In this document: one piece after another, positions 1 through 64,000 of the stretch | Numbering within the stretch: the first letter of the stretch is position 1 | Layout: each line of letters opens with the position of its first letter | DNA from: an uncultured SAR86 cluster bacterium | Lineage (GTDB): Bacteria; Pseudomonadota; Gammaproteobacteria; Magnimaribacterales; AG-339-G14 | Assembly: GCA_902561325.1 (NCBI GenBank) | Contig: CACEOL010000002.1 | Span: 62,001-126,000 of the forward strand | Direction: 5' to 3' | DNA length: 64,000 nucleotides | Program-made: the position numbers and the translations under genes | Notes under the pieces: generated by a model | What the model was told of the DNA's origin: nothing | The model's database searches: none | What the model saw: only the letters and a program-made list of their open reading frames with translations

Positions 1-12
1 TGGAATAATATT

Positions 13-945
13 TTGATTCAATTAATCTTAAAAAGATTATTCACTTACATCCCTGTTTTATTAGTTGTAGTCATTATTACATTCTTAATGATCCATGCTG
101 CACCGGGAGGACCCTTTGACGCTGAAAGGGTGGCTTCACCTGAAATAATTGAGAAATTAAATGAAGCTTATAATCTAGATAAACCAATTCATGTTCAAAT
201 TTATAATTATTTATTTAATGCTATTCAAGGAGATTTTGGACCGTCCTTTAAATATCCTGGCAGAACAGTCACAGAACTCATTATGTCAGGATTACCGACA
301 ACTATTGAATTAGCAATTTACTCAATTCTTTTCGCAATCTTTTTAGGAGTAATTTCTGGACTTGTAGCTTCATTAAATCCAGGAAAAATTTTAGATATTG
401 TGCCGATGTCCATCTCGTTACTAGGCATTTGTATTCCTTCAATTATTCTAGGACCAGTATTGGTTTTAATTTTTGGAATTTGGTATGAAGTTTTACCTGT
501 TTATGGATGGGGCGATAATCCCGGCGATAAAATTCTGCCTACAATAACCCTTGGAACTGCCTATGCTGCTATTTTTGCAAGACTTACTCGAGGAGGAATG
601 TTAGAAATTCTCGGTCAGGATTATATAAGAACTGCAAGGGCAAAGGGTCTTTCAGAGATTAGGATTGTTATTGTTCATGCTTTAAGAGGTGGAATTTTAC
701 CGGTCATAAGTTTTTTGGGTCCTGCAATCGCCGGACTTCTTGCAGGTTCATTTGTAGTTGAAACTATATTCCAAATAAATGGAGTAGGTCGATTTTATGT
801 TCAAGCAGCCTTTAATAGAGATTACACGATGATTTTAGGAACCTCTATTTTATTTACTTTTATGACTTTAACTTTTGTGTTGATCTCAGATATTGTAGCT
901 TCCTTTTTAAATCCAACTTTGAGAGATTCAGGTGGTCTTGAATAG
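13..945 (+). CDS. oppB: Oligopeptide ABC transporter permease OppB
   Basis: Inner-membrane permease of a dipeptide/oligopeptide importer. The 310-residue protein has the family's N-terminal membrane segment (about residues 9-28), the conserved AAPGGPFD stretch after it, several further membrane spans and the permease EAA-like loop around residues 205-225 (DYIRTARAKGLSE). The start is TTG at 13. In frame 2 an upstream reading frame ends at TGA 14-16, so the start seems to overlap the stop of a preceding gene, probably the solute-binding protein lying outside the window. It abuts oppC with no gap, so the two permeases are co-transcribed. Family call is firm; the actual substrate is unknown. Confidence 0.93.
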   Translation: MIQLILKRLFTYIPVLLVVVIITFLMIHAAPGGPFDAERVASPEIIEKLNEAYNLDKPIHVQIYNYLFNAIQGDFGPSFKYPGRTVTELIMSGLPTTIELAIYSILFAIFLGVISGLVASLNPGKILDIVPMSISLLGICIPSIILGPVLVLIFGIWYEVLPVYGWGDNPGDKILPTITLGTAYAAIFARLTRGGMLEILGQDYIRTARAKGLSEIRIVIVHALRGGILPVISFLGPAIAGLLAGSFVVETIFQINGVGRFYVQAAFNRDYTMILGTSILFTFMTLTFVLISDIVASFLNPTLRDSGGLE

Positions 946-1791
946 ATGTGGTTAGAATTATTTCAAGAGATTAAACAAAGAAAAATTCTTTTGATTTCTC
1001 TTTTGTATACCTTGTTTCTAATTTGTATTGCTCTCATCGCGCCTATAATCTCTCCTTATGAAGTATCTGAGCAGAATTTATCTCTAGGAGCTTCTGCTCC
1101 ATCTTTGCAATACATTTTAGGTACCGATGTTCTTGGTAGAGACCTTTTTTCGAGAATACTTTACGGAAGTAGAATATCTTTACTGGTTGGCTTTTTAGCT
1201 ACTTTTGTAGCAATAACTATTGGTCTTTCATATGGAGCAGTATCTGGCTATTTTGGAGGGAAAATAGACTCATTGATGATGAGGTTGGTAGATATATTGG
1301 ATGGACTGCCTTTTGTTATTTTTATAATTCTTATTCTCGTCATTTTTGGTAGAGACATTTATTTTTTATTTATTTCAATTGGAGCTTTTGGTTGGCTTTC
1401 CATGGCAAGAATTGTTCGTTTACAAGTTTTAGGATTAAGAAAAAAAGAGTTTGTAATATCTGCACAAATTATGGGCGCCAGCTCTTTCAGAATCTTGTTT
1501 AAACATATCATTCCTAATGTTTTAGGCACGGTAATAATTTATTCGACCTTGCTGGTGCCCCAATTTATGCTTTTAGAAGCTTTTTTAAGTTTTTTAGGTT
1601 TGGGGGTTCAACCACCTGATAGTTCTTGGGGAATCTTAATCAGAGAGGGAGCTAATACTATGGAGGAGTATTGGTGGTTACTTATTTTTCCAGCTTTTTT
1701 ATTTTCTTTAACCTTATTTGCGTTAAATTTCTTAGGCGATGGTTTAAGAGATATTTTAGATCCAAGGGATACTCAGAAATTAGAAAATTAA
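946..1791 (+). CDS. oppC: Oligopeptide ABC transporter permease OppC
   Basis: Second permease of the OppBC pair; 281 residues. It has an N-terminal span (about residues 14-34), the OppC-type GTDVLGRDLFSRILYGSRIS motif around residues 60-79 and an EAA loop near residues 170-190. It starts immediately after the oppB stop codon. No ATPase (OppD/F) follows; the next gene is on the opposite strand and the two share a TTAA stop overlap at 1788-1791. The ATPase subunits must therefore lie upstream of the window or elsewhere. Confidence 0.93.
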   Translation: MWLELFQEIKQRKILLISLLYTLFLICIALIAPIISPYEVSEQNLSLGASAPSLQYILGTDVLGRDLFSRILYGSRISLLVGFLATFVAITIGLSYGAVSGYFGGKIDSLMMRLVDILDGLPFVIFIILILVIFGRDIYFLFISIGAFGWLSMARIVRLQVLGLRKKEFVISAQIMGASSFRILFKHIIPNVLGTVIIYSTLLVPQFMLLEAFLSFLGLGVQPPDSSWGILIREGANTMEEYWWLLIFPAFLFSLTLFALNFLGDGLRDILDPRDTQKLEN

Positions 1792-3191
1792 TTGATTTCA
1801 GATAGTTTCAATTCAATTATTTGACCAGGATAAATTAAGGTTTCATCTGGTATATCATTCCACTTCAAAATCCATTCTTTAGGGATGCCAAACTTATTAG
1901 ATATCTTAATAATACTATCGCCTCTTTTGACAGGATATGCGATGTCATTTTTAGGAACAGGTTTTGGCTTAATCTCTTTAAAATATTTTGGATAAATCAG
2001 TATTTTAGTATCTGTTAGAAGAAATTTTTCTGGATTTAGATCATTCCAAATTGATAAATCTCTTATGGTCACATTAAATTTCTTTGCAATGGACCACATG
2101 CTATCTCCTGCTTTAACATAATAAATATCAGGTTTATTTAGATAATCTTTAATCCAACTTGGACCTCTTGGGACAATCAACTCTTCGTTTTCATATATGG
2201 TATCGTCCTTAAAACCATTGATTTCTTTTAATAGAGCAAAATCAATAAGATATTTTTTTGCAATAGAAGTTAGCGTATCTCCTTTTTTAACTAAATACTT
2301 ATCCCACTGAACCAATTCAGAAGGATCGGTATTATCTAGAATTACTTGAAATCTATCAGCTATACCTACAGGCAGAAGAATATGAAATGGGCCATTTGGA
2401 TCTGTTGCCCACTGATTGAAACCAGGATTTAGTTCGTAAATTACTTCTAGTTTTAAACCAGAAATATTGGCTACCTGCATTAGATCTACTTGAGAAGGAA
2501 GAGTAACCAATTGAAAATAGGGCCTATTTGGTAAATTTGGAATAACAACACTAAATTTTTCTGGGCTTTTAATGACCTCAAGCAAAGCTAAAAGTTTTGG
2601 AACATAAGCTTTTGTCTCTTTGGGAAGTTTTAATGACCAAAAATCTATAGGCAATCCTTTGGCTTTATTTTTTTTAATTTCTTTTAAAATTCTATTGGGA
2701 CCAGCATTGTAAGCTGCAATTGCAAGTAACCAGTCATCGTATTTATTATAAAGTTTGGTTAGATAATTAAATGCAGCATCCGTTGAGGCAACAATGTCTC
2801 TTCTCCCGTCGTACCACCAATTTTTTTTAAGTTTTTGTTCGCGAGCGGTACTAAGAATAAATTGCCAAATTCCTGATGCTCCAGTAGAAGATTGTGCGTA
2901 AGGATCAAATTGGCTCTCGATAAAAGGAAGTAATGCAAGTTCTACAGGCAAGTTTCTTTTAATTGACTCAGTTACTGTGTAGTAAAGATATCGCTGACCA
3001 TTTTTTGCAAGTCTGTTGATGACATATTGATTGTCGTTGTATTTCTCAAGCTCATATACAACAGATGGCTGTTCCAATGCATGGTTAAACATCATTCTAT
3101 CTCTGATTTCACCCCATAAATCATTAGATGATTGGGTTAGAGATACAAAACTCAAAAGAAATCCAAAACAAAGGAGAAGATACTTATTCAT
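1788..3191 (-). CDS. mltD: Membrane-bound lytic murein transglycosylase D
   Basis: Cleaves the MurNAc-GlcNAc bond of peptidoglycan, leaving 1,6-anhydroMurNAc ends. The 467-residue protein has an export signal (residues 1-20), an SLT catalytic domain whose glutamate lies in the PFIESQFDPYAQSSTGASG stretch near residue 90, and three LysM peptidoglycan-binding repeats in the C-terminal third (around residues 300, 355 and 420). Length and layout fit MltD, which has 452 residues in E. coli. I see no clear lipobox cysteine. It is followed on the same strand order by gloB, matching the gammaproteobacterial mltD-gloB-rnhA-dnaQ neighbourhood. Confidence 0.93.
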   Translation of the reverse strand: MNKYLLLCFGFLLSFVSLTQSSNDLWGEIRDRMMFNHALEQPSVVYELEKYNDNQYVINRLAKNGQRYLYYTVTESIKRNLPVELALLPFIESQFDPYAQSSTGASGIWQFILSTAREQKLKKNWWYDGRRDIVASTDAAFNYLTKLYNKYDDWLLAIAAYNAGPNRILKEIKKNKAKGLPIDFWSLKLPKETKAYVPKLLALLEVIKSPEKFSVVIPNLPNRPYFQLVTLPSQVDLMQVANISGLKLEVIYELNPGFNQWATDPNGPFHILLPVGIADRFQVILDNTDPSELVQWDKYLVKKGDTLTSIAKKYLIDFALLKEINGFKDDTIYENEELIVPRGPSWIKDYLNKPDIYYVKAGDSMWSIAKKFNVTIRDLSIWNDLNPEKFLLTDTKILIYPKYFKEIKPKPVPKNDIAYPVKRGDSIIKISNKFGIPKEWILKWNDIPDETLIYPGQIIELKLSEIN

Positions 3192-3192
3192 T

Positions 3193-3960
3193 CTAAAAAT
3201 TATCTTTCCAATCTCGGATTGCCGCTAATATTTCCACGGGTTGTAAGTTTTGTTTGTTAGCATAATTTTCAGCATTTTCTTTAACTTGGTCAACAGAAGT
3301 TCTTAAAAAAGGATTAATTCTATTTTCTAAGTTAATGCTTGATGGAAGAGACATTAGATTGGAGTCTCTTAGAGAACTGACTTCCTCAAAATATTTCCTT
3401 AAATCGACATTGTCGGGTTCTACTTCTAATGCAAAAGTTAAATTACTTAGAGTATATTCATGTGTGCAATAAACTTTGGTTTCTTTAGGTAGATTAGAAA
3501 ATTTATTCAATGAATCAAACATTTGTAGTGGAGTTCCTTCAAACAGTCTCCCACATCCACCAGAGAAAAGAGTATCACCACAAAATAGGGAATCAATACC
3601 TTTAGAATAGTAGGCAATGTGATCAAGAGTATGTCCTGGAGTTTCAAAAATATGAAATTGTGTATCTAAAATCGTAATATTTGAATTTTCGGATAATTCT
3701 AAGTCAATACCTTTTATGTGACCTCCCTTAGGTCCATATACTTTCGTTTTCCATTTAGAAGAAAGTTCCGATATTCCTCCGGTATGATCAAAATGATGGT
3801 GAGTGATTAATATTGCCTCAAGAGTAAGATTATTTTTGTTTAAAAAACTCTCTACCGCGGAGGCATCACCAGGATCAACAACAGCTGCTGAGTTACCTTT
3901 TATCAATGTCCAAATATAATTATCTGAAAATGCTGGGATAGCTTCTATATTAGAAATCAT
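3193..3960 (-). CDS. gloB: Hydroxyacylglutathione hydrolase (glyoxalase II)
   Basis: Hydrolyses S-D-lactoylglutathione to D-lactate and glutathione, the second step of methylglyoxal detoxification. It has the binuclear-metal MBL motif HHHFDH followed by a C-terminal GloB-type region. I place the start at ATG 3960 (protein begins MISNIEAIPAFSDNYIW), giving 255 residues, close to E. coli GloB. The longer frame up to 4014 adds 18 residues unlike the family and would overlap rnhA. It is divergent from rnhA across only 38 bases, so the two promoters must share or overlap this short spacer. Confidence 0.95.
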   Translation of the reverse strand: MISNIEAIPAFSDNYIWTLIKGNSAAVVDPGDASAVESFLNKNNLTLEAILITHHHFDHTGGISELSSKWKTKVYGPKGGHIKGIDLELSENSNITILDTQFHIFETPGHTLDHIAYYSKGIDSLFCGDTLFSGGCGRLFEGTPLQMFDSLNKFSNLPKETKVYCTHEYTLSNLTFALEVEPDNVDLRKYFEEVSSLRDSNLMSLPSSINLENRINPFLRTSVDQVKENAENYANKQNLQPVEILAAIRDWKDNF

Positions 3961-3998
3961 TTTTAAAGTAATATTAACATCTATCTCTTTTCTTATAG

Positions 3999-4439
3999 AT
4001 GTCTGAAAATACAATTAAGATTTTTACAGATGGCGCCTGTAAAGGCAATCCTGGATTAGGTGGTTGGGGCGCACTTATTATTGAAAATGGTGAAGAAAAA
4101 GAGATTTACGGCGGTAGCTTTAATACAACAAATAATAAGATGGAGCTGACAGCAACCATAGAGGCATTAAAATTTTATAAGGACCCTAAAACCATTGAAC
4201 TTTATACAGATTCAAAATATGTAAAAGACGGTATAACTGAATGGATTATCAATTGGAAAAAAAATGGCTGGAAAAATTCCTCAAAGAAGCCAGTAAAAAA
4301 TTCAGAACTATGGATTGAGCTAGATCAAATGACAAATCACCATCAAGTAAGTTGGTTTTGGGTTAAAGGTCATAGCAATCATAGAGAAAATGATATTGCT
4401 GATGCTTTGGCTAATAAAGGTATAGATGAACTGACATGA
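3999..4439 (+). CDS. rnhA: Ribonuclease HI
   Basis: Degrades the RNA strand of RNA-DNA hybrids. The 146-residue protein shows the family N-terminus FTDGACKGNPG (first catalytic Asp at residue 11), the KMELTA glutamate, the YTDSKY aspartate and the C-terminal HRENDIAD aspartate, so all four metal-binding carboxylates are present. Its stop overlaps the start of dnaQ by four bases (ATGA), which indicates translational coupling. The rnhA-dnaQ pairing is usual in gammaproteobacteria, although in E. coli the two are divergent and here they are co-directional. Confidence 0.97.
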   Translation: MSENTIKIFTDGACKGNPGLGGWGALIIENGEEKEIYGGSFNTTNNKMELTATIEALKFYKDPKTIELYTDSKYVKDGITEWIINWKKNGWKNSSKKPVKNSELWIELDQMTNHHQVSWFWVKGHSNHRENDIADALANKGIDELT

Positions 4440-5116
4440 GACAAGTTGTTCTTGATACTGAAACTACTGGCTTAGATATAGCTAACGACCATAGAATTAT
4501 TGAAATTGCTGGAGTAGAACTAGTTAATAGAAAATTAACAAAAAATTCTTATCAAGTTTACTTGAATCCAGAAAGAACAGTTGGACAATCCTTCAAGATT
4601 CACGGATTATCTGATGATTTCCTGTCTGATAAACCTTCATTTAAAGATATTTATCAAGATTTTTTAGAATTTATTAAAGACTCAGAATTATTAATTCATA
4701 ATGCTGAGTTCGATATTGGATTTTTGAATCACGAACTCTTACTCGCTGATCTTGATATAAAAATTGAAGATTACGTGAGTAAAATTACCGATACCTTATC
4801 AATTGCAAGAGAAAAACATCCAGGTCAAAGAAACAGCTTAGAAGTTTTAACAGATAGATATCAAATAACTGGTTATGACAGAAGCTATCATGGTGCTTTG
4901 ATTGATTCTGAAATTTTAGCTGATGTATATCTTGCTATGACGGGAGGACAAAGAGATCTAGGATTTGATGACAACTCGTCAAAAGAACTTCAATCAAGAT
5001 TTTCTAATAATGTCTCAAACGATTTCAATTTAGTTAAAATTAAAGCTTCAGAATCTGATGTTAATCAGCATCAAAATTACCTAAATTCCTTAAAGATAGA
5101 TCGTGGAAATAACTAG
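4436..5116 (+). CDS. dnaQ: DNA polymerase III epsilon subunit (3'-5' proofreading exonuclease)
   Basis: Proofreading subunit of the replicative polymerase. The 226-residue protein has ExoI (LDTETTGLD, with Asp7 and Glu9), ExoII (HNAEFDIGFL) and ExoIII (YHGALIDSEILADVYL), so it is the DEDDh class. The C-terminal tail is weakly conserved, as expected for the region that contacts the alpha subunit. It overlaps rnhA by 4 bases and gltX by 14 bases, forming a compact rnhA-dnaQ-gltX unit. Confidence 0.96.
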   Translation: MRQVVLDTETTGLDIANDHRIIEIAGVELVNRKLTKNSYQVYLNPERTVGQSFKIHGLSDDFLSDKPSFKDIYQDFLEFIKDSELLIHNAEFDIGFLNHELLLADLDIKIEDYVSKITDTLSIAREKHPGQRNSLEVLTDRYQITGYDRSYHGALIDSEILADVYLAMTGGQRDLGFDDNSSKELQSRFSNNVSNDFNLVKIKASESDVNQHQNYLNSLKIDRGNN

Positions 5117-6464
5117 ATTTGCACCCAGCCCAACAGGACATTTGCACATAGGCGGGGCAAGAACTGCATTATTTTCTTATTTATTTGCAAAAGCAAATAA
5201 AGGAAAGTTTCTTCTAAGATTTGAAGATACTGATCAAGAGCGTTCCAAAGAAGAATATGTTGATTCTATTCTCAATTCTCTTGATTGGATGAAAATTAAG
5301 CTTGATTCTGAACCCATATATCAATCAAGAAATATTGCAAGACACAAAGAACTCGCAATTGAGCTGTACAAAAAAGGTTTTGCCTATGCTTGCGATTGTA
5401 GCGAAGAAACTCTAACGAAAATGAGAGAAGAACAAATAGCTAAAAAACAAAAGCCTAAGTACAACGGGTTAAACAGAAATAAAAATATCGAATTTGCAGA
5501 AGGTATGGTTTTAAGATTTAAATTTCCTTTGGAAGGAGAATCAAAATTTAAAGACTTAATTTTGGGCGACATTACTATAAATAATAAAGAATTTGATGAT
5601 TTTATAATCCTTAGGAGCGATGGCTCTCCAACTTATAATTTTTCTGCTGCTGTGGACGATATGGATATGATGATTACAACAGTTATTAGAGGAGATGATC
5701 ATATTACTAATACTCTCAAACAAATTAATGTTTTAGATGCATTAGGTTCAAAAATTCCTAGTTATGCTCATCTTCCAATGGTTTTAGCTGAATCAGGCAA
5801 AAGACTTTCCAAAAGAGACGGAGCAGAAGATATTTTGGATTATAAAAAGAAAGGATATTTGAGTGATGCCTTAATAAATTACTTAGTACGATTAGGATGG
5901 TCCTACGGAGAAGAAGAAATATTTTCTTTAGAAAAGCTTAAAAAAATTTTTGATTTAAGTGATGTGAATTCTTCTCCATCAAAATACTCTCAAGATTTAT
6001 TAAATTGGTACAACAATAAATATTTAAATTTTTTGTCCGCTGAAGAATTATCAATAAAAGTCAAAGAAAATTCAGGGATTGATTTCAGCGAAATAGATAA
6101 TGGAAATCTAGCAATCTCTTTATTAGCCAAAGGAGCAAATTCCATAAATCAAATTGCCGAAGAGTCAATTTACTTTTTTGAAGAACCTCAAATCAAGTTT
6201 AATGCGCTTAATATTGACACTAATAAAAAATTATTATTTTCTGAATTTAGTAAGCAATTAAATGAGATAGATTTTGAAAAAAGCAAGATAGAAAAATATA
6301 TCAAAGAATTTTTACAAGCAAATAATCTTAAGTTTCCTGAATTAGGTAAACCCTTAAGAGTAATTTTGACTGGGAAAGAGAATGCGCCTTCCATTTCAGA
6401 ACTTTTGTTTATATTGGGCAAAGAAACTTCTTTAAAAAGGATAGAATATACCTTAGATGATTAA
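5103..6464 (+). CDS. gltX: Glutamyl-tRNA synthetase
   Basis: Class I aminoacyl-tRNA synthetase charging tRNA-Glu. The HIGH-type motif is HLHIGG at residues 13-18 and the KMSKS-type motif is KRLSKRDG around residue 233. The 453 residues fit bacterial GltX, slightly shorter than E. coli (471). The start is GTG at 5103, inside the end of dnaQ; the protein begins at the conserved [10 protein letters not shown] stretch, so no upstream start is needed. The zinc-binding region shows ACDCSEE near residue 97 but not a full four-cysteine site. It is followed by a Trm112-like gene overlapping its end. Confidence 0.96.
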
Positions 6465-6639
6465 TCAAAAATTATTAGAAATTTTAGTCTGTCCAAAAAC
6501 ACACTCATCTCTTGTTTTACATGGAGATGAATTGATTAGTAAAGATGCTAGATTAGCTTACCCCATTAGAGATGGCATTCCCGTCATGCTCATAGAAGAA
6601 GCTCGAGAATTATCACAAGAAGAAATAGAGAAGCTTTAA
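6457..6639 (+). CDS. Trm112-like / UPF0434 small protein
   Basis: A 60-residue protein of the Trm112 family (E. coli YcaR type). It has the typical [14 protein letters not shown] start, the [12 protein letters not shown] core and an acidic helical tail. Eukaryotic and archaeal relatives activate methyltransferases; the bacterial role is poorly defined. Only one cysteine of the zinc-ribbon pair remains (VCPKTH), as in many proteobacterial members. It overlaps gltX by 8 bases and shares a TTAA stop overlap with the convergent MBL gene. Confidence 0.9.
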
Positions 6640-7925
6640 TCCTCTGAAGCTAAATCTCTTTTCAAATCATTAGAAGCTAAATTTGCGTGATTAAAAATAT
6701 TTCTAGCCATTGAAGAATCTTGCTCTTTGGAGAGGGCTGCATATATTTCTTTTCTAGCCTCGTGCAGTTTTTTATTTTTTTTATCAGCATAATAAGCAAC
6801 CTCAATTAAATGAGCTGCCAATTTATATTTTTTATTATTTAAATTATCCAAAGCTTTGTTAATAATTGCATCGATTCCGCCGCTCAGCTCAACCCATTCT
6901 TTAGCTTCATTTTCTCTAGTATCTGGTAACAATCTATCGTATTCACCATCCCACCATCCACCATATCGTCTCCAAATCATTCTAATTAAAAACTTAGGAT
7001 CGTCATAAACTGGTCTTAACCAAGGTTTATTTTGAATCTCAGATGAAATTTTTACCTGATGAAAAACTTCGTTTAGGGATTTACCTAGATTCATCAGTTG
7101 AAGAGTTTGTTCTTCAATATCTTCTAAAAAGTTTGCCGTAGTTGATAAAGCCTCCTGAATTCTATCTTTTCCGTATATGGGTAGACCGTGACCTGGAATC
7201 ATAATCTCAGCATCCTTCTTCATCATCAATTTCAAAGCATCTGACCAATCACTTATATACCTCTGAACTTTTTGAGGATTACCTCCATTAGGCACTGCCC
7301 AAATGAATAAATCTCCTGGAGCTAAAATTTTTCTTTCGGGAATATACACCCAAGTATGATCATCAGTTTCACCACGACCATGAAAGAGCTCAAAAGTACA
7401 ATCTCCAACTTTAAAAGTATAATCATCTTCAAAGGTTATATCTGGATAGCGATATTCTTCTGGCCATTTAAAATGAGGAACATTAATCGCAAATTGTCTT
7501 TTATTTATTGCTGTGTTCCATCCAAGTGTTTTCTTGTATCTATCAAAATGATCAGGCAATAATTTATGACTATAAACTACTGGTCTTTTTTGATTAGATT
7601 TATCGGCATCTTCATCAAATTTTTTAGTAGCGAATATATGATCTACATGATGGTGAGTGAAAACAGCTGCTTTAACATTGCTTTTTGGTCTCCATTTCTT
7701 TATTTCAGAATATGCAGAATCAATATCTAAGTGACTTCCAGCATCTATCATTACTAGCCCATCATTTGTGTCAACAACGTAAAATCCTCCAATTCCTTTC
7801 AGTCCTAACAAGTTATCAGCAAGTTCAGTGGAACCTTCATAGAAGGTGTGTACTGGATGATGCTCAAATTTGGTATCTAATTCTCCTTGCCATGCAAGTT
7901 CAGATAATTCTTTTAAATTGTTCAT
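6636..7925 (-). CDS. Alkylsulfatase-like MBL-fold hydrolase
   Basis: Metallo-beta-lactamase-fold hydrolase of the SdsA1/BDS1 type; 429 residues. The binuclear zinc motif THHHVDHIF lies near residue 111, with further ligands in the [17 protein letters not shown] and MIPGHGLPI stretches. The C-terminal 100 residues match the alkylsulfatase dimerisation region ([14 protein letters not shown]). SdsA1-type enzymes split sulfate from alkyl sulfates. No signal peptide is visible, so it may be cytoplasmic and its substrate is unproven. It is divergent from the CaiB gene at 7995 with a 69-base spacer. Confidence 0.85.
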
Positions 7926-7994
7926 TTTTTTCCCATTGAATATGTCTACAAGACGAAGTATCTTAATTATAGATAATTTTTTGGGAGATAGAGA

Positions 7995-9131
7995 ATGAGT
8001 TATAACAAACCCTTAGAAGGAGTAAAAATTGTTGAAATTTCTACAATCGTTACAGCTTCATTGGCGACTATGATGATGGCTGATCAAGGCGCTGAAGTAA
8101 TAAAAATAGAGCAGTCAGGTATTGGAGATCCTATGCGTTATTTGGGAACCCAAAAAGGCGGAGTGTCTGCTTTATTTGCAAACTGTAATAGAGGTAAAAA
8201 ATCAATAGATTTAAATTTAAAAGAGAAAGATGATTTAGAAATAGTAAAAAAACTAATTTCCAATGCAGATATTTTAATCAATAATTTTAGGCCCGGCGTC
8301 ATGGATAAATTAGGTCTTGGCGAGAAAGATTGTAAAAAAATAAATGATCAATTGATTTATGCTTCCATAAATGGCTTTGGTGAGTCTGGCCCTTACTCCA
8401 CTGCACCTGCATACGATCACGTTGTGCAGGCTATGGCAGGAGCCACAGATATTCAATCTGATCTTGATGAACCAGCATATATAAAAACGCTTTTGTGCGA
8501 CAAGATTACTGCTTATACAGTTTGTCAGTCTTTATCATCTGCACTTTTTAAAAGAGAAAGAACTAGAATTGCTGATCGTCTCAACCTATCCATGATTGAT
8601 TCAGCAGTTTTTTTTCTATGGCCAGATGGCATGATGAATCACACTTTATTAGACGATGATGTGGTTACGTTACCACCATTAACAAAGTCTTACAGTCTTT
8701 ATAAATGCAAAGATGGCTTCCTTTCAATTGCTGCTTTATCTGATGCTCAATGGTTTGGAATTTTCAGAGCCTTAGGTTTGCCAGAGTATATTGAAGATGA
8801 AAGGTTTAATAACGCATTTGCCAGAAGTGAGAATATGGTTGAATTGGTTAAATCTTTAACAATTTTTGAATCATTAACCGTGGATGATGCTCTTCAAAAA
8901 TTACAGAATGAAGATGTGCCATGCTCTAAAACAATTACATTAGATGAATTGATGACACATCCTCAAATCGAAGCAAATAATCTTTTCCAATCTATAAGTA
9001 GCGCTGCGCAAGGCAAGGTTCGAGCACTAAGATATCCAACTAAATTTAATGGTAATGAAATGTTCAATGATAAACCTGCTCCAGTATTGGGCGAACACAA
9101 ACAAGAGATTATTGAATCTTTAAGTAATTGA
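7995..9131 (+). CDS. CaiB/BaiF family CoA-transferase
   Basis: Class III CoA-transferase, which moves CoA between acyl acids, or an alpha-methylacyl-CoA racemase relative. The 378-residue protein starts with the family signature PLEGVKIVEIS and contains ADQGAEVIKIE, FRPGVMDKLG and the NGFGESGPYS stretch. The catalytic aspartate region is near residue 165 (LLCDKITAYTV). An SD-like GGGAG lies upstream of the ATG. It is the first gene of an operon with a GPH carrier and a fused oxidoreductase, suggesting uptake and CoA-dependent breakdown of one organic compound. Confidence 0.9.
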   Translation: MSYNKPLEGVKIVEISTIVTASLATMMMADQGAEVIKIEQSGIGDPMRYLGTQKGGVSALFANCNRGKKSIDLNLKEKDDLEIVKKLISNADILINNFRPGVMDKLGLGEKDCKKINDQLIYASINGFGESGPYSTAPAYDHVVQAMAGATDIQSDLDEPAYIKTLLCDKITAYTVCQSLSSALFKRERTRIADRLNLSMIDSAVFFLWPDGMMNHTLLDDDVVTLPPLTKSYSLYKCKDGFLSIAALSDAQWFGIFRALGLPEYIEDERFNNAFARSENMVELVKSLTIFESLTVDDALQKLQNEDVPCSKTITLDELMTHPQIEANNLFQSISSAAQGKVRALRYPTKFNGNEMFNDKPAPVLGEHKQEIIESLSN

Positions 9132-10468
9132 GTCCATTACCCAATAGACAAAGAATCGGCTACGGAGTAGGCGATATTGCTATTTGTTTTTATTGGTCAG
9201 GGGTTGGTCTTTACCTTTTATATTTTTATACGGATATTGTAGGTATCAGTCCGTATTTGGCTGGTTGGATATATGCACTTGGTATTACCTGGGATGCAGT
9301 TACAGACCCATTTATGGGTTATTTAGCAGAAAGAACTTCTTCAAAAAGAGGTAAATATCGACCATATATATTTTTTGGATCGATACCATTAGCTCTATCT
9401 TTTGTTTTATTATTTTGGGTACCTCCTTTTACTGGATTATCTCTATTTTTATGCTTATTGCTGGTTAATGTTTTTCATCGAACATGCTTTACGATTGTAA
9501 GTGTTCCTTATTCTTCTTTAACTCCAAGAATAACTTCTGATAGCGAAGAAAGAACAAAGTTGACTACCGCAAGAATGATAGGAGCATCTTTTGGAACATT
9601 ATTAATGTCATCTTTGGGGTTTCCAATAATTAATTACTTTGGTCAAAATGATGAATCTCTCGGAATAATTTATTTATCAAGTTTAGCTGCTTTTTTTGCT
9701 GTCATAATTCTTTATATTACATATGCAAACGTTAAAGAATCCTCGACCGAGGAAGAAAAGGAAGTTTATCCTTCGATATCAAAACTAATTTTATCAATTC
9801 TAAAAAATTACCCCTTTTGGATTGTGTTTTCTTCAATCCTTATCTTGGGATCAACCACGATAATGTTTAATAAAAATTTAATTTATTACATCAAATATGC
9901 TTTGGATTTACATAACTATCAAGGATTGGTTTTAGGCTTAAGCGGGCTGAGTAGTTTTGCATCAATACCTTTTTGGTCATACGTTTCTTTAAAAATTGGG
10001 AAAAGAAATACTTGGCAAATTTCTATGTCTTTGTTGTTTCTTGCATTTGCACTATTTTATTTTTATCAAATTAATTCACTACAAGAACTCATTATCATTG
10101 TTTGCTTGATTGGCTTAGCTTCAGGTGCAGGGGGTGTGTTATTTTGGTCAATGTTGCCCGATACCATTGAATACGGCGAGTGGAAATCAGGTATTAGAAG
10201 TGAATCCTCTTTATATGGGTTTATGACGTTTGCTCAAAAATCATCTATTGCAGTTGCTGCTCTAATATTAGGAGTTTTATTAACCTTAATAAACTTTTCG
10301 CCGAATGAAGTTCAAAGTCCTGAAACTCTTTCTGGCTTAAAAAATATTATGTCTTTAATACCTGCATCTGGTATCGCTATTTCAATCTTCTTAATGTATT
10401 TTTATCCAATTAATTCTGAATATCACAAAGAATTACTTATCAATATTGAGGCAAGAAAAAATGGTTAA
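9128..10468 (+). CDS. MFS transporter, GPH (glycoside-pentoside-hexuronide) type
   Basis: Twelve-helix cation symporter of 446 residues. It has the family's first cytoplasmic loop (WDAVTDPFMGYLAERTSSKRGKYRPY region, positions 60-85) and an internal EYGEWKSGIRSE stretch near residue 345 that recurs in GPH carriers. The start is TTG inside a TTGA overlap with the preceding CaiB stop. It is the first of three GPH-type carriers in the window and the most divergent. Substrate unknown; neighbours suggest an organic acid, sugar or terpenoid-like compound. Confidence 0.88.
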   Translation: MSPLPNRQRIGYGVGDIAICFYWSGVGLYLLYFYTDIVGISPYLAGWIYALGITWDAVTDPFMGYLAERTSSKRGKYRPYIFFGSIPLALSFVLLFWVPPFTGLSLFLCLLLVNVFHRTCFTIVSVPYSSLTPRITSDSEERTKLTTARMIGASFGTLLMSSLGFPIINYFGQNDESLGIIYLSSLAAFFAVIILYITYANVKESSTEEEKEVYPSISKLILSILKNYPFWIVFSSILILGSTTIMFNKNLIYYIKYALDLHNYQGLVLGLSGLSSFASIPFWSYVSLKIGKRNTWQISMSLLFLAFALFYFYQINSLQELIIIVCLIGLASGAGGVLFWSMLPDTIEYGEWKSGIRSESSLYGFMTFAQKSSIAVAALILGVLLTLINFSPNEVQSPETLSGLKNIMSLIPASGIAISIFLMYFYPINSEYHKELLINIEARKNG

Positions 10469-12449
10469 ATGGGGAGTTATCAGTACAGGAACAATTTCTA
10501 AGGCTTTCTGCGACTCGATTAGATATTCTAAAGAAGGTAAATTGGCTGCAGTTGCGAGTAGATCTTCTAAAAATCTAAAACACTTTTCTGACAAATATGG
10601 CGTAAAAACTTACGACTCGTATGACGCTTTATTAAATGATTCTTCAATCGATGCAATCTATATCGGTACTCCTCATAACAGTCATTTTAATTTGAGCCTA
10701 AAAACTCTAAGAAGCGGTAAGCACCTTCTTTGCGAAAAACCTATGACAATGAACTCAACTGAAGCAATGATTCTACTTAATGAAGCAAGAAGCCTAAATT
10801 TATTTTTTATGGAAGCTTTTATGTATAGATGCCATCCGCTTACTCATAAAATGCTTGAATTAGTTAAACAAGAGATTACCAATGAAGTAGTACTAATTGA
10901 GGCTTCTTTTGGATTTACTGCTGATGTTGATGAAAAACATCGACTCAAAAATCCTGAATTAGGTGGAGGGTCAATCTTAGATATAGGCTGTTACCCTCTA
11001 TCCATGGTTAGATTGATAGCAGGCAGTTTAGTTGAAAAGTCTTTTGCAGACCCTCTTAAAATATCTGCTTCTGGAGAACTTTCTTCAGATAATATAGATT
11101 TAAACGCAAAAGCAGAGCTTGAATTTAGTCCAAAAATTAAAGCTTCAATCAAAGCAGCAATTAATGAAGAATACGAAAATTCATTAAGAGTATCATCTAG
11201 AAACAAACAATTTTTTATCAAAGAACCATGGCATTGCGGCCAATTTCAAGGACAAAAAGCAGAAATTAAAATTTTAGAAAATAATCAAGAGAAAATAATC
11301 GAAGTAACTGATGATGTGGGTTTATTTACTCGAGAAATTGACGAAGCTAGTTCTTGTATTAAGGCAGGAAAAATTGAATCTACATTTATGTCTCATGCCG
11401 ATTCTTTGAGTAATTCGATTTGGCTTGATAAATGGCTGAACGAATTGAAAGTTATTTATCCTGCAAACTCAATAAATACATCATCATTGAAAAGCTCAGT
11501 GTTTTTAAAACCATCAAAAGACTTAAATTCAATAAAAATTCCTGAATTGGATAAAGAAATTTCTCCAATAGTGTTTGGATGTGACAACCAAATAAATGAA
11601 GTTCATGCGTTTGCCATGTTTGATTATTACTACAGTAAAGGCGGCAAGGTTTTTGATACTGCCTATATTTATAATCATGGGTTAAGCGATAAATATCTAG
11701 GCGATTGGATAAACTCTAGAAACTTAAAAGACGTAGTCGTTTTGGGTAAAGGGGCGCACACTCCAGATTGTTTTCCAGATAAAATTAAACCTCAAATTGA
11801 AGAATCTCTATCAAGAGGCAATATTGATAAATTAGACATTTACTGCCTTCATCGAGATAATCTTGACGTTCCTGTGAATGAATTTATCGATGCTTTGAAT
11901 GATTGTAAAAAAGACGGCTTAATAGATGTGTTAGGTGCGTCTAACTGGGATCTGGACCGTTTTAAGTCAGCAAACGATTATGCAAAAGAACAAGAAAAGG
12001 TTGGCTTCAAAGTCTTAAGTAATAATTTTAGTTTAGCTAGAATGATTGAACCCGTTTGGCCTGGTTGTTTTTCTTGTGACGAGACTTATCTGAAATATCT
12101 TAAAGAAAACAATATCCATCTTTTTCCTTGGTCTTCTCAAGCAAGAGGATTTTTTGTGAATCAAGTTGAATTTGCTGCCAACGAGCACTTTGCTAACCCA
12201 ACGGATGAAGAAGAAAAAAGAGTTTGGCATGATGAGCTAAATCTTGCTCGAAGAGATAGGGCTATTGAGTTAGCTAAAGAAAAGGGCTGTCAACCAATCC
12301 AAATAGCTCTTTCTTATGTAGTAAACCTTGAAATATCTGCTTACCCTTTAGTTGGGCCAAGAAATTTTTTCGAGCTAGATAGTTGCATTGAGGCAACAAA
12401 CATTGAGTTATCAACGCAAGATCTAAGATATCTAGAGACGGGTAATTAG
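10461..12449 (+). CDS. Fused Gfo/Idh/MocA oxidoreductase and aldo/keto reductase
   Basis: Two NAD(P)-dependent enzymes in one chain. Residues 1 to about 330 form a Gfo/Idh/MocA oxidoreductase with the GVISTGTISKAF nucleotide-binding turn and the catalytic-type EKPMTMN motif near residue 93. Residues about 355-662 form an aldo/keto reductase with the FDTAYIYNHG (Asp, Tyr), LGKGAH (Lys) and IYCLHRDN (His) tetrad and the ending PLVGPRN. I chose ATG 10461 over the TTG at 10446 because the nucleotide-binding fold begins there. It follows the GPH carrier closely, so the fusion probably performs consecutive steps on an imported sugar or polyol-like compound. Confidence 0.9.
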   Translation: MVKWGVISTGTISKAFCDSIRYSKEGKLAAVASRSSKNLKHFSDKYGVKTYDSYDALLNDSSIDAIYIGTPHNSHFNLSLKTLRSGKHLLCEKPMTMNSTEAMILLNEARSLNLFFMEAFMYRCHPLTHKMLELVKQEITNEVVLIEASFGFTADVDEKHRLKNPELGGGSILDIGCYPLSMVRLIAGSLVEKSFADPLKISASGELSSDNIDLNAKAELEFSPKIKASIKAAINEEYENSLRVSSRNKQFFIKEPWHCGQFQGQKAEIKILENNQEKIIEVTDDVGLFTREIDEASSCIKAGKIESTFMSHADSLSNSIWLDKWLNELKVIYPANSINTSSLKSSVFLKPSKDLNSIKIPELDKEISPIVFGCDNQINEVHAFAMFDYYYSKGGKVFDTAYIYNHGLSDKYLGDWINSRNLKDVVVLGKGAHTPDCFPDKIKPQIEESLSRGNIDKLDIYCLHRDNLDVPVNEFIDALNDCKKDGLIDVLGASNWDLDRFKSANDYAKEQEKVGFKVLSNNFSLARMIEPVWPGCFSCDETYLKYLKENNIHLFPWSSQARGFFVNQVEFAANEHFANPTDEEEKRVWHDELNLARRDRAIELAKEKGCQPIQIALSYVVNLEISAYPLVGPRNFFELDSCIEATNIELSTQDLRYLETGN

Positions 12450-12452
12450 TAT

Positions 12453-13286
12453 TTAAACTGCAGCAAGAGTTATGCGATGCAATAATCTATCATATCCGTC
12501 GTAACCACCCGTTGCTTGATGCATAACAGTCCGATTGTCCCACATGATTAACATATCTTCATTCCATACATGCTCATAAACAAATTGATCTTGAATCATA
12601 TGTTCGTAAAGCTCCCATAAAAGTTGTTGGGATTCGTCTTCTGAAAAACCTTTGATATTGATGGTATACACAGGATTAATGAACAAACACTCTTTATTAG
12701 TTTCAGGATGAATTTTGACCATTGGATGAGTGAAGGTAGCTTTAGCTTCCTTAGACGGAAGGATTTTCATTGAGCGCTCTTCTTTTTCAAGGGCATAAAA
12801 ACCATCATCAGCATAGGGAATTTTTGCAGAATGAATTACTTTAAGGCTTCTTAATTTATTTTTCATCTCTTCTGGTAAAGAAGAGAAAGCTTTTTCAGTA
12901 TTAGCAAAAAAAGTATTTCCACCTATTGGCGGAATAACTTTTGAGTGTAATAAGGTTGCAGAAGGGGGTTTCTTCATGAAAGACCAATCAGAGTGCCAGG
13001 TTCCTCCAAAAGGCGTAGCTTTTTCATTGGCACTTCTCTTTATTTCTGCAATATTTGGATAATCTGGAAGAGAGGAAATAAAAGGATCATCCCCAAAGTT
13101 ACCAAAGCTTAATGCAAAGTCTTTAAATTCATCATGAGATAAAGGGAGTTTAGGAAAGACTATCAATCCATACTCTACCCATTTAGACCTTAGAAAGGAG
13201 ATGTTTTCTTCAGTTAAATCAGCCAGAGAAAAGTCAGAGACTTCAACTCCAATACCGTTTTTAGATAAATTCTCACTTACTCTCAT
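12453..13286 (-). CDS. TauD/TfdA family Fe(II)/2-oxoglutarate dioxygenase
   Basis: Oxidises an organic substrate with O2, Fe(II) and 2-oxoglutarate. The iron ligands are visible: the HxD pair in GGTWHSDWSF near residue 98 and the distal histidine in TVMHQATGGYDGYDR near residue 255, with the 2-oxoglutarate arginine in LLHRITL at the C-terminus. The 277-residue length fits TauD. Its start overlaps the end of the upstream beta-lactamase-fold hydrolase by 14 bases, so the two are coupled. The substrate may be a sulfonate or a carboxylic acid; the neighbours do not decide. Confidence 0.9.
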   Translation of the reverse strand: MRVSENLSKNGIGVEVSDFSLADLTEENISFLRSKWVEYGLIVFPKLPLSHDEFKDFALSFGNFGDDPFISSLPDYPNIAEIKRSANEKATPFGGTWHSDWSFMKKPPSATLLHSKVIPPIGGNTFFANTEKAFSSLPEEMKNKLRSLKVIHSAKIPYADDGFYALEKEERSMKILPSKEAKATFTHPMVKIHPETNKECLFINPVYTINIKGFSEDESQQLLWELYEHMIQDQFVYEHVWNEDMLIMWDNRTVMHQATGGYDGYDRLLHRITLAAV

Positions 13287-14478
13287 ACACTTTTTCTATG
13301 AATGAAGTTGCTGTTTCCCAAGCAGTTATTCCAGGATGCATTTGATTCATCACAAATCCTATTGAAACATGATTATCTGGATCTCCAAAACCCAGAGACC
13401 CACCAGCTCCTCCATGACCGAATGCACCTTCCGCGGGACCCATTGAGACGTCTTTGGAGCCAAGCATGAAACCCAATCCAAAACGAGTTTGGAGATTGGC
13501 TAAAACTAAGTCAGAACCTTCGGACTCGGTTTGACGCGCCATATCTATTGTTTCTGGACTAAGTAAATGAACTCCATCACGGTTTCCACCATTGGACAAA
13601 ACTCCATAAAATTTTGCTATCGCTCTTGCGCTTCCGTGTCCATTTGCAGCTGGTATCTCTGCTTTACGCCATTCTCTGGTATTTGCATAAAAAGGATTTT
13701 TAATTTCCATTTTGGGATTATTAAAGGCCGAGCCTGCTATGGTTTTAGGGTCTTCAAAATCCTTTATAAGAGCAAGATCTCCTCGTAGCATACTTTTCGG
13801 AATAATCTTAAAAAGTGGAGATACAATTCTAGTCCATAAAGGGAACAAACTGGGTTGAATATCAGTTACCTTGTCGAATTGTTCATCTGGCAAACCAATC
13901 CAGAAATCTAGATTTAAAGGTTCTGCAATTTTTTCATTAAAGTATTGTCCTATGGATTGACCGGAAACTCGTCTTACCATCTCTCCAATCAAGTGCCCGT
14001 AAGTTAGAGCATGATAGCCATGTCTTGTACCTGGTTGCCATTGTGGCTTTTGAGCAGCTAATGCATTTACCATAACGTCCCAGTTGTAATAGGCGTCATC
14101 TGGTAAAGGGGTTGTTACTCCACATAAGCCAGATTTATGACAGAATAAATACCTTACTGGAATTTTGTCTTTTCCTTCTTGCGCAAACTCGGGCCAATAT
14201 TTTGCAACTGGGTCATCTAAATTAACTTTGCCTTCTTCGACTAGCTGTAAGAGACATACAGCTGCTAAACCTTTAGTAGTAGAAAAGACATTAACGATTG
14301 TATCTTCCTGCCAAGTTGTATTTTCTTCTTCAGAATCAATTCCGCCCCAAAGATCTATAACTTTTTCACCTTCGATTTCAACAGTAATAGCAGCTCCTCT
14401 TTCAAAGCCTGAATTAAGATTATTTTCAAATAGTTCCCTTGCTGAAGAGAATTTTTCATCGCAGTATCCACTTATCAT
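13273..14478 (-). CDS. Serine hydrolase, class C beta-lactamase / EstB fold
   Basis: Penicillin-binding-protein-like esterase of 401 residues. The active-site SxxK is STTK near residue 87 (NVFSTTKGLAAV), the tyrosine motif is in YHALTYGHLIG around residue 162, and a C-terminal GHGGAGGSLGFGDP stretch replaces the KTG box as in EstB-type esterases. No signal peptide is seen, so it is likely cytoplasmic. I chose ATG 14478 because GGGAGAA lies just upstream; the ATG at 14490 would make that SD part of the coding sequence. Physiological substrate unknown. Confidence 0.88.
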   Translation of the reverse strand: MISGYCDEKFSSARELFENNLNSGFERGAAITVEIEGEKVIDLWGGIDSEEENTTWQEDTIVNVFSTTKGLAAVCLLQLVEEGKVNLDDPVAKYWPEFAQEGKDKIPVRYLFCHKSGLCGVTTPLPDDAYYNWDVMVNALAAQKPQWQPGTRHGYHALTYGHLIGEMVRRVSGQSIGQYFNEKIAEPLNLDFWIGLPDEQFDKVTDIQPSLFPLWTRIVSPLFKIIPKSMLRGDLALIKDFEDPKTIAGSAFNNPKMEIKNPFYANTREWRKAEIPAANGHGSARAIAKFYGVLSNGGNRDGVHLLSPETIDMARQTESEGSDLVLANLQTRFGLGFMLGSKDVSMGPAEGAFGHGGAGGSLGFGDPDNHVSIGFVMNQMHPGITAWETATSFIEKVYESK

Positions 14479-14523
14479 TTTTTCTCCCATAAAAAAGATA
14501 GAATACCCTTAATTCATAGATTA

Positions 14524-15252
14524 ATGAAAGTAAAAAAAGCAGACGACTATCAATCTTGGTTTATCAAAGAGGGCGATGAAGCTCTCCTAATAGATCCGTG
14601 GTTTGATTTATCATTAGTAGATGGAAAGGGTTGGTTTTTACAAAGAAAAAAAGAAAAAAAATCATGCTTAACAGAAGAAGAAATTTCTCTTGTTAAAAAC
14701 ATCATTATTACTGCGCCATTTGCAGATCATCTTCATTTGAATACCTTAAAAGAATTTTCAACTGCTAATATTTGGTGTTCACCTCAGGTTAATTCAATTC
14801 TATTGAAAAAAAATCTCCAAAATAAAATTTATGAACTTTCATCATCAAATTCAATTGGAAATTTAGAAGTTAGAGCATATCCTGCAGGATTTCCCTATAA
14901 CACAACAGCTTACTGTCTTCACATTATGAATAAAGAGGGTTTTGCTGTCTTTCACGAAGGCCACGTGGTTAATAAAAAAATTATCCAAAATAATAATATC
15001 AAAGCTGATATTGCTATTCTTACTGCTGAAGAAGTTAAGTTTTTTGGATTGCTTACTTTAAGTATGAACTTAAAAAATACAATAATCGCTTGTAATTTAT
15101 TGGATGCAAAAAAGTTATTTATAACTGGATCTAATCCTTTGAAAAATACTGGAATCGTAAATTATTTTTTAAAACTAAATAAACTTGATAATGATTTCAT
15201 AGAGGATAATATTGAAATTTTTTATGAAGCCGGTAGTAGTTTTTCTTCTTAA
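14524..15252 (+). CDS. Degenerate MBL-fold (UlaG-like) protein
   Basis: A 242-residue protein resembling the metallo-beta-lactamase fold: WFIKEGDEALLIDPWFD at the start and a TAPFADHLHL motif near residue 64 where functional family members carry HxHxDH. The first histidine of that motif is missing, and the later FHEGHV stretch supplies only some ligands. It may be a catalytically altered or non-enzymatic member. It lies immediately upstream of, and overlaps, a small exported protein gene, and directly precedes the tRNA-Ala used by the island. Confidence 0.65.
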   Translation: MKVKKADDYQSWFIKEGDEALLIDPWFDLSLVDGKGWFLQRKKEKKSCLTEEEISLVKNIIITAPFADHLHLNTLKEFSTANIWCSPQVNSILLKKNLQNKIYELSSSNSIGNLEVRAYPAGFPYNTTAYCLHIMNKEGFAVFHEGHVVNKKIIQNNNIKADIAILTAEEVKFFGLLTLSMNLKNTIIACNLLDAKKLFITGSNPLKNTGIVNYFLKLNKLDNDFIEDNIEIFYEAGSSFSS

Positions 15253-15619
15253 GATACTTTTGATAAGTATCTTGTTTTCATCTCAAGCATTTTCGAGAAA
15301 TATTATTCTAGATTGCGATGTAACTTTGGTTGGTATTGAAGGAAAGGATAAAGCATCAAACGATACTGAGGTAATTGATATTAACCTTAAAGCAAAAACT
15401 ATTTTTTTTGGTTCTGAAGCAATTCCTTACAAATTAAGAAACAAGCTTAGAGTATATGAAGGCAGGTATTTCAAAGGGAATAAAAGAACCTTTGCTATTG
15501 AAAATAAACTCGTCATAGATAAAAAGACTCTTCAGTCGTCTTTGAATAAAAACGTTTGGGATAATAAGGCAATCAGTGTAAATTCTTATTCTTACTTTGA
15601 TTGTATAAAAAGAAATTAA
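15224..15619 (+). CDS. Small exported protein of unknown function
   Basis: I do not recognise this family. From ATG 15224 the protein is 131 residues with a clear Sec signal (about residues 1-22, KPVVVFLLKILLISILFSS then QAFSRN). The mature part is basic and beta-rich, with two cysteines (DCDVTLV near the start and DCIKRN at the end) that could form a disulfide in the periplasm. A TTG start at 15212 would add four residues. It overlaps the MBL-like gene by 29 bases and ends one base before tRNA-Ala. Confidence 0.7.
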   Translation: MKPVVVFLLKILLISILFSSQAFSRNIILDCDVTLVGIEGKDKASNDTEVIDINLKAKTIFFGSEAIPYKLRNKLRVYEGRYFKGNKRTFAIENKLVIDKKTLQSSLNKNVWDNKAISVNSYSYFDCIKRN

Positions 15620-15620
15620 A

Positions 15621-15726
<106 letters not shown>

Positions 15727-15760
15727 AAGGTGGATTTTCTACCTATCTTGTCTTAATAAT

Positions 15761-15784
15761 TGAGTCCCACTTTGAGTCCCACTT
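15761..15784 (+). repeat. Two perfect tandem 12-base repeats near the island left end
   Basis: The unit TGAGTCCCACTT occurs twice in direct tandem, 65 bases inside the intact tRNA end of the island. Short direct repeats at this distance from an att core are typical of integrase arm-binding sites, but no integrase gene is present, so this role is inference. Confidence 0.6.
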
Positions 15785-15877
15785 TAAAAAAGCCTTAATT
15801 CTGGGGATTTCTGAAAACCTAGAATATTTAGTTATATATCGTCATTTTGCTAAATAAACTCAATATTTAGGCTCTGT

Positions 15878-15927
15878 GCCTAACAAAATAACGAGCTTCG
15901 AATCACCCACAATAGATATTGTTAGAC
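15878..15927 (+). repeat. Imperfect inverted repeat upstream of the island lipoprotein gene
   Basis: GCCTAACAAAAT at the left end and ATATTGTTAGAC at the right end are imperfect inverted copies (10 of 12 pair), with a small internal hairpin CGAGCTTCG. The outer boxes fit the RYYYAAC and GTTRRRY consensus of integron attC sites, but there is only one such site and no integron integrase. An operator or mRNA structure for the gene at 15949 is equally possible. Confidence 0.45.
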
Positions 15928-15936
15928 AGTACCTTT
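15923..15936 (+). promoter_or_regulatory. 14-base element shared by two island genes, copy 1
   Basis: TAGACAGTACCTTT occurs here, 12 bases before the lipoprotein ATG, and again at 17007-17020 upstream of the operon. Flanking bases are partly shared (a TTG followed by C or T just before it). The shared placement upstream of both transcription units suggests a common operator or promoter element. No consistent -35/-10 pair at standard spacing is visible in both copies. Confidence 0.4.
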
Positions 15937-15948
15937 ACAATCTAGGAC

Positions 15949-16821
15949 ATGAGATTTCTTTTATTACTAATTTTCTTCATTCTCTTTATCTCTTGTTCAG
16001 AGTCTGAAGATTTTTCAATTTCGCAAGAGTCTGAAGATTTATCAACCTTTCTGAAGTGTGAAGATACTCAAACCAAAGAAGTTCGCTTATTAGTTAGAGC
16101 AAAAGAAAGAATACTCAATTATAGTTACGACATCTTTGAAGAAAAGGATTTTTTTTACGAATATAGATATTCATTTGCAATTACAAATAAAGAAAGAAAA
16201 TTTGGAACTCTTGATAGTGAAACTAGATGGGAGCTGAACGATGGAACTAGAACAATAGAGATAGATAAGTATAAAAATAAATACGAACTCTTCTGGCACG
16301 TAAAAGCATTACAAGAAGAACCGAAACTCCTAACCAGTGATACCTTCTACCAAGTAAGTTTCAAAAATAGTGATGGTTTTAGAAATAGTATAAAAGGATA
16401 TTTGCCTAGATATTTGGTGAAAAAGAAAGCAGGTGACATAGAAGGAATATATATTCCTGTATCTCTTGCCAATTCTGACGTTATGAAAGAAGAAGATACG
16501 AAAGAAGAATATAAAAGATTTAACCAGATATACAGAAGCGGATTTTTTACACAAAGCCAATATGTATTAAATAGAATGAATTTATCATTTGTAACCAAAT
16601 GGATTGGTGACGGTAATAATTATGAATATCCTAAACCTGATTGGTTTAATGAATTTAATGGTACTTGCGAGATTATCGAAAAAGTAAAGTTCCTAGAAAT
16701 TGCTCAATCTAAACTTGATGAAACATTTGATGAAGTATTGCCAATTTTACAAAAAGCGGAAGAAGCCTATGAAAAAGAGATTGAGTTAGAAATAGAACTT
16801 AAGAGCAGACAAAAAATTTAA
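15949..16821 (+). CDS. Predicted lipoprotein of unknown function (island cargo)
   Basis: I do not recognise a family. The 290-residue protein has a strong lipoprotein signal: hydrophobic residues 3-14 followed by LFISC with the lipidated cysteine at residue 16. Position +2 is Ser, which suggests outer-membrane sorting. The mature part is charged and beta-rich with two cysteines (CEDTQT near residue 38 and GTCEIIE near 240) and ends in an acidic amphipathic helix (about residues 248-290) likely to form a coiled coil. It lies inside the tRNA-Ala island but is separated from the five-gene operon by 262 bases, so it may be an independent cargo unit. Confidence 0.75.
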   Translation: MRFLLLLIFFILFISCSESEDFSISQESEDLSTFLKCEDTQTKEVRLLVRAKERILNYSYDIFEEKDFFYEYRYSFAITNKERKFGTLDSETRWELNDGTRTIEIDKYKNKYELFWHVKALQEEPKLLTSDTFYQVSFKNSDGFRNSIKGYLPRYLVKKKAGDIEGIYIPVSLANSDVMKEEDTKEEYKRFNQIYRSGFFTQSQYVLNRMNLSFVTKWIGDGNNYEYPKPDWFNEFNGTCEIIEKVKFLEIAQSKLDETFDEVLPILQKAEEAYEKEIELEIELKSRQKI

Positions 16822-17083
16822 AAGAAGGACAGACCGGCATAGGAGAATATAGAAAGGTCTGTCCTTCAGTAAAGCGACTGAAGAATTACGCTTTAGTCAT
16901 TAAGCAGAATGCAGTTGGGTGAATAGCCACAGCATCGAATGTAAAGATTGCATTCAATGATTGAATGAATCTTCTGTCATCAAAGAAAGGATTCATTAGA
17001 GCTTGCTAGACAGTACCTTTGTATTAATGGGTAAAATTAATAAAAACTTTAGTTTATAAGTATTTTTTTTATAATGAATCATC
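16822..17083 (+). other. Intergenic stretch rich in inverted repeats, possible structured RNA
   Basis: No credible ORF lies here. Structures seen directly: a perfect 12-base inverted repeat GAAGGACAGACC/GGTCTGTCCTTC (16824-16835 and 16856-16867, 20-base loop); CTTCAGT/ACTGAAG (16864-16883); TAAAGCG/CGCTTTA (16870-16895), which competes with it; and a near-perfect hairpin at 16945-16972. There is no U-tract after the first hairpin, so it is not a standard terminator. The second 14-base shared element follows at 17007. A small RNA, a leader of the operon, or protein-binding sites are all possible. Confidence 0.4.
17007..17020 (+). promoter_or_regulatory. 14-base element shared by two island genes, copy 2
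   Basis: Second exact copy of TAGACAGTACCTTT, 63 bases upstream of the GrpE-like gene. It probably marks the control region of the five-gene operon. The first copy precedes the lipoprotein gene in the same island. Confidence 0.4.
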
Positions 17084-18352
17084 ATGTTTTTTAAGTTATT
17101 AATTTTATTCATTTATTTTTTCTCATTAAATATCTATCTAGAAAATTTAGATGACACACCTTCACAAATCTTTGAAGAGACACAAACAGAAATATCTGAA
17201 GTCATCGAAGAGCCAAAGCCTGAAGATGCAGAAAATATAGAAGAGGTAGGGCTGGTTGACATTGAAGTCATCGAAGAGCCAAAGCCTGAAGTTGCAGAAA
17301 ATATAGAAGAGGTAGGGCTGGTTGACATTGAAGTCATCGAAGAGCCAAAGCCTGAAGTTGCAGAAAATATAGAAGAGGTAGGGCTGGTTGACATTGAAGT
17401 CATCGAAGAGCCAAAGCCTGAAGATGCAGAAAATATAGAAGAGGTAGGGCTGGTTGACATTGAAGTCATCGAAGAGCCAAAGCCTGAAGTTGCAGAAAAT
17501 ATAGAAGAGGTAGGGCTGGTTGACATTGAAGTCATCGAAGAGCCAAAGCCTGAAGCTGCAGAAAATATAGAAGAGGTGGAGTTAGACGAGGTTGAAAATT
17601 TTATTAAAGATGAAGATAGTCTTGCAAATAAAAGTTTAGATATTTTAATTAGAGAGTTACCTACAACCGTTGAGCAAGCAATAACAGATAGTTATCTTTT
17701 TATTTTATTCGTTTTACTTTTGTTTTTAATTTTAGCTTTAGCAGTTGTAATTTATATGTTGTATCTTCAGATTAAGTGGAGAAGGAGATACACAAATAGT
17801 GAGTCAGTTGTATTTAAAGATACCCATCTAGATTTCCTTGAACATCTAGAGAAGTGGATAAAAAAAACTACAGGGGTAATCAACGAAAATCAAAATGTTT
17901 CCATGAATTTTCAAAAGGAAACTTTAGAGTCTCTGCAAAAGATTACTTCATATATATCTGACCAATCTACAGAATTAGATAGATACAGGGAGGGTTATGA
18001 TTTCTCGATAAAGAAAAATGTTTTATTGTCATTGGTATCAATTTTTGAGACATTAAAAGCTGTTGATACTTCGGAAATAAAAGATCCAGATTTTTTAAAA
18101 AGGATTATAAGGTTTGTAGAAAGTCATTTAGAAAACCATGATGTTAAAGAATTTGTATTCGAACAGGGTCAATCTTTTAGGAACCTTCCAATAGATGAAT
18201 TTGAGATTTGTGACACAGAAATAATACAAGATAAAGATCTTGACGAATTAATCAATAAAACAGAAGAATGTGGATATTACTTTTTCTTTGAAGGCGGTAA
18301 ACGAGTTTTAAAAAAAGCAAGAATAATTGTTTATAGATTGGAGAAATCATAA
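17084..18352 (+). CDS. Membrane-anchored GrpE-like protein with acidic repeat stalk
   Basis: A 422-residue protein in four parts: an N-terminal hydrophobic segment (residues 1-18, signal or anchor); six tandem 22-residue acidic repeats (39-170, unit like VIEEPKPEVAENIEEVGLVD); a strong membrane span (204-228) followed by the basic KWRRRY; and a C-terminal region that I read as GrpE-like. That region has long helices (about 240-350) and a beta part ending GGKRVLKKARIIVY (404-417), comparable to the GrpE ending with GRxLRxAxVxV. The positive-inside rule puts the GrpE part in the cytoplasm and the repeats in the periplasm. Its stop overlaps the Hsp70 start (TAATG), which strongly supports a nucleotide-exchange role for that Hsp70. 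GrpE assignment is by pattern, not by search. Confidence 0.72.
   Translation: MFFKLLILFIYFFSLNIYLENLDDTPSQIFEETQTEISEVIEEPKPEDAENIEEVGLVDIEVIEEPKPEVAENIEEVGLVDIEVIEEPKPEVAENIEEVGLVDIEVIEEPKPEDAENIEEVGLVDIEVIEEPKPEVAENIEEVGLVDIEVIEEPKPEAAENIEEVELDEVENFIKDEDSLANKSLDILIRELPTTVEQAITDSYLFILFVLLLFLILALAVVIYMLYLQIKWRRRYTNSESVVFKDTHLDFLEHLEKWIKKTTGVINENQNVSMNFQKETLESLQKITSYISDQSTELDRYREGYDFSIKKNVLLSLVSIFETLKAVDTSEIKDPDFLKRIIRFVESHLENHDVKEFVFEQGQSFRNLPIDEFEICDTEIIQDKDLDELINKTEECGYYFFFEGGKRVLKKARIIVYRLEKS
17198..17593 (+). repeat. Six tandem 66-base in-frame repeats
   Basis: Each unit encodes 22 residues beginning EVIEEPKPE. The first five are identical except for one codon, GAT, GTT, GTT, GAT, GTT (Asp, Val, Val, Asp, Val); the sixth has GCT (Ala) and diverges over its last 20 bases. 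Near-identity at silent positions indicates recent expansion by slippage or unequal recombination. A change in copy number would keep the reading frame. Confidence 0.97.
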
Positions 18353-19833
18353 TGAGTATTATAGGGATTGATTTAGGAACAACTTATTGTGCAGTTGCAC
18401 AATTAGATGATTTGGGCAGGCCAAACATTATCTCGATAAATGGAGCAAATATTACTCCATCAGTAGTAGAATTTTCACCTGAAAAAACTTTAGTTGGGCT
18501 GGAAGCAAAAAAAGCTTTAGATCATGGACCTAGAGATAATATAGCTCAAGAGATTAAACGATCTATGGGTAAAAAAGATGTTTTCTTCAATTTTAATGGA
18601 GAAGAGCTTACTCCAACTACAATAAGTTCTATTATTTTAAAGTATCTTAAGAAAGAAATAGAAAAATCTTCTGAAATCATTAAATCTGCAGTAGTTACAG
18701 TTCCTGCAAATTTCTCGAATGAAGCTCGAGAAGCAACACAAAGAGCAGCTGAACGTGCAGGTTTGCCGGTCGATTTCATAATAAATGAACCAACAGCAGC
18801 AGCTTTAAATTATGCCTTCCAATCAGGCGAGTCATTATCTGGAAATTATGTAATTTATGATTTTGGAGGAGGAACTTTTGACTGCACCATTGCAAAAATA
18901 AAAAATCAAGATGTCGAAATATTGACTTCATATGGAGTTTCTAAACTTGGCGGGAAAGATTTCGACAGTGTTGTTAAAAATATAGTCTCTGAAAAGTATA
19001 AGAAAAAATTTAATAAAGATCTTGATGATAAGCTTTTTAGTTCTAATCAAGCAGAAAATATTAAAATTACTCTATCAAGCAGAGATGAAACTAATGTCCA
19101 AATCGGCTTAGATGATGTAACTATTACAAAAGATGAATTCTTGACAGGTATTTCTAGTTTTATAGTTCAAGCCGACCTTGCAATTGATATAGCTTTAGAA
19201 AGGGCTGGTCTAACAAAAGAAGATATTGAAGAGGTAATTTTAGTTGGCGGAACGACAAGAATCCCAGCTATTCAAGAAAGTGTTACAAAAATTTTTGGCA
19301 AAGAACCAAAAATTTTTGGAAATCCTGATGAAGCAGTTGCTTTAGGCGCTGCGATTTATGCTGCATATAAAGCTAATCCAGAAGATTTAAATCAGTTACA
19401 AAAAAAAGCAATGTCTGAAGTAAATTTGGCTGAAGTTGCTCCTTATTACTTTGGCACTACTTTTGTAAATTCAACAACTCAAACTTTAGAAAACGCCGTG
19501 TTAATTTCTAAAGATCAAAAAGTTCCTTGCTCTATTACAAAAACTTTTTATACGATAATTGATAACCAAGAAAGCGTTTTATGTGAAGTAACCCAATCTT
19601 CTACTGAAGAAAAAGATCCTGAATGGGTAACGATAGTAAAAACCGAAAATTTAAAATTAAAACCTAATTTACCAAGACAAACACCTGTTGATATTACTTA
19701 TTCTTATACGGAAGATGGAAAAATGCGTGCTGTCTTTTCTGCTGGTGATGACGGAGATGATGTTGTTATTAATTTATCAATAAGCGCAACTTCAGAAGAT
19801 GAGATAGACATTGATCAATTTAAAATAGATTAA
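18352..19833 (+). CDS. Hsp70 (DnaK-like) chaperone lacking the lid
   Basis: ATP-dependent chaperone of 493 residues. The nucleotide-binding domain has all three signatures: GIDLGTTY (residues 5-12), YDFGGGTFDCTIAKI (about 169-183) and VILVGGTTRIPAIQ (about 295-308). A short substrate-binding beta part follows (about 385-475, with TPVDITYSYTEDGKMRAVF), and the helical lid and EEVD-like tail of DnaK (638 residues) are absent. An SD-like GGAG precedes the ATG, which overlaps the GrpE-like gene stop. It is not the housekeeping dnaK, which normally sits with dnaJ and grpE and is full length. Expected to work with the GrpE-like and TerB/J-like neighbours. Confidence 0.93.
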   Translation: MSIIGIDLGTTYCAVAQLDDLGRPNIISINGANITPSVVEFSPEKTLVGLEAKKALDHGPRDNIAQEIKRSMGKKDVFFNFNGEELTPTTISSIILKYLKKEIEKSSEIIKSAVVTVPANFSNEAREATQRAAERAGLPVDFIINEPTAAALNYAFQSGESLSGNYVIYDFGGGTFDCTIAKIKNQDVEILTSYGVSKLGGKDFDSVVKNIVSEKYKKKFNKDLDDKLFSSNQAENIKITLSSRDETNVQIGLDDVTITKDEFLTGISSFIVQADLAIDIALERAGLTKEDIEEVILVGGTTRIPAIQESVTKIFGKEPKIFGNPDEAVALGAAIYAAYKANPEDLNQLQKKAMSEVNLAEVAPYYFGTTFVNSTTQTLENAVLISKDQKVPCSITKTFYTIIDNQESVLCEVTQSSTEEKDPEWVTIVKTENLKLKPNLPRQTPVDITYSYTEDGKMRAVFSAGDDGDDVVINLSISATSEDEIDIDQFKID

Positions 19834-19850
19834 ATTTATTATTTTATAAG

Positions 19851-20993
19851 ATGGGATTTTTTGATTTTTTAAAAACTGAAACTCAGCAAGTTCAAAATAC
19901 AGAATTCCAAATAAAAGTTGAATTATTACCTCAAAATGATGAGATTTCTTTTGAGTCTTACGGAATATTTATAAAAGGTGACCCATGGGTAACATCTAAT
20001 GTAAATCATACAGTTCTTATGAGTCTTATAGATGCTACTGACGCAAATAATATGATGCCAATACTTTATGGTATCGAAAGTCATACAGACCCAATAAATC
20101 GAAGAAACTTTTATCAAGAACAAGATATTGGCAACATGTATCGAAAACTTTGGCCTGAATGGTCTCAAGTCGGAATTATTTTTCCTGATTTTTTAACATG
20201 TGCCTACAAAGGAAAGAAATTAATAATGCTGAGATTATGGATTTGGGAGTCACTTGAAAAAAAATCTTTTTTTTCAGATATAAGTAATAGACCCAAATCT
20301 CCATATAATTGTTTATATAAGAGTGCTCGTTTTGAATTAGATATTAAAAATACTGGATATAAAGAGGCAAATGAAGAAAAAATAAAAGTTCAAGAAGCTG
20401 CAATCAAACTAGCTGTGTCCATAGCTTATGCTGATGGTAGTTTTGATAATATGGAAGGAAGCACTATAAAAAAATGGACTCAATCAATTTTAGATAAATC
20501 ATCTCCATCATCAAAACCAAGCCTTAAAGAAAAGTTTAATATGGCGCTTGAACTTTCATATAAAGATGCAAAGTCTGGTCTACTAAATATAGGATTAATT
20601 TGCGATGACATAAGAAATATTGGTTCCGAAAACGATAAATATGAATTACTAGAGTTGTGTTTAGATGTAATGGCTTCAGACGGCAAGGCAGATAAAAATG
20701 AACTAAATCAAATCTATAAAATTGCCGATATGATAGGAATAGATTATGAAGAAATCGTAAAAATGAAAGATAAAAAAATTTTATTGTTAGATCCTTCCTC
20801 TTATTCTTCTAATGCCATGGAAGAAAAAATAGGAATTATGCCTGGATGGACAAGTCATGAAATAAATCAACATATCATCAAACAATACGCAAAATGGAAT
20901 GGTAGATACAACAGTTTACAAGATGGCAAAGAAAAGAATAATGCTCAGGCAATGCTTGATTTATTAGGCGAAGCCAGAAAAAAATATTCTTAA
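19851..20993 (+). CDS. TerB-domain protein with degenerate J-like C-terminus
   Basis: A 380-residue soluble protein in three parts. Residues 18-175 form an unrecognised beta-rich N-terminal domain. Residues about 180-305 are helical and TerB-like, with two acidic metal-type stretches (IAYADGSFDNMEG and VMASDGKADKNEL). Residues about 325-380 resemble a J domain (IGIMPGWTSHEINQHIIKQY, then ALEAR-like LLGEARKKYS), but the HPD tripeptide needed to stimulate Hsp70 ATPase is replaced by the KWNGR region. Known TerB-J proteins combine these modules, so a co-chaperone or adaptor role with the adjacent Hsp70 is likely. It starts 17 bases after the Hsp70 gene with no clear SD. Confidence 0.7.
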   Translation: MGFFDFLKTETQQVQNTEFQIKVELLPQNDEISFESYGIFIKGDPWVTSNVNHTVLMSLIDATDANNMMPILYGIESHTDPINRRNFYQEQDIGNMYRKLWPEWSQVGIIFPDFLTCAYKGKKLIMLRLWIWESLEKKSFFSDISNRPKSPYNCLYKSARFELDIKNTGYKEANEEKIKVQEAAIKLAVSIAYADGSFDNMEGSTIKKWTQSILDKSSPSSKPSLKEKFNMALELSYKDAKSGLLNIGLICDDIRNIGSENDKYELLELCLDVMASDGKADKNELNQIYKIADMIGIDYEEIVKMKDKKILLLDPSSYSSNAMEEKIGIMPGWTSHEINQHIIKQYAKWNGRYNSLQDGKEKNNAQAMLDLLGEARKKYS

Positions 20994-20995
20994 TT

Positions 20996-22096
20996 ATGAA
21001 CCCTTTCGAATTTGCAGAGTCCGTAAGGTATTCAGAAGATGTCAAATTACCTTACATAGACTTAAAATTTGATCATTCAAAAGAATATGAGTCTCATTTA
21101 GCTATGAGTTCTCTAAAAGTTTCTAAAGAAATAACTCCAGAAATTTATAATAGTCTCTTGGAAGCCTGTAATTCCTTGAATGTTGATATAAATAGTGTGA
21201 AAGCTTACATTACGTCTTCGCCAGAAATTCAGGCCTCATGTGTAGCTTTCAGTAGAGATAATTGCATCCTAACCTTAACTTCAAAAATAATAAATCTATT
21301 AAATTTTGACGAAATTAAATTTGTTATGGGTCACGAATTAGGACACTTTTTACTTGGTCATAATTTAGAAACTCAATCTTCCTCTCTGGAAAGTTATATC
21401 AAAAAAAGAGCTCAAGAAATATCTGTTGATAGAATAGGGTTACTTGCCTGTAAGGATATAAATGTAGCAACTAAAGCAATAATTAAATGCTTGTCTGGTT
21501 TAGATGAAAATTATCTTAAATTCGATTTAAAAGCTTTTATTAATCAATTGGAGCAAAAATCATCTGAAAATATCAATTTTGAACAATTTTCCACTCACCC
21601 GTCATTTATTTTAAGAACAAAATCCTTACTAAGATTCTCTTTGAGTGACCCTTATCAAAAGTTTATTAATTCTTCATCGGGCACAAATATTAATGAAATA
21701 GATCAAATGATTGAAAAGGATTTATCTTTATATGTTGATAAGGAGTTAAGACACAATATAGAAACAAGTCAGCAATCGGTCCTATTCTGGGGTTATGCAT
21801 ATGCTTTCTCAAAGAAAGGAAATTATGTAAAAGAAGATCAAAAATTTCTCTATGAAAATTTTGGTGAGAAAAAAAGTAAGAAGTTAATTTCTATGGTAAA
21901 AGGAATTAATAGCAAAGAAGAGACAATTAAAGTCCTTAAAAGTAAATTTTTAGAGTCGATTATAATTTTTATTTCAAAAGCTCCTAATCTAGCAAAAAAA
22001 AATATTTATGAAATGCTAGAAAAAATTGAATCTAAAACTAATGAAAAAGGGCTTCATAAGGAATTAGTCGAAGTTCTTTCCGAGAATAATGGTTAA
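20996..22096 (+). CDS. M48-family zinc metalloprotease, soluble
   Basis: A 366-residue protease. The zinc motif is HELGH at residues 113-117, followed by LLGH; the third ligand is probably Glu141 in AQEISVDRIGLLAC, with Asp145 matching the family ExxxD pattern. The STHPSFILRTKSLLRF stretch near residue 200 is also typical of M48. Unlike HtpX it has no membrane segments, and unlike BepA no signal peptide, so it should act in the cytoplasm. It begins 2 bases after the TerB gene and overlaps the next gene by 8. The residues after about 215 match nothing I know and may be a substrate or partner domain. Confidence 0.87.
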   Translation: MNPFEFAESVRYSEDVKLPYIDLKFDHSKEYESHLAMSSLKVSKEITPEIYNSLLEACNSLNVDINSVKAYITSSPEIQASCVAFSRDNCILTLTSKIINLLNFDEIKFVMGHELGHFLLGHNLETQSSSLESYIKKRAQEISVDRIGLLACKDINVATKAIIKCLSGLDENYLKFDLKAFINQLEQKSSENINFEQFSTHPSFILRTKSLLRFSLSDPYQKFINSSSGTNINEIDQMIEKDLSLYVDKELRHNIETSQQSVLFWGYAYAFSKKGNYVKEDQKFLYENFGEKKSKKLISMVKGINSKEETIKVLKSKFLESIIIFISKAPNLAKKNIYEMLEKIESKTNEKGLHKELVEVLSENNG

Positions 22097-22601
22097 GATA
22101 AAAGATAATGGACATTACGAAGATACTCTTAAAGAGTTAAAAGCTCTTGAAGAACAAACCAAAGAAATGCAAAAAGTTCTTGATGAATACAACAGCTATG
22201 ACGATTTGCCTGATGAAATGGAAGATATGAGAAATCAGCTTATAGAGTTTTTAGCAAATAGAGAAAAATTAGTGGCAGGTTATGACAAAGCAATTGCGGA
22301 ATATAAAATTGAATTACTAGTTAACACTGATTTTCAAAACAATACTGGTTCTAAAATCGTGGATAAGATTAAAGACAACGCCCAATACGAACGCATTCTT
22401 CAACTTATTAAAAACTTGGAAGAACAAACCAAAGAAATACAACAAATTATTGATAATTATAAAGCAAAGGATTATTTGACTGATAAAGAAATTACTCACA
22501 AAGAAGACCTTGAAGAGCATTTAAAACAGAGAAAAGAATATTTGGTTAATGTCGTAGAGAAAGCAATCGCGGAATACAAAGTTGAGATAGGAGAGAGTTA
22601 A
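22089..22601 (+). CDS. Internally duplicated coiled-coil protein (last gene of island operon)
   Basis: I do not recognise a function. The 170 residues consist of two copies of a 75-residue helical unit (about 3-77 and 93-168), each beginning IKDN-x-x-YE and containing LEEQTKE and KAIAEYK. The DNA is also duplicated; GAAGAACAAACCAAAGAAAT occurs in both halves. The unit loosely resembles the helical N-terminus of HigA-type antitoxins, but no helix-turn-helix follows. It overlaps the protease gene by 8 bases and ends 12 bases before the tRNA remnant, so it is the last cargo gene. Confidence 0.75.
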   Translation: MVKIKDNGHYEDTLKELKALEEQTKEMQKVLDEYNSYDDLPDEMEDMRNQLIEFLANREKLVAGYDKAIAEYKIELLVNTDFQNNTGSKIVDKIKDNAQYERILQLIKNLEEQTKEIQQIIDNYKAKDYLTDKEITHKEDLEEHLKQRKEYLVNVVEKAIAEYKVEIGES

Positions 22602-22613
22602 AGGAAGAGGGCG

Positions 22614-22658
22614 ATGGCATGCAAGAGGTCGTCGGTTCAAGCCCGACTAGCTCCACCA
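22614..22658 (+). pseudogene. tRNA-Ala 3' fragment (attR-type island end)
   Basis: Forty-five bases from the anticodon loop to CCA of a tRNA-Ala, without the 5' half. It differs from the intact tRNA at 4 positions. Two of them are compensatory in the T stem (GGCGG/CCGCC becomes GTCGG/CCGAC) and two lie in the T loop. The D arm and acceptor 5' strand are absent, so it cannot make a tRNA. Similarity to the intact end runs on for about 30 bases. It marks the right end of the island. Confidence 0.9.
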
Positions 22659-22708
22659 AATTAACTCAATAAATACAAGGGTTTCAGGGTCGAGTATGTA
22701 CAAACGAT

Positions 22709-23152
22709 TTGATTGACAGAAACTATTTTAGAGAATTGAATAAGCTTGCAATGAATTTATTAGATCAAAAAATTAACTTCTCATGGCAATTGTCATTAAT
22801 CTTATTTCTATTAATTTCTCCCATGTTTTTTGGCCCTCTTATTGCTCTATTGAATCCAGAATTTTTTGAAGGACTTGGAGATAACGATTTAAGTTTGGGA
22901 TCCACTCTATTTGTTGCACGAAATCTTGCTATTGGAGTGGCTTTTCTTTTTGCTATTTATTTGAGAAATGCATCAATGCTTTTCATCTTGATTTTAGTAA
23001 GGTTAATTATCGATCTGATTGATTTTCCAGCATTTCAAATGTTTAGAGAGTCACCAATAATAGGACAAATTATTATTTTTTCGTTGATGTGTTATGTACC
23101 AGCTTATTTTGGTTTACGTATTCTTTGGAAGGAAATGAAAAATTCCTCATAA
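22709..23152 (+). CDS. Small inner-membrane protein of unknown function
   Basis: A 147-residue protein with about four hydrophobic segments (around residues 26-45, 67-85, 90-106 and 118-138). No family recognised. The start is uncertain: TTG at 22709 gives this length, while ATG at 22751 gives 133 residues and still keeps all membrane segments. It is the first gene outside the island. Its end is one base before the next gene, so the two are probably co-transcribed. Confidence 0.65.
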   Translation: MIDRNYFRELNKLAMNLLDQKINFSWQLSLILFLLISPMFFGPLIALLNPEFFEGLGDNDLSLGSTLFVARNLAIGVAFLFAIYLRNASMLFILILVRLIIDLIDFPAFQMFRESPIIGQIIIFSLMCYVPAYFGLRILWKEMKNSS

Positions 23153-23162
23153 TTTGTATCGA

Positions 23163-24212
23163 ATGTTAGATCACCCAAGTCAGTTTTCTAAAAAATTCAT
23201 TGCAAGCTTATTCAATTCTCTAGAAGCAAATTTAATAACCTTTGACTTTGTACCAGTAGGTTCAGGCCAAGTTGGAGATTGTTTTAGAGTAAATTTAGAC
23301 TGGAAAGAAAAAAATAATCTTCCTACATCGTTTATAGCTAAATGTCCTGCTGCCGATCAATCTAGCAGAGACACTGCAAGAAATTTGCACCTCTACGAAA
23401 TTGAGACTTCTTTTTATAAGTATTTATCAAATAAATGTTCAGCAAGGGTGCCAGAATTATATTATTCGGATTTTGATTCCAATTCAGATGATGGAATTTT
23501 GCTTTTAGAAGACATGCATCCGGCAAAACAAATTCCGCAAATGGATGGCTGTACATCTAAAGAAGTCTCTCAAGTTTTAAAAGAAGCAGCAGCTTTACAC
23601 AAAAGCTATTGGAACGATGAGAAACTTTTGTCTTATCCTTGGCTAACTTATGGCGTTAGCGAAGAACGAAAAGAGTTCGTTGCTAATTTGCTGCCTGCTG
23701 TTTATCCAGAATGGAAACAGCGTTATCAAGGAAGGATTTCTGAAGATATATTTGAAATGGGCGATGCATTAATTGCAAATTACGATAAATACTCTGAAGT
23801 TCGAGAGGGTCCTATGACCTTAGTCCAAGGAGATTTGAGATTGGATAATATTTTATTTGTTGATCAAAACAATAGGGCGATTCTTCTTGACTGGCAAACT
23901 GCTGCAGTAGGATTACCTCTTAACGATGTTGCTTATTGTATTTCTACAAGTTTTGATAATCCTAATGATCGGGCTGACACTGAAGAAAGTTTAGTGAAGG
24001 AATATCACTCATTGCTTAATGTGGAAGAAAGTTATTCTTTTGAACAGGCATGGAATGATTATCGTCGAGGTTCTTTTGTGGGATTCTTAATGGCTGTTAT
24101 GTCTGCCATGATTGTAGAAAGAACAGAACGAGGGGATGAGATGTTTGCTGTGATGGCAGAGAGATCGGGCTGGCAAGCTTTACATCTTGATGCGGTAAGT
24201 TTCTTTAAATAA
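23163..24212 (+). CDS. Phosphotransferase of the APH / ecdysteroid-kinase-like family
   Basis: Kinase-fold protein of 349 residues from ATG 23163; a TTG at 23154 would add three. An invariant lysine lies in FIAKCPA near residue 57. The catalytic loop VQGDLRLDNILF (around residue 220) carries Asp and Asn, and LLDWQTAAVG provides the metal-binding Asp. This fits small-molecule O-kinases annotated as phosphotransferases or DUF1679/EcKinase in marine bacteria. Substrate unknown. The gene is convergent with the alpha/beta hydrolase, with one base between the two stops. Confidence 0.85.
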   Translation: MLDHPSQFSKKFIASLFNSLEANLITFDFVPVGSGQVGDCFRVNLDWKEKNNLPTSFIAKCPAADQSSRDTARNLHLYEIETSFYKYLSNKCSARVPELYYSDFDSNSDDGILLLEDMHPAKQIPQMDGCTSKEVSQVLKEAAALHKSYWNDEKLLSYPWLTYGVSEERKEFVANLLPAVYPEWKQRYQGRISEDIFEMGDALIANYDKYSEVREGPMTLVQGDLRLDNILFVDQNNRAILLDWQTAAVGLPLNDVAYCISTSFDNPNDRADTEESLVKEYHSLLNVEESYSFEQAWNDYRRGSFVGFLMAVMSAMIVERTERGDEMFAVMAERSGWQALHLDAVSFFK

Positions 24213-24213
24213 T

Positions 24214-25203
24214 TTAGAGATGTTTATCAAAAAAACTCATCATAACTTTTAACGCAGGAATTCCATCTCTAACGAAATCATTTCCAGCAATCAATGTTCT
24301 TCCTGAATCTAAATAAGCATGATTCCTATCCAAATGCTCCCAGAATTCAAATTCTTGATCCTTTTCTTCCAAAGCTTTTCCATATTCTTCAATCATATGA
24401 ACAGGAGTAATCCTATCTCTAGTTGCTGCAGTTAATAATTGGGGAGGCAACTTTCGTTCTGATACATCTGGGATATTATAGATAGGAGAAATAGCTTTAT
24501 ATATTTCGGGATGATCAATTGGATTAAATTCTTTTCCTAACACGCCTCGTGGTTTAGCTAAGGCGAGCCACCAAAAAATATTTTTATAAGTTTCTGCATT
24601 TTGGAGGGCATATCTATAAAAATCATAACCTCCATAACTCAATACAGCTGCTTTAACATCCAAGAGATTCTCTTTTGAGATCTCATCTAAAGACATATTT
24701 TCGGGTACATAGGTTGGTTCAAAAGCAAAATCTTTTGCAAAATTCTTTCTTTTGCCTGTTTTATTTCCAAGATTTAAAATCATTGCACAGATGTAGGCTC
24801 CGGCACTATCTCCAGTAATTCCTATTCTATTTTTGTCTCCATTAAATTTATGAATATTTTCTTTGATCCATAAAATAGATCCAAAAGCGTCACCAATTAA
24901 ATCGTAAAACATAACTGAATTGCCTTGATCTTTAAGCAATCGGTAATTGACATTGCAGACAACGTAATCATGATTTGTTGCTATGAATTGCGACATGTTA
25001 TTCAAAATTTCCTTTCTTCGAATGAGAAAACCTCCACCATGAAACATCACCACGACAGGACAATTCTCAGGAACATCTTTTGGTGAATATATATCCAGAG
25101 TTAAGTCGAAGCCTTGAGGAGAGGACCAAACTATATTTTCAGTTAAATGATATTTTTCAGGATTATTGATATTTATATCTTGGGAGTATTTTCTTGTATA
25201 CAT
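24214..25203 (-). CDS. Alpha/beta hydrolase of the HSL/esterase type
   Basis: Carboxylesterase-like enzyme of 329 residues. The oxyanion-hole motif is MFHGGGF near residue 55, the nucleophile elbow is GDSAGAYICA near 131, the acid is in AATRDRITPVH near 264 and the catalytic histidine in LDRNHAYLD near 297. There is no signal peptide, so it is cytoplasmic. The HGGG motif places it with the hormone-sensitive-lipase family, which hydrolyses short-chain esters. Confidence 0.88.
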   Translation of the reverse strand: MYTRKYSQDININNPEKYHLTENIVWSSPQGFDLTLDIYSPKDVPENCPVVVMFHGGGFLIRRKEILNNMSQFIATNHDYVVCNVNYRLLKDQGNSVMFYDLIGDAFGSILWIKENIHKFNGDKNRIGITGDSAGAYICAMILNLGNKTGKRKNFAKDFAFEPTYVPENMSLDEISKENLLDVKAAVLSYGGYDFYRYALQNAETYKNIFWWLALAKPRGVLGKEFNPIDHPEIYKAISPIYNIPDVSERKLPPQLLTAATRDRITPVHMIEEYGKALEEKDQEFEFWEHLDRNHAYLDSGRTLIAGNDFVRDGIPALKVMMSFFDKHL

Positions 25204-25243
25204 TAAAAAATAGTATCAAAGAATAATAAGATAAATTAATTTT

Positions 25244-26371
25244 TTAATTAAAAAGATCATCTTCGTGAAGTAAAAAATTTATAACTTGGGGAATGTTTTT
25301 TTTAAAATTGAAGAAACCTTTTTTTGAGTATTGCCAACAAAAAATATCTTCTTTTGCACCTATAAAATGCAATTTATTAATATCTTTTATTTCACGATTC
25401 AAAAAATCCATATTTTCTCCAATGGCAGGGTACAACACATCAAAACCTTCATTTAAATTTTTAATGTCGTCTTCACTAATAATTTTAGAATTAGTTATTT
25501 CGCTCTTAAATGCTTCTTGTAAGGTCTTCTTAAAATTTAGGACTGCGTCATCTAACTTTAAATTTCTATTGGTATTTTCAAGTAAAAGCAAATAAACATT
25601 TTCGTAATTTTTAAAAAAAGATTGTCTTACATTTACATTCAGGTCTGATTCGAATAAAACAATATTTTTGTATTTTTGTTTGGTGTGTAATTGTCTGACT
25701 TCATTTAAGGAGTAGATTTTATGATTTTCCAAGGGCAGGGCGTTTTCATTAAGAGCAGTATTCATATATCTTTGATTGGTAAATTTTCTTATGTTGGATT
25801 CTCTTGCAACGTAATTTTTACCTTGTGTTTGAATGCCTGCAACCCATCTCCAACTCAAAGTATTTGACGCAGCATCACCATCAAATAAATATTTCATAAA
25901 AAATCTAGCACCAAGCTCCCATGGTAAATTTAAAGTAAATATCCAAATACTCGCAAACCACATTCTAGTGTGGTTGTGTAAGTAGTTTTCTGATTTTAAT
26001 TCTTTCACCCAATCATCGAAACATTCTATTCCAGTCTCTCCATCAATTGCTTTCTTGTAGACTTCTTCATGATAATTTGGCATTGAGTTTACAAAATCTG
26101 TCCAAACATCTGGCCTGTGTTCTAGCCAGCCTTTCCAGTAAACTCGCCAAAAGACTTCTTGTACGAATTTATCTACCTTGTGGAGACTGTAATGAGAGAG
26201 AATTTCCCTGATGAGGTCATATTCGTTAATAATTCTGTGAGAAATATACTTTGATAAATTTGAAATATTTTCTCTAGATTCAGGACCAAAATCATAATTT
26301 CTTTGAGAGGAGTAATCTCTTAATCCTTTTTGAATGAACTTTGATTTATCTTTAATTGCTTTTTCATACAT
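25244..26371 (-). CDS. Photolyase/cryptochrome-like FAD-binding protein without N-terminal antenna domain
   Basis: Residues 1 to about 215 match the FAD-binding helical domain of DNA photolyases: RNYDFGPESRENISNLSKYIS, FWRVYWKGWLEHRP, LHNHTRMWFAS and LFDGDAASNTLSWRWVAG. The usual N-terminal Rossmann antenna domain is missing. Instead residues about 230-375 form an alternating beta-alpha region (KNIVLFESDLNVNVRQSFF onward) that could be the antenna-type fold moved to the C-terminus. Length is 375 residues against about 470 for photolyase. Repair activity is possible, since the FAD pocket looks complete, but signalling is equally open. Confidence 0.82.
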   Translation of the reverse strand: MYEKAIKDKSKFIQKGLRDYSSQRNYDFGPESRENISNLSKYISHRIINEYDLIREILSHYSLHKVDKFVQEVFWRVYWKGWLEHRPDVWTDFVNSMPNYHEEVYKKAIDGETGIECFDDWVKELKSENYLHNHTRMWFASIWIFTLNLPWELGARFFMKYLFDGDAASNTLSWRWVAGIQTQGKNYVARESNIRKFTNQRYMNTALNENALPLENHKIYSLNEVRQLHTKQKYKNIVLFESDLNVNVRQSFFKNYENVYLLLLENTNRNLKLDDAVLNFKKTLQEAFKSEITNSKIISEDDIKNLNEGFDVLYPAIGENMDFLNREIKDINKLHFIGAKEDIFCWQYSKKGFFNFKKNIPQVINFLLHEDDLFN

Positions 26372-26477
26372 ACAAACATTTTAAATCCCTTAGTTTTAGT
26401 ACTTGAAAAATTTTTAAAAATAATAATTCAATATAATTTTTATTTGCTAGAAGTTTAGAACTAGATAAACTTATTTT

Positions 26478-26906
26478 ATGTTCGAGAGACTTAATGATAA
26501 ATCAGTTAATAAGGGACTGCATTGGACCACTATCGCCAGTGAAAAAGTTTTACTAGCGATTATCGGAATATCAACTTGCATTGCTTCAGCTTTGTATTGT
26601 TATGAGATGTTTTTAGCAAGAGAAATTACCTTACCTGACTTATTTATGCTATTTATCTACGCAGAGATACTGGGCATGGTTGGGGCTTTTTATTCAACTT
26701 CAAGGATACCTGTAACTCTACCAATTATTATTGCAATCACTGCCTTGTGTCGTTTGATAGTCATGCAAAACAAAGAAATGGATGCTTTGATGATTATCGC
26801 TGAAGCTGCCGCAGTTGTTATTCTTGCAGGTGCCGCATATTTAATGAGTCTTAAAGATAAATTAAGCCTTGAAAAATTAAGAGCTCGAGAACAAGATAAA
26901 GAATAA
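26478..26906 (+). CDS. psiE: PsiE-like phosphate-starvation-inducible membrane protein
   Basis: A 142-residue membrane protein with four hydrophobic segments. It has the PsiE-type core LFMLFIYAEILGMVGAFYS and RIPVTLPIIIAITALCR. The role of PsiE is not established; in E. coli the gene is induced by phosphate starvation. It heads a row with MAPEG and GST-type genes, separated by 20 and 9 bases. Confidence 0.78.
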   Translation: MFERLNDKSVNKGLHWTTIASEKVLLAIIGISTCIASALYCYEMFLAREITLPDLFMLFIYAEILGMVGAFYSTSRIPVTLPIIIAITALCRLIVMQNKEMDALMIIAEAAAVVILAGAAYLMSLKDKLSLEKLRAREQDKE

Positions 26907-26926
26907 AATTTTTTTGGGAGAAATAA

Positions 26927-27355
26927 ATGAACGCTGAGATATTTATACCTATGTATTATATGGTTTTGCTAACTGCTTCAGTATTTTTATTAAGTACGCT
27001 GATTAGATTTAAAAACGTACTGGTAGATAAAAGTCATACTGGAAGTGAACTCATGAAAATACCTTTGCCAGCATCTGCAGCACAAATAACTAAACAAGCA
27101 GACAGAAATTTGATAAATCTCTTTGAGTTTCCTATTTTGTTTTACGCTATTTGTGTTGTCTTGTATGTCACAGGAAAAGTAGATGCATATTTCGTACTTT
27201 TAGCATATTGGTTTGTAGGTCTAAGAGTTGCACATTCCTTGTATCACATCTTTATTAATGGCTTTATTGGAGACATGCCTCTAAGAGCTTTGTTATGGTT
27301 ACCAAGCTGGTTGATCGTAATTTGGATGTGGGTAAGATTCGCCTCATTAATTTAG
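26927..27355 (+). CDS. MAPEG-family membrane protein
   Basis: A 142-residue, four-helix membrane protein of the MAPEG family (membrane-associated proteins in eicosanoid and glutathione metabolism). It has the family's RNLINLFEFPILFYA helix near residue 63 and the YWFVGLRVAHSLYHIF stretch near 98. A GGGAG SD sits just before the ATG. The next gene is a glutathione-transferase-like protein, which supports a glutathione-linked role. Confidence 0.87.
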   Translation: MNAEIFIPMYYMVLLTASVFLLSTLIRFKNVLVDKSHTGSELMKIPLPASAAQITKQADRNLINLFEFPILFYAICVVLYVTGKVDAYFVLLAYWFVGLRVAHSLYHIFINGFIGDMPLRALLWLPSWLIVIWMWVRFASLI

Positions 27356-27364
27356 ATTGAGTCT

Positions 27365-28162
27365 ATGGAAAAGGGACTCAAAATCTTTTCTTATCTACCC
27401 AATCCAAGAGTTTGGAAAGCTGAGATTGCTGCAAAGATTGCTGGTATTCCAGTTGAAGTTATTGGTGATAAACCTACCGAGATTCCCAATTGGCTCTGGG
27501 ATTCTAAACCAAAAAAATTATCAGATTCTGATAAAAAAGAATTAAAACAATTTGAAAGAACTGGTAAAAGAGGTTTTAGTTCAGCTCTATATAAAACTGA
27601 TGACTTTTTAAAATTAATCCCTTTTGGGACTGTTCCAGCAGCATTTAGTCCAGATGGAAAAATAGGAATATTTGAATCAAATAGTATTTTAAGGGCGATT
27701 GCTAGACAAGATGATATTAATCATTTGTATGGAAAAGATGCTTTTGAAGCGTCAAGAGTAGATAGTTTCTTAGACTCAGGTCTCGTTTTTTCTAGAGAAC
27801 ATCAAGAATACTTATTTGGCCTTAATGATATGAATGAAGCTTTGTATCAAAGGATGAAATCAGCTTATGAATTTTTCCTCAATGGAATCGAAGAGTCTTT
27901 AAAAAATTCTAAATTTATCGGCTTTGATTATCTAACTATTGTAGATATATCATTTTTTTGTGATTTCTCTCAATTTTTGAGAGAAGGACATTATGTAGAT
28001 GATTTAAAAGAGAAGGGCTTTAATCTTGTTTCAGAGAACTTTGTCACAGAATATCCAAAAACATTTAATCATTTAATGAATCTTTCTGAAGTGGAAGAAT
28101 TTTCTTCAGTTATCGGAACTTATTTAGACTGGTATAAAAGAAAACTTCAAGATTCTAACTAA
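27365..28162 (+). CDS. Glutathione S-transferase family protein
   Basis: A 265-residue protein with an N-terminal thioredoxin-like half (KIFSYLPNPRVWKAEIAAKIAGIPVEVI, then GTVPAAF and IFESNSILRAIAR, the cis-Pro and Glu-Ser glutathione-site pattern near residues 95-120) and an all-helical C-terminal half. A linker of about 50 residues between the first helix and the cis-Pro is longer than in typical GSTs. It is the last gene of the PsiE-MAPEG-GST row, and its end overlaps the convergent ferritin-like gene by 8 bases. Confidence 0.82.
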   Translation: MEKGLKIFSYLPNPRVWKAEIAAKIAGIPVEVIGDKPTEIPNWLWDSKPKKLSDSDKKELKQFERTGKRGFSSALYKTDDFLKLIPFGTVPAAFSPDGKIGIFESNSILRAIARQDDINHLYGKDAFEASRVDSFLDSGLVFSREHQEYLFGLNDMNEALYQRMKSAYEFFLNGIEESLKNSKFIGFDYLTIVDISFFCDFSQFLREGHYVDDLKEKGFNLVSENFVTEYPKTFNHLMNLSEVEEFSSVIGTYLDWYKRKLQDSN

Positions 28163-28592
28163 AGTCTTTCAACATTTTTCTTAGCTCAAGCTGATGCTGC
28201 TCTTCTTGACCTATTAAATCTCTAGTGTATTCCTCTAAATATATAGATGCTCCCTCAACCATTGCGAGAAGTTTTTTGTATAAACCTAAAGCATGAAGTT
28301 CATGTTCTAAACTTTCTTCCAAAATATCTTTTATGGAATGATTGTTAGTTTCGACGATTTTAGCTATTTTTTGACTGGGGTGTCCGTCTAGACCAGTAAG
28401 AAGTTCTCCAGCTTGTTGAGCATGTTGTAGAGACTCATTAGCTTGCTCTTGCAGAAAACTTACAATAGGTATTCTGTGAGGTCCAACTACCATTAATGCA
28501 GAGTGAGTATATCTAACTACACCGGCTAATTCATACTCCATAATTTCATTTAAAGTTGTACAAACTTGTTTTAGATTTAATTCATTTTGCAT
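28155..28592 (-). CDS. Bacterioferritin-like ferritin-fold protein
   Basis: A 145-residue four-helix protein. It carries the di-iron ligand pattern in helix B (ANESLQHAQQAGEL), helix C (EESLEHELHAL) and helix D (IGQEEQHQLELR). It resembles bacterioferritin/DPS-like storage proteins but lacks the haem-binding methionine at the usual helix-B place, so I do not call it bfr outright. A strong SD (AAGGAG) lies before the ATG. It is likely involved in iron storage or peroxide protection. Confidence 0.83.
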   Translation of the reverse strand: MQNELNLKQVCTTLNEIMEYELAGVVRYTHSALMVVGPHRIPIVSFLQEQANESLQHAQQAGELLTGLDGHPSQKIAKIVETNNHSIKDILEESLEHELHALGLYKKLLAMVEGASIYLEEYTRDLIGQEEQHQLELRKMLKDFS

Positions 28593-28720
28593 TTTAAACT
28601 CCTTTTTTTATATTTTATCAGCTTAATAAGCTTTATCTCTTGATGAGAAATAAGATAACAATGAGAATTATTTGCATAAAAAGATTTGAATGAAGAATAA
28701 AATTTAGAGAAAATAGCAAT

Positions 28721-29290
28721 ATGAAGAAAGCAACATTTACAAAAATGACTCAAGGTACTCAAGAAGATTATGTGCCTATAGTAGAAGCAGCGATGGTTCA
28801 TTCAGAGAATCTTCCAGAAAGAATTATCGAACATCTAAATATGTTAAAAGACGATTTTGGAGGTTTTGCAGTAGATAGATATGAGCATTGTTTGCAAACA
28901 GCCTCTAGAGCTTATCGAGATGGTAGAGATGAAGAATATGTTGTTTGCGCTCTTTTACATGACATTGGCGATATTTTAGCCCCTGCAAATCATGCAGATT
29001 TTGCAGCTACTTTATTGGAGCCTTATATTTCTGAAAAGAACTATTGGATTTTGAAACATCATGGAATTTTTCAGGGTTACTACTTTTTTCATTTCCTTGG
29101 TCTTGATAGACATATGCGTGATAAATTTAAAGACAGTGAACACTGGAAAGATTGTGTAGAGTTTTGTGCTAAATACGATCAAAATTCATTTGATCCTGAG
29201 TATGAGAGTCTTCCTATTGAAACTTTTATGCCGATGCTTAAAAACGTCTTATCTCAGACTAAAAAATCAATTTATAAAGCTGAAGCCTAG
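28721..29290 (+). CDS. HD-domain oxygenase-like protein (PhnZ/TmpB type)
   Basis: A 189-residue HD-fold protein. The ligand order is H (YEHCLQTA), HD (LLHDIGD), H (NHADFAA), H (LKHHGIFQGYYF) and D (KYDQNSFDP). This pattern, with the KYDxxSFDP ending, resembles the mixed-valent di-iron HD oxygenases such as PhnZ, TmpB and myo-inositol oxygenase, rather than phosphohydrolases. Those enzymes cleave C-P or C-C bonds. The neighbours (SDR, ferritin-like) do not identify the substrate, and no phosphonate genes are adjacent. Confidence 0.75.
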   Translation: MKKATFTKMTQGTQEDYVPIVEAAMVHSENLPERIIEHLNMLKDDFGGFAVDRYEHCLQTASRAYRDGRDEEYVVCALLHDIGDILAPANHADFAATLLEPYISEKNYWILKHHGIFQGYYFFHFLGLDRHMRDKFKDSEHWKDCVEFCAKYDQNSFDPEYESLPIETFMPMLKNVLSQTKKSIYKAEA

Positions 29291-30193
29291 TTAAGAAGGT
29301 TTTCCTTTTTCCTCAACTTCCTTATCGTGAGTTTTTTTAGCCTCAATTAGGTCTGGCATTACTTGATTTAACTGATCCATAGACCAAAGCTCATCACTTT
29401 TAAAAGATTTTATTACCGCTGGCTGTTGCATGATTCCTACTGTTCCTGAAGATACATGAAATATCTGATTGGTGATATCACTTGCCTCATCAGAACATAT
29501 CCAGGCAATGATAGGAGCAATTTGTTGTGGTCCTTGACTCCAATCATCAGGGTCAACATCTCTACCTGCTGCTTTCATTAAATCAATAGTTAGTCTTGTC
29601 GCTGCTCCTGGCGAAATCGTATTAACAGTACATTTGTATTTAGCCATTTCCATAGACAAGGATCTACTAAAGCCAGCAATACCTGCTTTAGCCGCTCCAT
29701 AGTTTGTCTGCCCAAAGTTTCCAATAAGACCAGAAACTGAAGACATGTTAATGATTCTACAATTCAATCTATTGGTTTCTCTTATGTATCTAACAAATGG
29801 TTGAGTACAGTTGAAGTGTCCTTTCAAGTGAACGGCCATGATTGCATCCCAATCAGACTCTTCCATATTGAATAAAGTTTTATCTCTTAAAATTCCAGCG
29901 TTATTTATAACAATATCTACTGCACCAAAAGCATTCATTGCTGTGTTAAAGATATTGATTCCGCCCTCATATGAATCTACAGAATCATAATTGGCAACTG
30001 CATCTCCACCTAGAGCTTTAATTTTAGCTACAACTTCATCAGCTATTTTTTCATGACCAGAACCATCAGGATTGGCGCCCAAATCATTGACCACTACCTT
30101 GGCGCCTTCTTTAGCAAATAGTAGAGCTGTTTCCATACCTATGCCTCTACCGGCTCCTGTAATTATTGCAACTTTATTATTAAGTACTCCCAT
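29291..30193 (-). CDS. Short-chain dehydrogenase, MFE-2/HSD17B4-like
   Basis: NAD(P)-dependent dehydrogenase of 300 residues. It has the TGAGRGIG cofactor motif at residues 13-20, NNAGILRDKTLFNM near 96, the catalytic Ser in INMSSVSG and the YGAAK pair near 168. The GRGIGxExALLFAKEGAKVVVNDLG pattern and long C-terminus resemble the (3R)-hydroxyacyl-CoA dehydrogenase unit of peroxisomal MFE-2. It may take part in acyl-CoA or sterol side-chain breakdown. Convergent with the HD-oxygenase gene with no bases between the stops. Confidence 0.88.
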   Translation of the reverse strand: MGVLNNKVAIITGAGRGIGMETALLFAKEGAKVVVNDLGANPDGSGHEKIADEVVAKIKALGGDAVANYDSVDSYEGGINIFNTAMNAFGAVDIVINNAGILRDKTLFNMEESDWDAIMAVHLKGHFNCTQPFVRYIRETNRLNCRIINMSSVSGLIGNFGQTNYGAAKAGIAGFSRSLSMEMAKYKCTVNTISPGAATRLTIDLMKAAGRDVDPDDWSQGPQQIAPIIAWICSDEASDITNQIFHVSSGTVGIMQQPAVIKSFKSDELWSMDQLNQVMPDLIEAKKTHDKEVEEKGKPS

Positions 30194-30260
30194 GTTTTCA
30201 CCCCAAGTATTAGTGCATAATTGCTTTTATCTAGAGTATATTATTTTTAAAAATTTTTAA

Positions 30261-31706
30261 ATGTCAGAAAATAAGAACATCAATGTTTCTAACATAACAC
30301 TTTTTTTACATTCAGCCGGTTCTGGGGTTGTTGGTATTAAAAATGTAATTTTTGGAACTTGGGTATTACTTTATTACAATCAAGTTCTAGGTCTAGAACC
30401 TTATTTGGCATCTATTGCTCTAGGAGTTTCTCTTTTTTTTGATGCTATTTCAGACCCTTTAGTGGGTGTTTGGTCAGATAGATTTAAATCAAAATTAGGC
30501 AGAAGACATCCTTTCATATACGCAAGCATTTTCCCTTTAGCATTTTGTATTTGGTTACTTTTTGTTCCGCCTTCATCTTATGATCAAACCTATCTGTTTT
30601 TAAAACTATTAACTTTGACGGTTTGCATAAGACTAGCAATTACCTTCTTTGAAACACCTAGAGCTGCTTTAGGTCCAGAACTTACTAAAGATTACGATCG
30701 CAGAAATACTTTAAACGCTATGGGCTTATTTTTTGGGTACGGAGGAGCGATTCTTATAGGCTATGTAATGTTAGAGTTTTTCCTTCCTGAGACATCTGAA
30801 TATATGGGGTCAAGAGCATATCTTAATCCTGAAGGATATGAAAAATTAGCATATTTTGCTGGCTTTCTTACCTTATTACTTGGTTTTGTTGCCGCTTCAA
30901 GCACGCATAAACATATCAATGATCTTCATGTTGTATCTGACAATTTAAATGTTGATATAAAACAAGTCTTTAGAGAAGTGATAGAAACATTATCAAATAA
31001 GTCTTGGCTTATGATTTTTTTTGGAGGTTGTCTTTACGCATTATTTCTGGGCCTTAATACCGGCGTAGGCAACTACATAAGTATTTATTTTTGGGAATGG
31101 ACTCCTTCTGATATTTCTGTATTTCCTCTAGCAGGAGGTGTTTCTGCAATCATTGGTGCAATTATTGCAGTTGCCATATCACAGGGTAGAGAAAAAAAGA
31201 ACATTGCACTTTTTGCTTTATCAGCCACAGTATTGATTTCGTATATTCCTTTTGTGTTGAGATTGATAGATCCTCTTTTCGAAGTTCAAACTTTCCCTAG
31301 CAATGGATCGAATGCATTGTGGTGGATTATGATTTCTCATCAGTGCGTCACTGACGTTTTATCCGTAATGGGGTGGGTAATATTAATTTCAATGGTTTTT
31401 GACGTAGTTGAAGATTCTCAGAAAAAAACCGGAAGAAGAGATGAAGGTTTATTTCTTGCTGGCCCAGGATTGTTTCAAAAAGTATTTTCTGGCCTAGGCG
31501 TATTCATTCTCGGTTTTGTCCTTCAATTTTTAGGTTTTAGCAATACGGAAGCAACCATTCAAGAAATGAAAGAGCCAGTAAATAACTTAGTACTTTTTAT
31601 TTGTATGATTGGTCCAATTTTAAATATTGGCGGACTTACTTTCATTTACTTTTATACTATTACGAGAGACGAATACGAGTCTGCTGTTAAAGATTTAGGC
31701 TACTAA
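30261..31706 (+). CDS. MFS transporter, GPH type (second copy)
   Basis: A 481-residue, twelve-helix carrier. The first loop carries FDAISDPLVGVWSDRFKSK and GRRHPF near residues 60-85, and GPELTKDYDRRNTLNAM lies near 135. The same two motifs occur in the carrier at 34804, so the two are close paralogues and the one at 9128 is more distant. It is followed after 2 bases by a rhomboid protease gene. Confidence 0.88.
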   Translation: MSENKNINVSNITLFLHSAGSGVVGIKNVIFGTWVLLYYNQVLGLEPYLASIALGVSLFFDAISDPLVGVWSDRFKSKLGRRHPFIYASIFPLAFCIWLLFVPPSSYDQTYLFLKLLTLTVCIRLAITFFETPRAALGPELTKDYDRRNTLNAMGLFFGYGGAILIGYVMLEFFLPETSEYMGSRAYLNPEGYEKLAYFAGFLTLLLGFVAASSTHKHINDLHVVSDNLNVDIKQVFREVIETLSNKSWLMIFFGGCLYALFLGLNTGVGNYISIYFWEWTPSDISVFPLAGGVSAIIGAIIAVAISQGREKKNIALFALSATVLISYIPFVLRLIDPLFEVQTFPSNGSNALWWIMISHQCVTDVLSVMGWVILISMVFDVVEDSQKKTGRRDEGLFLAGPGLFQKVFSGLGVFILGFVLQFLGFSNTEATIQEMKEPVNNLVLFICMIGPILNIGGLTFIYFYTITRDEYESAVKDLGY

Positions 31707-31708
31707 TA

Positions 31709-32485
31709 ATGTTTTTTCCGATATCAGACGATAATCCAAGCTCTTCTACTCCTTATGTAACTTATTTATTAATCGGACTTTGTAGTTTTGTCTTTGTACT
31801 TCAATACTTAAGTCAAATGAATCCTTCAATTTTTTTTAATTTTGGATTCATTCCAGCTGATTTTTTTTCTAATTATTCGTCTTTTACCATTTATACCTCT
31901 ATGTTTTTACACGGAGGGTTATTCCACATTGCTGGTAATATGCTTTATCTATGGATCTTTGGTGACAATGTAGAAGACTCTATGGGGACAGTAAAATTCA
32001 TTATTTTTTATCTTCTTTGCGGAACAATTGCTGCGTTGTGTCAGGGGCTGGTAGATCCTACATCCCAAATTCCTATGGTTGGTGCAAGTGGAGCAATAGC
32101 CGGTGTTTTAGGGGCCTATCTAATGCTATTCCCAAAGGCTAATGTTAAGTGTTTAGTATTTATCATCATAATTATTCAAATGATAAGAGTACCTGCTTTT
32201 TTGGTTTTAGGTTTTTGGCTTGTCTTACAATTTTTCAGTATTCCGGGTTCCATAGATATGGATGGTGGAACAGCTTATTTTGCACACATTGGAGGTTTTT
32301 TAGCTGGAATGATCTTAATCCCTTTCTTTAAAAACAAAGATGTAAAATTATTTCATGAACAAAATACTTCATCATGGCAGGTTTTCAATAGAGACTCTAA
32401 AGAATTTTCATTTCAAAAGAATGACAGAGTCGTAGTGGATTTCATAAAAAAATCAGAAGAAGAAATAAATCGGAGAAAACATTGA
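31709..32485 (+). CDS. Rhomboid-family intramembrane serine protease
   Basis: A 258-residue polytopic membrane protease. The catalytic dyad is Ser127 in GASGAIAG and His193 in HIGGFLAG; the L1-loop signature HGGLFHIAGNMLYLWIFG is present near residue 70. The C-terminal 45 residues are a soluble charged tail. All catalytic residues are intact. It overlaps the DUF3604 gene by 4 bases and follows a carrier gene, but substrates cannot be told from the sequence. Confidence 0.93.
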   Translation: MFFPISDDNPSSSTPYVTYLLIGLCSFVFVLQYLSQMNPSIFFNFGFIPADFFSNYSSFTIYTSMFLHGGLFHIAGNMLYLWIFGDNVEDSMGTVKFIIFYLLCGTIAALCQGLVDPTSQIPMVGASGAIAGVLGAYLMLFPKANVKCLVFIIIIIQMIRVPAFLVLGFWLVLQFFSIPGSIDMDGGTAYFAHIGGFLAGMILIPFFKNKDVKLFHEQNTSSWQVFNRDSKEFSFQKNDRVVVDFIKKSEEEINRRKH

Positions 32486-34719
32486 ATTTAATTCTAAAAG
32501 TTATTTTTTGGGTTTTTGGAACAATATTTACGATTGTATCAATCATAGGTATTTATTTATTAGCCTTTTATTTTGGTTTTTTTGGAGTTCTTGAAAAAGC
32601 TGAACCCAACATTAATTCTTCCTATCCAAAGGAATTACTAACTAAAAAGATACAATCTCAACTGGAACATAACCCATCGAATAAACAAATTCTTTTTGGT
32701 GATACTCATGTTCACTCAACGTATTCTTCAGACGCTTTTCTATGGAGTCTCCCTTTGAATAATGGCGAAGGTCCTCATCCTGTATCAGACGCATGCGATT
32801 ACGCAAGATTTTGTTCTGCATTGGATTTTTGGGTTATTTCTGATCATGCAGAAGCTGCTACTCCTACAAAGTGGATGGAAGCAAAAAAGGCAGTAAGACA
32901 ATGTAATGCAATTCATGAAAATAGCGAAACTCCTGATTTGATATCTTTTCTGGGTTTTGAATGGACTCAAATTGATCCTGATAAAGAAAATCATTATGGG
33001 CATAAAAATGTCATGTTTTTGGAAACAGATGAAGAATCTGTCCCAGTGATGCCAATTGGTTCAGGCGGGGTTGCTACCGATGGAATGCGAAGCGTAGATA
33101 GACTTCCAGTTGTGAGATCAAACATGCTATCTATGGCTCTAGTTGATTTTAAAAATAGAAATAGATACGCAGATTTAATTACATTTAGTGAGCATATAGT
33201 AAAAACTGAAGATTGCGATGATGATTTTTATAACTCTGAAAATTCTTGTTACTTTTCAGCATTAACCCCTAAAGACCTTTTTACTGCATTAGATAAAATA
33301 GAATCCGACTCCATTGTCATACCTCATGGAAACACTTGGGGTTTTTATACGCCTAGCGAATCAAGCTGGGATAAACAATTGTCTAATGAACACAATAATG
33401 CTGACAAACAAATTTCATTTGAAATCATGTCAGGACACGGTAATTCTGAAGAATATCGACCATGGACTGCCAGTCTTACAGAAAACAACGCGCAGTTTTG
33501 TCCAGAACCTTCTAAGAATTACTTACCTTCTTGTTGGCAGGCTGGAGAAATTATCAAGGAAAGATGTCTTGAAAATCAAAATAGCGAAGCAATTTGTGAT
33601 AAACGGGCCGCTTTAGCAAGACAGTTATACATTGAGGGAGGATTATCTGGAAAGTTTGCTGTCAAAGGCATCACTCCTGAAGAATGGTTAGATTCTGGAC
33701 AATGCAAAGATTGTTTTATTCCTGCATTTAATTATCGACCAAGAGGTTCAGCTCAATATGCTTTAGCTTTAAGAAATTCCCAAGATGGGATAGAACAAAG
33801 ATTTAAATTTGGTTTTATTGCATCGAGTGATAATCATCGATCAAGACCAGGAACAGGTTATAAACCTATAGATAGGATGGTTACTACCGAAGCAAACGGC
33901 CCAGCTTTTAAATTTGTTGAAGATAATTTAACTCCTCAAGAAGAAAAATCAGATCAGCCTAGAAAAGTAAATTTAGAAGAACTAGATATCCCAGACCCAT
34001 TTTCTCTATGGGAGCCTATTAGACAGTCATCATTTTTTACTACAGGAGGATTGGCTGCAGTACACGTAGAAAATAGATCAAGAGAGGGGATTTGGAATAG
34101 TTTCAAAAGAAGGGAAACTTATGCAACTAGTGGTCCAAGAATTCTTCTTTGGTTCAACTTAATAGATACCACTGAAACTTTTCCAATGGGAACTGAGACT
34201 TCAAAAAAAGAAAACCCAATTTTTGAAGTAAAAGCCTTAGGTTCTTTTAAACAAAAACCCGGATGTCCTGATTATAAGTTAGGAAATCTATCTACTGAAA
34301 AAATAAAAACTTTATGTAAAAACGAATGTTATAACCCTTCCGAAGAGAGGAATGTAATTACCAGAATTGAAGTAATAAAAATTACTCCACAGAATTCAAA
34401 CAATGAAGAAATCGATAAATTAATCATGGATCCCTGGAAAACAATAGATTGTCCTAAAGAAGGAAATGGTTGTCGAGTTCGTTTTTCGGATAAGGATTAT
34501 TCTTCAGATAAAAGGGATTCAGTTTATTACGTCCGAGCAATTGAGGAGCCGTCTCTTAGAATTAATGCAGGAAACTTGAGATGTGATTTTGATGAACAGG
34601 GTAATTGTAAAAAAGTGAACATTTGTTATGGAAATTACAAAACTTCTAGAGAAGACAATTGCACGATGATGTCTGAAGAAAGAGCTTGGTCATCCCCAAT
34701 TTATATAAACTATCGATAA
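32482..34719 (+). CDS. DUF3604-family protein, PHP-like metal hydrolase
   Basis: A 745-residue protein anchored by one N-terminal membrane segment (about residues 4-32). The domain starts at FGDTHVHSTYSSDAF near residue 73, a PHP-type metal site, and includes DFWVISDHAEAA near 114, a histidine-bearing FEWTQIDP stretch and ASSDNHRSRPGTGY near 450. The family is common in marine bacteria and has no established function; a phosphoesterase-like activity is inferred from the metal motifs. It probably faces the periplasm. The TTG start lies in a TTGA overlap with the rhomboid gene. Confidence 0.88.
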   Translation: MNLILKVIFWVFGTIFTIVSIIGIYLLAFYFGFFGVLEKAEPNINSSYPKELLTKKIQSQLEHNPSNKQILFGDTHVHSTYSSDAFLWSLPLNNGEGPHPVSDACDYARFCSALDFWVISDHAEAATPTKWMEAKKAVRQCNAIHENSETPDLISFLGFEWTQIDPDKENHYGHKNVMFLETDEESVPVMPIGSGGVATDGMRSVDRLPVVRSNMLSMALVDFKNRNRYADLITFSEHIVKTEDCDDDFYNSENSCYFSALTPKDLFTALDKIESDSIVIPHGNTWGFYTPSESSWDKQLSNEHNNADKQISFEIMSGHGNSEEYRPWTASLTENNAQFCPEPSKNYLPSCWQAGEIIKERCLENQNSEAICDKRAALARQLYIEGGLSGKFAVKGITPEEWLDSGQCKDCFIPAFNYRPRGSAQYALALRNSQDGIEQRFKFGFIASSDNHRSRPGTGYKPIDRMVTTEANGPAFKFVEDNLTPQEEKSDQPRKVNLEELDIPDPFSLWEPIRQSSFFTTGGLAAVHVENRSREGIWNSFKRRETYATSGPRILLWFNLIDTTETFPMGTETSKKENPIFEVKALGSFKQKPGCPDYKLGNLSTEKIKTLCKNECYNPSEERNVITRIEVIKITPQNSNNEEIDKLIMDPWKTIDCPKEGNGCRVRFSDKDYSSDKRDSVYYVRAIEEPSLRINAGNLRCDFDEQGNCKKVNICYGNYKTSREDNCTMMSEERAWSSPIYINYR

Positions 34720-34803
34720 TTCCTAAATTTAAATTAATACCACCAACAGTAAATTTCTAAATAAATGTGTAATACTTGTTTCCTGATTTACTAGATTGAT
34801 TGA

Positions 34804-36228
34804 ATGAGAGATAAATTACCTTTCCTTACCAAATTCTTTTATGGGTTTGGATCTTTAGCATATGGAATAAAGGATAATGCATTTAATTATTTTTTATTAT
34901 TTGTTTACGTTCAAGTTTTTGGATTGGCACCAAACCTAGCAGGATTAGCAATATTATTGATGCTTGTTATTGATGCTATATCCGATCCCTTGATTGGATA
35001 TTTTTCTGATAAAACCCAATCAAAATGGGGCAGAAGACATCCTTGGATGTATGGTTCCGCCATTCCTGTTGCAGTATCCTTTTTTTTGATTTGGGATCCT
35101 CCAGAGAATATGAGTCAAATGGAACTGTTTTGGTTTTTGTTGATTGTGGGTGCTTTCATAAGAACAGCAATTACAATTTATGAAATTCCAAGTAATGCTT
35201 TAGGACCTGAGCTTTCAAAGGATTATGTAGAAAGAAGTTCTCTTTTATCTTATCGATATTGGTTTGGCTGGTGGGGTGGATTAGCGGTTTGGAATTCTTT
35301 ATGGATATTTGTTGTCTACAGCACTCTTACAGGCACTCAAGATGCAAGATTCGTCTCTGATACTTGGATAACTTATGGTCTCGTTTGCAGTCCAATAATG
35401 TTTATTGCAATTGTGGTAACAGCTACAGGTACTCACAGACATATTAAAGATCTCCATGCTCCTGAAATGGAAAGAAAAACCTTAGGGATTATTATTAGAG
35501 AATTATATGAAACTATGACCGTCAGCAGAAACTATATAATCCTGTTCATTGCAATGATTATGATGGGAGTAGCAAGTGGAATTGCCACTAATTTAACTCT
35601 TTATTACTATAGTTTTTTTTGGGAATTTACCCCTCTTAATATACTTACAATTGGATTAAGCTTATTTTTAGCTCCTCTTGTAGGTATTGTGGTATCTCCT
35701 TTTTTAGCCAATAGGTTTGGTAAGAAAAATGGAGCATTAGTCTTATTTGCAATTTCCTTAACAGTAGAAAATGGAATAATTATTTTAAGACTTCTAGGCT
35801 TGTTACCAGAAAATGGATCTCCTATTGTTCTTGCTGGAGTTTTAGTTTTTCATTTCATTGGAGTTGCCACTTCTGTCATTTCTTTTACAACTTTAAATTC
35901 AATGGTTTGGGATACAGTGGAAGAAGTTGAAATCAAAACTGGAAGAAGAATGGAAGGAACACTTCTGGCAGCAAGATCATTTGCACAAAAATGCATGAGC
36001 GGAGCAGGAGCTTTTGCTGCGGGGATGATTTTGACTTTTGCTGCATGGCCTGAAAATGCAGTTCCAGGAAAGGTCGATCCTGAAGTTTTATTTACTTTTG
36101 GCGTAACAGCAGTAACTGCTTCAGTCATTTTATGGGCAATTTCATTATTTACTATCTCATTTGTAACTACTACCAAAGAAAGTCATCAAGAGAAACTAAA
36201 TGAATTAAACTACTCAGATAATTCTTAG
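34804..36228 (+). CDS. MFS transporter, GPH type (third copy)
   Basis: A 474-residue, twelve-helix carrier. It has the loop IDAISDPLIGYFSDKTQSKW and GRRHPW near residues 57-80 and GPELSKDYVERSSLLSYR near 135. It is closely related to the carrier at 30261. It is followed after 5 bases by a BolA-type gene and then trhO, so it may be the first gene of a five-gene run, although the functions appear unrelated. Confidence 0.88.
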   Translation: MRDKLPFLTKFFYGFGSLAYGIKDNAFNYFLLFVYVQVFGLAPNLAGLAILLMLVIDAISDPLIGYFSDKTQSKWGRRHPWMYGSAIPVAVSFFLIWDPPENMSQMELFWFLLIVGAFIRTAITIYEIPSNALGPELSKDYVERSSLLSYRYWFGWWGGLAVWNSLWIFVVYSTLTGTQDARFVSDTWITYGLVCSPIMFIAIVVTATGTHRHIKDLHAPEMERKTLGIIIRELYETMTVSRNYIILFIAMIMMGVASGIATNLTLYYYSFFWEFTPLNILTIGLSLFLAPLVGIVVSPFLANRFGKKNGALVLFAISLTVENGIIILRLLGLLPENGSPIVLAGVLVFHFIGVATSVISFTTLNSMVWDTVEEVEIKTGRRMEGTLLAARSFAQKCMSGAGAFAAGMILTFAAWPENAVPGKVDPEVLFTFGVTAVTASVILWAISLFTISFVTTTKESHQEKLNELNYSDNS

Positions 36229-36233
36229 CAAAA

Positions 36234-36539
36234 ATGATTAAAGATAAAATAGAAGAAAAGTTAAATACTGAAATATCTTCACTTTTTGTAGAAGTTATAA
36301 ACGAAAGTCCCAATCACAATGTTCCAGATGGAGCTGAATCACATTTTAAGGTAACTGTTGTATCTGATGAATTTGAGAATTTGCGACCGGTTCAAAGACA
36401 CCAATTAATATATAAAGTACTTAGTCATGAAATGAAGCTTATTCATGCAATAGCAATCCATCCTTTCACTAAAACTGAATGGGAGAACAACAATCAATCC
36501 AGCTCAGATTCCCCTGATTGTTTGGGCGGATCTAGTTAA
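36234..36539 (+). CDS. bolA: BolA-family protein
   Basis: A 101-residue protein of the BolA/IbaG family. The core contains the ESPNHNVPDGAESHFKVTVVS histidine-rich stretch, the FENLRPVQRHQLIYKVL helix and the AIAIHPFTKTEWE C-terminal strand. The invariant histidine that contacts [2Fe-2S] glutaredoxins is in AIHPF. It probably acts in Fe-S trafficking or regulation. The C-terminal tail is serine-rich. Confidence 0.9.
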   Translation: MIKDKIEEKLNTEISSLFVEVINESPNHNVPDGAESHFKVTVVSDEFENLRPVQRHQLIYKVLSHEMKLIHAIAIHPFTKTEWENNNQSSSDSPDCLGGSS

Positions 36540-36553
36540 CTTTAGAATATCTC

Positions 36554-37423
36554 GTGTTCAAAATAGGAACTTTTTATAAATGTTTTAAATTTAGTAAATA
36601 CCAAGAACTAGAAGATGGCTTAAGAGATCATTGCATTAAAAGACAGATAAAAGGAACTATTATTCTTACTCCAGAAGGAATAAATGCCACTGTTTCTTCT
36701 GATAAAGATAAAGCCTTAGAAGATTTAAATTTATATTTAAACAACTTAGTTGGAGAGGTAATGTTCCGATTTTCTTTTTCAAATACATCACCTTTTAAAA
36801 GATTAAAAATTAAAACTAGAAAAGAGCTTGTACCATCAGGTACTAACGGAAAATGCTTTAATCACAAGGGAAAATATCTAACTCCAGCAGAATGGCACAA
36901 CTTTGTTCAAGATTCAAAGAACATTATCATTGACGTAAGAAATGACTATGAAAATAAGGTAGGAAGTTTCAGAAATTCTATTTCTCCAGATACAAAAAAT
37001 TTTAGAGAATTTAAATATTTTCTAAAAAAAAATAAACAGAATTTTAAAGGTAAAAATATTGGAATTTTTTGTACTGGTGGGATACGTTGTGAAAAGGCCT
37101 TGTATTCATTTGAAAAAGAAGGATTAACAGATATCTATCAACTCAAGGGGGGGATATTAAATTTTCTTTCAGAATCTAAGGATAAATCATCTTGGCAAGG
37201 AGATTGTTTTGTCTTTGATGAAAGAGTTACTGTAACAGAGGATCTTACACCTGGAGATTTTAGACAATGCTATGCTTGCAGAAGGCCTCTCTCTAAGGAA
37301 GATTTAAAAAGAAGCGAATATAAAAAAGGTATTTCTTGTCATAATTGTTTTTTAGAAAAATCCGATTCAGATAGAATTAGATACGCAGAACGTCAAAAAC
37401 AATTTGACATGAAAAAATCATGA
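36554..37423 (+). CDS. trhO: tRNA uridine 5-hydroxylase, rhodanese-like TrhO
   Basis: Forms 5-hydroxyuridine at U34 of tRNAs in an O2-dependent way. The 289-residue protein has an N-terminal acylphosphatase-like region, a rhodanese domain with catalytic loop FCTGGIRCEKA around residue 178, and a C-terminal zinc-type cysteine pair set (CYACRRPL and SCHNC). The start is GTG at 36554. Its end overlaps the RND exporter start (ATGA). It matches the YceA family of E. coli. Confidence 0.92.
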   Translation: MFKIGTFYKCFKFSKYQELEDGLRDHCIKRQIKGTIILTPEGINATVSSDKDKALEDLNLYLNNLVGEVMFRFSFSNTSPFKRLKIKTRKELVPSGTNGKCFNHKGKYLTPAEWHNFVQDSKNIIIDVRNDYENKVGSFRNSISPDTKNFREFKYFLKKNKQNFKGKNIGIFCTGGIRCEKALYSFEKEGLTDIYQLKGGILNFLSESKDKSSWQGDCFVFDERVTVTEDLTPGDFRQCYACRRPLSKEDLKRSEYKKGISCHNCFLEKSDSDRIRYAERQKQFDMKKS

Positions 37424-39879
37424 ATATTTTTTTTAATTTTTTAGTAGATAAGTCAAAACTTTTTATTTTTCTCTTAATAGTATTGTCCTTAATAAGTCTT
37501 TTAGGGCTGCCTAAGTTTCAATTAGACGCATCATCGGATACCTTGCTTCTAGACAATGATCCTGATTTAAAGACGTATCGAGAAAATTCAAGAAAATATG
37601 GTTCTAGTGATTTTCTCGTCATTGCTTTTACACCATACAAAGATATTTTCACTATTGAAACTGTCTCCCTTTTGAAAAATCTTGTTGAAGATCTTAAGAA
37701 AGTTAATGGTATTAAAAACGTTTTAAGTTTATTTGACGTACCTCTCCTTACATATTCAGAGCAATCTATTAGTGAACTTGCTGAAAATGTCGTCACCTTA
37801 TCAACTGAAAATGTCAATTTAAACAAAGCAAAAAGTGAATTTGAAACCAATGAAGTTTATAGAGGGTTATTAATTAGTGGAGATTTAAAAACTATTGCGT
37901 TTCAAATGTCTTTAAATCAAAACAAAGAGTACCAAAAATTAATTTCTGAAAGATATGACTTGTTGGATCAAAAAAATTCTTTAGACAAGGAAATTTTCAA
38001 AACAAATTTAGAAATTCTTGATTTAAGAATAGATGAACAAAAAAAAATAAATTTGTCCAACGAGGCAATTCTTATCAAGAAAGTAAGAGACATTACAAAT
38101 GACTATAAAGATAAAGGAGAAATTTTCTTAGGTGGGGGAGCAATGATTGCTCACGATACTATAAAAATGATTCAACAAGACTTACTTACTTTTGGCATAG
38201 CTGTTTTTTTTATGTTTGTCTTAATTCTCTCTCTTATTTTTAGACAATTTAGATGGGTGGTAATTCCATTGATTTCTGCTTGTTTGTCTGCGCTTTTTAC
38301 TACTGGACTTATAAGCTGGATGGGCTGGAAAGTAACAGTGGTTTCAGCTAATTTTATTGCTTTATTAATGATAATTGGAATTTCTCTTACAGTTCATTTG
38401 GTTGTTAGATATAGAGAAATTACTTCAAGATTTAGTGAGCTTTCTCATAATGAAGCTCTTAAAAAAACTCTTTCACAAATGTTTCTTCCTTGTCTTTATA
38501 CAGCTCTTACAACAATGGTCGCTTTTGCATCATTAATAATCAGCGACATAAGACCAATAATTGATTTTGGATTGTTAATGGTATTGAGTATTTTTATTGC
38601 CTTTACAGTATCTTTTATATTCTTTGGTTCTCTTGCTTCATTAATGAAGAAAAATATTAAAGATACTAAAGTTGATTATTCCTCTGGATTTACCACTTGG
38701 ATAAATTCTTTGGTAGTTAGATTTAAAAATGTGATTTTATTAATATCCTTACTTGGTTTCGTTTTTGCGCTAGTTGGTATTAATAAACTAAGCGTTGAAA
38801 ATAAGTTTATTGATTATTTCAAACCTACAACTGAAATCTATCAAGGACTTTCATTGATTGATAAAAAGTTAGGCGGTACTGCACCTTTAGACATTATTAT
38901 TTCTGCCCCAGAAAGCGATTTAAAAACTAATGATGAATTTGAAGAAGACTTTGATGATTTTGGAATAGAGACCGAAGAATATGGTTACTGGTTCAATTCC
39001 CAAAATTTATCTTATTTAGAAGAAATTCACGATTATTTAGAAGGTAGACCTGAAATTGGAAAAGTCCTTTCTGTTTCCAGTGCAATAAAACTAGCTGAAA
39101 TAGCTAAAGGAGAAGCATTAGATGATCTTGAACTCGCGTTACTAAGAAAAGTTCTTCCAGAAGATATTAATAATCAACTTCTTAGTTCATATATATCAGA
39201 AGACGACAATCAAGTTAGATTATCTGCAAGAGTTATTGAATCTATGGATGGACTAAATAGAAAAAATCTTATCGAGGAAGTCAAAAATGATTTAATTCAA
39301 AATTATGACCTCAGTGAAAATCAATTTTATTTATCTGGTATCTCTGTAATTTATAACAATCTTCTTCAAAGTTTATTTCAATCCTTAATTGGAAGTTTAA
39401 CAATTGTTTTTAGTGCAATTTTTATAATGTTTATTATTTTATTTAGGTCTTTCTATATGGCTCTAATAGCCATGATTCCTAACTTATTATCTGCTGCAAG
39501 TGTCCTAGGAATAATAGGTTGGTCTGGCATTCCACTGGATATTATGACCGTAACTGTTGCAGCAATTAGTATTGGAATCGGAGTAGATAATACAATTCAT
39601 TACGTTCATAGGTTTTTAAAAGAATACGAACTTCAAAAAAATTATGATTTAGCAATAAAAAATAGTCATGCGACAATTGGAAGAGCAATGTTTTACACTT
39701 CTCTCACTATAGTATTAGGCTTTATGATTTTAGTTAGTTCTAACTTTAATCCCAGTGTATTTTTTGGGATATTCACTTCATTTTCTATGATCGTAGCGAT
39801 ATTAGCAGCATTAATGTTATTACCTGTTCTAATAAGGCATTTAAAACCGTTTGGGAGAAATATAAATGGGTCCACTTAA
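37420..39879 (+). CDS. RND-superfamily (MMPL-like) exporter
   Basis: An 819-residue transporter with two repeats of one membrane span, a large periplasmic loop and five spans. The first cluster runs from about residue 245 to 410, the second from about 655 to 805. Conserved stretches are SANFIALLMIIGISLTVHLV and AAISIGIGVDNTIHYVHRF. There is no adaptor or outer-membrane partner nearby, so it belongs to the hydrophobe/amphiphile-independent MMPL-type proteins, which often move lipids or hopanoids. Overlaps trhO by 4 bases and the CaiB gene by 14. Confidence 0.9.
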   Translation: MNIFFNFLVDKSKLFIFLLIVLSLISLLGLPKFQLDASSDTLLLDNDPDLKTYRENSRKYGSSDFLVIAFTPYKDIFTIETVSLLKNLVEDLKKVNGIKNVLSLFDVPLLTYSEQSISELAENVVTLSTENVNLNKAKSEFETNEVYRGLLISGDLKTIAFQMSLNQNKEYQKLISERYDLLDQKNSLDKEIFKTNLEILDLRIDEQKKINLSNEAILIKKVRDITNDYKDKGEIFLGGGAMIAHDTIKMIQQDLLTFGIAVFFMFVLILSLIFRQFRWVVIPLISACLSALFTTGLISWMGWKVTVVSANFIALLMIIGISLTVHLVVRYREITSRFSELSHNEALKKTLSQMFLPCLYTALTTMVAFASLIISDIRPIIDFGLLMVLSIFIAFTVSFIFFGSLASLMKKNIKDTKVDYSSGFTTWINSLVVRFKNVILLISLLGFVFALVGINKLSVENKFIDYFKPTTEIYQGLSLIDKKLGGTAPLDIIISAPESDLKTNDEFEEDFDDFGIETEEYGYWFNSQNLSYLEEIHDYLEGRPEIGKVLSVSSAIKLAEIAKGEALDDLELALLRKVLPEDINNQLLSSYISEDDNQVRLSARVIESMDGLNRKNLIEEVKNDLIQNYDLSENQFYLSGISVIYNNLLQSLFQSLIGSLTIVFSAIFIMFIILFRSFYMALIAMIPNLLSAASVLGIIGWSGIPLDIMTVTVAAISIGIGVDNTIHYVHRFLKEYELQKNYDLAIKNSHATIGRAMFYTSLTIVLGFMILVSSNFNPSVFFGIFTSFSMIVAILAALMLLPVLIRHLKPFGRNINGST

Positions 39880-40999
39880 AGATATAAAAGTTATTGAAAT
39901 GGCAGGAATTGGTCCAGCACCATTCTGCGGAATGATTTTGGCTGATATGGGAGCAGAAGTAATTTCTGTGGAAAGAATTACGGCTGCTGGAAGAGGTTCT
40001 AGTGCAGATATTGCTTCTAGAGGAAAAAAATCAATAGCAGTAGATATTAGAAAACCAGAAGGCCAAGACATAATTAAAAAATTAGTTGAGTCTGCAGATG
40101 TTTTGATTGAAGGGTTTAGACCTGGCGTCATGGAGAAGAATAATCTTGGCCCAGATGAACTTTTAAATATAAACCCTAAGTTAATTTTTGGGAGAATGAC
40201 TGGTTGGGGTCAAAGTGGGCCATTAGCTAATGCTGCAGGACACGATATAAATTACATTGCTTTAAGCGGCGTTCTTGGGGCAATTGGAAAGAAAGATAAC
40301 CCACCTCCACCTCCATTAAATTTAATTGGTGATTTTGGAGGAGGGGGGATGTTACTTGCTCTTGGGGTATGTGCTGCTTTAAATACTGTAAATAAAGAAG
40401 GAAAAGGACAAGTCATTGATGCTGCCATGACTGAAGGATCGGCTCTATTAATGAGTATGATGTATGGAATGCTGAATTCAGGTATTTGGACCGATTCAAG
40501 GGATTCTAACTTGCTCGATGGCGCTGCACATTTTTATGGATGTTATGAATGCAAAGATGAAAAGTTTATTTCTATAGGTTCAATAGAGCCACAATTTTAT
40601 TCATTATTAAGAGAAAAAATGAATATTGATGAGGATATTTTTGATAACCAAATGGATAAAAATTCATGGCCAGCTTTAAGGGAAAATTTAGAAATCAGAT
40701 TTAAAGAAAAGACACGTGATGAATGGTGTCAAATAATGGAAGGAACTGATATTTGCTTTGCTCCTGTTCTTTCTATGAGTGAAGCAATAAATCATGAACA
40801 TAATGTTGAAAGAAAATCTTTCTTTGAATTGGATAATGTAACCCAACCATCTCCAGCACCAAAGTTTTCCTATTCTAAAAGTGAAGTAAGTCATCCTCCA
40901 GTTAAAATAGGGACACACACCAAAGAAATCATTGCTTCTATTGGTTTAGAGGAAAAATTTACTGATTTAATTTCTCAACAAATAATTTCTGAAACTTAA
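39866..40999 (+). CDS. CaiB/BaiF CoA-transferase, AMACR-like (second copy)
   Basis: A 377-residue class III CoA-transferase or alpha-methylacyl-CoA racemase. It begins GPLKDIKVIEMAGIGPAPFC and has LADMGAEVISVER, FRPGVMEKNNLG and RMTGWGQSGPL; GHDINYIALSGVLGAIG near residue 125 is typical of AMACR and carries the catalytic His/Asp pair. It shares the family with the gene at 7995 but is clearly AMACR-like, suggesting branched acyl-CoA or sterol side-chain metabolism. Shared TTAA stop overlap with tatD. Confidence 0.9.
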   Translation: MGPLKDIKVIEMAGIGPAPFCGMILADMGAEVISVERITAAGRGSSADIASRGKKSIAVDIRKPEGQDIIKKLVESADVLIEGFRPGVMEKNNLGPDELLNINPKLIFGRMTGWGQSGPLANAAGHDINYIALSGVLGAIGKKDNPPPPPLNLIGDFGGGGMLLALGVCAALNTVNKEGKGQVIDAAMTEGSALLMSMMYGMLNSGIWTDSRDSNLLDGAAHFYGCYECKDEKFISIGSIEPQFYSLLREKMNIDEDIFDNQMDKNSWPALRENLEIRFKEKTRDEWCQIMEGTDICFAPVLSMSEAINHEHNVERKSFFELDNVTQPSPAPKFSYSKSEVSHPPVKIGTHTKEIIASIGLEEKFTDLISQQIISET

Positions 41000-41781
41000 A
41001 GATTAAAGAACCTTTGACTGTTTTCATAGAATATTTGAGATATTTCTTCCAAGCTTTTTTTTTGTAAACAAGCTATTTTCTTAGCAACTTCTACAATAAA
41101 CTGAGGCTCGTTTCTTCTTCCTTTAACTTTAAGATTTTTAGGTAATAAATAAGGTGAATCCGTTTCAATCATTATTCTGTCTAATGGCATGTTAGCAATT
41201 AAATCAATCATGTGTTTACCTCTAATGGGGTCACATATCCAACCAGTAAAACCAATCCAAAAACCCTTATCAAGATACTCGTAAAATTCTTTTTTATCTC
41301 CTGTAAAACAATGAACCACTGCATTTACTTTAAGATTGATGTGATTAAAACAGTTCATAAAGTCTTTATGCGCATCTCTTTGATGCAAGAAAAGAGGCAA
41401 GTTTAGTTCTTGAGCTACTTCAATATGCGACTTAAAACAAAAGATTTGATTTTCTTTCCTTGAGTAGTTTCTATTTAAATCTAATCCTGTTTCTCCTATA
41501 GCTTTTACAGCAGGATGTTTACTTAATTTTTTTATTTCATCAATATTAGACTCCTCAAATGTATCTGCATAATGAGGATGTACACCACAAGTTGTTATGA
41601 AAAACTCTTGGTCATTTTCTAATAATTTTAAAGATACCTTTGTATCTTCTATTGAAGTACTAGTTATACAAATTTTTTTTACGTTATTTAGCTTGGCTAA
41701 TTCAATAACTGTCATGAAATCATTATCAAAAGATTCATGAGTTAAGTTCGCTCCTATGTCAAAATAAGAATTTTGTTTCAT
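40996..41781 (-). CDS. tatD: TatD-family metal-dependent hydrolase
   Basis: A 261-residue TIM-barrel nuclease. The metal ligands are in FDIGANLTHESF near the start (the usual DxHxH is altered to GANLTH), GETGLDLNRNYS near residue 97, LPLFLHQRDAH near 132, VVHCFTG near 158 and MIETDSPYLLP near 210. TatD proteins have 3'-5' exonuclease activity in DNA and RNA quality control. The N-terminal motif matches E. coli TatD, which has IGVNLTSSQF. Confidence 0.9.
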   Translation of the reverse strand: MKQNSYFDIGANLTHESFDNDFMTVIELAKLNNVKKICITSTSIEDTKVSLKLLENDQEFFITTCGVHPHYADTFEESNIDEIKKLSKHPAVKAIGETGLDLNRNYSRKENQIFCFKSHIEVAQELNLPLFLHQRDAHKDFMNCFNHINLKVNAVVHCFTGDKKEFYEYLDKGFWIGFTGWICDPIRGKHMIDLIANMPLDRIMIETDSPYLLPKNLKVKGRRNEPQFIVEVAKKIACLQKKSLEEISQIFYENSQRFFNL

Positions 41782-41805
41782 TAAAATTTATAATTAAAAC
41801 TTCAT

Positions 41806-42612
41806 ATGAGTATATCTAAGAACTTTGAAGATGCTATAAAAGTAATAAATACTTCAAATGGTAATTTTACAGCAAATATTTCAGATAACTGGAGTATCGG
41901 GCAAACCGCCAATGGCGGATATTCAATGTCTTTATTAGCAAAGGCTTGTTCTGAGTACCTAGATCATAAAGACCCTTTGGTATTATCTGCAAACTATATA
42001 GATAGAGTTGAATTTGGATCTGCAGATATAGAAGTATCAAAAATATCAGCTACTAAAAGCACCTCAACTGCATATGTCTCATTGAAGCAAAAAGGAAGTC
42101 TGAAGATTTTTTCTACCGTTACTTTTACAGATTTTTCAAAAATGAAAGGTCTTAAAGAAAATTTAAGAAGTGAGCCTAATTTTGATGATTATGAGTCATG
42201 TATACAAGTTCCTTATAAAGAGGGTTTTAGTCCTAAATTAGATAAAAATTTAGAAAAAAAATATTGTTCAGACTCAATATGGTGGGAAAATCCTAAAGAA
42301 AGTAATCAAGCCACTTTAAACTTATACATGGGATGGAAAGATGGTGGTCCAGTAGATCTCTTTGGCCTTATTCTTTTTTTAGATGCAACAACTCCACCAA
42401 TCTATAACAAATTAGGAACAGTAGGGTGGGTTCCAACGCTTACGTTAACATCTCACATTAGAAATATACCTGAGCCTGGACCCCTAAAAGTTATTGCGAA
42501 AACAGAATTTATTACAAATAACTACATCGAAGAAGATAGAGAGATTTGGGATTCCAAAGGCAATTTAGTTGGTCAATCAAAACAATTAGCAAAAATAAGA
42601 ATTAAGAAATAA
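41806..42612 (+). CDS. Acyl-CoA thioesterase family protein (double hotdog)
   Basis: A 268-residue protein resembling TesB-type or fungal-type thioesterase-like superfamily members. It contains NWSIGQTANGGYSMSLLAKAC near residue 28 and the C-terminal half ends with LTLTSHIRNIPEPGPLKVIA and EIWDSKGNLVGQSKQLA, the second hotdog strand set. It hydrolyses acyl-CoA if the family call holds. Fits the acyl-CoA theme of the two CaiB genes. A promoter is probable in the 55 bases before the following moxR gene. Confidence 0.82.
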   Translation: MSISKNFEDAIKVINTSNGNFTANISDNWSIGQTANGGYSMSLLAKACSEYLDHKDPLVLSANYIDRVEFGSADIEVSKISATKSTSTAYVSLKQKGSLKIFSTVTFTDFSKMKGLKENLRSEPNFDDYESCIQVPYKEGFSPKLDKNLEKKYCSDSIWWENPKESNQATLNLYMGWKDGGPVDLFGLILFLDATTPPIYNKLGTVGWVPTLTLTSHIRNIPEPGPLKVIAKTEFITNNYIEEDREIWDSKGNLVGQSKQLAKIRIKK

Positions 42613-42667
42613 TACTTAAAATATTGGTATTATAGATTTTTAAAAAATACTTAATTTAGGAAAATAT

Positions 42668-43522
42668 ATGAAATTTACAGGAACAAAATCATACATAGCT
42701 ACTGAAGATTTAAGTCTTTCAGTGAATGCAGCAATAGCACTCGAAAGACCATTATTGATAAAAGGAGAACCAGGAACAGGAAAAACCATGCTTGCATTAG
42801 AAGTGGCTAAATCTCTAGATCTTCCGTTAATTGAATGGCACATAAAATCCACTACAAAAGCCCAACAAGGATTATATGAATATGATGCTGTTACAAGATT
42901 AAGAGATTCTCAATTAGGAGATGAAAGGGTTAAAGATATTTCAAATTATATTCAAAAAGGAAAACTTTGGGAGGCATTTACTGCAGAAAAGCAAGTAGTT
43001 CTTCTAATTGATGAAATAGATAAAGCTGATATTGAGTTTCCAAATGATCTTTTACAAGAATTAGACAGAATGGAATTCTATGTTTATGAAACAAAAGAAA
43101 CCATAAAAGCCACAACAAGACCAATCGTTATAATTTCAAGTAACAATGAAAAAGAATTGCCTGATGCTTTCTTGAGAAGATGTTTTTTTCATTACATATC
43201 ATTTCCAGATAGAGAAACAATGAAAGAAATCATTAAAGTTCATCATCCAAAAGTTAAAGAAAAGCTCGTTAAAGAAGCTTTAGATATCTTCTTTGACGTC
43301 AGGAAAGTCCCTGGATTGAAAAAGAAACCATCTACTTCTGAGTTAGTAGATTGGTTAAAACTTTTAATGGCAGATGATTTGCCCGATGAAATCTTAAAAA
43401 ATAGAGATCCTTCAAAAGCTATTCCTCCATTGTATGGAGCTTTGGTTAAAAATGAACAAGATGTGCAATTACTTGAAAGATTAGCTTTTATGACCAGAAG
43501 AGAAGGAAATAACCAAAATTAA
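42668..43522 (+). CDS. MoxR-type AAA+ ATPase
   Basis: A 284-residue AAA+ ATPase. Walker A is GEPGTGKTML near residue 37, Walker B is VLLIDEIDKAD near 113, and the sensor and arginine-finger region IISSNNEKELPDAFLRRC lies near 157. MoxR ATPases act as metal-insertion or protein-assembly chaperones and pair with VWA proteins; here the next gene is such a protein, 4 bases away. The SD AGGA lies before the ATG. Confidence 0.92.
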   Translation: MKFTGTKSYIATEDLSLSVNAAIALERPLLIKGEPGTGKTMLALEVAKSLDLPLIEWHIKSTTKAQQGLYEYDAVTRLRDSQLGDERVKDISNYIQKGKLWEAFTAEKQVVLLIDEIDKADIEFPNDLLQELDRMEFYVYETKETIKATTRPIVIISSNNEKELPDAFLRRCFFHYISFPDRETMKEIIKVHHPKVKEKLVKEALDIFFDVRKVPGLKKKPSTSELVDWLKLLMADDLPDEILKNRDPSKAIPPLYGALVKNEQDVQLLERLAFMTRREGNNQN

Positions 43523-43526
43523 TTGA

Positions 43527-44705
43527 ATGTTAATTAATCTTTTTAAAACTCTAAAAGAAGTTGGAGTACCTTGCACTCTAAGAGAACTTTTAGATTTGAT
43601 ATCTGGTCTAGAGAAACAAGTAATTTTTGCAGACATTAATGATTTTTATTATTTATCAAGATCGGTTCTTGTTAAAGATGAAAAACATTACGATAAGTTT
43701 GACAGAGCTTTTGATATTTACTTCAAAGGCCTGGAAACTTTAGATGACGTCCTTCAAGCTTTGGTTCCAGAAGAATGGTTAAGGAAAGAATTTGAAAAGT
43801 TTTTAACAGAAGATGAGCTAAAAAAAATTGAAACGATGGGAGGTCTTGAGAAACTTCTTTCAGAATTTAAAAAAAGATTAGAAGAGCAAAAAGGCAAGCA
43901 CCAAAAAGGCGATAAATGGGTTGGCACTGGCGGTACATCACCTTTTGGTAATGCAGGGTCTCACCCCGAAGGTATTAGGGTTGATGGAGAAGGAAAACAA
44001 AATAAAGCCGTTAAAGTTTGGCAACAAAGAGATTTTAAAAATTTAGATGATTCTGTTGAACTAGGCACAAGAAACATTAAAGTCGCTCTTAGAAGATTAA
44101 GAAAATTCATTAGACAATCTAATGAAGAGGAGCTTGATTTAGACGATACCATTAGAAGTACTGCAAAAAATGCTGGCTTATTAGATATAAAAATGGTCCC
44201 AGAAAAAACTAATGCAGTAAAAGTTCTTGTATTTTTTGATGTGGGCGGATCAATGGATCCCCACATTAAAATATGTGAAGAATTATTTTCTGCATGCAAA
44301 ACAGAATTTAAAAATTTAGAGTATTTTTATTTTCACAATTTCATCTATGAAACTGTATGGAAGGACAATAGAAGGAGACACAACGAAAGGATAAAGACCG
44401 AAGATGTGATACATAAATACGCGTCAGATTACAAAATAATTTTTGTTGGTGATGCAACTATGGCTCCTTATGAAATTACTAATCCTGGGGGGAGTATTGA
44501 ACACTGGAATGAAGAGGCAGGATCTGTTTGGATGAAAAAAATCATGACCACTTATGATAAATTAATCTGGTTAAATCCAGTTCCAGAAGAGCATTGGGAT
44601 TACTCGTCTTCAATTGAAATTTCAAGACACCTTATTGATGACAATATGTTTCCATTGACACTTAAGGGTTTAGAAGACGGCATGTCATTTCTATCAAAAA
44701 AATAA
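43527..44705 (+). CDS. CoxE-like VWA-domain protein
   Basis: A 392-residue partner of the MoxR ATPase. It has an N-terminal helical region (residues 1-130) typical of CoxE-like proteins, a glycine-rich linker (about 131-155) and a C-terminal VWA domain with a MIDAS-like DVGGSMDPH near residue 238. The canonical DxSxS has Gly at the first Ser, so metal binding may be altered. In CO dehydrogenase, MoxR-CoxE pairs help mature a metallocofactor. The target here is unknown. Confidence 0.85.
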   Translation: MLINLFKTLKEVGVPCTLRELLDLISGLEKQVIFADINDFYYLSRSVLVKDEKHYDKFDRAFDIYFKGLETLDDVLQALVPEEWLRKEFEKFLTEDELKKIETMGGLEKLLSEFKKRLEEQKGKHQKGDKWVGTGGTSPFGNAGSHPEGIRVDGEGKQNKAVKVWQQRDFKNLDDSVELGTRNIKVALRRLRKFIRQSNEEELDLDDTIRSTAKNAGLLDIKMVPEKTNAVKVLVFFDVGGSMDPHIKICEELFSACKTEFKNLEYFYFHNFIYETVWKDNRRRHNERIKTEDVIHKYASDYKIIFVGDATMAPYEITNPGGSIEHWNEEAGSVWMKKIMTTYDKLIWLNPVPEEHWDYSSSIEISRHLIDDNMFPLTLKGLEDGMSFLSKK

Positions 44706-44706
44706 T

Positions 44707-45621
44707 TTGAAAGCATTAGAAATCAAGAATCTTACAAAGATTTACGATAATAATTTAGTTGCCTTAGACGACATAAGCTTTGAAGTTGAACAAGGTGACT
44801 TCTATGCTCTTTTGGGTCCAAATGGAGCAGGTAAATCTACGATGATTGGTATTATCAGTTCATTAGTAAATAAATCTTCAGGAAAAGTTAATATTTTAGG
44901 ATTAGATATAGATACCCATCATTCTCAAGCTAAGAAGAGAATTGGAATAGTTGGTCAGGAAGTAAATTTTAATCAATTTGAAACAGTTCATAATATTTTG
45001 CTTCACCAAGCAGGATTTTTTGGAATGCCATTTTCCGATATTAAAAAAAATTGTGAGTTTTATCTTAAAAGATTAGATCTATGGGAGAAAAGAAATGAGC
45101 AAGGTAGGAATTTATCTGGGGGTATGAAACGAAGATTAATGGTTGCCAAAGCTTTGGTAAATAATCCTGACCTTCTTATATTAGATGAACCAACAGCAGG
45201 CGTAGATACTGAATTAAGAAGATCATTGTGGGAGTTTTTAGTAGAAATAAATAAAAAAGGAACTACTATAATTCTTACAACTCACTATCTAGAAGAAGCA
45301 GAAAGACTTTGTAAAAACATATCCATAATTGATCGCGGAAAAATCGTAAGAAACTCAGACATGAATTCTTTTTTAAGAGAAATAGAAATAGAAACTTTTA
45401 TTTTTGATTTAAAAGAAAAAACAAACAAGAACCTATCTTCAGAAAATTTTGATATAAAAAAAATAGATGATTCAACTTTTTCAGTTCAAGCTTCCAAGGG
45501 GATAAATTTAAATTTAATCTTTGATTTCTTTGACCAAGAAGGAATTGAAATTTTAAGCATGAGAAATGAAACCAATCGACTTGAAGAATTATTTTTAAAA
45601 CTTACTAATAATGACCGTTAA
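44707..45621 (+). CDS. ABC exporter ATP-binding protein, YadG-like
   Basis: A 304-residue ATPase. Walker A is GPNGAGKST near residue 37, the signature is LSGGMKRR near 137 and Walker B is LLILDEPTAGVD near 157. The C-terminal 80 residues form the extension typical of ABC-2 type exporters. The start is TTG at 44707, one base after the VWA gene stop. It forms a pair with the following permease (overlap 11 bases), matching E. coli YadGH in size and order. Confidence 0.9.
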   Translation: MKALEIKNLTKIYDNNLVALDDISFEVEQGDFYALLGPNGAGKSTMIGIISSLVNKSSGKVNILGLDIDTHHSQAKKRIGIVGQEVNFNQFETVHNILLHQAGFFGMPFSDIKKNCEFYLKRLDLWEKRNEQGRNLSGGMKRRLMVAKALVNNPDLLILDEPTAGVDTELRRSLWEFLVEINKKGTTIILTTHYLEEAERLCKNISIIDRGKIVRNSDMNSFLREIEIETFIFDLKEKTNKNLSSENFDIKKIDDSTFSVQASKGINLNLIFDFFDQEGIEILSMRNETNRLEELFLKLTNNDR

Positions 45622-46384
45622 TGAACAACTAAGATCCCTATTTATTCTTTTAAGAAAAGAAGTTTTGAGATTTTTTAGAATTTGGAGTCAGACTTTGATT
45701 CCTTCGGTACTAACAACAATATTATATTTTTTAATATTTGGCACATTCATTGGTGAAAGAATAGGCAAAATGTCAGGTTTTGATTACATGCAATTTATGG
45801 CACCAGGATTGGTAATGTTGGCAGTTATTACAAATGCTTATTCAAACGTAGTCTCATCATTTTTTGGTGTAAAGTTTCAAAGAAGTATTGAAGAATTACT
45901 TGTTTCTCCTATGCCAACTTATTTGATTTTGATTGGATTTGTTCTCGGCGGCGTAGTTAGGGGGATAATTGTAGGGTTTCTTGTATTGCTTACATCTTTG
46001 ATATTCACAGATATAACAGTTCAGAACATCCCTTTAACACTTCTAGTTGTCGTAATGACAGCCTTTTTATTTTCAATAGCTGGTTTTTTGAACGCTTTGT
46101 TTGCAGATAATTTTGATGATATTAATATCGTGCCTACATTTATCCTTACTCCTTTAATTTATTTAGGAGGAGTTTTTTATTCTGTAGACCTTTTATCAAA
46201 TACTTGGCAAATTGTTTCAAAGGCAAACCCTTTGCTATATATGGTCAATGCATTTAGATATGGAATGATAGGCGTATCCGATATCAATGTTCAATTTGCA
46301 TTGATGATGATAACCTTTTTCATATTAATCTTTTTTTTTCTTGCTTATTATTTGCTTAAAAAAGGATATGGAATAAGGACCTAA
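45611..46384 (+). CDS. ABC-2 type permease, YadH-like
   Basis: A 257-residue permease with six membrane spans. The conserved FQRSIEELLVSPMPTYLILIG stretch near residue 93 and the FILTPLIYLGGVFYSVDLL signature near 178 mark the ABC-2 family. It is the membrane partner of the ATPase upstream. Substrate unknown. It shares one base with the next gene's ATG (TAATG). Confidence 0.9.
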   Translation: MTVNEQLRSLFILLRKEVLRFFRIWSQTLIPSVLTTILYFLIFGTFIGERIGKMSGFDYMQFMAPGLVMLAVITNAYSNVVSSFFGVKFQRSIEELLVSPMPTYLILIGFVLGGVVRGIIVGFLVLLTSLIFTDITVQNIPLTLLVVVMTAFLFSIAGFLNALFADNFDDINIVPTFILTPLIYLGGVFYSVDLLSNTWQIVSKANPLLYMVNAFRYGMIGVSDINVQFALMMITFFILIFFFLAYYLLKKGYGIRT

Positions 46385-47430
46385 TGCTATACGACTTTTT
46401 TTTAACAATTGTATTCTTTTTATCTTCTTTCGGTTTTAGCGAATTTAATGACATTTCTACTTGTGATAATGATGAAGTATTTGAAATAGTTTGTGGATTT
46501 CAGAATCCTGAAGATTTATATCTTTCTCCCTCTGAGACAAAAATAATTGTTTCAGAATTTGGTTCACTTGCGCCAAATACAAAATTTGGAGATTTGGTAT
46601 ATTTTGATTTAAGTACAAATAAAATAGAATCTATTTCAATTTCGTATGAATCTAATGAATGGGGAGATGATACCTGTAGTCTTGAGGACAAAAGAATGTC
46701 GCCTCATGGTATAGATCTTATTGAACGTGATGATGGAAAATACATGCTTGCAGTAGTAAACCATCTTCCGCGAGAGACAATTGAGTTATTTGAATTAGTA
46801 GAAACGAATACCTTGAAACTAATATGGAGAGGTTGTGTAGATGCGCCACAGAATAAATATTTTAATGATATTGCTTTAAAAAAAGACGGTTCTTTTTATG
46901 TTACAAGCATGTTTGATTCTAATATTTCTGAATGGTCGTTAGTTTCTGCAAGTATATTTATCTCAAATACGGGAGAAGTTTTTTATTGGCGTAAAGATAA
47001 TGGTTTTGAAGTTGTTTCAAATACCAGCGGTTCTTTTCCAAATGGAATAGATTTATCTTTTGATGAGAAATTTCTCTACATTAATTATTGGTTTTCTGGA
47101 TTAACCGTAAAATTTAATCTATCTAACAATTCAATCGATTATGAACATTTTGGTGGAGGTAAAGATAATCTTTTAGTTACAGATACCGGTTTATGGGTTG
47201 CGGCGCATAATTATTCAGGCGTGGAAGGACTTCAATGTGATGAATCAATAGTTCAATGTCCTTTGCCATTTACCATTCATCAACTTTCATTAACCGATTT
47301 AAGAGAAATAAAAAGTTATCAGTTTTCCAATAAACAAATGGGAGCTGCTACAGTTGCCTTACCAGAAAAAAATAAAATTTGGCTGGGTACTTTTCACGGA
47401 GACAGAATTGCTAGCTTTAATATTAAATAA
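46384..47430 (+). CDS. Exported beta-propeller protein, SMP-30/arylesterase-like
   Basis: A 348-residue secreted protein with a signal peptide (about residues 1-18). The body has repeated propeller blades such as GFQNPEDLYLSPSETKIIVSEFG, RMSPHGIDLIERDDGKYML and SFPNGIDLSFDEKFLYINYW, as in gluconolactonase, paraoxonase and strictosidine-synthase-like folds. Asn/Asp metal ligands are plausible in the NGIDLS blade. It is probably periplasmic. Last gene of the MoxR-CoxE-ABC run and directly upstream of tRNA-Ser. Confidence 0.8.
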   Translation: MLYDFFLTIVFFLSSFGFSEFNDISTCDNDEVFEIVCGFQNPEDLYLSPSETKIIVSEFGSLAPNTKFGDLVYFDLSTNKIESISISYESNEWGDDTCSLEDKRMSPHGIDLIERDDGKYMLAVVNHLPRETIELFELVETNTLKLIWRGCVDAPQNKYFNDIALKKDGSFYVTSMFDSNISEWSLVSASIFISNTGEVFYWRKDNGFEVVSNTSGSFPNGIDLSFDEKFLYINYWFSGLTVKFNLSNNSIDYEHFGGGKDNLLVTDTGLWVAAHNYSGVEGLQCDESIVQCPLPFTIHQLSLTDLREIKSYQFSNKQMGAATVALPEKNKIWLGTFHGDRIASFNIK

Positions 47431-47433
47431 AAT

Positions 47434-47523
47434 GGAGAGATGGCAGAGTGGTCGAATGCGCTCGCTTGGAAAGCGGGTAAGGGGGCAACTCCTTCAAGGG
47501 TTCGAATCCCTTTCTCTCCGCCA
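47434..47523 (+). tRNA. tRNA-Ser(GGA)
   Basis: A 90-base class II tRNA with encoded CCA. The acceptor stem GGAGAGA pairs with TCTCTCC. The anticodon stem CTCGC/GCGGG encloses TTGGAAA (anticodon GGA), a long variable arm follows (GGGGGCAACTCC) and the T arm is AAGGG TTCGAAT CCCTT. It lies upstream of csrA with the acyltransferase gene between them. Confidence 0.97.
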
Positions 47524-47531
47524 AAAATTTA

Positions 47532-48386
47532 ATGGAATATATTGAGTCAAAGTATTTTAGCTACGCGGATCCAGATGATCCTTGGTATCGTAAGTTAATC
47601 ATTAGAACCATTGAATCTTTGGCAGGTCAGCCTGCTTTATTTAAACTTTATCGTGAATATCAGGAAAACCCTAATAATTGGGATAGTTTTTGGCATGGGT
47701 GTTTAGACCAGCTCAAATTAAAATTAGACTTCAATTCCGATATAAATATTCCAAAGGATGGCCCTACAATCTTTGTAGCTAATCATCCTTATGGAGTTTT
47801 AGATGGTTTGGTAATCAGTTATTTTGTTTCAAAATACAGAGATGATTTTAAAGTATTGACACACTCACTTCTATTGAGAGCACCTGAGACGAAAGGTTAT
47901 TTATTGCCAATAGACTTCACTGGAGACAAACAAGCTTTGTTAACAAATCTCGATACCAGGAAAAAATCTAGACAACATCTTGCTAATGGGGGGTCCATAA
48001 TAATATTTCCTTCAGGTACTGTATCTACTACAGCTAAATTTTACGAAAATACAAAAATGGCTTTTGATCCTGAATGGAAAAAATTTACTTCGAGACTCAT
48101 TAAACAAACTGACCCATCAATAGTTCCTATTTATTTTTATGGATGTAATTCTATAAAGTTTCAATTGGCGAGCCACCTTGGCGATATGTTTAGAGCTTCA
48201 TTGCTTTTTCATGAAGTAAAAAGACGAATTGGAAGTGATTTTAAATTTATTGTTGGAAAACCTTTTAAATATTCAAATATTGATTCAGAATTATCGAATC
48301 GAGAACTAGCAGACTATCTAAGAACCAAAACCTATTTATTAAATCCTAAAATTTCTAAGGCACCTCCATACGGATTAGATCTTTAA
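47532..48386 (+). CDS. Lysophospholipid acyltransferase-like protein (PlsC fold)
   Basis: A 284-residue acyltransferase. The catalytic HxxxxD is HPYGVLD near residue 85, and IIFPSGTVSTTA near 155 corresponds to the glycerol-binding FPEGTRS motif. It has no clear transmembrane helix and is probably peripheral. It may acylate a lysophospholipid or ornithine-lipid precursor. It sits between tRNA-Ser and csrA. Confidence 0.82.
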   Translation: MEYIESKYFSYADPDDPWYRKLIIRTIESLAGQPALFKLYREYQENPNNWDSFWHGCLDQLKLKLDFNSDINIPKDGPTIFVANHPYGVLDGLVISYFVSKYRDDFKVLTHSLLLRAPETKGYLLPIDFTGDKQALLTNLDTRKKSRQHLANGGSIIIFPSGTVSTTAKFYENTKMAFDPEWKKFTSRLIKQTDPSIVPIYFYGCNSIKFQLASHLGDMFRASLLFHEVKRRIGSDFKFIVGKPFKYSNIDSELSNRELADYLRTKTYLLNPKISKAPPYGLDL

Positions 48387-48444
48387 TTAAATTCCTTTAG
48401 CATGGATGGTTTTTTTGCTATCTTATTAGAAAGGGGAAAAAATT

Positions 48445-48612
48445 TTGTTAGTTTTAAGTCGAAGAAGAGATCAGACTCTTGTAATTGGCGATAATGTAGA
48501 AGTAACAGTATTAGAAATTAAAGGAGGCCAAGTCCGTTTAGGAATAAATGCTCCTAAAGCTGTTCCGGTTCACAGAGGAGAAATCCACGCTAAAGTAATT
48601 GAAGAGAGTTAA
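48445..48612 (+). CDS. csrA: Carbon storage regulator CsrA
   Basis: A 55-codon gene too short for a simple ORF list. The translation begins MLVLSRRRDQTLVIGDNVEV, matching the CsrA N-terminal RNA-binding strand, and continues with VRLGINAPKAVPVHRGEI, which contains the conserved VHR of the second RNA-binding surface. It starts with TTG at 48445 behind an AAGGGG SD. CsrA dimers bind GGA motifs in mRNA leaders to control carbon use and motility. Position between tRNA-Ser and tRNA-Arg is a gammaproteobacterial arrangement. Confidence 0.95.
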   Translation: MLVLSRRRDQTLVIGDNVEVTVLEIKGGQVRLGINAPKAVPVHRGEIHAKVIEES

Positions 48613-48617
48613 AAAAA

Positions 48618-48694
48618 GCGCCCGTAGCTCAGTTGGATAGAGCACCTGGCTACGAACTAGGGTGTCGGAGGTTCGAATCCTTCCGGGCGCGCCA
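48618..48694 (+). tRNA. tRNA-Arg(ACG)
   Basis: A 77-base tRNA with encoded CCA. The acceptor stem is GCGCCCG/CGGGCGC, the anticodon stem CCTGG/CTAGG encloses CTACGAA (anticodon ACG, read as ICG after deamination) and the T arm is GGAGG TTCGAAT CCTTC. It begins five bases after csrA and precedes the AT-rich glycan cluster. No second copy of its 3' end was found downstream. Confidence 0.97.
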
Positions 48695-48858
48695 AATTAT
48701 TTTTTAAATTTTTTTGAAGTTTAGTAATAAAAGTTAATTTTTAAAAAGTTTTTTAAAATTTACAGATATAGTTTACAAAAGAAAGAAGTTTTTATTTTTA
48801 TATCTATGACGATAAAATTCATCAATTACCTATAAAATATATTTCTTTAAAAAAATTA

Positions 48859-50760
48859 GTGTATCCAAATCAAACTTTTTCAATATTGAGCAATGAATTG
48901 TCTATTGAGGTTTTTTTCTCTCTTTTAAGATACTCAGGAAAGAAAAAGGTTTTTTTAGTAAATAGTTTTAATTTTAGAAATAGCAGGCCAAAAAAATTTA
49001 TAAAAAGAAAAAAAATATTTAAATTTTTTATATCCAATCTTGAGATAATTGAATTACCTCTTCTAAAAATTAAAATTTCAGATGAGGACATCTATAGAAA
49101 AACTAATAAGATATTATTAGATTATTTGGAATCAAAAGAATTTAATCAATATGTCAAAAAAATAAGTTCAAGACTAATATTAGAAAACTATAAAGAAGGA
49201 ATAGAAATTGCCTTTAAGAAGCTTTACCTAGAGGAGTTATTTTCTATAACTTTGTTTAATGAAATTCTATCTTCACAAGAAAAAGAATTATTAATAAATA
49301 GAATTTTTATAAGGAATATAAAATTACTATCATTCAAAGGAATAACAGCTTCAATAAATAAATCTAAACATAAAATTATTTCCAATATTTTAACTAAATC
49401 ATATGACTTTATTTTACTCTTGTTCTATTCGCTCTTCTCGCCTAGGTTTTTTAGAGAAATTTTTTTTAGAGGAATTAAATTTAAGACTACACAAATAAAA
49501 AAATTTAAAACTTCTTCTCAAGTAGTTTGGGGTTTAGAAAAATTAAGTAAAGATAGTATTAATAAAGAATTAAATGACTTTGAACTCTTCGATGAATCTT
49601 TGCTAGAGATAAAAGAAAATCTTTTTCTAATAGGCCATAAATTTGGAAGAACAAACAAACAGCAAAAAGCATTAGTTTCAAAATTAAAAAGTTTAGGTTT
49701 AAGCTCATTAGATGAATCAAAAATTGCTATTCCTATTAGATGTCTATTTAAAAGCTTTATTTTATTTGGTTTTATTAAAAGATTATTTAATTTATTAAAC
49801 CTAAAATTTAAAAATATAAAAATTTCTCTTTTTGAGATAAATGTTATTGATAAGATCAATTTATCCATTCTCGAAGAAAAGATACTATCTAGCTATGTAG
49901 AAATAGACATATCAATAAGTAAAAATGATTATTCATTTCATCACATCATTAAAACTATAAATCAAAATACACTTGGAAAAATAAATGTTGGAATTCAGCA
50001 TAGCGCTTTATCCAAACCTTCACATCATCCAAATCAAGCACACACATTTTTTGATTTTTATTTTACTATGGGTCCCTTTTTTAAAGAATTATGGGCACCA
50101 CACTGGAATAAAAATAAAAAAATTATAAGCGTTGGTTCACATAGAGGATACTTAATCGAGAAAGCAAAAACTGATAAGAATTTAAAGATAAAATTTAAAG
50201 AGTATTACCCAAATTTGAATATTGTGATGCTTATTTCTCCAATTGACGAATATATTTCTCCAGAATGGTTATTGAGGAAAAGTTATAAAAATTTTTGGAA
50301 AATTTGTGATCTTAATCCTAATATAAATATAATTTTAAGACCTCGAAGAACCGAAGCTGTTTCTGATTTTAGAAATATGTTTCCCATAATAAAAGAATAT
50401 GAAAAAAGAAATAAAATTTTCTTTGAAATAGATAATTTCTCTACTCATGAACTTATTGCTTTTGCTGACTTTTTTGTATCCGAAGAAGGCTCAGGAAGCA
50501 TAAGTGAATCTGCTTTTCAAGACCATATCAATCTATCTACCATTGTTATTAGAACACCAATATTAGATGATTTAAGATCATTTTCTTTTAAAAATATGGA
50601 TGATTTAAAAGAACATATAAAAATTGTTCTTGAAGGAAAATTTTCTAATTCAAATTACTTAAAATTAAAAGATAAGTTTAGCGTTGATACAAGCACAAGT
50701 ACCTGGACTAAAGTTGGATCGATTTTAAATGAGCATCTTTCTAATGAGAATCAACTTTAA
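48859..50760 (+). CDS. Glycosyltransferase-like surface-glycan protein
   Basis: A 633-residue protein, lysine-rich and very AT-rich. The N-terminal part (residues 1-330) is unrecognised. The C-terminal part resembles a GT-B/polysaccharide-synthesis fold, with VGIQHSALSKPSHHPNQAHT near 375 and SEEGSGSISESAF near 545 corresponding to the nucleotide-sugar side. The GTG at 48859 is the first canonical start, but the frame is open back to 48772 with protein-like codons and no ATG, GTG or TTG there. The true start may be non-canonical or the gene may be 5'-truncated near the tRNA. It overlaps the convergent amidase gene by 20 bases. Confidence 0.6.
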   Translation: MYPNQTFSILSNELSIEVFFSLLRYSGKKKVFLVNSFNFRNSRPKKFIKRKKIFKFFISNLEIIELPLLKIKISDEDIYRKTNKILLDYLESKEFNQYVKKISSRLILENYKEGIEIAFKKLYLEELFSITLFNEILSSQEKELLINRIFIRNIKLLSFKGITASINKSKHKIISNILTKSYDFILLLFYSLFSPRFFREIFFRGIKFKTTQIKKFKTSSQVVWGLEKLSKDSINKELNDFELFDESLLEIKENLFLIGHKFGRTNKQQKALVSKLKSLGLSSLDESKIAIPIRCLFKSFILFGFIKRLFNLLNLKFKNIKISLFEINVIDKINLSILEEKILSSYVEIDISISKNDYSFHHIIKTINQNTLGKINVGIQHSALSKPSHHPNQAHTFFDFYFTMGPFFKELWAPHWNKNKKIISVGSHRGYLIEKAKTDKNLKIKFKEYYPNLNIVMLISPIDEYISPEWLLRKSYKNFWKICDLNPNINIILRPRRTEAVSDFRNMFPIIKEYEKRNKIFFEIDNFSTHELIAFADFFVSEEGSGSISESAFQDHINLSTIVIRTPILDDLRSFSFKNMDDLKEHIKIVLEGKFSNSNYLKLKDKFSVDTSTSTWTKVGSILNEHLSNENQL

Positions 50761-52021
50761 TCTTTAATATAAGATCGCTGAAATTATTTTTTATAAATTC
50801 TAAAAGATTTTTATCAGTACTTTTTGAAGAAATAAAATTTAATGACATTGGCATTCCATTTGAAACTCTATTTATTGGGGCTGTTAAACATGGAACATGA
50901 AGATAAGTCCAAAATAATGAAAGATCATCAACTTCTTTATTTCCAATTTCTGGAGCAATTCCATGTACAGCAGGGGTTATTAATAAATCTATTTCTGAAG
51001 ATTTAAAGAAATCATCAAATGATTTAATGTAAAGCGGATGATTGTTAATTTCTTTTATGAAATCTTCTTTTGAATAATTTTGACCTGATTCAATAAATTC
51101 CATAAACTTTTCAGTAATTTTTCTTTTTTCTTTAAGTTCGTTTTTAAAATAATATTCAAGTGATTTTGTGTAAATAACATGATGTGATTTATGAATTGAC
51201 TTGAAATATTTAGGAGTTTTTATGGGTTTTACATTTAACCCTTTTAAAGAAATTTTTTCAATAAAGTCATAATAGGCTTCCATCATATGAGGACTAACCT
51301 CAACAATTGAATTCAGATCATTTTCTTCAAGATAACCAATATTAGTAAATGAAGAATATTTAGATAAAGAATTTTTAGGATAATTAGTTCCTATTAGGGC
51401 TGTAGATTCAAGAGTTTGTATAGCAATGTCTAGATCATTTAAAAAAAAGCCTACCGTATCGAAAGGATCGCAAGTTTTTAAAATTCCTGTTCTAGGCATC
51501 AATCCAAAAGATGGTTTAAAACCAAGTACACCACAATACGATGCCGGCCTTGATATTGAAGCTCCAGATTGAGTTGCTAAGGAAATATCCGATTCTCCCA
51601 AAAGCACGCTTACAGCGCTTCCAGACGATGATGTGCCTGTAATTCTTTTTTTATTTAATGGGTTAAGAGTAGTTGTATCTGAATGAACTGCAAATTCAGA
51701 AGTAACTGTCTTACCAATAAAATTATAGCCAGCATTTAAAATAGAAGTTATAACTCTTGCATTGTTTCCAGCTTTAAATCCTTTCCAAATTGGACTTCCC
51801 ATCTCTGTTGGAAATATATAAGTATTAAAAATATCTTTAACTGTAAAGGAGGGTGTTTCAGTTTCCGTAGATAGAGGATTATCTGAAGAGAAAAAATTAG
51901 ATGAAGTAATGTAAAACTGTTCTAGCTCATCTTTATTAGGAATATACGCCATATGTTTATACTTTTTATTAGAGGCTTTAATAGCATCTAATTTCTTTAG
52001 AGTTGCTTTTATGTTATTCAT
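50741..52021 (-). CDS. Amidase-signature family protein
   Basis: A 426-residue amidase. The signature stretch is GTSSSGSAVSVLLGESDISL, with the nucleophile in ATQSGASISRPAS and the catalytic lysine in KTVTSEFAVHS. I place the start at ATG 52021 (MNNIKATLKKLDAIKA); the frame from 52072 adds 17 residues unlike the family. Amidases of this type hydrolyse amides of many substrates. Its place in a sugar cluster suggests removal of an N-acyl or amide group from a glycan precursor, which is inference. Confidence 0.88.
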   Translation of the reverse strand: MNNIKATLKKLDAIKASNKKYKHMAYIPNKDELEQFYITSSNFFSSDNPLSTETETPSFTVKDIFNTYIFPTEMGSPIWKGFKAGNNARVITSILNAGYNFIGKTVTSEFAVHSDTTTLNPLNKKRITGTSSSGSAVSVLLGESDISLATQSGASISRPASYCGVLGFKPSFGLMPRTGILKTCDPFDTVGFFLNDLDIAIQTLESTALIGTNYPKNSLSKYSSFTNIGYLEENDLNSIVEVSPHMMEAYYDFIEKISLKGLNVKPIKTPKYFKSIHKSHHVIYTKSLEYYFKNELKEKRKITEKFMEFIESGQNYSKEDFIKEINNHPLYIKSFDDFFKSSEIDLLITPAVHGIAPEIGNKEVDDLSLFWTYLHVPCLTAPINRVSNGMPMSLNFISSKSTDKNLLEFIKNNFSDLILKIKVDSH

Positions 52022-52110
52022 TAATCTATATATCGTATAAGTTTCTTTTAAAAAAACACCAAGTATTATCAATCTAACTTCATCAGAAGAGTTTCATGTG
52101 GAAAAGATTT

Positions 52111-53136
52111 TTATTTTAATTTTTGAAATATAAATCCATTATATCCAGTTGATAGGTTTTTCTTTAAAAGCTCTTGAAGATTTTTTCTCAAAGCTTCATT
52201 CTTAAGTAAATGAGATAACCCAAATAAAGGATGGTCAACATCAAGTTTAGATGAGTATTCATAAACTATATCGACATCCATTTCACCAACTGAGAAAACA
52301 TCTATAAATTTAAAGCCATTTCTTTCAAATAAGCTTTTGATACCCTTGATAGATCCAATTTGCAATATAAAAAAAGGATTAATATTTTGAGCGTCTCCTC
52401 TGAGGAGTTCAATATCCATTCCTCCACTATGCATATCTACTAAAGAGATAATTCCTTCATTTTTAAGTAAATTCTTTGCTTTTTGAAAAAAAATATCTAG
52501 TGAATGTGGATGTTCTATTACGCTATTTAAGAAAAGTAGGTCTACTGTTTCATGGTAAGAAGTGGAAACTTCTTCAAGAGTACTACATATTACTTCTGTA
52601 TTATTAAGTTTTTTAAGAGATTCTTCACAAGCTTTTGCCGGCTCTATAGCTATATATTTACTAGCGGTATTTGTTGTTTGAAGAACTTGAATAAAGTGTC
52701 CAAGACCCGCACCAACTTCCATAATTGTATCTACAGGAGTTTTGATTCCGTTTGTCATTAATTTTTCTTGTAATAAATTCCACCTTGGTTTCATTATCTG
52801 TTCAATTCTCAGTTCTTTAACAGCTGGCAGCATTTCGCTATCAACTAGATCAGCAGGTTGTAATTTATAAAAATTATCTAGAGATTCTAATGTCGGCCTT
52901 GGAGAGTTATATACAGAATTACAATTAACACATCTTAAATAAATCATAGATTGTAATGAAAAATACATATTGGATTCCTTGCTTTGGCAGAAAGGGCAGT
53001 TAGATTCTTCAAGCTCGGGGTTCTTACTTAGATATTTAGTTACCAAGACAGATAAGCTTTCACTAATTTTTTCTCTATATTTGGATGGTTTTGAGATTTC
53101 ATACAAAGATTTTTTATTTTTTTTAAAACTATTCAT
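52111..53136 (-). CDS. Class I SAM methyltransferase with N-terminal zinc ribbon
   Basis: A 341-residue protein. The N-terminal ribbon has two CxxC pairs (CPFCQSKES and CVNCNSVYNSPRP) and the SAM-binding motif is MEVGAGLGHFIQVL near residue 139. This architecture is common in sugar C-methyltransferases and cluster-associated methyltransferases in glycan operons. Substrate unknown. Codon use is AT-rich like its neighbours. Confidence 0.85.
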   Translation of the reverse strand: MNSFKKNKKSLYEISKPSKYREKISESLSVLVTKYLSKNPELEESNCPFCQSKESNMYFSLQSMIYLRCVNCNSVYNSPRPTLESLDNFYKLQPADLVDSEMLPAVKELRIEQIMKPRWNLLQEKLMTNGIKTPVDTIMEVGAGLGHFIQVLQTTNTASKYIAIEPAKACEESLKKLNNTEVICSTLEEVSTSYHETVDLLFLNSVIEHPHSLDIFFQKAKNLLKNEGIISLVDMHSGGMDIELLRGDAQNINPFFILQIGSIKGIKSLFERNGFKFIDVFSVGEMDVDIVYEYSSKLDVDHPLFGLSHLLKNEALRKNLQELLKKNLSTGYNGFIFQKLK

Positions 53137-53194
53137 TATTTGTATAAATTTAAATATGATTTTATTTAAAGGTATTCTCAGGATAATTAATACA

Positions 53195-53902
53195 TTAAAT
53201 TTTCTTTTTATATTGTGCTTTTAATTTTTCATCAATTTTAATTATTTTTTTTTGGCTTATATATTTTCTATATATTGCAATATCTTCTCTCTGTATAGTT
53301 GCATTAGATATTATTGATTGATCTTTTTTAATTTTCATTAAAACTTTTTTAACAAATATAGATATTTCAGGATATATTGAAGCTCTAAAGGAATTGTAAG
53401 AATCTAAATCAACTTTAAGCGTTTTCTTTAGAATGATGTTCCCTGTATCAATTCCCTCATCAATTAAATGACATGTGCATACAACTTTATTACCTTCAAA
53501 AATTTGCCACTCAGGAGCGCTACATCCTCTATATCTAGGTAAATCACCTGGATGAAAATTTAAAATGCCTAGAGAAAAAAGTTGAATAATTTCATTTTTT
53601 AAAATTCCAGTTCCGCCCTGTATGCCTATTTCATATTTTTTTTTATTAAGAAAATTCTTTAAATCTTTAGATTTAAGGTTTTTAAAATTAAAAAAATTAA
53701 AATGTTTTTTAAGATAATCTTCTTTAGGAGGCTTCCATAAGTTACCGCATCTCTCTTCTTCGAGAGTATCTATTTCAGAAAAATTTCCAAAGGTAATTAC
53801 GTCAATATCTAAGTTTGTTAATTTAGATAGGTATTGCCTACCTGCATATGAATTCTTATTCATTAAAAGAGCAATTTTGGTATTTGCTTCCTTTGCTTTC
53901 AT
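53195..53902 (-). CDS. Formyltransferase-family protein (sugar N-formyltransferase-like)
   Basis: A 235-residue protein of the methionyl-tRNA formyltransferase fold. The catalytic Asn-His pair lies in LNFHPGDLPRYRG near residue 113 and the Asp in DEGIDTGNIIL near 145. It lacks the C-terminal tRNA-binding domain of Fmt (about 315 residues), so it is more likely a sugar-amine N-formyltransferase using 10-formyl-tetrahydrofolate. It neighbours an amidotransferase that could supply the amino group. Confidence 0.82.
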   Translation of the reverse strand: MKAKEANTKIALLMNKNSYAGRQYLSKLTNLDIDVITFGNFSEIDTLEEERCGNLWKPPKEDYLKKHFNFFNFKNLKSKDLKNFLNKKKYEIGIQGGTGILKNEIIQLFSLGILNFHPGDLPRYRGCSAPEWQIFEGNKVVCTCHLIDEGIDTGNIILKKTLKVDLDSYNSFRASIYPEISIFVKKVLMKIKKDQSIISNATIQREDIAIYRKYISQKKIIKIDEKLKAQYKKKI

Positions 53903-53917
53903 TTTTTTAATTGATAT

Positions 53918-55084
53918 TTATTCTTGAGATTGAATTTCATCAATAAATTCAAGAACAAATGGCTTTTTGTGAATATTATGTGTTACATTTTTGACAGGAA
54001 TTTGTTTATTTTTAATCGCTTCCTCTCTTTTACTTTTAATAATTTCATAAAATTCATCTTTATTCATTCCTGTTATTTCCAAATAGTATTCAAGTACCTG
54101 AGGTTCTATTTGGTCATATTTTTCTGCTAGGAGCATTGCATCAGATCTACTCAATAAACCAGTTCTAACATCTAAACTTGCATGAAAAGTTGCTCTACCA
54201 TAACCTCTTTTTAAATAGTTCGTAAAATCATGTAGTCCAGGCATAATACATTCAGCACTTTTATAACCTTTGTATGTTCCCTCAATTAAGTCTTCTTTCC
54301 AATTATATTTTTCTTTAATGAATTCAGTTTGTCTTTCTTCATCCCAAAACAAGAAGTCTCCTAGGTGAATACCCCAAACACCTGCTTTTTCACATTCTTC
54401 CTGAGAGGGAGGCTCAAAAAGCTTATATCTTCTTTTTTCATCTTCATTCTTAGCAAATTCTTCTGGAGATATTTTTGCTGAAACTTTTCTAAAATAATCC
54501 CTATCAAACTTTCTTATAGGATTAAAATAAGACGCTCTTCCAGAGGACTCAGCTATTGATTCTCCCCAAATCAAAAGAGGAATATTAAATTTTGTTGCCA
54601 CATGAAGAGAATAGGCTCCTATACCAGAATGGCAGTGCCAGCAAACATCACCTATTGCTTGAAGACTATTTTTTGCAGCGGTATTTACTGTTGACCTAGA
54701 AGGAGTGTACATCATATGGTCAACATCAAAGACCTCTATTGCATTCATGAGGTTATACCATCCAATCTTAGAGTACCAATTATGAGAGGCTGTCACTGCT
54801 AAAACTCTCATCTTGTAAACTTTAACCATAACATGCAATTGATACATACTATCTTTCCCACCACTAATAGGAACCATACAATCATAGGGAGAATTTTTTT
54901 TCTTAGCCTCAATTCTTGCTTTGTCTAATATTTCTGAAAGATCTTTAGATCTTTCTTCCCAAGATATATGCATCTTTTGTTCAGATGAATTGCAAGCTCT
55001 ACATATTCCTAATTCATCAAATTCAATTCCTTCAGTTGTTTCTGGCATACAACATCTATTGCAATATATAAGATCTTTAATCAA
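53918..55084 (-). CDS. N-acetyl sugar amidotransferase (WbpG/PseA-like)
   Basis: A 388-residue ATP-dependent amidotransferase of the TIGR03573-like family. It has the PP-loop ISGGKDSMYQLHV near residue 67, and CNRCCMPETTEGIEFD and CRAC supply an N-terminal zinc-ribbon cysteine set. Members introduce an amidino or acetamidino group on sugars of O-antigen or flagellar glycans. The stop-to-start spacing with the methylase is 3 bases. It suggests modification of a diamino- or nonulosonic-type sugar. Confidence 0.88.
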   Translation of the reverse strand: MIKDLIYCNRCCMPETTEGIEFDELGICRACNSSEQKMHISWEERSKDLSEILDKARIEAKKKNSPYDCMVPISGGKDSMYQLHVMVKVYKMRVLAVTASHNWYSKIGWYNLMNAIEVFDVDHMMYTPSRSTVNTAAKNSLQAIGDVCWHCHSGIGAYSLHVATKFNIPLLIWGESIAESSGRASYFNPIRKFDRDYFRKVSAKISPEEFAKNEDEKRRYKLFEPPSQEECEKAGVWGIHLGDFLFWDEERQTEFIKEKYNWKEDLIEGTYKGYKSAECIMPGLHDFTNYLKRGYGRATFHASLDVRTGLLSRSDAMLLAEKYDQIEPQVLEYYLEITGMNKDEFYEIIKSKREEAIKNKQIPVKNVTHNIHKKPFVLEFIDEIQSQE

Positions 55085-55087
55085 AAC

Positions 55088-55702
55088 TTACCTCTTAAAA
55101 AGCCACCAAGTAGTATCATCAAAACCTGCAGGATCATTAATGTATCCCCAATGAAAGCCATAATCTATCAGCTCGACATCAAAATTTTCTATGAATAATT
55201 TACCAAAATCTCTCTTAAATAATTTATCTTTTTCCCCTCTATATTCGATTGAAATAGGAGTTCTATTGAAGTACTCATTTATCAGTATGTATTTATTTGA
55301 GTATTCGTACATTTTTTCCATGTTCTTCAAAAGATTATCAGGATGAATATGGATTAAAACTTGAGTTGTAAATACTAAATCAAATGATTGTTTTTCAAAG
55401 TCTGAATCTATTATTGAACCAAGGAAATGTTGGTGTAAGTTATATTTTTTTAAGACATGATTATAAGCGGTATCGCTTATTTCTATAATAGACTTCTTTG
55501 CTTTTGGATTAAGGATTTCAAAGAAACCAAGATTTCTTCCTATATTAGATCCACACTCTAAAAAAGAGCTTATAGAATCTGCTTTAGAAAGCATTTTTTT
55601 CCAACATTTAACTCCCAAGTTTTGATCAAAAGTATTATTTCTTTCTTGATATTCAGCCTCATAAGTTTCAGTCCAAAACTTTTCTTGTTCGTTACGAGTC
55701 AT
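55088..55702 (-). CDS. Pseudaminic-acid-associated methyltransferase-like protein
   Basis: A 204-residue SAM methyltransferase. It starts with EQEKFWTETYEAEYQERNN, a pattern seen in the pseudaminic acid biosynthesis-associated methylase family, and the SAM site is FLECGSNIGRNLGFFE near residue 48. The typical DLVFTTQVLIHIHPDNL stretch follows. It probably methylates a sugar in the same pathway as the amidotransferase. The 145 bases before its start hold no gene. Confidence 0.85.
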   Translation of the reverse strand: MTRNEQEKFWTETYEAEYQERNNTFDQNLGVKCWKKMLSKADSISSFLECGSNIGRNLGFFEILNPKAKKSIIEISDTAYNHVLKKYNLHQHFLGSIIDSDFEKQSFDLVFTTQVLIHIHPDNLLKNMEKMYEYSNKYILINEYFNRTPISIEYRGEKDKLFKRDFGKLFIENFDVELIDYGFHWGYINDPAGFDDTTWWLFKR

Positions 55703-55847
55703 TTTCTTTTTGAAATCTTAAGTTTGTAGCAAATTCCGCTTAGTATACCCAAAAAAAAACTTTGATATAAATTTTTATAAAAAGTTAAAACGAAATATTT
55801 GAAATACACTTAATTTTAAAATCTGAAATAACAAAAAAATTGTTAAA

Positions 55848-56897
55848 TCAGGTTTCAAAAATAACTTCTATTTCTTTTAGGCCATTTAAATGCATTGGTA
55901 AAACAAATGCCCAATCAGAATTACCTTGTTTTAGAAAATCAATCAAAATAAAAATTCTTCGCAAAACTTCCTGAGATGCTGCAATTTTTAATTCATCTTT
56001 GGTTAAATTAAATTCTTCTAAAAAATCTAAAAATACAGTCGATTTAAAAAATTTATAAAAAATTTTTACATCTAAGCCATTTGCAACAGATTGTCTTATA
56101 AGTTTGTAAATCGCAAATCCTAAAGATCGACTTATTGAAGTTAAATGAATTGCTTCTAAATCAAGAAAATACATACCTTTTTCACCAACTGAAATATTGT
56201 GAGGATGAAGATCAATGTGCAGCGGCCTCAAACTATCAAAATTGTATAAAAGAGATTTTTCTTGAACAGATTTTATTTTCTTAAATAAAAAATTAGAATT
56301 TTTCTTAATAGTTATTTGATGTTTCTTTAAAGGGTTTGAGTCCCAATTTAAAGAAATAAATTTTTTTAATATTTCTACAGCATTCTTACTTAATAAAGGT
56401 TGCTTTATATAATTGGCTGTATTTATAGGAAAATTGTTAGCAAAATTTTTATAAATTTCAAAAAATGACTCAAATTCTCCTTTTTCTCCTAGGTAATGAC
56501 GATTTCCAACCTTTTCATAAAGTAAAAATACAGAAGTATTATATTTTGTGTATCCTTTTCCTTTAAAGTTTTCTATGAGTAAAGGCGCATTATAGAATTT
56601 ATTTTTTAAATTGTTATTTACCATTTCTAAATATTTTGCAGAATTTATTTTTTTAGAAGGATAAATTTTCATTACATAGTTACCTATTTTGGTTTTAATC
56701 AGAAGATTTGACGAATTAATTTTTCCTATACCTGAAACTTTAAGAGTTAATTCTTTATGATAAATATTTGGGTATGATTTTTTTAAAACTTCAGAAATTT
56801 CAGAATATAGCTTTGAATCTTTTTCTATATTTGTCCAGAGCATTCTATTATCTGAAAAAGAATCCTTTTTAAAAAGAGTTTTAGTTTCAGAACTCAT
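55848..56897 (-). CDS. APH/choline-kinase-like phosphotransferase
   Basis: A 349-residue kinase-fold protein. The catalytic loop is LHIDLHPHNISVG near residue 226 (Asp, Asn) and the metal-binding Asp is in YFLDLEAIHLT near 245. The N-terminal lysine is in YVMKIYPSKK. Unlike the kinase-like gene at 23163 it lies in a tight row with an SDR and an HD protein (shared ATG/stop base at 56897). It may phosphorylate a sugar or alcohol produced by the SDR. Confidence 0.75.
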   Translation of the reverse strand: MSSETKTLFKKDSFSDNRMLWTNIEKDSKLYSEISEVLKKSYPNIYHKELTLKVSGIGKINSSNLLIKTKIGNYVMKIYPSKKINSAKYLEMVNNNLKNKFYNAPLLIENFKGKGYTKYNTSVFLLYEKVGNRHYLGEKGEFESFFEIYKNFANNFPINTANYIKQPLLSKNAVEILKKFISLNWDSNPLKKHQITIKKNSNFLFKKIKSVQEKSLLYNFDSLRPLHIDLHPHNISVGEKGMYFLDLEAIHLTSISRSLGFAIYKLIRQSVANGLDVKIFYKFFKSTVFLDFLEEFNLTKDELKIAASQEVLRRIFILIDFLKQGNSDWAFVLPMHLNGLKEIEVIFET

Positions 56898-57682
56898 TAG
56901 AAGCTTTTCATTAAGCTTCCATCAAAGGCATGAACTCTTCCGGTAATATATCCTGCTTCTTCACAACATAGGTACTCAGCTAAACTCGCAATCTCTTCCG
57001 GTTTTGCAAAGCGTCCAATAGGTATGCCTGAAGCATTTTGTTCAAGAGCCTCTTGGTATGATTTTCCTATAGCTTCTGCTTGATCCTTTACTAATTGACT
57101 CAATCTATCTGTTTCAATACCCCCTGGACATATTGTATTTACAGATATCCCATTTGAACAAACGGTATCAGAAAGTGCTTTTGAAAATGCGGACACAGAA
57201 GCTCTTACAGAAGCAGAAATAATCATACTTGGGCTTGGTTCAACAGCAAGTGTAGAAGTAATATTTATTATTCTTCCCCATTTTTTTTTCATCATATGAT
57301 CGAGACAGTGTTTTGTAATGGATAAATGGCTTAAAAAATTATTTTGAATAGCATTTTTCCAATCAGCGTTTTCTAAGTTAAATATATCTCCAGCCTTAGG
57401 ACCACCTGAATTATTAATCAAAATATCAACTCCTATTTTTGAAGAACTTAATTCATTTATAAATTTTTTGACTTCATTAGATTTTGATAAATCAATCTTA
57501 TAAGAATCAATCATTTCAGGTTTTTTAAAAGATAACTTTGCATCATCAAGTTTTTTCTGGTTGTTTGAAAGCAAAATAATTTTAAGTTTTTTATGCTTTT
57601 CAAGTTCTTTAGCAATAGCTAACCCAATACCTGAGCTTCCACCACAAATTAAAGCTGTTTTATTAGATAATTTAAATTTCAT
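56897..57682 (-). CDS. Short-chain dehydrogenase/reductase
   Basis: A 261-residue NAD(P)-dependent reductase. It has the cofactor motif GGSSGIG near residue 14, LINNSGG near 90, the catalytic Ser in INITSTLAV near 138 and the shape of the FabG-like family. The usual YxxxK is replaced by a serine-containing SASVRASVSAF stretch, so the catalytic tyrosine is not where expected and activity is uncertain. An AAGGAG SD precedes the ATG. It overlaps the HD gene by 11 bases. Confidence 0.82.
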   Translation of the reverse strand: MKFKLSNKTALICGGSSGIGLAIAKELEKHKKLKIILLSNNQKKLDDAKLSFKKPEMIDSYKIDLSKSNEVKKFINELSSSKIGVDILINNSGGPKAGDIFNLENADWKNAIQNNFLSHLSITKHCLDHMMKKKWGRIINITSTLAVEPSPSMIISASVRASVSAFSKALSDTVCSNGISVNTICPGGIETDRLSQLVKDQAEAIGKSYQEALEQNASGIPIGRFAKPEEIASLAEYLCCEEAGYITGRVHAFDGSLMKSF

Positions 57683-58325
57683 GAGAATCTCCTTTTATTT
57701 CTTGCCTATTAAAACTAACTAAACAATTAATATTGTCGACTAATTTAGGAATGAAAGTGCTTGCAAGAGGAAGAACAAATTTTTCTATTTCATATAGATA
57801 AAGTAATTTTATTTTTTTGCTAGGATTATCAGATAATAAGTAGAGGTTATCCAATTTATCAAGTACCTTTATAATCGACATTTCTTTAGAGTTTGAGATT
57901 TTTCTATAATAATTGTCTTTATAACCCCAATCCCATTGTCTATTACGATCAACTGTCAATTTTTGAATCATATGATAAATAGGTTTCAGAGATATATGTA
58001 AATCATCTTTCTTATGTATTCCAGTTAATTCAACTAAATTATGAGCTAAAGCAAGTTTTAAAGTCTTCATACTAAAATTTTGACAATAAGAAATATAAAG
58101 ACGCGCTACTCTAATCGGATGAGCCATGTAGGCTAATTTATCTAATCCAGGATGTGAGTATTCAAAACTAAGAAGTAAGTTATAAAAATCATAAATTTTT
58201 TTTTGATCTTCTTTACTGCCTAATATTGAAAAGTCTTCAATTAACAAACTAAAATTTTTACTTGGGTTTTGTAAATCTTTGATTCTTCTAATTTTTTCTT
58301 TCTCAATAGTATCTAATATATACAT
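57672..58325 (-). CDS. HD-superfamily protein, RelA/SpoT-hydrolase-like
   Basis: A 217-residue helical protein. It has MAHPIRVARLYISY near residue 65, LALAHNLVELTG near 88 and VLDKLDNLYLL near 160, the order of an HD domain such as SpoT's. The HD dyad itself is HN (Asp to Asn), so hydrolase activity may be reduced or altered. It is the first gene of the HD-SDR-kinase row and probably carries their promoter in the 158-base gap before the P450. Confidence 0.72.
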   Translation of the reverse strand: MYILDTIEKEKIRRIKDLQNPSKNFSLLIEDFSILGSKEDQKKIYDFYNLLLSFEYSHPGLDKLAYMAHPIRVARLYISYCQNFSMKTLKLALAHNLVELTGIHKKDDLHISLKPIYHMIQKLTVDRNRQWDWGYKDNYYRKISNSKEMSIIKVLDKLDNLYLLSDNPSKKIKLLYLYEIEKFVLPLASTFIPKLVDNINCLVSFNRQEIKGDSHEI

Positions 58326-58483
58326 CTAATGTAATGAGTAAATTAATTGCTTAATTAGTATACAACTTAATAATGTTTACTTCGTACGTCTAAATTATTT
58401 TTAGATAAAATTTCAATATATTTATATAAAAAGATTAAGTTTAGAAGATGAGCCAATTAGATAAAAATTGAGTAAAATAAATT

Positions 58484-59857
58484 ATGTCTTTAAAACTAAA
58501 TAGTGATTCACAACCTTTTGTAGAAATAAATTCTCCTAAATATGAGGAAATTTATTCTTTTGACAGAGATTTTGATTTAACAGATCTTTTTTTATTTACA
58601 AAAGGTCAACCCTATCAAAAATTTGCAGAATTAAGAGAAAAAGCACCCGTATATTTTCACAAGACTGGACCAGAAGACACAGAACCAGGTTTTTGGGTTT
58701 TAACAAGGTATAAAGATATCGAATTTGTTTCAAAAAATCAGGATATTTTTTCTTCTCAACTTGCAGGAGGAACTTCTTTGACTCATGGCTTTACAGCTTT
58801 GGATGACTCGCCGCTTTATCGATCAACAATGGATCATATGTTGAGCTTGGATGGTTTATTACACTTGAATATGAGAAATCCTCACATGGTTTTTTTTAAT
58901 CCAAAATATGTAAGCTCCTTAAGAAAAAAAGTTGAATTACAGGTTGATAAGCTACTTGACGCCATAGCGCCAAGAGGAAGTTGTAATTTAGTTGAGTCTG
59001 TCTCTGCTGAATTACCTATGTTTACACTCTGTGAAATGTTAGGTGTGCCTGAAGCAGATAGACCTAAAATTATTGAATGGATGAAATTACTAGAAATGGC
59101 TCAAGTTATTGCTGCCACACAGGCTGCCCAAAATAATCAATTAAGTTTAACTGAAGAGCAGAGCGAAGGAGCTGCAGATCCTGCACTAATTGAGATGTTT
59201 ACTAATATGGTAGAAGAGATGTTTGCTTATGGTAGGCATATATTAGAAGAAAGAAGAAAATCTCCAAAAGATGATTTACTTTCAGTAATTGCAAACATTG
59301 AAATTGAAGGCGAAAAGCTTCCAAATGAATATTTAGATGGATCTTGGCTTCTAATAATATTTGCAGGAAACGATACTACGAGAAACTCTATCAGTGGCAC
59401 CATGAATTTACTTTCAGAGAATCAAGATCAAAAAGAATTGGTATTAAATGATCGGTCTTTAATTCCTAATATGGTTCATGAGTCTATTAGGGTAGCAAAC
59501 CCTGTTTCTTACATGAGAAGAACTACTAAGGTTGACACGCAGATTGGCGATCAAAAGATTGGCCCAAATGAAAAAATATCTTTATGGTATGGAGCAGCTA
59601 ACAGAGATCCCGAAATATTTAAGAATCCTGACAAGTATGACATTAGAAGAGAAAATGCAAAAAAACATTTATCTTTTGGTTACGGAAGACATCTCTGTCT
59701 AGGCAAACATACTGCTAATATGCAACTTGAAGTAGTTTATGAAAAGATTTTTGAAAGATTTCCGGACATGACACAGTCAGGGGATATAGTTTACACGCCC
59801 AATAATTTTGTAAATGCAATCCAGGAGCTGCCTGTATCTTTTTCTCCTAAAAAATAA
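58484..59857 (+). CDS. Cytochrome P450
   Basis: A 457-residue monooxygenase. The haem-binding loop SFGYGRHLCLG gives the thiolate ligand Cys405. The I-helix oxygen-activation motif is FAGNDTTR near residue 293, and the ExxR is in HESIR near residue 333. No membrane anchor is present, so it is a soluble bacterial type like CYP107/CYP125-family enzymes and needs ferredoxin partners not seen here. Substrate unknown; a steroid, terpenoid or alkane is plausible. Confidence 0.95.
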   Translation: MSLKLNSDSQPFVEINSPKYEEIYSFDRDFDLTDLFLFTKGQPYQKFAELREKAPVYFHKTGPEDTEPGFWVLTRYKDIEFVSKNQDIFSSQLAGGTSLTHGFTALDDSPLYRSTMDHMLSLDGLLHLNMRNPHMVFFNPKYVSSLRKKVELQVDKLLDAIAPRGSCNLVESVSAELPMFTLCEMLGVPEADRPKIIEWMKLLEMAQVIAATQAAQNNQLSLTEEQSEGAADPALIEMFTNMVEEMFAYGRHILEERRKSPKDDLLSVIANIEIEGEKLPNEYLDGSWLLIIFAGNDTTRNSISGTMNLLSENQDQKELVLNDRSLIPNMVHESIRVANPVSYMRRTTKVDTQIGDQKIGPNEKISLWYGAANRDPEIFKNPDKYDIRRENAKKHLSFGYGRHLCLGKHTANMQLEVVYEKIFERFPDMTQSGDIVYTPNNFVNAIQELPVSFSPKK

Positions 59858-59862
59858 ATCTT

Positions 59863-60729
59863 ATGTATGCAAAAAGTTTAATTGTTTGTTTCTTTGCTTA
59901 TTTTTTTTCAATATTATTTGGATATCTTTCTTTGGTATATTTTGACTTAGGCAATCTTTGGTTTGAAATTCTATCAGCCCATATTGTAGCTACAGTAGTC
60001 ATATTTATATTCAGCATTATCTATAAAAATTCAAGTTTATATGATCCCTTTTGGTCCGTAATACCACTTCCAATATTCATATATTTAATAATGTATCCTG
60101 AAGTTGATGAGTCTTCAAAATTAAGATTTCTTTTGATAGGTATCCCTGTTAGTTATTATGTAATTCGTTTGACTTGGAATTGGTTAAAAACCTGGCCGGG
60201 CCTAGAAAAAGAAGATTTTCGCTACATTAATCTTTATCAAACTTTTGGACGATTTAAGTTATTTATAAATTTCTTTGGAATACATCTTTTTCCAACTTTA
60301 ATGGTAAATATTTGTTTGTTCCCATTATATTTTGCAATCACCATGAATGATCAGCCAGTATCTTTTGTAGATTGGTTTTTTTGTATTTTTACAATTCTAG
60401 CAGTTCTTCTGGAGCACGTTTCTGATGAACAAATGCACTCATTTAAAGCTGATCAAAGAAATGCTTCATTAACCATGAATAAGGGACTGTGGAAATACAG
60501 CCGCCATCCAAATTATTTAGGAGAGATTTTATTCTGGTTTGGTTTATTTGGATTCTCTTTATCTCAGTCATTAAATAATTTTTGGCTTATTATTTGTCCT
60601 TTATCTATGTTTGCCATGTTTATTTTTGCATCTATACCGATGATGGATAATAGAAGTCTTGAAAGAAGACCAGACTATGAGGAGTATATGAAGAAAACTC
60701 CTGCTTTAATTCCCACTTTATTTAAGTAA
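59863..60729 (+). CDS. DUF1295 membrane protein, steroid 5-alpha-reductase-like
   Basis: A 288-residue protein with seven or so membrane helices. The C-terminal family signature is KGLWKYSRHPNYLGEILFWFG near residue 207 and the last motif RRPDYEEYMKKTPALIP ends the protein. Family members resemble 3-oxo-5-alpha-steroid 4-dehydrogenases and isoprenylcysteine methyltransferases. Its position 5 bases after the P450 suggests a shared lipid or sterol-like substrate. Confidence 0.87.
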   Translation: MYAKSLIVCFFAYFFSILFGYLSLVYFDLGNLWFEILSAHIVATVVIFIFSIIYKNSSLYDPFWSVIPLPIFIYLIMYPEVDESSKLRFLLIGIPVSYYVIRLTWNWLKTWPGLEKEDFRYINLYQTFGRFKLFINFFGIHLFPTLMVNICLFPLYFAITMNDQPVSFVDWFFCIFTILAVLLEHVSDEQMHSFKADQRNASLTMNKGLWKYSRHPNYLGEILFWFGLFGFSLSQSLNNFWLIICPLSMFAMFIFASIPMMDNRSLERRPDYEEYMKKTPALIPTLFK

Positions 60730-62496
60730 ATGCTTGATCAAATAATCATATTAGGCCTTTTAATCCTAATGGTTGGACTTTTTATATGGGGTAGATGGCG
60801 TTACGATGCTATTTCTCTAGGTGTCTTATCTATTTTTGTTTTATTTGGATATATTCAACCTGAAGAAGCTTTTAGAGGATTTTCTCATCCGGCTGTAATT
60901 ACCGTTGCTTTAGTATTGTTGATTAGTAAGGGTTTAGAAAGATCAGGGTTTATTTCTGTGATAGGAAGGAAATTACAAGCTTACGCAAATAATGAAATTC
61001 AATTTATGATTTCAATAACTTTTTTTGCAGCAATTCTTTCATCTTTTATGAATAATATTGGTGCTATGGCGATGCTTCTACCGATCACTCTCGGAATCTG
61101 CCAAAAAATGAACTGGAATCCATCTAAATTTTTAATTCCTCTATCTTTCGCCTCTATTTTAGGAGGGATGAATACAAAAATTGGTACTCCACCAAATATA
61201 ATTATTTCTGAATTTAGAAATGATTTTGCAGACAAAGATTTTGCTTTTTTTGATTTTTCTTTTGCAGGAGTTCCAGTAAGCATATTAGGAATTTTATTTA
61301 TGGCCCTTATTGGATGGAGACTAATAAAATTAAGGCCAATAAATTCAGAAAATAATCCGTTGATAGAACTAGAAGATTATCTTGTTGAAATGGTTGTTAC
61401 AAAAAATAGCAAGCTTATCGACAAAAGAGCATTAGATTTTCGTCAGGAATTGGATACAGATACTGCGTTAATGGGTCAAATTGATGAAAATGGAAAAAAA
61501 ATAGAAATACATGGAAACCAAAAACTTTATGAAGGTCAAATTCTTATTATGAAAATAAACCCTGATATGGTTGCAGATATTCAACAAGAATTTGGGTTAG
61601 ACATTGATTCTGAAAATGACCTTACATCTATAGAAGACTTAGGAGGTATTGAAGCTATTATTGTTCCTAAATCAAGATTGATTGGACGAAAATATCAATA
61701 CTTCAAGCGACTTATTGGCAGAGATTTATCTTTGTTGGGATTATGGCGAAGAGGTTTAAAATTTAGATTTAGATTATCAAATGAAATATTTAAAGTTGGC
61801 GATGTTTTATTAATTGCAAATAGGGGTGAAAAAAACAATATTTCAGAAAAACTTGAATTAGCAGGTTTGATGCCTTTATGGCAAAGAGAATTCGATGTTG
61901 CAAGGGATCCAACTAAAATATTTATTGCATTTGGATTATTTGCAATATGTTTATTATTGGTGATATTTAACTATGTGCCTATCGTAGTAGCTTTTCTAAT
62001 CTGTGTTATTGGATTTGTAAGTTCTAAGTTATTAACTGGAGAGGGGGTATATAGACATATAGATTGGCCTGTTGTTATTTTATTGGCAGCAATGATTCCA
62101 ATTGGAAATACTTTAATTTCCTATGGAATTACTGATTCTGTATCTTCCTATTTAGCAGGTCTATCTACAGTTGTGGATTACGTTTGGCTGGTAGTTCTGA
62201 TAATGATTATTACAATGTTTTTATCAGATATTATTAACAATGCTGCAACAGCAGTGATTATGGCTCCTTTAGCTGTATCTCTCGCAGACAAAATTAATCA
62301 ACCAATTGAACCTTTCTTGATGTCAGTAGCTATTGGAGCAAGTTGTGCATTCCTTTCACCTATTGGACATCAATGCAATACCTTGGTAATGGCTCCCGGA
62401 AATTATAAATTTGGCGATTATTGGAAAGTAGGATTACCTTTGGAAATTCTTATTATCTTAATAAGCGTTCCCGCAATAATCTTTTATTGGGGTTAA
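60730..62496 (+). CDS. SLC13-type permease with TrkA-C domains
   Basis: A 588-residue secondary transporter. Hydrophobic halves flank a central region with two TrkA-C (RCK-C) domains (around residues 210-290 and 300-380). Conserved stretches are SFMNNIGAMAMLLPI near residue 100 and IINNAATAVIMAPLAVSLA near 500, the repeated NNxGAxAxLxP and NNAATAVI motifs of the ArsB/NhaD superfamily. Related proteins move sulfate, dicarboxylates or other anions. It begins immediately after the DUF1295 gene. Confidence 0.85.
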   Translation: MLDQIIILGLLILMVGLFIWGRWRYDAISLGVLSIFVLFGYIQPEEAFRGFSHPAVITVALVLLISKGLERSGFISVIGRKLQAYANNEIQFMISITFFAAILSSFMNNIGAMAMLLPITLGICQKMNWNPSKFLIPLSFASILGGMNTKIGTPPNIIISEFRNDFADKDFAFFDFSFAGVPVSILGILFMALIGWRLIKLRPINSENNPLIELEDYLVEMVVTKNSKLIDKRALDFRQELDTDTALMGQIDENGKKIEIHGNQKLYEGQILIMKINPDMVADIQQEFGLDIDSENDLTSIEDLGGIEAIIVPKSRLIGRKYQYFKRLIGRDLSLLGLWRRGLKFRFRLSNEIFKVGDVLLIANRGEKNNISEKLELAGLMPLWQREFDVARDPTKIFIAFGLFAICLLLVIFNYVPIVVAFLICVIGFVSSKLLTGEGVYRHIDWPVVILLAAMIPIGNTLISYGITDSVSSYLAGLSTVVDYVWLVVLIMIITMFLSDIINNAATAVIMAPLAVSLADKINQPIEPFLMSVAIGASCAFLSPIGHQCNTLVMAPGNYKFGDYWKVGLPLEILIILISVPAIIFYWG

Positions 62497-62499
62497 TTT

Positions 62500-62814
62500 T
62501 TAAGATAAATTCTTTTTAGTTGCATTTTTTTGAACGCTTTCAATTCCTTTCTTTAAGGAATTCTCAGATTTATATCCTTGGCTAGTAGCTATTACCTTAT
62601 TATTCCCTGCAATTACATTAAAGAAGAACTTTCCAGCTTTATTTTTTAAAATTCTAAAAGATTTTTTCTTTTTAGAATTTAATATTAAGGATTTCGCTCC
62701 TTTGGAGCATGCACTTTTTGTAGTGTAGGACTGACTAGCACATATTATTTCCCCATTTTTAGCTTTTAACCTAAATCTAAATTTTCCAGATTTATCTTTA
62801 TATATCTCAAACAA
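62500..62814 (-). CDS. YegP-like protein with two DUF1508 repeats
   Basis: A 104-residue protein made of two copies of the DUF1508 unit (residues 1-48 and about 51-98). Each begins with FEIYKDKSGKFRFRLKA or FRILKNKAGKFFFNVIA and continues with SQSYTTKSACSKGA or SQGYKSENSLKKGI. E. coli YegP has the same two-repeat form. Function unknown. It is convergent with the permease, three bases away. Confidence 0.9.
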   Translation of the reverse strand: MFEIYKDKSGKFRFRLKAKNGEIICASQSYTTKSACSKGAKSLILNSKKKKSFRILKNKAGKFFFNVIAGNNKVIATSQGYKSENSLKKGIESVQKNATKKNLS

Positions 62815-62891
62815 TTTTCTCTCCTATATTTCAATTAAATAATATATAAATTTCACTCTATGTAAATTTTCTAATAGAATCAATCCCCAAT

Positions 62892-63920
62892 ATGAAACTT
62901 TTTGAAAAGTATTTTAATGATTTCATTGGATATTTAATTCTTCTAAATGTTATCCATCAAATATTAGTCTCTGGATATTCGTTATCCGACAACCTATCAA
63001 CTTTATCAGAAAACTTTATTTTATTTTCTTTCATCATTTATATATTTGAAGCAATTTTAAGAATTTACAAAGAGAGAAAATTTTCAACCTTACTTTTAAT
63101 TGATATTGTTGTTATTTTTAATCATCTATTTATTAGTATCATTGATTTAAGAATCTTCAGAATTTTTAGAGCTTATTCAATTTTTAGTCGATTCAGAATT
63201 TTACTTCCAACAAATACATTGTTAAAAACAATATGGAAACAAAGGCTTTCAATATTAGGAACTCAAATCGTTGTCTTTTCTCTGCTCTTAATATTTTCAG
63301 TAATTATCCATTTTCTTGAAAAGGATCTTCAGCCAGAAGCATTTGGAAATATACTTGATTCAATGTGGTATGGAATAGCTACTCTTACTACTGTTGGATA
63401 TGGCGATGTCACTCCTGTCTCTGATTTAGGAAAACTTATTTCCAGTTTTGCAATGTTTTTAGGTATTGCTATGTTTGCTTTGCCAGCAGCAATTCTTGCT
63501 TCAGCTTATTATGAGGATATTCAGAAAAGAAATTTTTTAGTTTCACTTGAGGCAATAACAGAAATAAATTTATTTTCAACTCTTCCTATAGGAGCAATTA
63601 CTAAAATAAATTCAAAACTAGAACCGTTAGTTTTACCAGCAAAACAAATTATTTTTGAAAAGGGGGATATTGCAGATGCTCTATACATAATTGAATTTGG
63701 CAGTGTACAAGTAGAAATTGAAACTCCAGTTGTATTAGGTTCTGGAGATTATTTTGGAGAAACTGGCTTAATAAGCCAAGCAGAAAGAAATGCAACTATA
63801 TCTGTATTAGAGGAGGCTAAACTGTTAAAGCTTTCAAAGGAATCTTTAGATGAATTAACTGATGAATATCCAATTTTGTTTGAAGATTTAAAGAAAACTT
63901 CTGAAGATAGGACAGGATAA
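62892..63920 (+). CDS. Potassium channel with cyclic-nucleotide-binding domain
   Basis: A 342-residue protein with six membrane spans and a pore loop. The selectivity filter is TVGYGD at residues 167-172. The C-terminal domain (about residues 235-335) is cNMP-binding: GDIADALYIIEFGSVQVEI, VVLGSGDYFGETGLI and AERNATISVLEEAKLL, with a phosphate-binding arginine in ERNATI. This is the bacterial MlotiK1-type architecture, gated by cAMP or a related ligand. The S4 region (RIFRIFRAYSIFSRFR) is arginine-rich. Confidence 0.92.
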   Translation: MKLFEKYFNDFIGYLILLNVIHQILVSGYSLSDNLSTLSENFILFSFIIYIFEAILRIYKERKFSTLLLIDIVVIFNHLFISIIDLRIFRIFRAYSIFSRFRILLPTNTLLKTIWKQRLSILGTQIVVFSLLLIFSVIIHFLEKDLQPEAFGNILDSMWYGIATLTTVGYGDVTPVSDLGKLISSFAMFLGIAMFALPAAILASAYYEDIQKRNFLVSLEAITEINLFSTLPIGAITKINSKLEPLVLPAKQIIFEKGDIADALYIIEFGSVQVEIETPVVLGSGDYFGETGLISQAERNATISVLEEAKLLKLSKESLDELTDEYPILFEDLKKTSEDRTG

Positions 63921-63922
63921 TT

Positions 63923-64000
63923 TTATGATTCTATTTCGTGGCTGGATTCAACATAAACTGATCTAGATGGGAAAGCGAAGTCAGATCCATTTTCTCTAAC
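63923..64000 (-). CDS. C-terminal end of an MscS-family mechanosensitive channel (cut by window edge)
   Basis: On the minus strand 25 codons run from the window edge to a TAA (63923-63925). They read VRENGSDFAFPSRSVYVESS and then HEIES. The FAFPSR-x-VY pattern is a signature of the C-terminal part of MscS-like channels. The rest of the gene lies outside the window. Confidence 0.7.
   Translation of the reverse strand, partial: VRENGSDFAFPSRSVYVESSHEIES

Follow-up and report, generated by a model that had tools for sequence, protein, structure and literature searches.

The window, a stretch of 64,000 nucleotides from the genome of an uncultured SAR86 cluster bacterium (G000, 87% complete), contains nine open reading frames (ORFs) between a tRNA-Arg(acg) gene and a cytochrome P450 gene (Table 1). 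The original prediction of an AT-rich cluster next to this tRNA was confirmed by the positions of the nine ORFs and the tRNA and by the GC content, which is 27.2% in positions 48695-58441 vs 32.7% in the window outside them (31.1 to 34.3% across 156 overlapping segments, each as long as this stretch, taken elsewhere in the window). It had also treated the cluster as a possible island, to be checked by its conservation in relatives. That comparison was performed with 15 congeners: in 11 of them csrA, tRNA-Arg and the P450 gene follow one another directly, i.e., the site is empty, and the other four were untestable. Alignment with the 11 empty sites placed an insertion of about 9.76 kb at the 3' end of the tRNA-Arg gene in the window genome. 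On the left, csrA is conserved, with a tblastn match in all 11 empty-site loci (76-100% identity); the P450 gene has a match of 88-94% identity in 12 of the 15 congeners, although a contig end truncates two of these matches, and its first 61 residues were also matched in congener G014. The distance from the right edge of the island to the P450 start is 28 bases, the corresponding distance in the 11 empty sites being 29-30. The empty sites rule out a core cluster; the cluster is a horizontally acquired island at the 3' end of tRNA-Arg.

Table 1. Features of the tRNA-Arg locus (positions within the window).
Feature	Position	Strand	Evidence and remarks
csrA, ~55 codons	48445..48612	+	Left neighbour, just 5' of the tRNA; 55-aa frame, name read from the sequence; end = start + 55 codons + stop
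tRNA-Arg(acg), anchor	48618..48694	+	ARAGORN and alignment with 11 empty sites; insert begins directly 3'
Inserted segment, ~9.76 kb	48695..58455	.	Empty-site comparison and GC; right edge placed at GCCA 58452-58455
633-aa protein, no family	48859..50760	+	GTG start; convergent to the remaining island genes
Amidase-signature enzyme, proposed NASAT ammonia source	50741..52072	-	PF01425, 161.2 bits (cut-off 27)
SAM-dependent methyltransferase	52111..53136	-	PF13489, PF08241; N-terminal CxxC/CxxC region read from the sequence
Formyltransferase-fold protein	53195..53902	-	PF00551, 56.6 bits
N-acetyl sugar amidotransferase (NASAT, WbuX/PseA family)	53918..55084	-	TIGR03573, 312.6 bits (cut-off 203.2)
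Pseudaminic-acid-associated methylase	55088..55702	-	TIGR03587, 161.3 bits (cut-off 112.05); 3 bp upstream of NASAT
Phosphotransferase-like kinase (weak)	55848..56897	-	Thiamine kinase model, E 0.0043
Short-chain dehydrogenase/reductase (SDR)	56897..57682	-	PF00106, 137 bits
HD/MESH1-like protein (weak)	57672..58325	-	PDB MESH1, E 0.25; HN at the expected HD position
Cytochrome P450 gene, right border of insert	58484..59857	+	PF00067, 86 bits

The last 16 bases of tRNA-Arg do not recur within the 64-kb window, even when up to three mismatches are allowed, in agreement with the earlier statement that no duplicate of the tRNA was found. The junction alignment revealed no clear flanking repeat, only the GCCA at the right edge, and family and PHROG searches detected no integrase among the nine ORFs. 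A classical island with repeats and an integrase is therefore unsupported. Tycheposons are tRNA-anchored genomic islands of marine bacteria; like such islands, the segment described here is variable cargo at the 3' end of a tRNA gene in a small marine genome, but unlike them it lacks a clear flanking repeat, and none of its genes was recognised as one for an integrase, for replication or for packaging.

Regarding the gene names proposed originally, the two methyltransferases, the formyltransferase, the NASAT, the amidase and the SDR were upheld, whereas 'kinase' and 'HD' correspond to weak matches only (Table 1). The formyltransferase-fold protein matched PseJ in the PDB (6ci4, E 4.5e-6) as one of 49 matches, among which several purine and methionyl-tRNA formyltransferases had better E-values than PseJ; it is perhaps a sugar N-formyltransferase whose distant relatives include PseJ. 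The 633-aa protein yielded no family match in Pfam, TIGRFAM and PHROG-type profile searches, and its single-sequence fold (pLDDT 37.5) was too poor to use. The search of the order (203 genomes) with poorly known island proteins covered this protein and the kinase, and none of the other 202 genomes yielded a relative of either at E 1e-8. No relatives of these two or of the HD protein were found in viral contigs or plasmids. For the HD protein there is in addition a match to a functionally uncharacterised PHROG (E 0.00056), and the relatives of the SDR in phage records are generic FabG-like proteins.

Family searches with the nine proteins detected no NeuB-type synthase or CMP transferase in the island. 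Genes resembling NeuB, PseF and PseG lie on another contig of the assembly; both NeuB matches of the assembly are on contig C6, where PseF is also found. The island as a complete sugar pathway was rejected for want of a synthase, and for the same reason the idea that this gene set alone makes the sugar is unsupported. The island adds tailoring enzymes for a sugar that would be made by genes elsewhere in the genome. Its enzymes appear to decorate a sialic-acid-like (nonulosonic-type) surface sugar with a nitrogen-rich group; a modified sugar of this kind, as had been predicted, is supported indirectly by the TIGR03573 and TIGR03587 matches in the island together with the NeuB/PseF/PseG-like locus.

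The island NASAT is the sole NASAT detected in the assembly. It carries both a PP-loop (SGGKDS) and the tetracysteine motif, in accordance with the family motifs SGGXDS and CXXC-Xn-[GN]XCXXC given in the NASAT structural paper (PMC10607449). In a 55-row tree it falls into a clade with support 100/99, which contains all 13 amidase-linked rows plus two without amidase and comprises members from SAR86, Raymondbacteria, Holosporales, Cyanobium, a deltaproteobacterial bin and viral contigs. Dropped from this tree were L116 (same as L054), matches below 100 bits and pieces below 230 aa, a filter which removed L124 and the second NASAT of L110; L121/L122 and L120/L123 are identical rows, and the 'AMID' label of the window row was assigned by hand because its 4.2-kb locus (L001) stops short of the amidase. 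A motif scan of 14 clade loci (L122 and L124 left out) found the PP-loop in 14/14 and the tetracysteine in 13/14, the exception, L123, being truncated at the N-terminus. A search of phage records with the NASAT gave no match, and the matches in 18 plasmid records, most of them annotated as NASAT, were all below 60% identity.

Ordinary NASATs are presumed to get their ammonia from the HisH glutaminase through HisF, as in the WbuX-HisH-HisF2 type of acetamidino system (WbpG of P. aeruginosa O5, WbuX of E. coli O145), with which PseA of Campylobacter belongs. The island NASAT shares with that system the PP-loop, the tetracysteine and the same presumed reaction, N-acetyl to acetamidino. The WbuX system has HisH and HisF, however, whereas family searches found neither among the nine island proteins, which include an amidase-signature enzyme instead.

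This difference recurs in most loci of the clade. Outside G000, 32 NASAT places were found, and the fetched stretches cover 30. The count of 30 other cellular loci leaves out G341 and G038 (partial matches) and the congeners G010 and G013 (short loci), which were scanned apart as four further short loci. The amidase occurs in six of the seven cellular clade loci, window included; the seventh, L058, stops at a contig edge, and its genome also encodes a clade amidase that is truncated at a different contig edge. Among the viral-contig clade loci it occurs in 7/9 (L124 ends; L125 has no amidase). Near non-clade NASATs it was found in none of the 30 other cellular, seven other viral and four short loci. 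HisH showed the reverse pattern, with 0/16 clade loci vs 24/30 other cellular, 1/7 other viral and 4/4 short loci; the profile finds HisH in only one of the seven non-clade viral loci, where it may thus be undercounted. HisF was found outside the clade in 24/30 cellular, 7/7 viral and 2/4 short loci (both congeners), and within the clade only as a degenerate fragment in L057. Two L050 proteins served as seeds for these HisH and HisF profiles, which were built up within the analysis' own ORF set. Since TIGR03572, the WbuZ model, does not separate WbuZ from HisF (0/14 genomes above the cut-off, positive controls included), HisF copies were judged by position: all seven control genomes have an extra HisF at the NASAT locus; G000, G045 and G604 each have a single HisF beside a HisA-like gene (on contig C1 in G000); and G602 carries further HisF-like copies, located on other contigs. 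The neighbours are thus exchanged between NASAT clades, HisH/HisF elsewhere and the amidase here. On the tree this corresponds to one change if unlabelled rows are set aside and to three if those rows are taken as counter-examples. Since the swap lies on a single branch, it amounts to one unreplicated event. In most clade loci with both genes (8 of the 11 distinct ones, window counted) the amidase ORF shares 1 to 50 bases with that of the NASAT, values which are upper bounds because each ORF start is the first start codon; the two are two genes apart in the window and 2.1 kb apart in L089.

The amidase, merely listed in the original prediction, is the informative gene of the island and appears to stand in for HisH/HisF. 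Its residues K79, S148 and S172 occupy the positions of the Lys-cisSer-Ser triad. Profile and fold comparisons both point to Bradyrhizobium japonicum malonamidase E2 as the closest solved structure; when structurally aligned, the two proteins share about 24% identity. The island amidase keeps the triad and Arg158 positions of malonamidase E2, and none of the 13 clade amidase sequences deviates from the equivalents of K62, S131, S155 and R158 at any of these positions that it covers; the triad is common to ordinary amidases as well. We know of no service of malonamidase E2 to a sugar amidotransferase. The amidase does not reach the GatA equivalog cut-off (147.9 vs 481.1 bits). In a tree from which L116, L118, L136 and L140 were dropped, the clade amidases form one group (support 100/100) apart from 20 other amidases, and the two best amidase scores among 398 Pseudomonadota genomes belong to the two genomes with a clade NASAT.

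The explanation which we regard as probable is that of an acquired tailoring cassette in which the NASAT makes an acetamidino sugar and the amidase replaces HisH/HisF as ammonia source. The NASAT would use ATP to convert the N-acetyl group of a nonulosonic acid, presumably supplied by the NeuB/PseF/PseG-like locus, into an acetamidino group, and the formyltransferase and methyltransferases would probably vary the same sugar. Its clade would have lost HisH and HisF from its loci, with a dedicated amidase freeing ammonia from a small amide. By analogy with GatCAB, where an amidase-signature subunit hydrolyses an amide and ammonia passes to an ATP-using partner, the amidase would serve the NASAT as GatA serves GatB, the partner here being a PP-loop enzyme. 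The two proteins may form a complex, with a small amide and the nonulosonic acid as putative substrates. Several observations weigh against this explanation: the swap is a single event, the two genes are separated in the window and in L089, L125 has no amidase, six ordinary loci show no HisH/HisF, G602 has more than one HisF-like copy, ordinary amidases share the triad, and G000 is incomplete. That a sugar-amidine synthetase came to draw its ammonia from an amidase-signature enzyme in place of the HisH-HisF pair, and that the swap spread between phyla and onto viral contigs, we hold to be slightly better than an even call.

Amidase-signature enzymes act on many substrates, and the solved relatives of this one are varied. 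The amidase might thus act on the sugar, removing or exchanging an N-acyl group or amidine, while the NASAT takes free ammonia or borrows HisH/HisF of the histidine pathway, which would accord with the one HisF kept beside a HisA-like gene in the genome. NASATs without a visible donor gene do occur, since six of the 30 ordinary loci show no HisH/HisF (L097, L100 and L115 near contig ends; L103, L105 and L107 not), and the viral contig L125 has a NASAT with no amidase on the whole 30.7-kb record and no HisH/HisF in the 13.1 kb read. An action on the sugar does not, however, predict that the clade amidase occurs solely where HisH and HisF are missing, nor a swap confined to one clade, and malonamidase, the closest relative with a solved structure, takes its name from a small amide; we consider such an action rather unlikely.

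Less likely still is a different ATP-dependent reaction of the NASAT clade, on another nucleotide sugar or a non-sugar acyl amide, with the amidase in that pathway. The NASATs of the congeners are 28-32% identical to the window NASAT where fully aligned, and the fold is related to sulfur transferases according to the structural paper (PMC10607449), both of which would fit this reading. Against it stand the NeuB-family genes in clade loci L054, L057 and L058 (two), the DegT-type sugar aminotransferases in L054, L055 and L057, and the TIGR03587-type methylase, which adjoins the NASAT in the window and, split into two frames, in L057, with another in the L058 locus. As for the origin of the cluster, an ancestral presence in the genus followed by loss from the relatives has nothing in its favour beyond logical possibility and is highly improbable: all 11 testable congeners share the same compact junction, the clade NASAT is present in only two of the 203 genomes of the order, the kinase and the 633-aa protein each occur in the window's own genome alone, and the GC content of the island is lower than that of the rest of the window.

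To our knowledge, GatCAB is so far the only ATP-dependent amidotransferase whose ammonia-producing subunit has the amidase-signature fold; if the favoured explanation is true, the island amidase would be the second such subunit. The clean swap of the presumed donor subunit provides a directly testable question and a two-gene set to reconstitute. The nitrogen supply of NASATs seems little studied, and the structural paper mentions neither HisH nor HisF (PMC10607449). Phages can recognise acetamidino groups on the surface sugars of bacteria: a protein of a Campylobacter phage is described that binds pseudaminic acid modified in this way (PMC4690887). The island also illustrates how the acquisition of one small gene block next to a tRNA can let an uncultured ocean lineage alter its surface chemistry.

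The cluster next to tRNA-Arg is a real island (see table). The window sequence bears out the nine ORFs, tRNA-Arg and low GC content described in the original prediction, whose suggestion of an island was upheld by gene content at this tRNA in relatives: the junction is free of the insert in 11 of the 15 other genomes of the genus (congeners). The first ORF, encoding a 633-aa protein, lies on the plus strand, and the other eight lie on the minus strand, oriented toward it. The assembly (G000) comprises 1.17 Mb in 25 contigs and is 87% complete. The genes bordering the cluster are near-universal across the genus. Matches of 88-94% identity to the P450 (PF00067) occur in 12 of 15 congeners, two of them clipped by contig ends, and a thirteenth congener shows just the initial 61 residues; the flanking acyltransferase gene is present in 11/15, and the spacing between the two is 337-342 bp in 11/15 (in G014 a contig end leaves the P450 start only). 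All 11 compact junctions hold a CsrA-type protein (76-100% identity) and tRNA-Arg between acyltransferase and P450; in G007, G008, G010 and G013 the junction is broken or without clear ortholog.

At each of the 11 empty junctions, 29-30 bases separate the tRNA 3' end from the start of the P450. In the window the insert directly abuts the tRNA, and the leader of the empty sites recurs at the right edge as the 28 bases that follow a GCCA, perhaps a degenerated copy of the tRNA terminus (four bases are no proof). No longer copy of the tRNA end was found in the window, in agreement with the lack of a tRNA-Arg duplicate noted in the original prediction, and no integrase is present among the island ORFs. 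Elsewhere in the window, a gene whose product repeats a 22-residue EEPKPE-type unit several times in tandem adjoins a DnaK-like gene, downstream of tRNA-Ala.

Positions and strands of features in the window and in fetched loci (L)
Feature	Sequence	Position	Strand
tRNA-Ala	window	15621-15696	
EEPKPE-repeat protein	window	17084-18352	
tRNA-Arg(acg)	window	48618-48694	
Island	window	48695-58455	
Amidase-signature ORF	window	50741-52072	-
N-acetyl sugar amidotransferase (NASAT, TIGR03573)	window	53918-55084	-
GCCA	window	58452-58455	
P450	window	58484-59857	
Twin NASAT genes, congener G011	L050	9452-11841	
Degenerate HisF fragment	L057	12133-12486 (G606:C63:12097-12522)	
HisF-like/NASAT open frame	L092	604-3021	
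HisF-like/NASAT open frame	L094	5044-7125	

Of 203 genomes in the order, 2 carry a NASAT of the clade that includes the island enzyme; the island kinase and the 633-aa protein are each found in 1. Any NASAT was found in 7 of the 16 genomes of the genus set (G000 included); those of the congeners are of a different type, 28-32% identical to the island NASAT, and the glutaminase HisH and its channel partner HisF lie near the NASAT in six of the six NASAT-bearing congeners. Congener G011 carries two NASAT genes side by side with HisH and HisF; the genus has therefore gained sugar-amidine systems of both kinds.

A genome scan yielded five NASAT relatives (L054-L058), from SAR86, Raymondbacteria, Holosporales, Cyanobium and a deltaproteobacterial bin; an amidase-signature gene directly follows the NASAT in four, and the fifth stops at a contig edge. 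NeuB-family genes (L054, L057, L058) and DegT-type aminotransferases (L054, L055, L057) were also present. A search of 398 Pseudomonadota genomes added a clade member, G045, along with many NASATs outside the clade; 27 stretches were fetched, spanning 30 of 32 NASAT places outside G000. Loci were counted by profiles, except that the window's own amidase, outside its 4.2-kb NASAT locus (L001), was counted from the window ORFs. Among seven cellular clade loci the amidase is present in six, HisH in none and HisF solely as a 117-aa fragment (L057). Other cellular NASAT loci (n=30) have the amidase in 0/30 and HisH with HisF in 24/30; four further short loci have amidase 0/4, HisH 4/4 and HisF 2/4. 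In IMG/VR, where several viral loci are short and absence is weak, nine clade loci have seven amidases and no HisH or HisF, and seven non-clade loci have no amidase, seven HisF and one HisH. The genome of L058 does contain a clade amidase, its start clipped by a contig end; for L125 no amidase was found in the entire viral record. The independent clade loci number 14, not 16, because the L120/L123 and L121/L122 rows are identical in both trees. Linkage persists despite changing gene order: NASAT and amidase overlap in 8 of 11 distinct loci with both, the amidase comes first in L121, and the genes lie apart in the window and L089.

Two IMG/VR contigs (L124, L125) carry a clade NASAT beside sugar genes, together with genes reading like phage head-tail (L124) or HNH and terminase (L125), which suggests that phages may carry such clusters. 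L092 and L094 each contain one long open frame with both HisF-like and NASAT matches; these may be natural fusions that join the synthetase to its usual channel subunit.

In the NASAT tree (55 rows) all 13 amidase-linked rows plus L058 and L125 form one clade (support 100/99); amidase versus His requires one change if unlabelled rows are left out of account and three if they are included. The clade amidases form one group (100/100) separate from 20 other amidases (18 of the best from the amidase search of the 398 genomes, and two from G602). The two genomes that carry the clade NASAT gave the two highest scores in that search; the amidase of G374, third at 328 bits, groups with the other amidases and is flanked by two transporter-like genes. 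The HisF census included positive-control genomes, which have an extra HisF at the NASAT locus in 7/7. G000, G045 and G604 have a single HisF each, adjoining a HisA-like gene; HisF is missing from G513 and G605, the core copy included, and these two thus say little. G606 has one full HisF and the L057 fragment, which contains two stop codons, lies downstream of the Cyanobium NASAT-amidase pair and may be left over from the earlier donor. G602 has extra HisF copies on other contigs.

Malonamidase E2 was nearest to the island amidase by profile search (6.5e-67) and by fold search with a predicted model (pLDDT 69, pTM 0.77; E 4.6e-21). Residues K79, S148, S172 and R175 align to its K62, S131, S155 and R158, which the titles of that enzyme's PDB entries give as mutated. 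All four are kept wherever covered in 13 clade amidases (not covered: the last two in L118, the first in L135), and also in six non-clade amidases compared; they are therefore a sign of activity, not of a special role.

Loss of HisH and HisF in the clade, together with acquisition of a hydrolase whose family cleaves amides, is best explained by donor replacement. The proposed exchange of ammonia source is well supported by comparison and maps to a single evolutionary event. In PMC10607449, NASAT chemistry is ligation of ammonia to an N-acetyl group, and neither HisH nor HisF is named; a table in PMC11340318 places WbuX, an 'AlgZ/HisF2 family acetamidino modification system' and genes for HisH under consecutive tags. 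A search of open-licence literature found no paper on N-acetyl sugar amidotransferase together with amidase (a prior description elsewhere is possible), and by title none of those on acetamidino or legionaminic acid with amidase deals with this pairing.

As to product, family membership of the NASAT and of the TIGR03587 methylase points to nonulosonic acids, as originally predicted; that the set makes such a sugar alone was not supported, no sugar synthase being present in the island. Contig C6 has two NeuB-family genes, PseF (300.6 bits vs cut-off 205.7), a PseG-like gene just below cut-off (149.8 vs 153.55), a PseC-like aminotransferase (238 vs 423.5) and a second formyltransferase. No NASAT other than the island's was detected in the assembly. 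Most simply, the island enzymes would tailor the sugar made by the C6 genes: the NASAT would add the amidine, the island formyltransferase (a distant PseJ relative) the formyl and the island methylases the methyl groups. Legionella legionaminic acid, with N-methylated acetimidoyl groups, is a precedent. Besides these enzymes and the amidase, the island encodes the 633-aa protein, a putative kinase, an SDR and a putative HD protein. The island is likely a sugar modification cassette.
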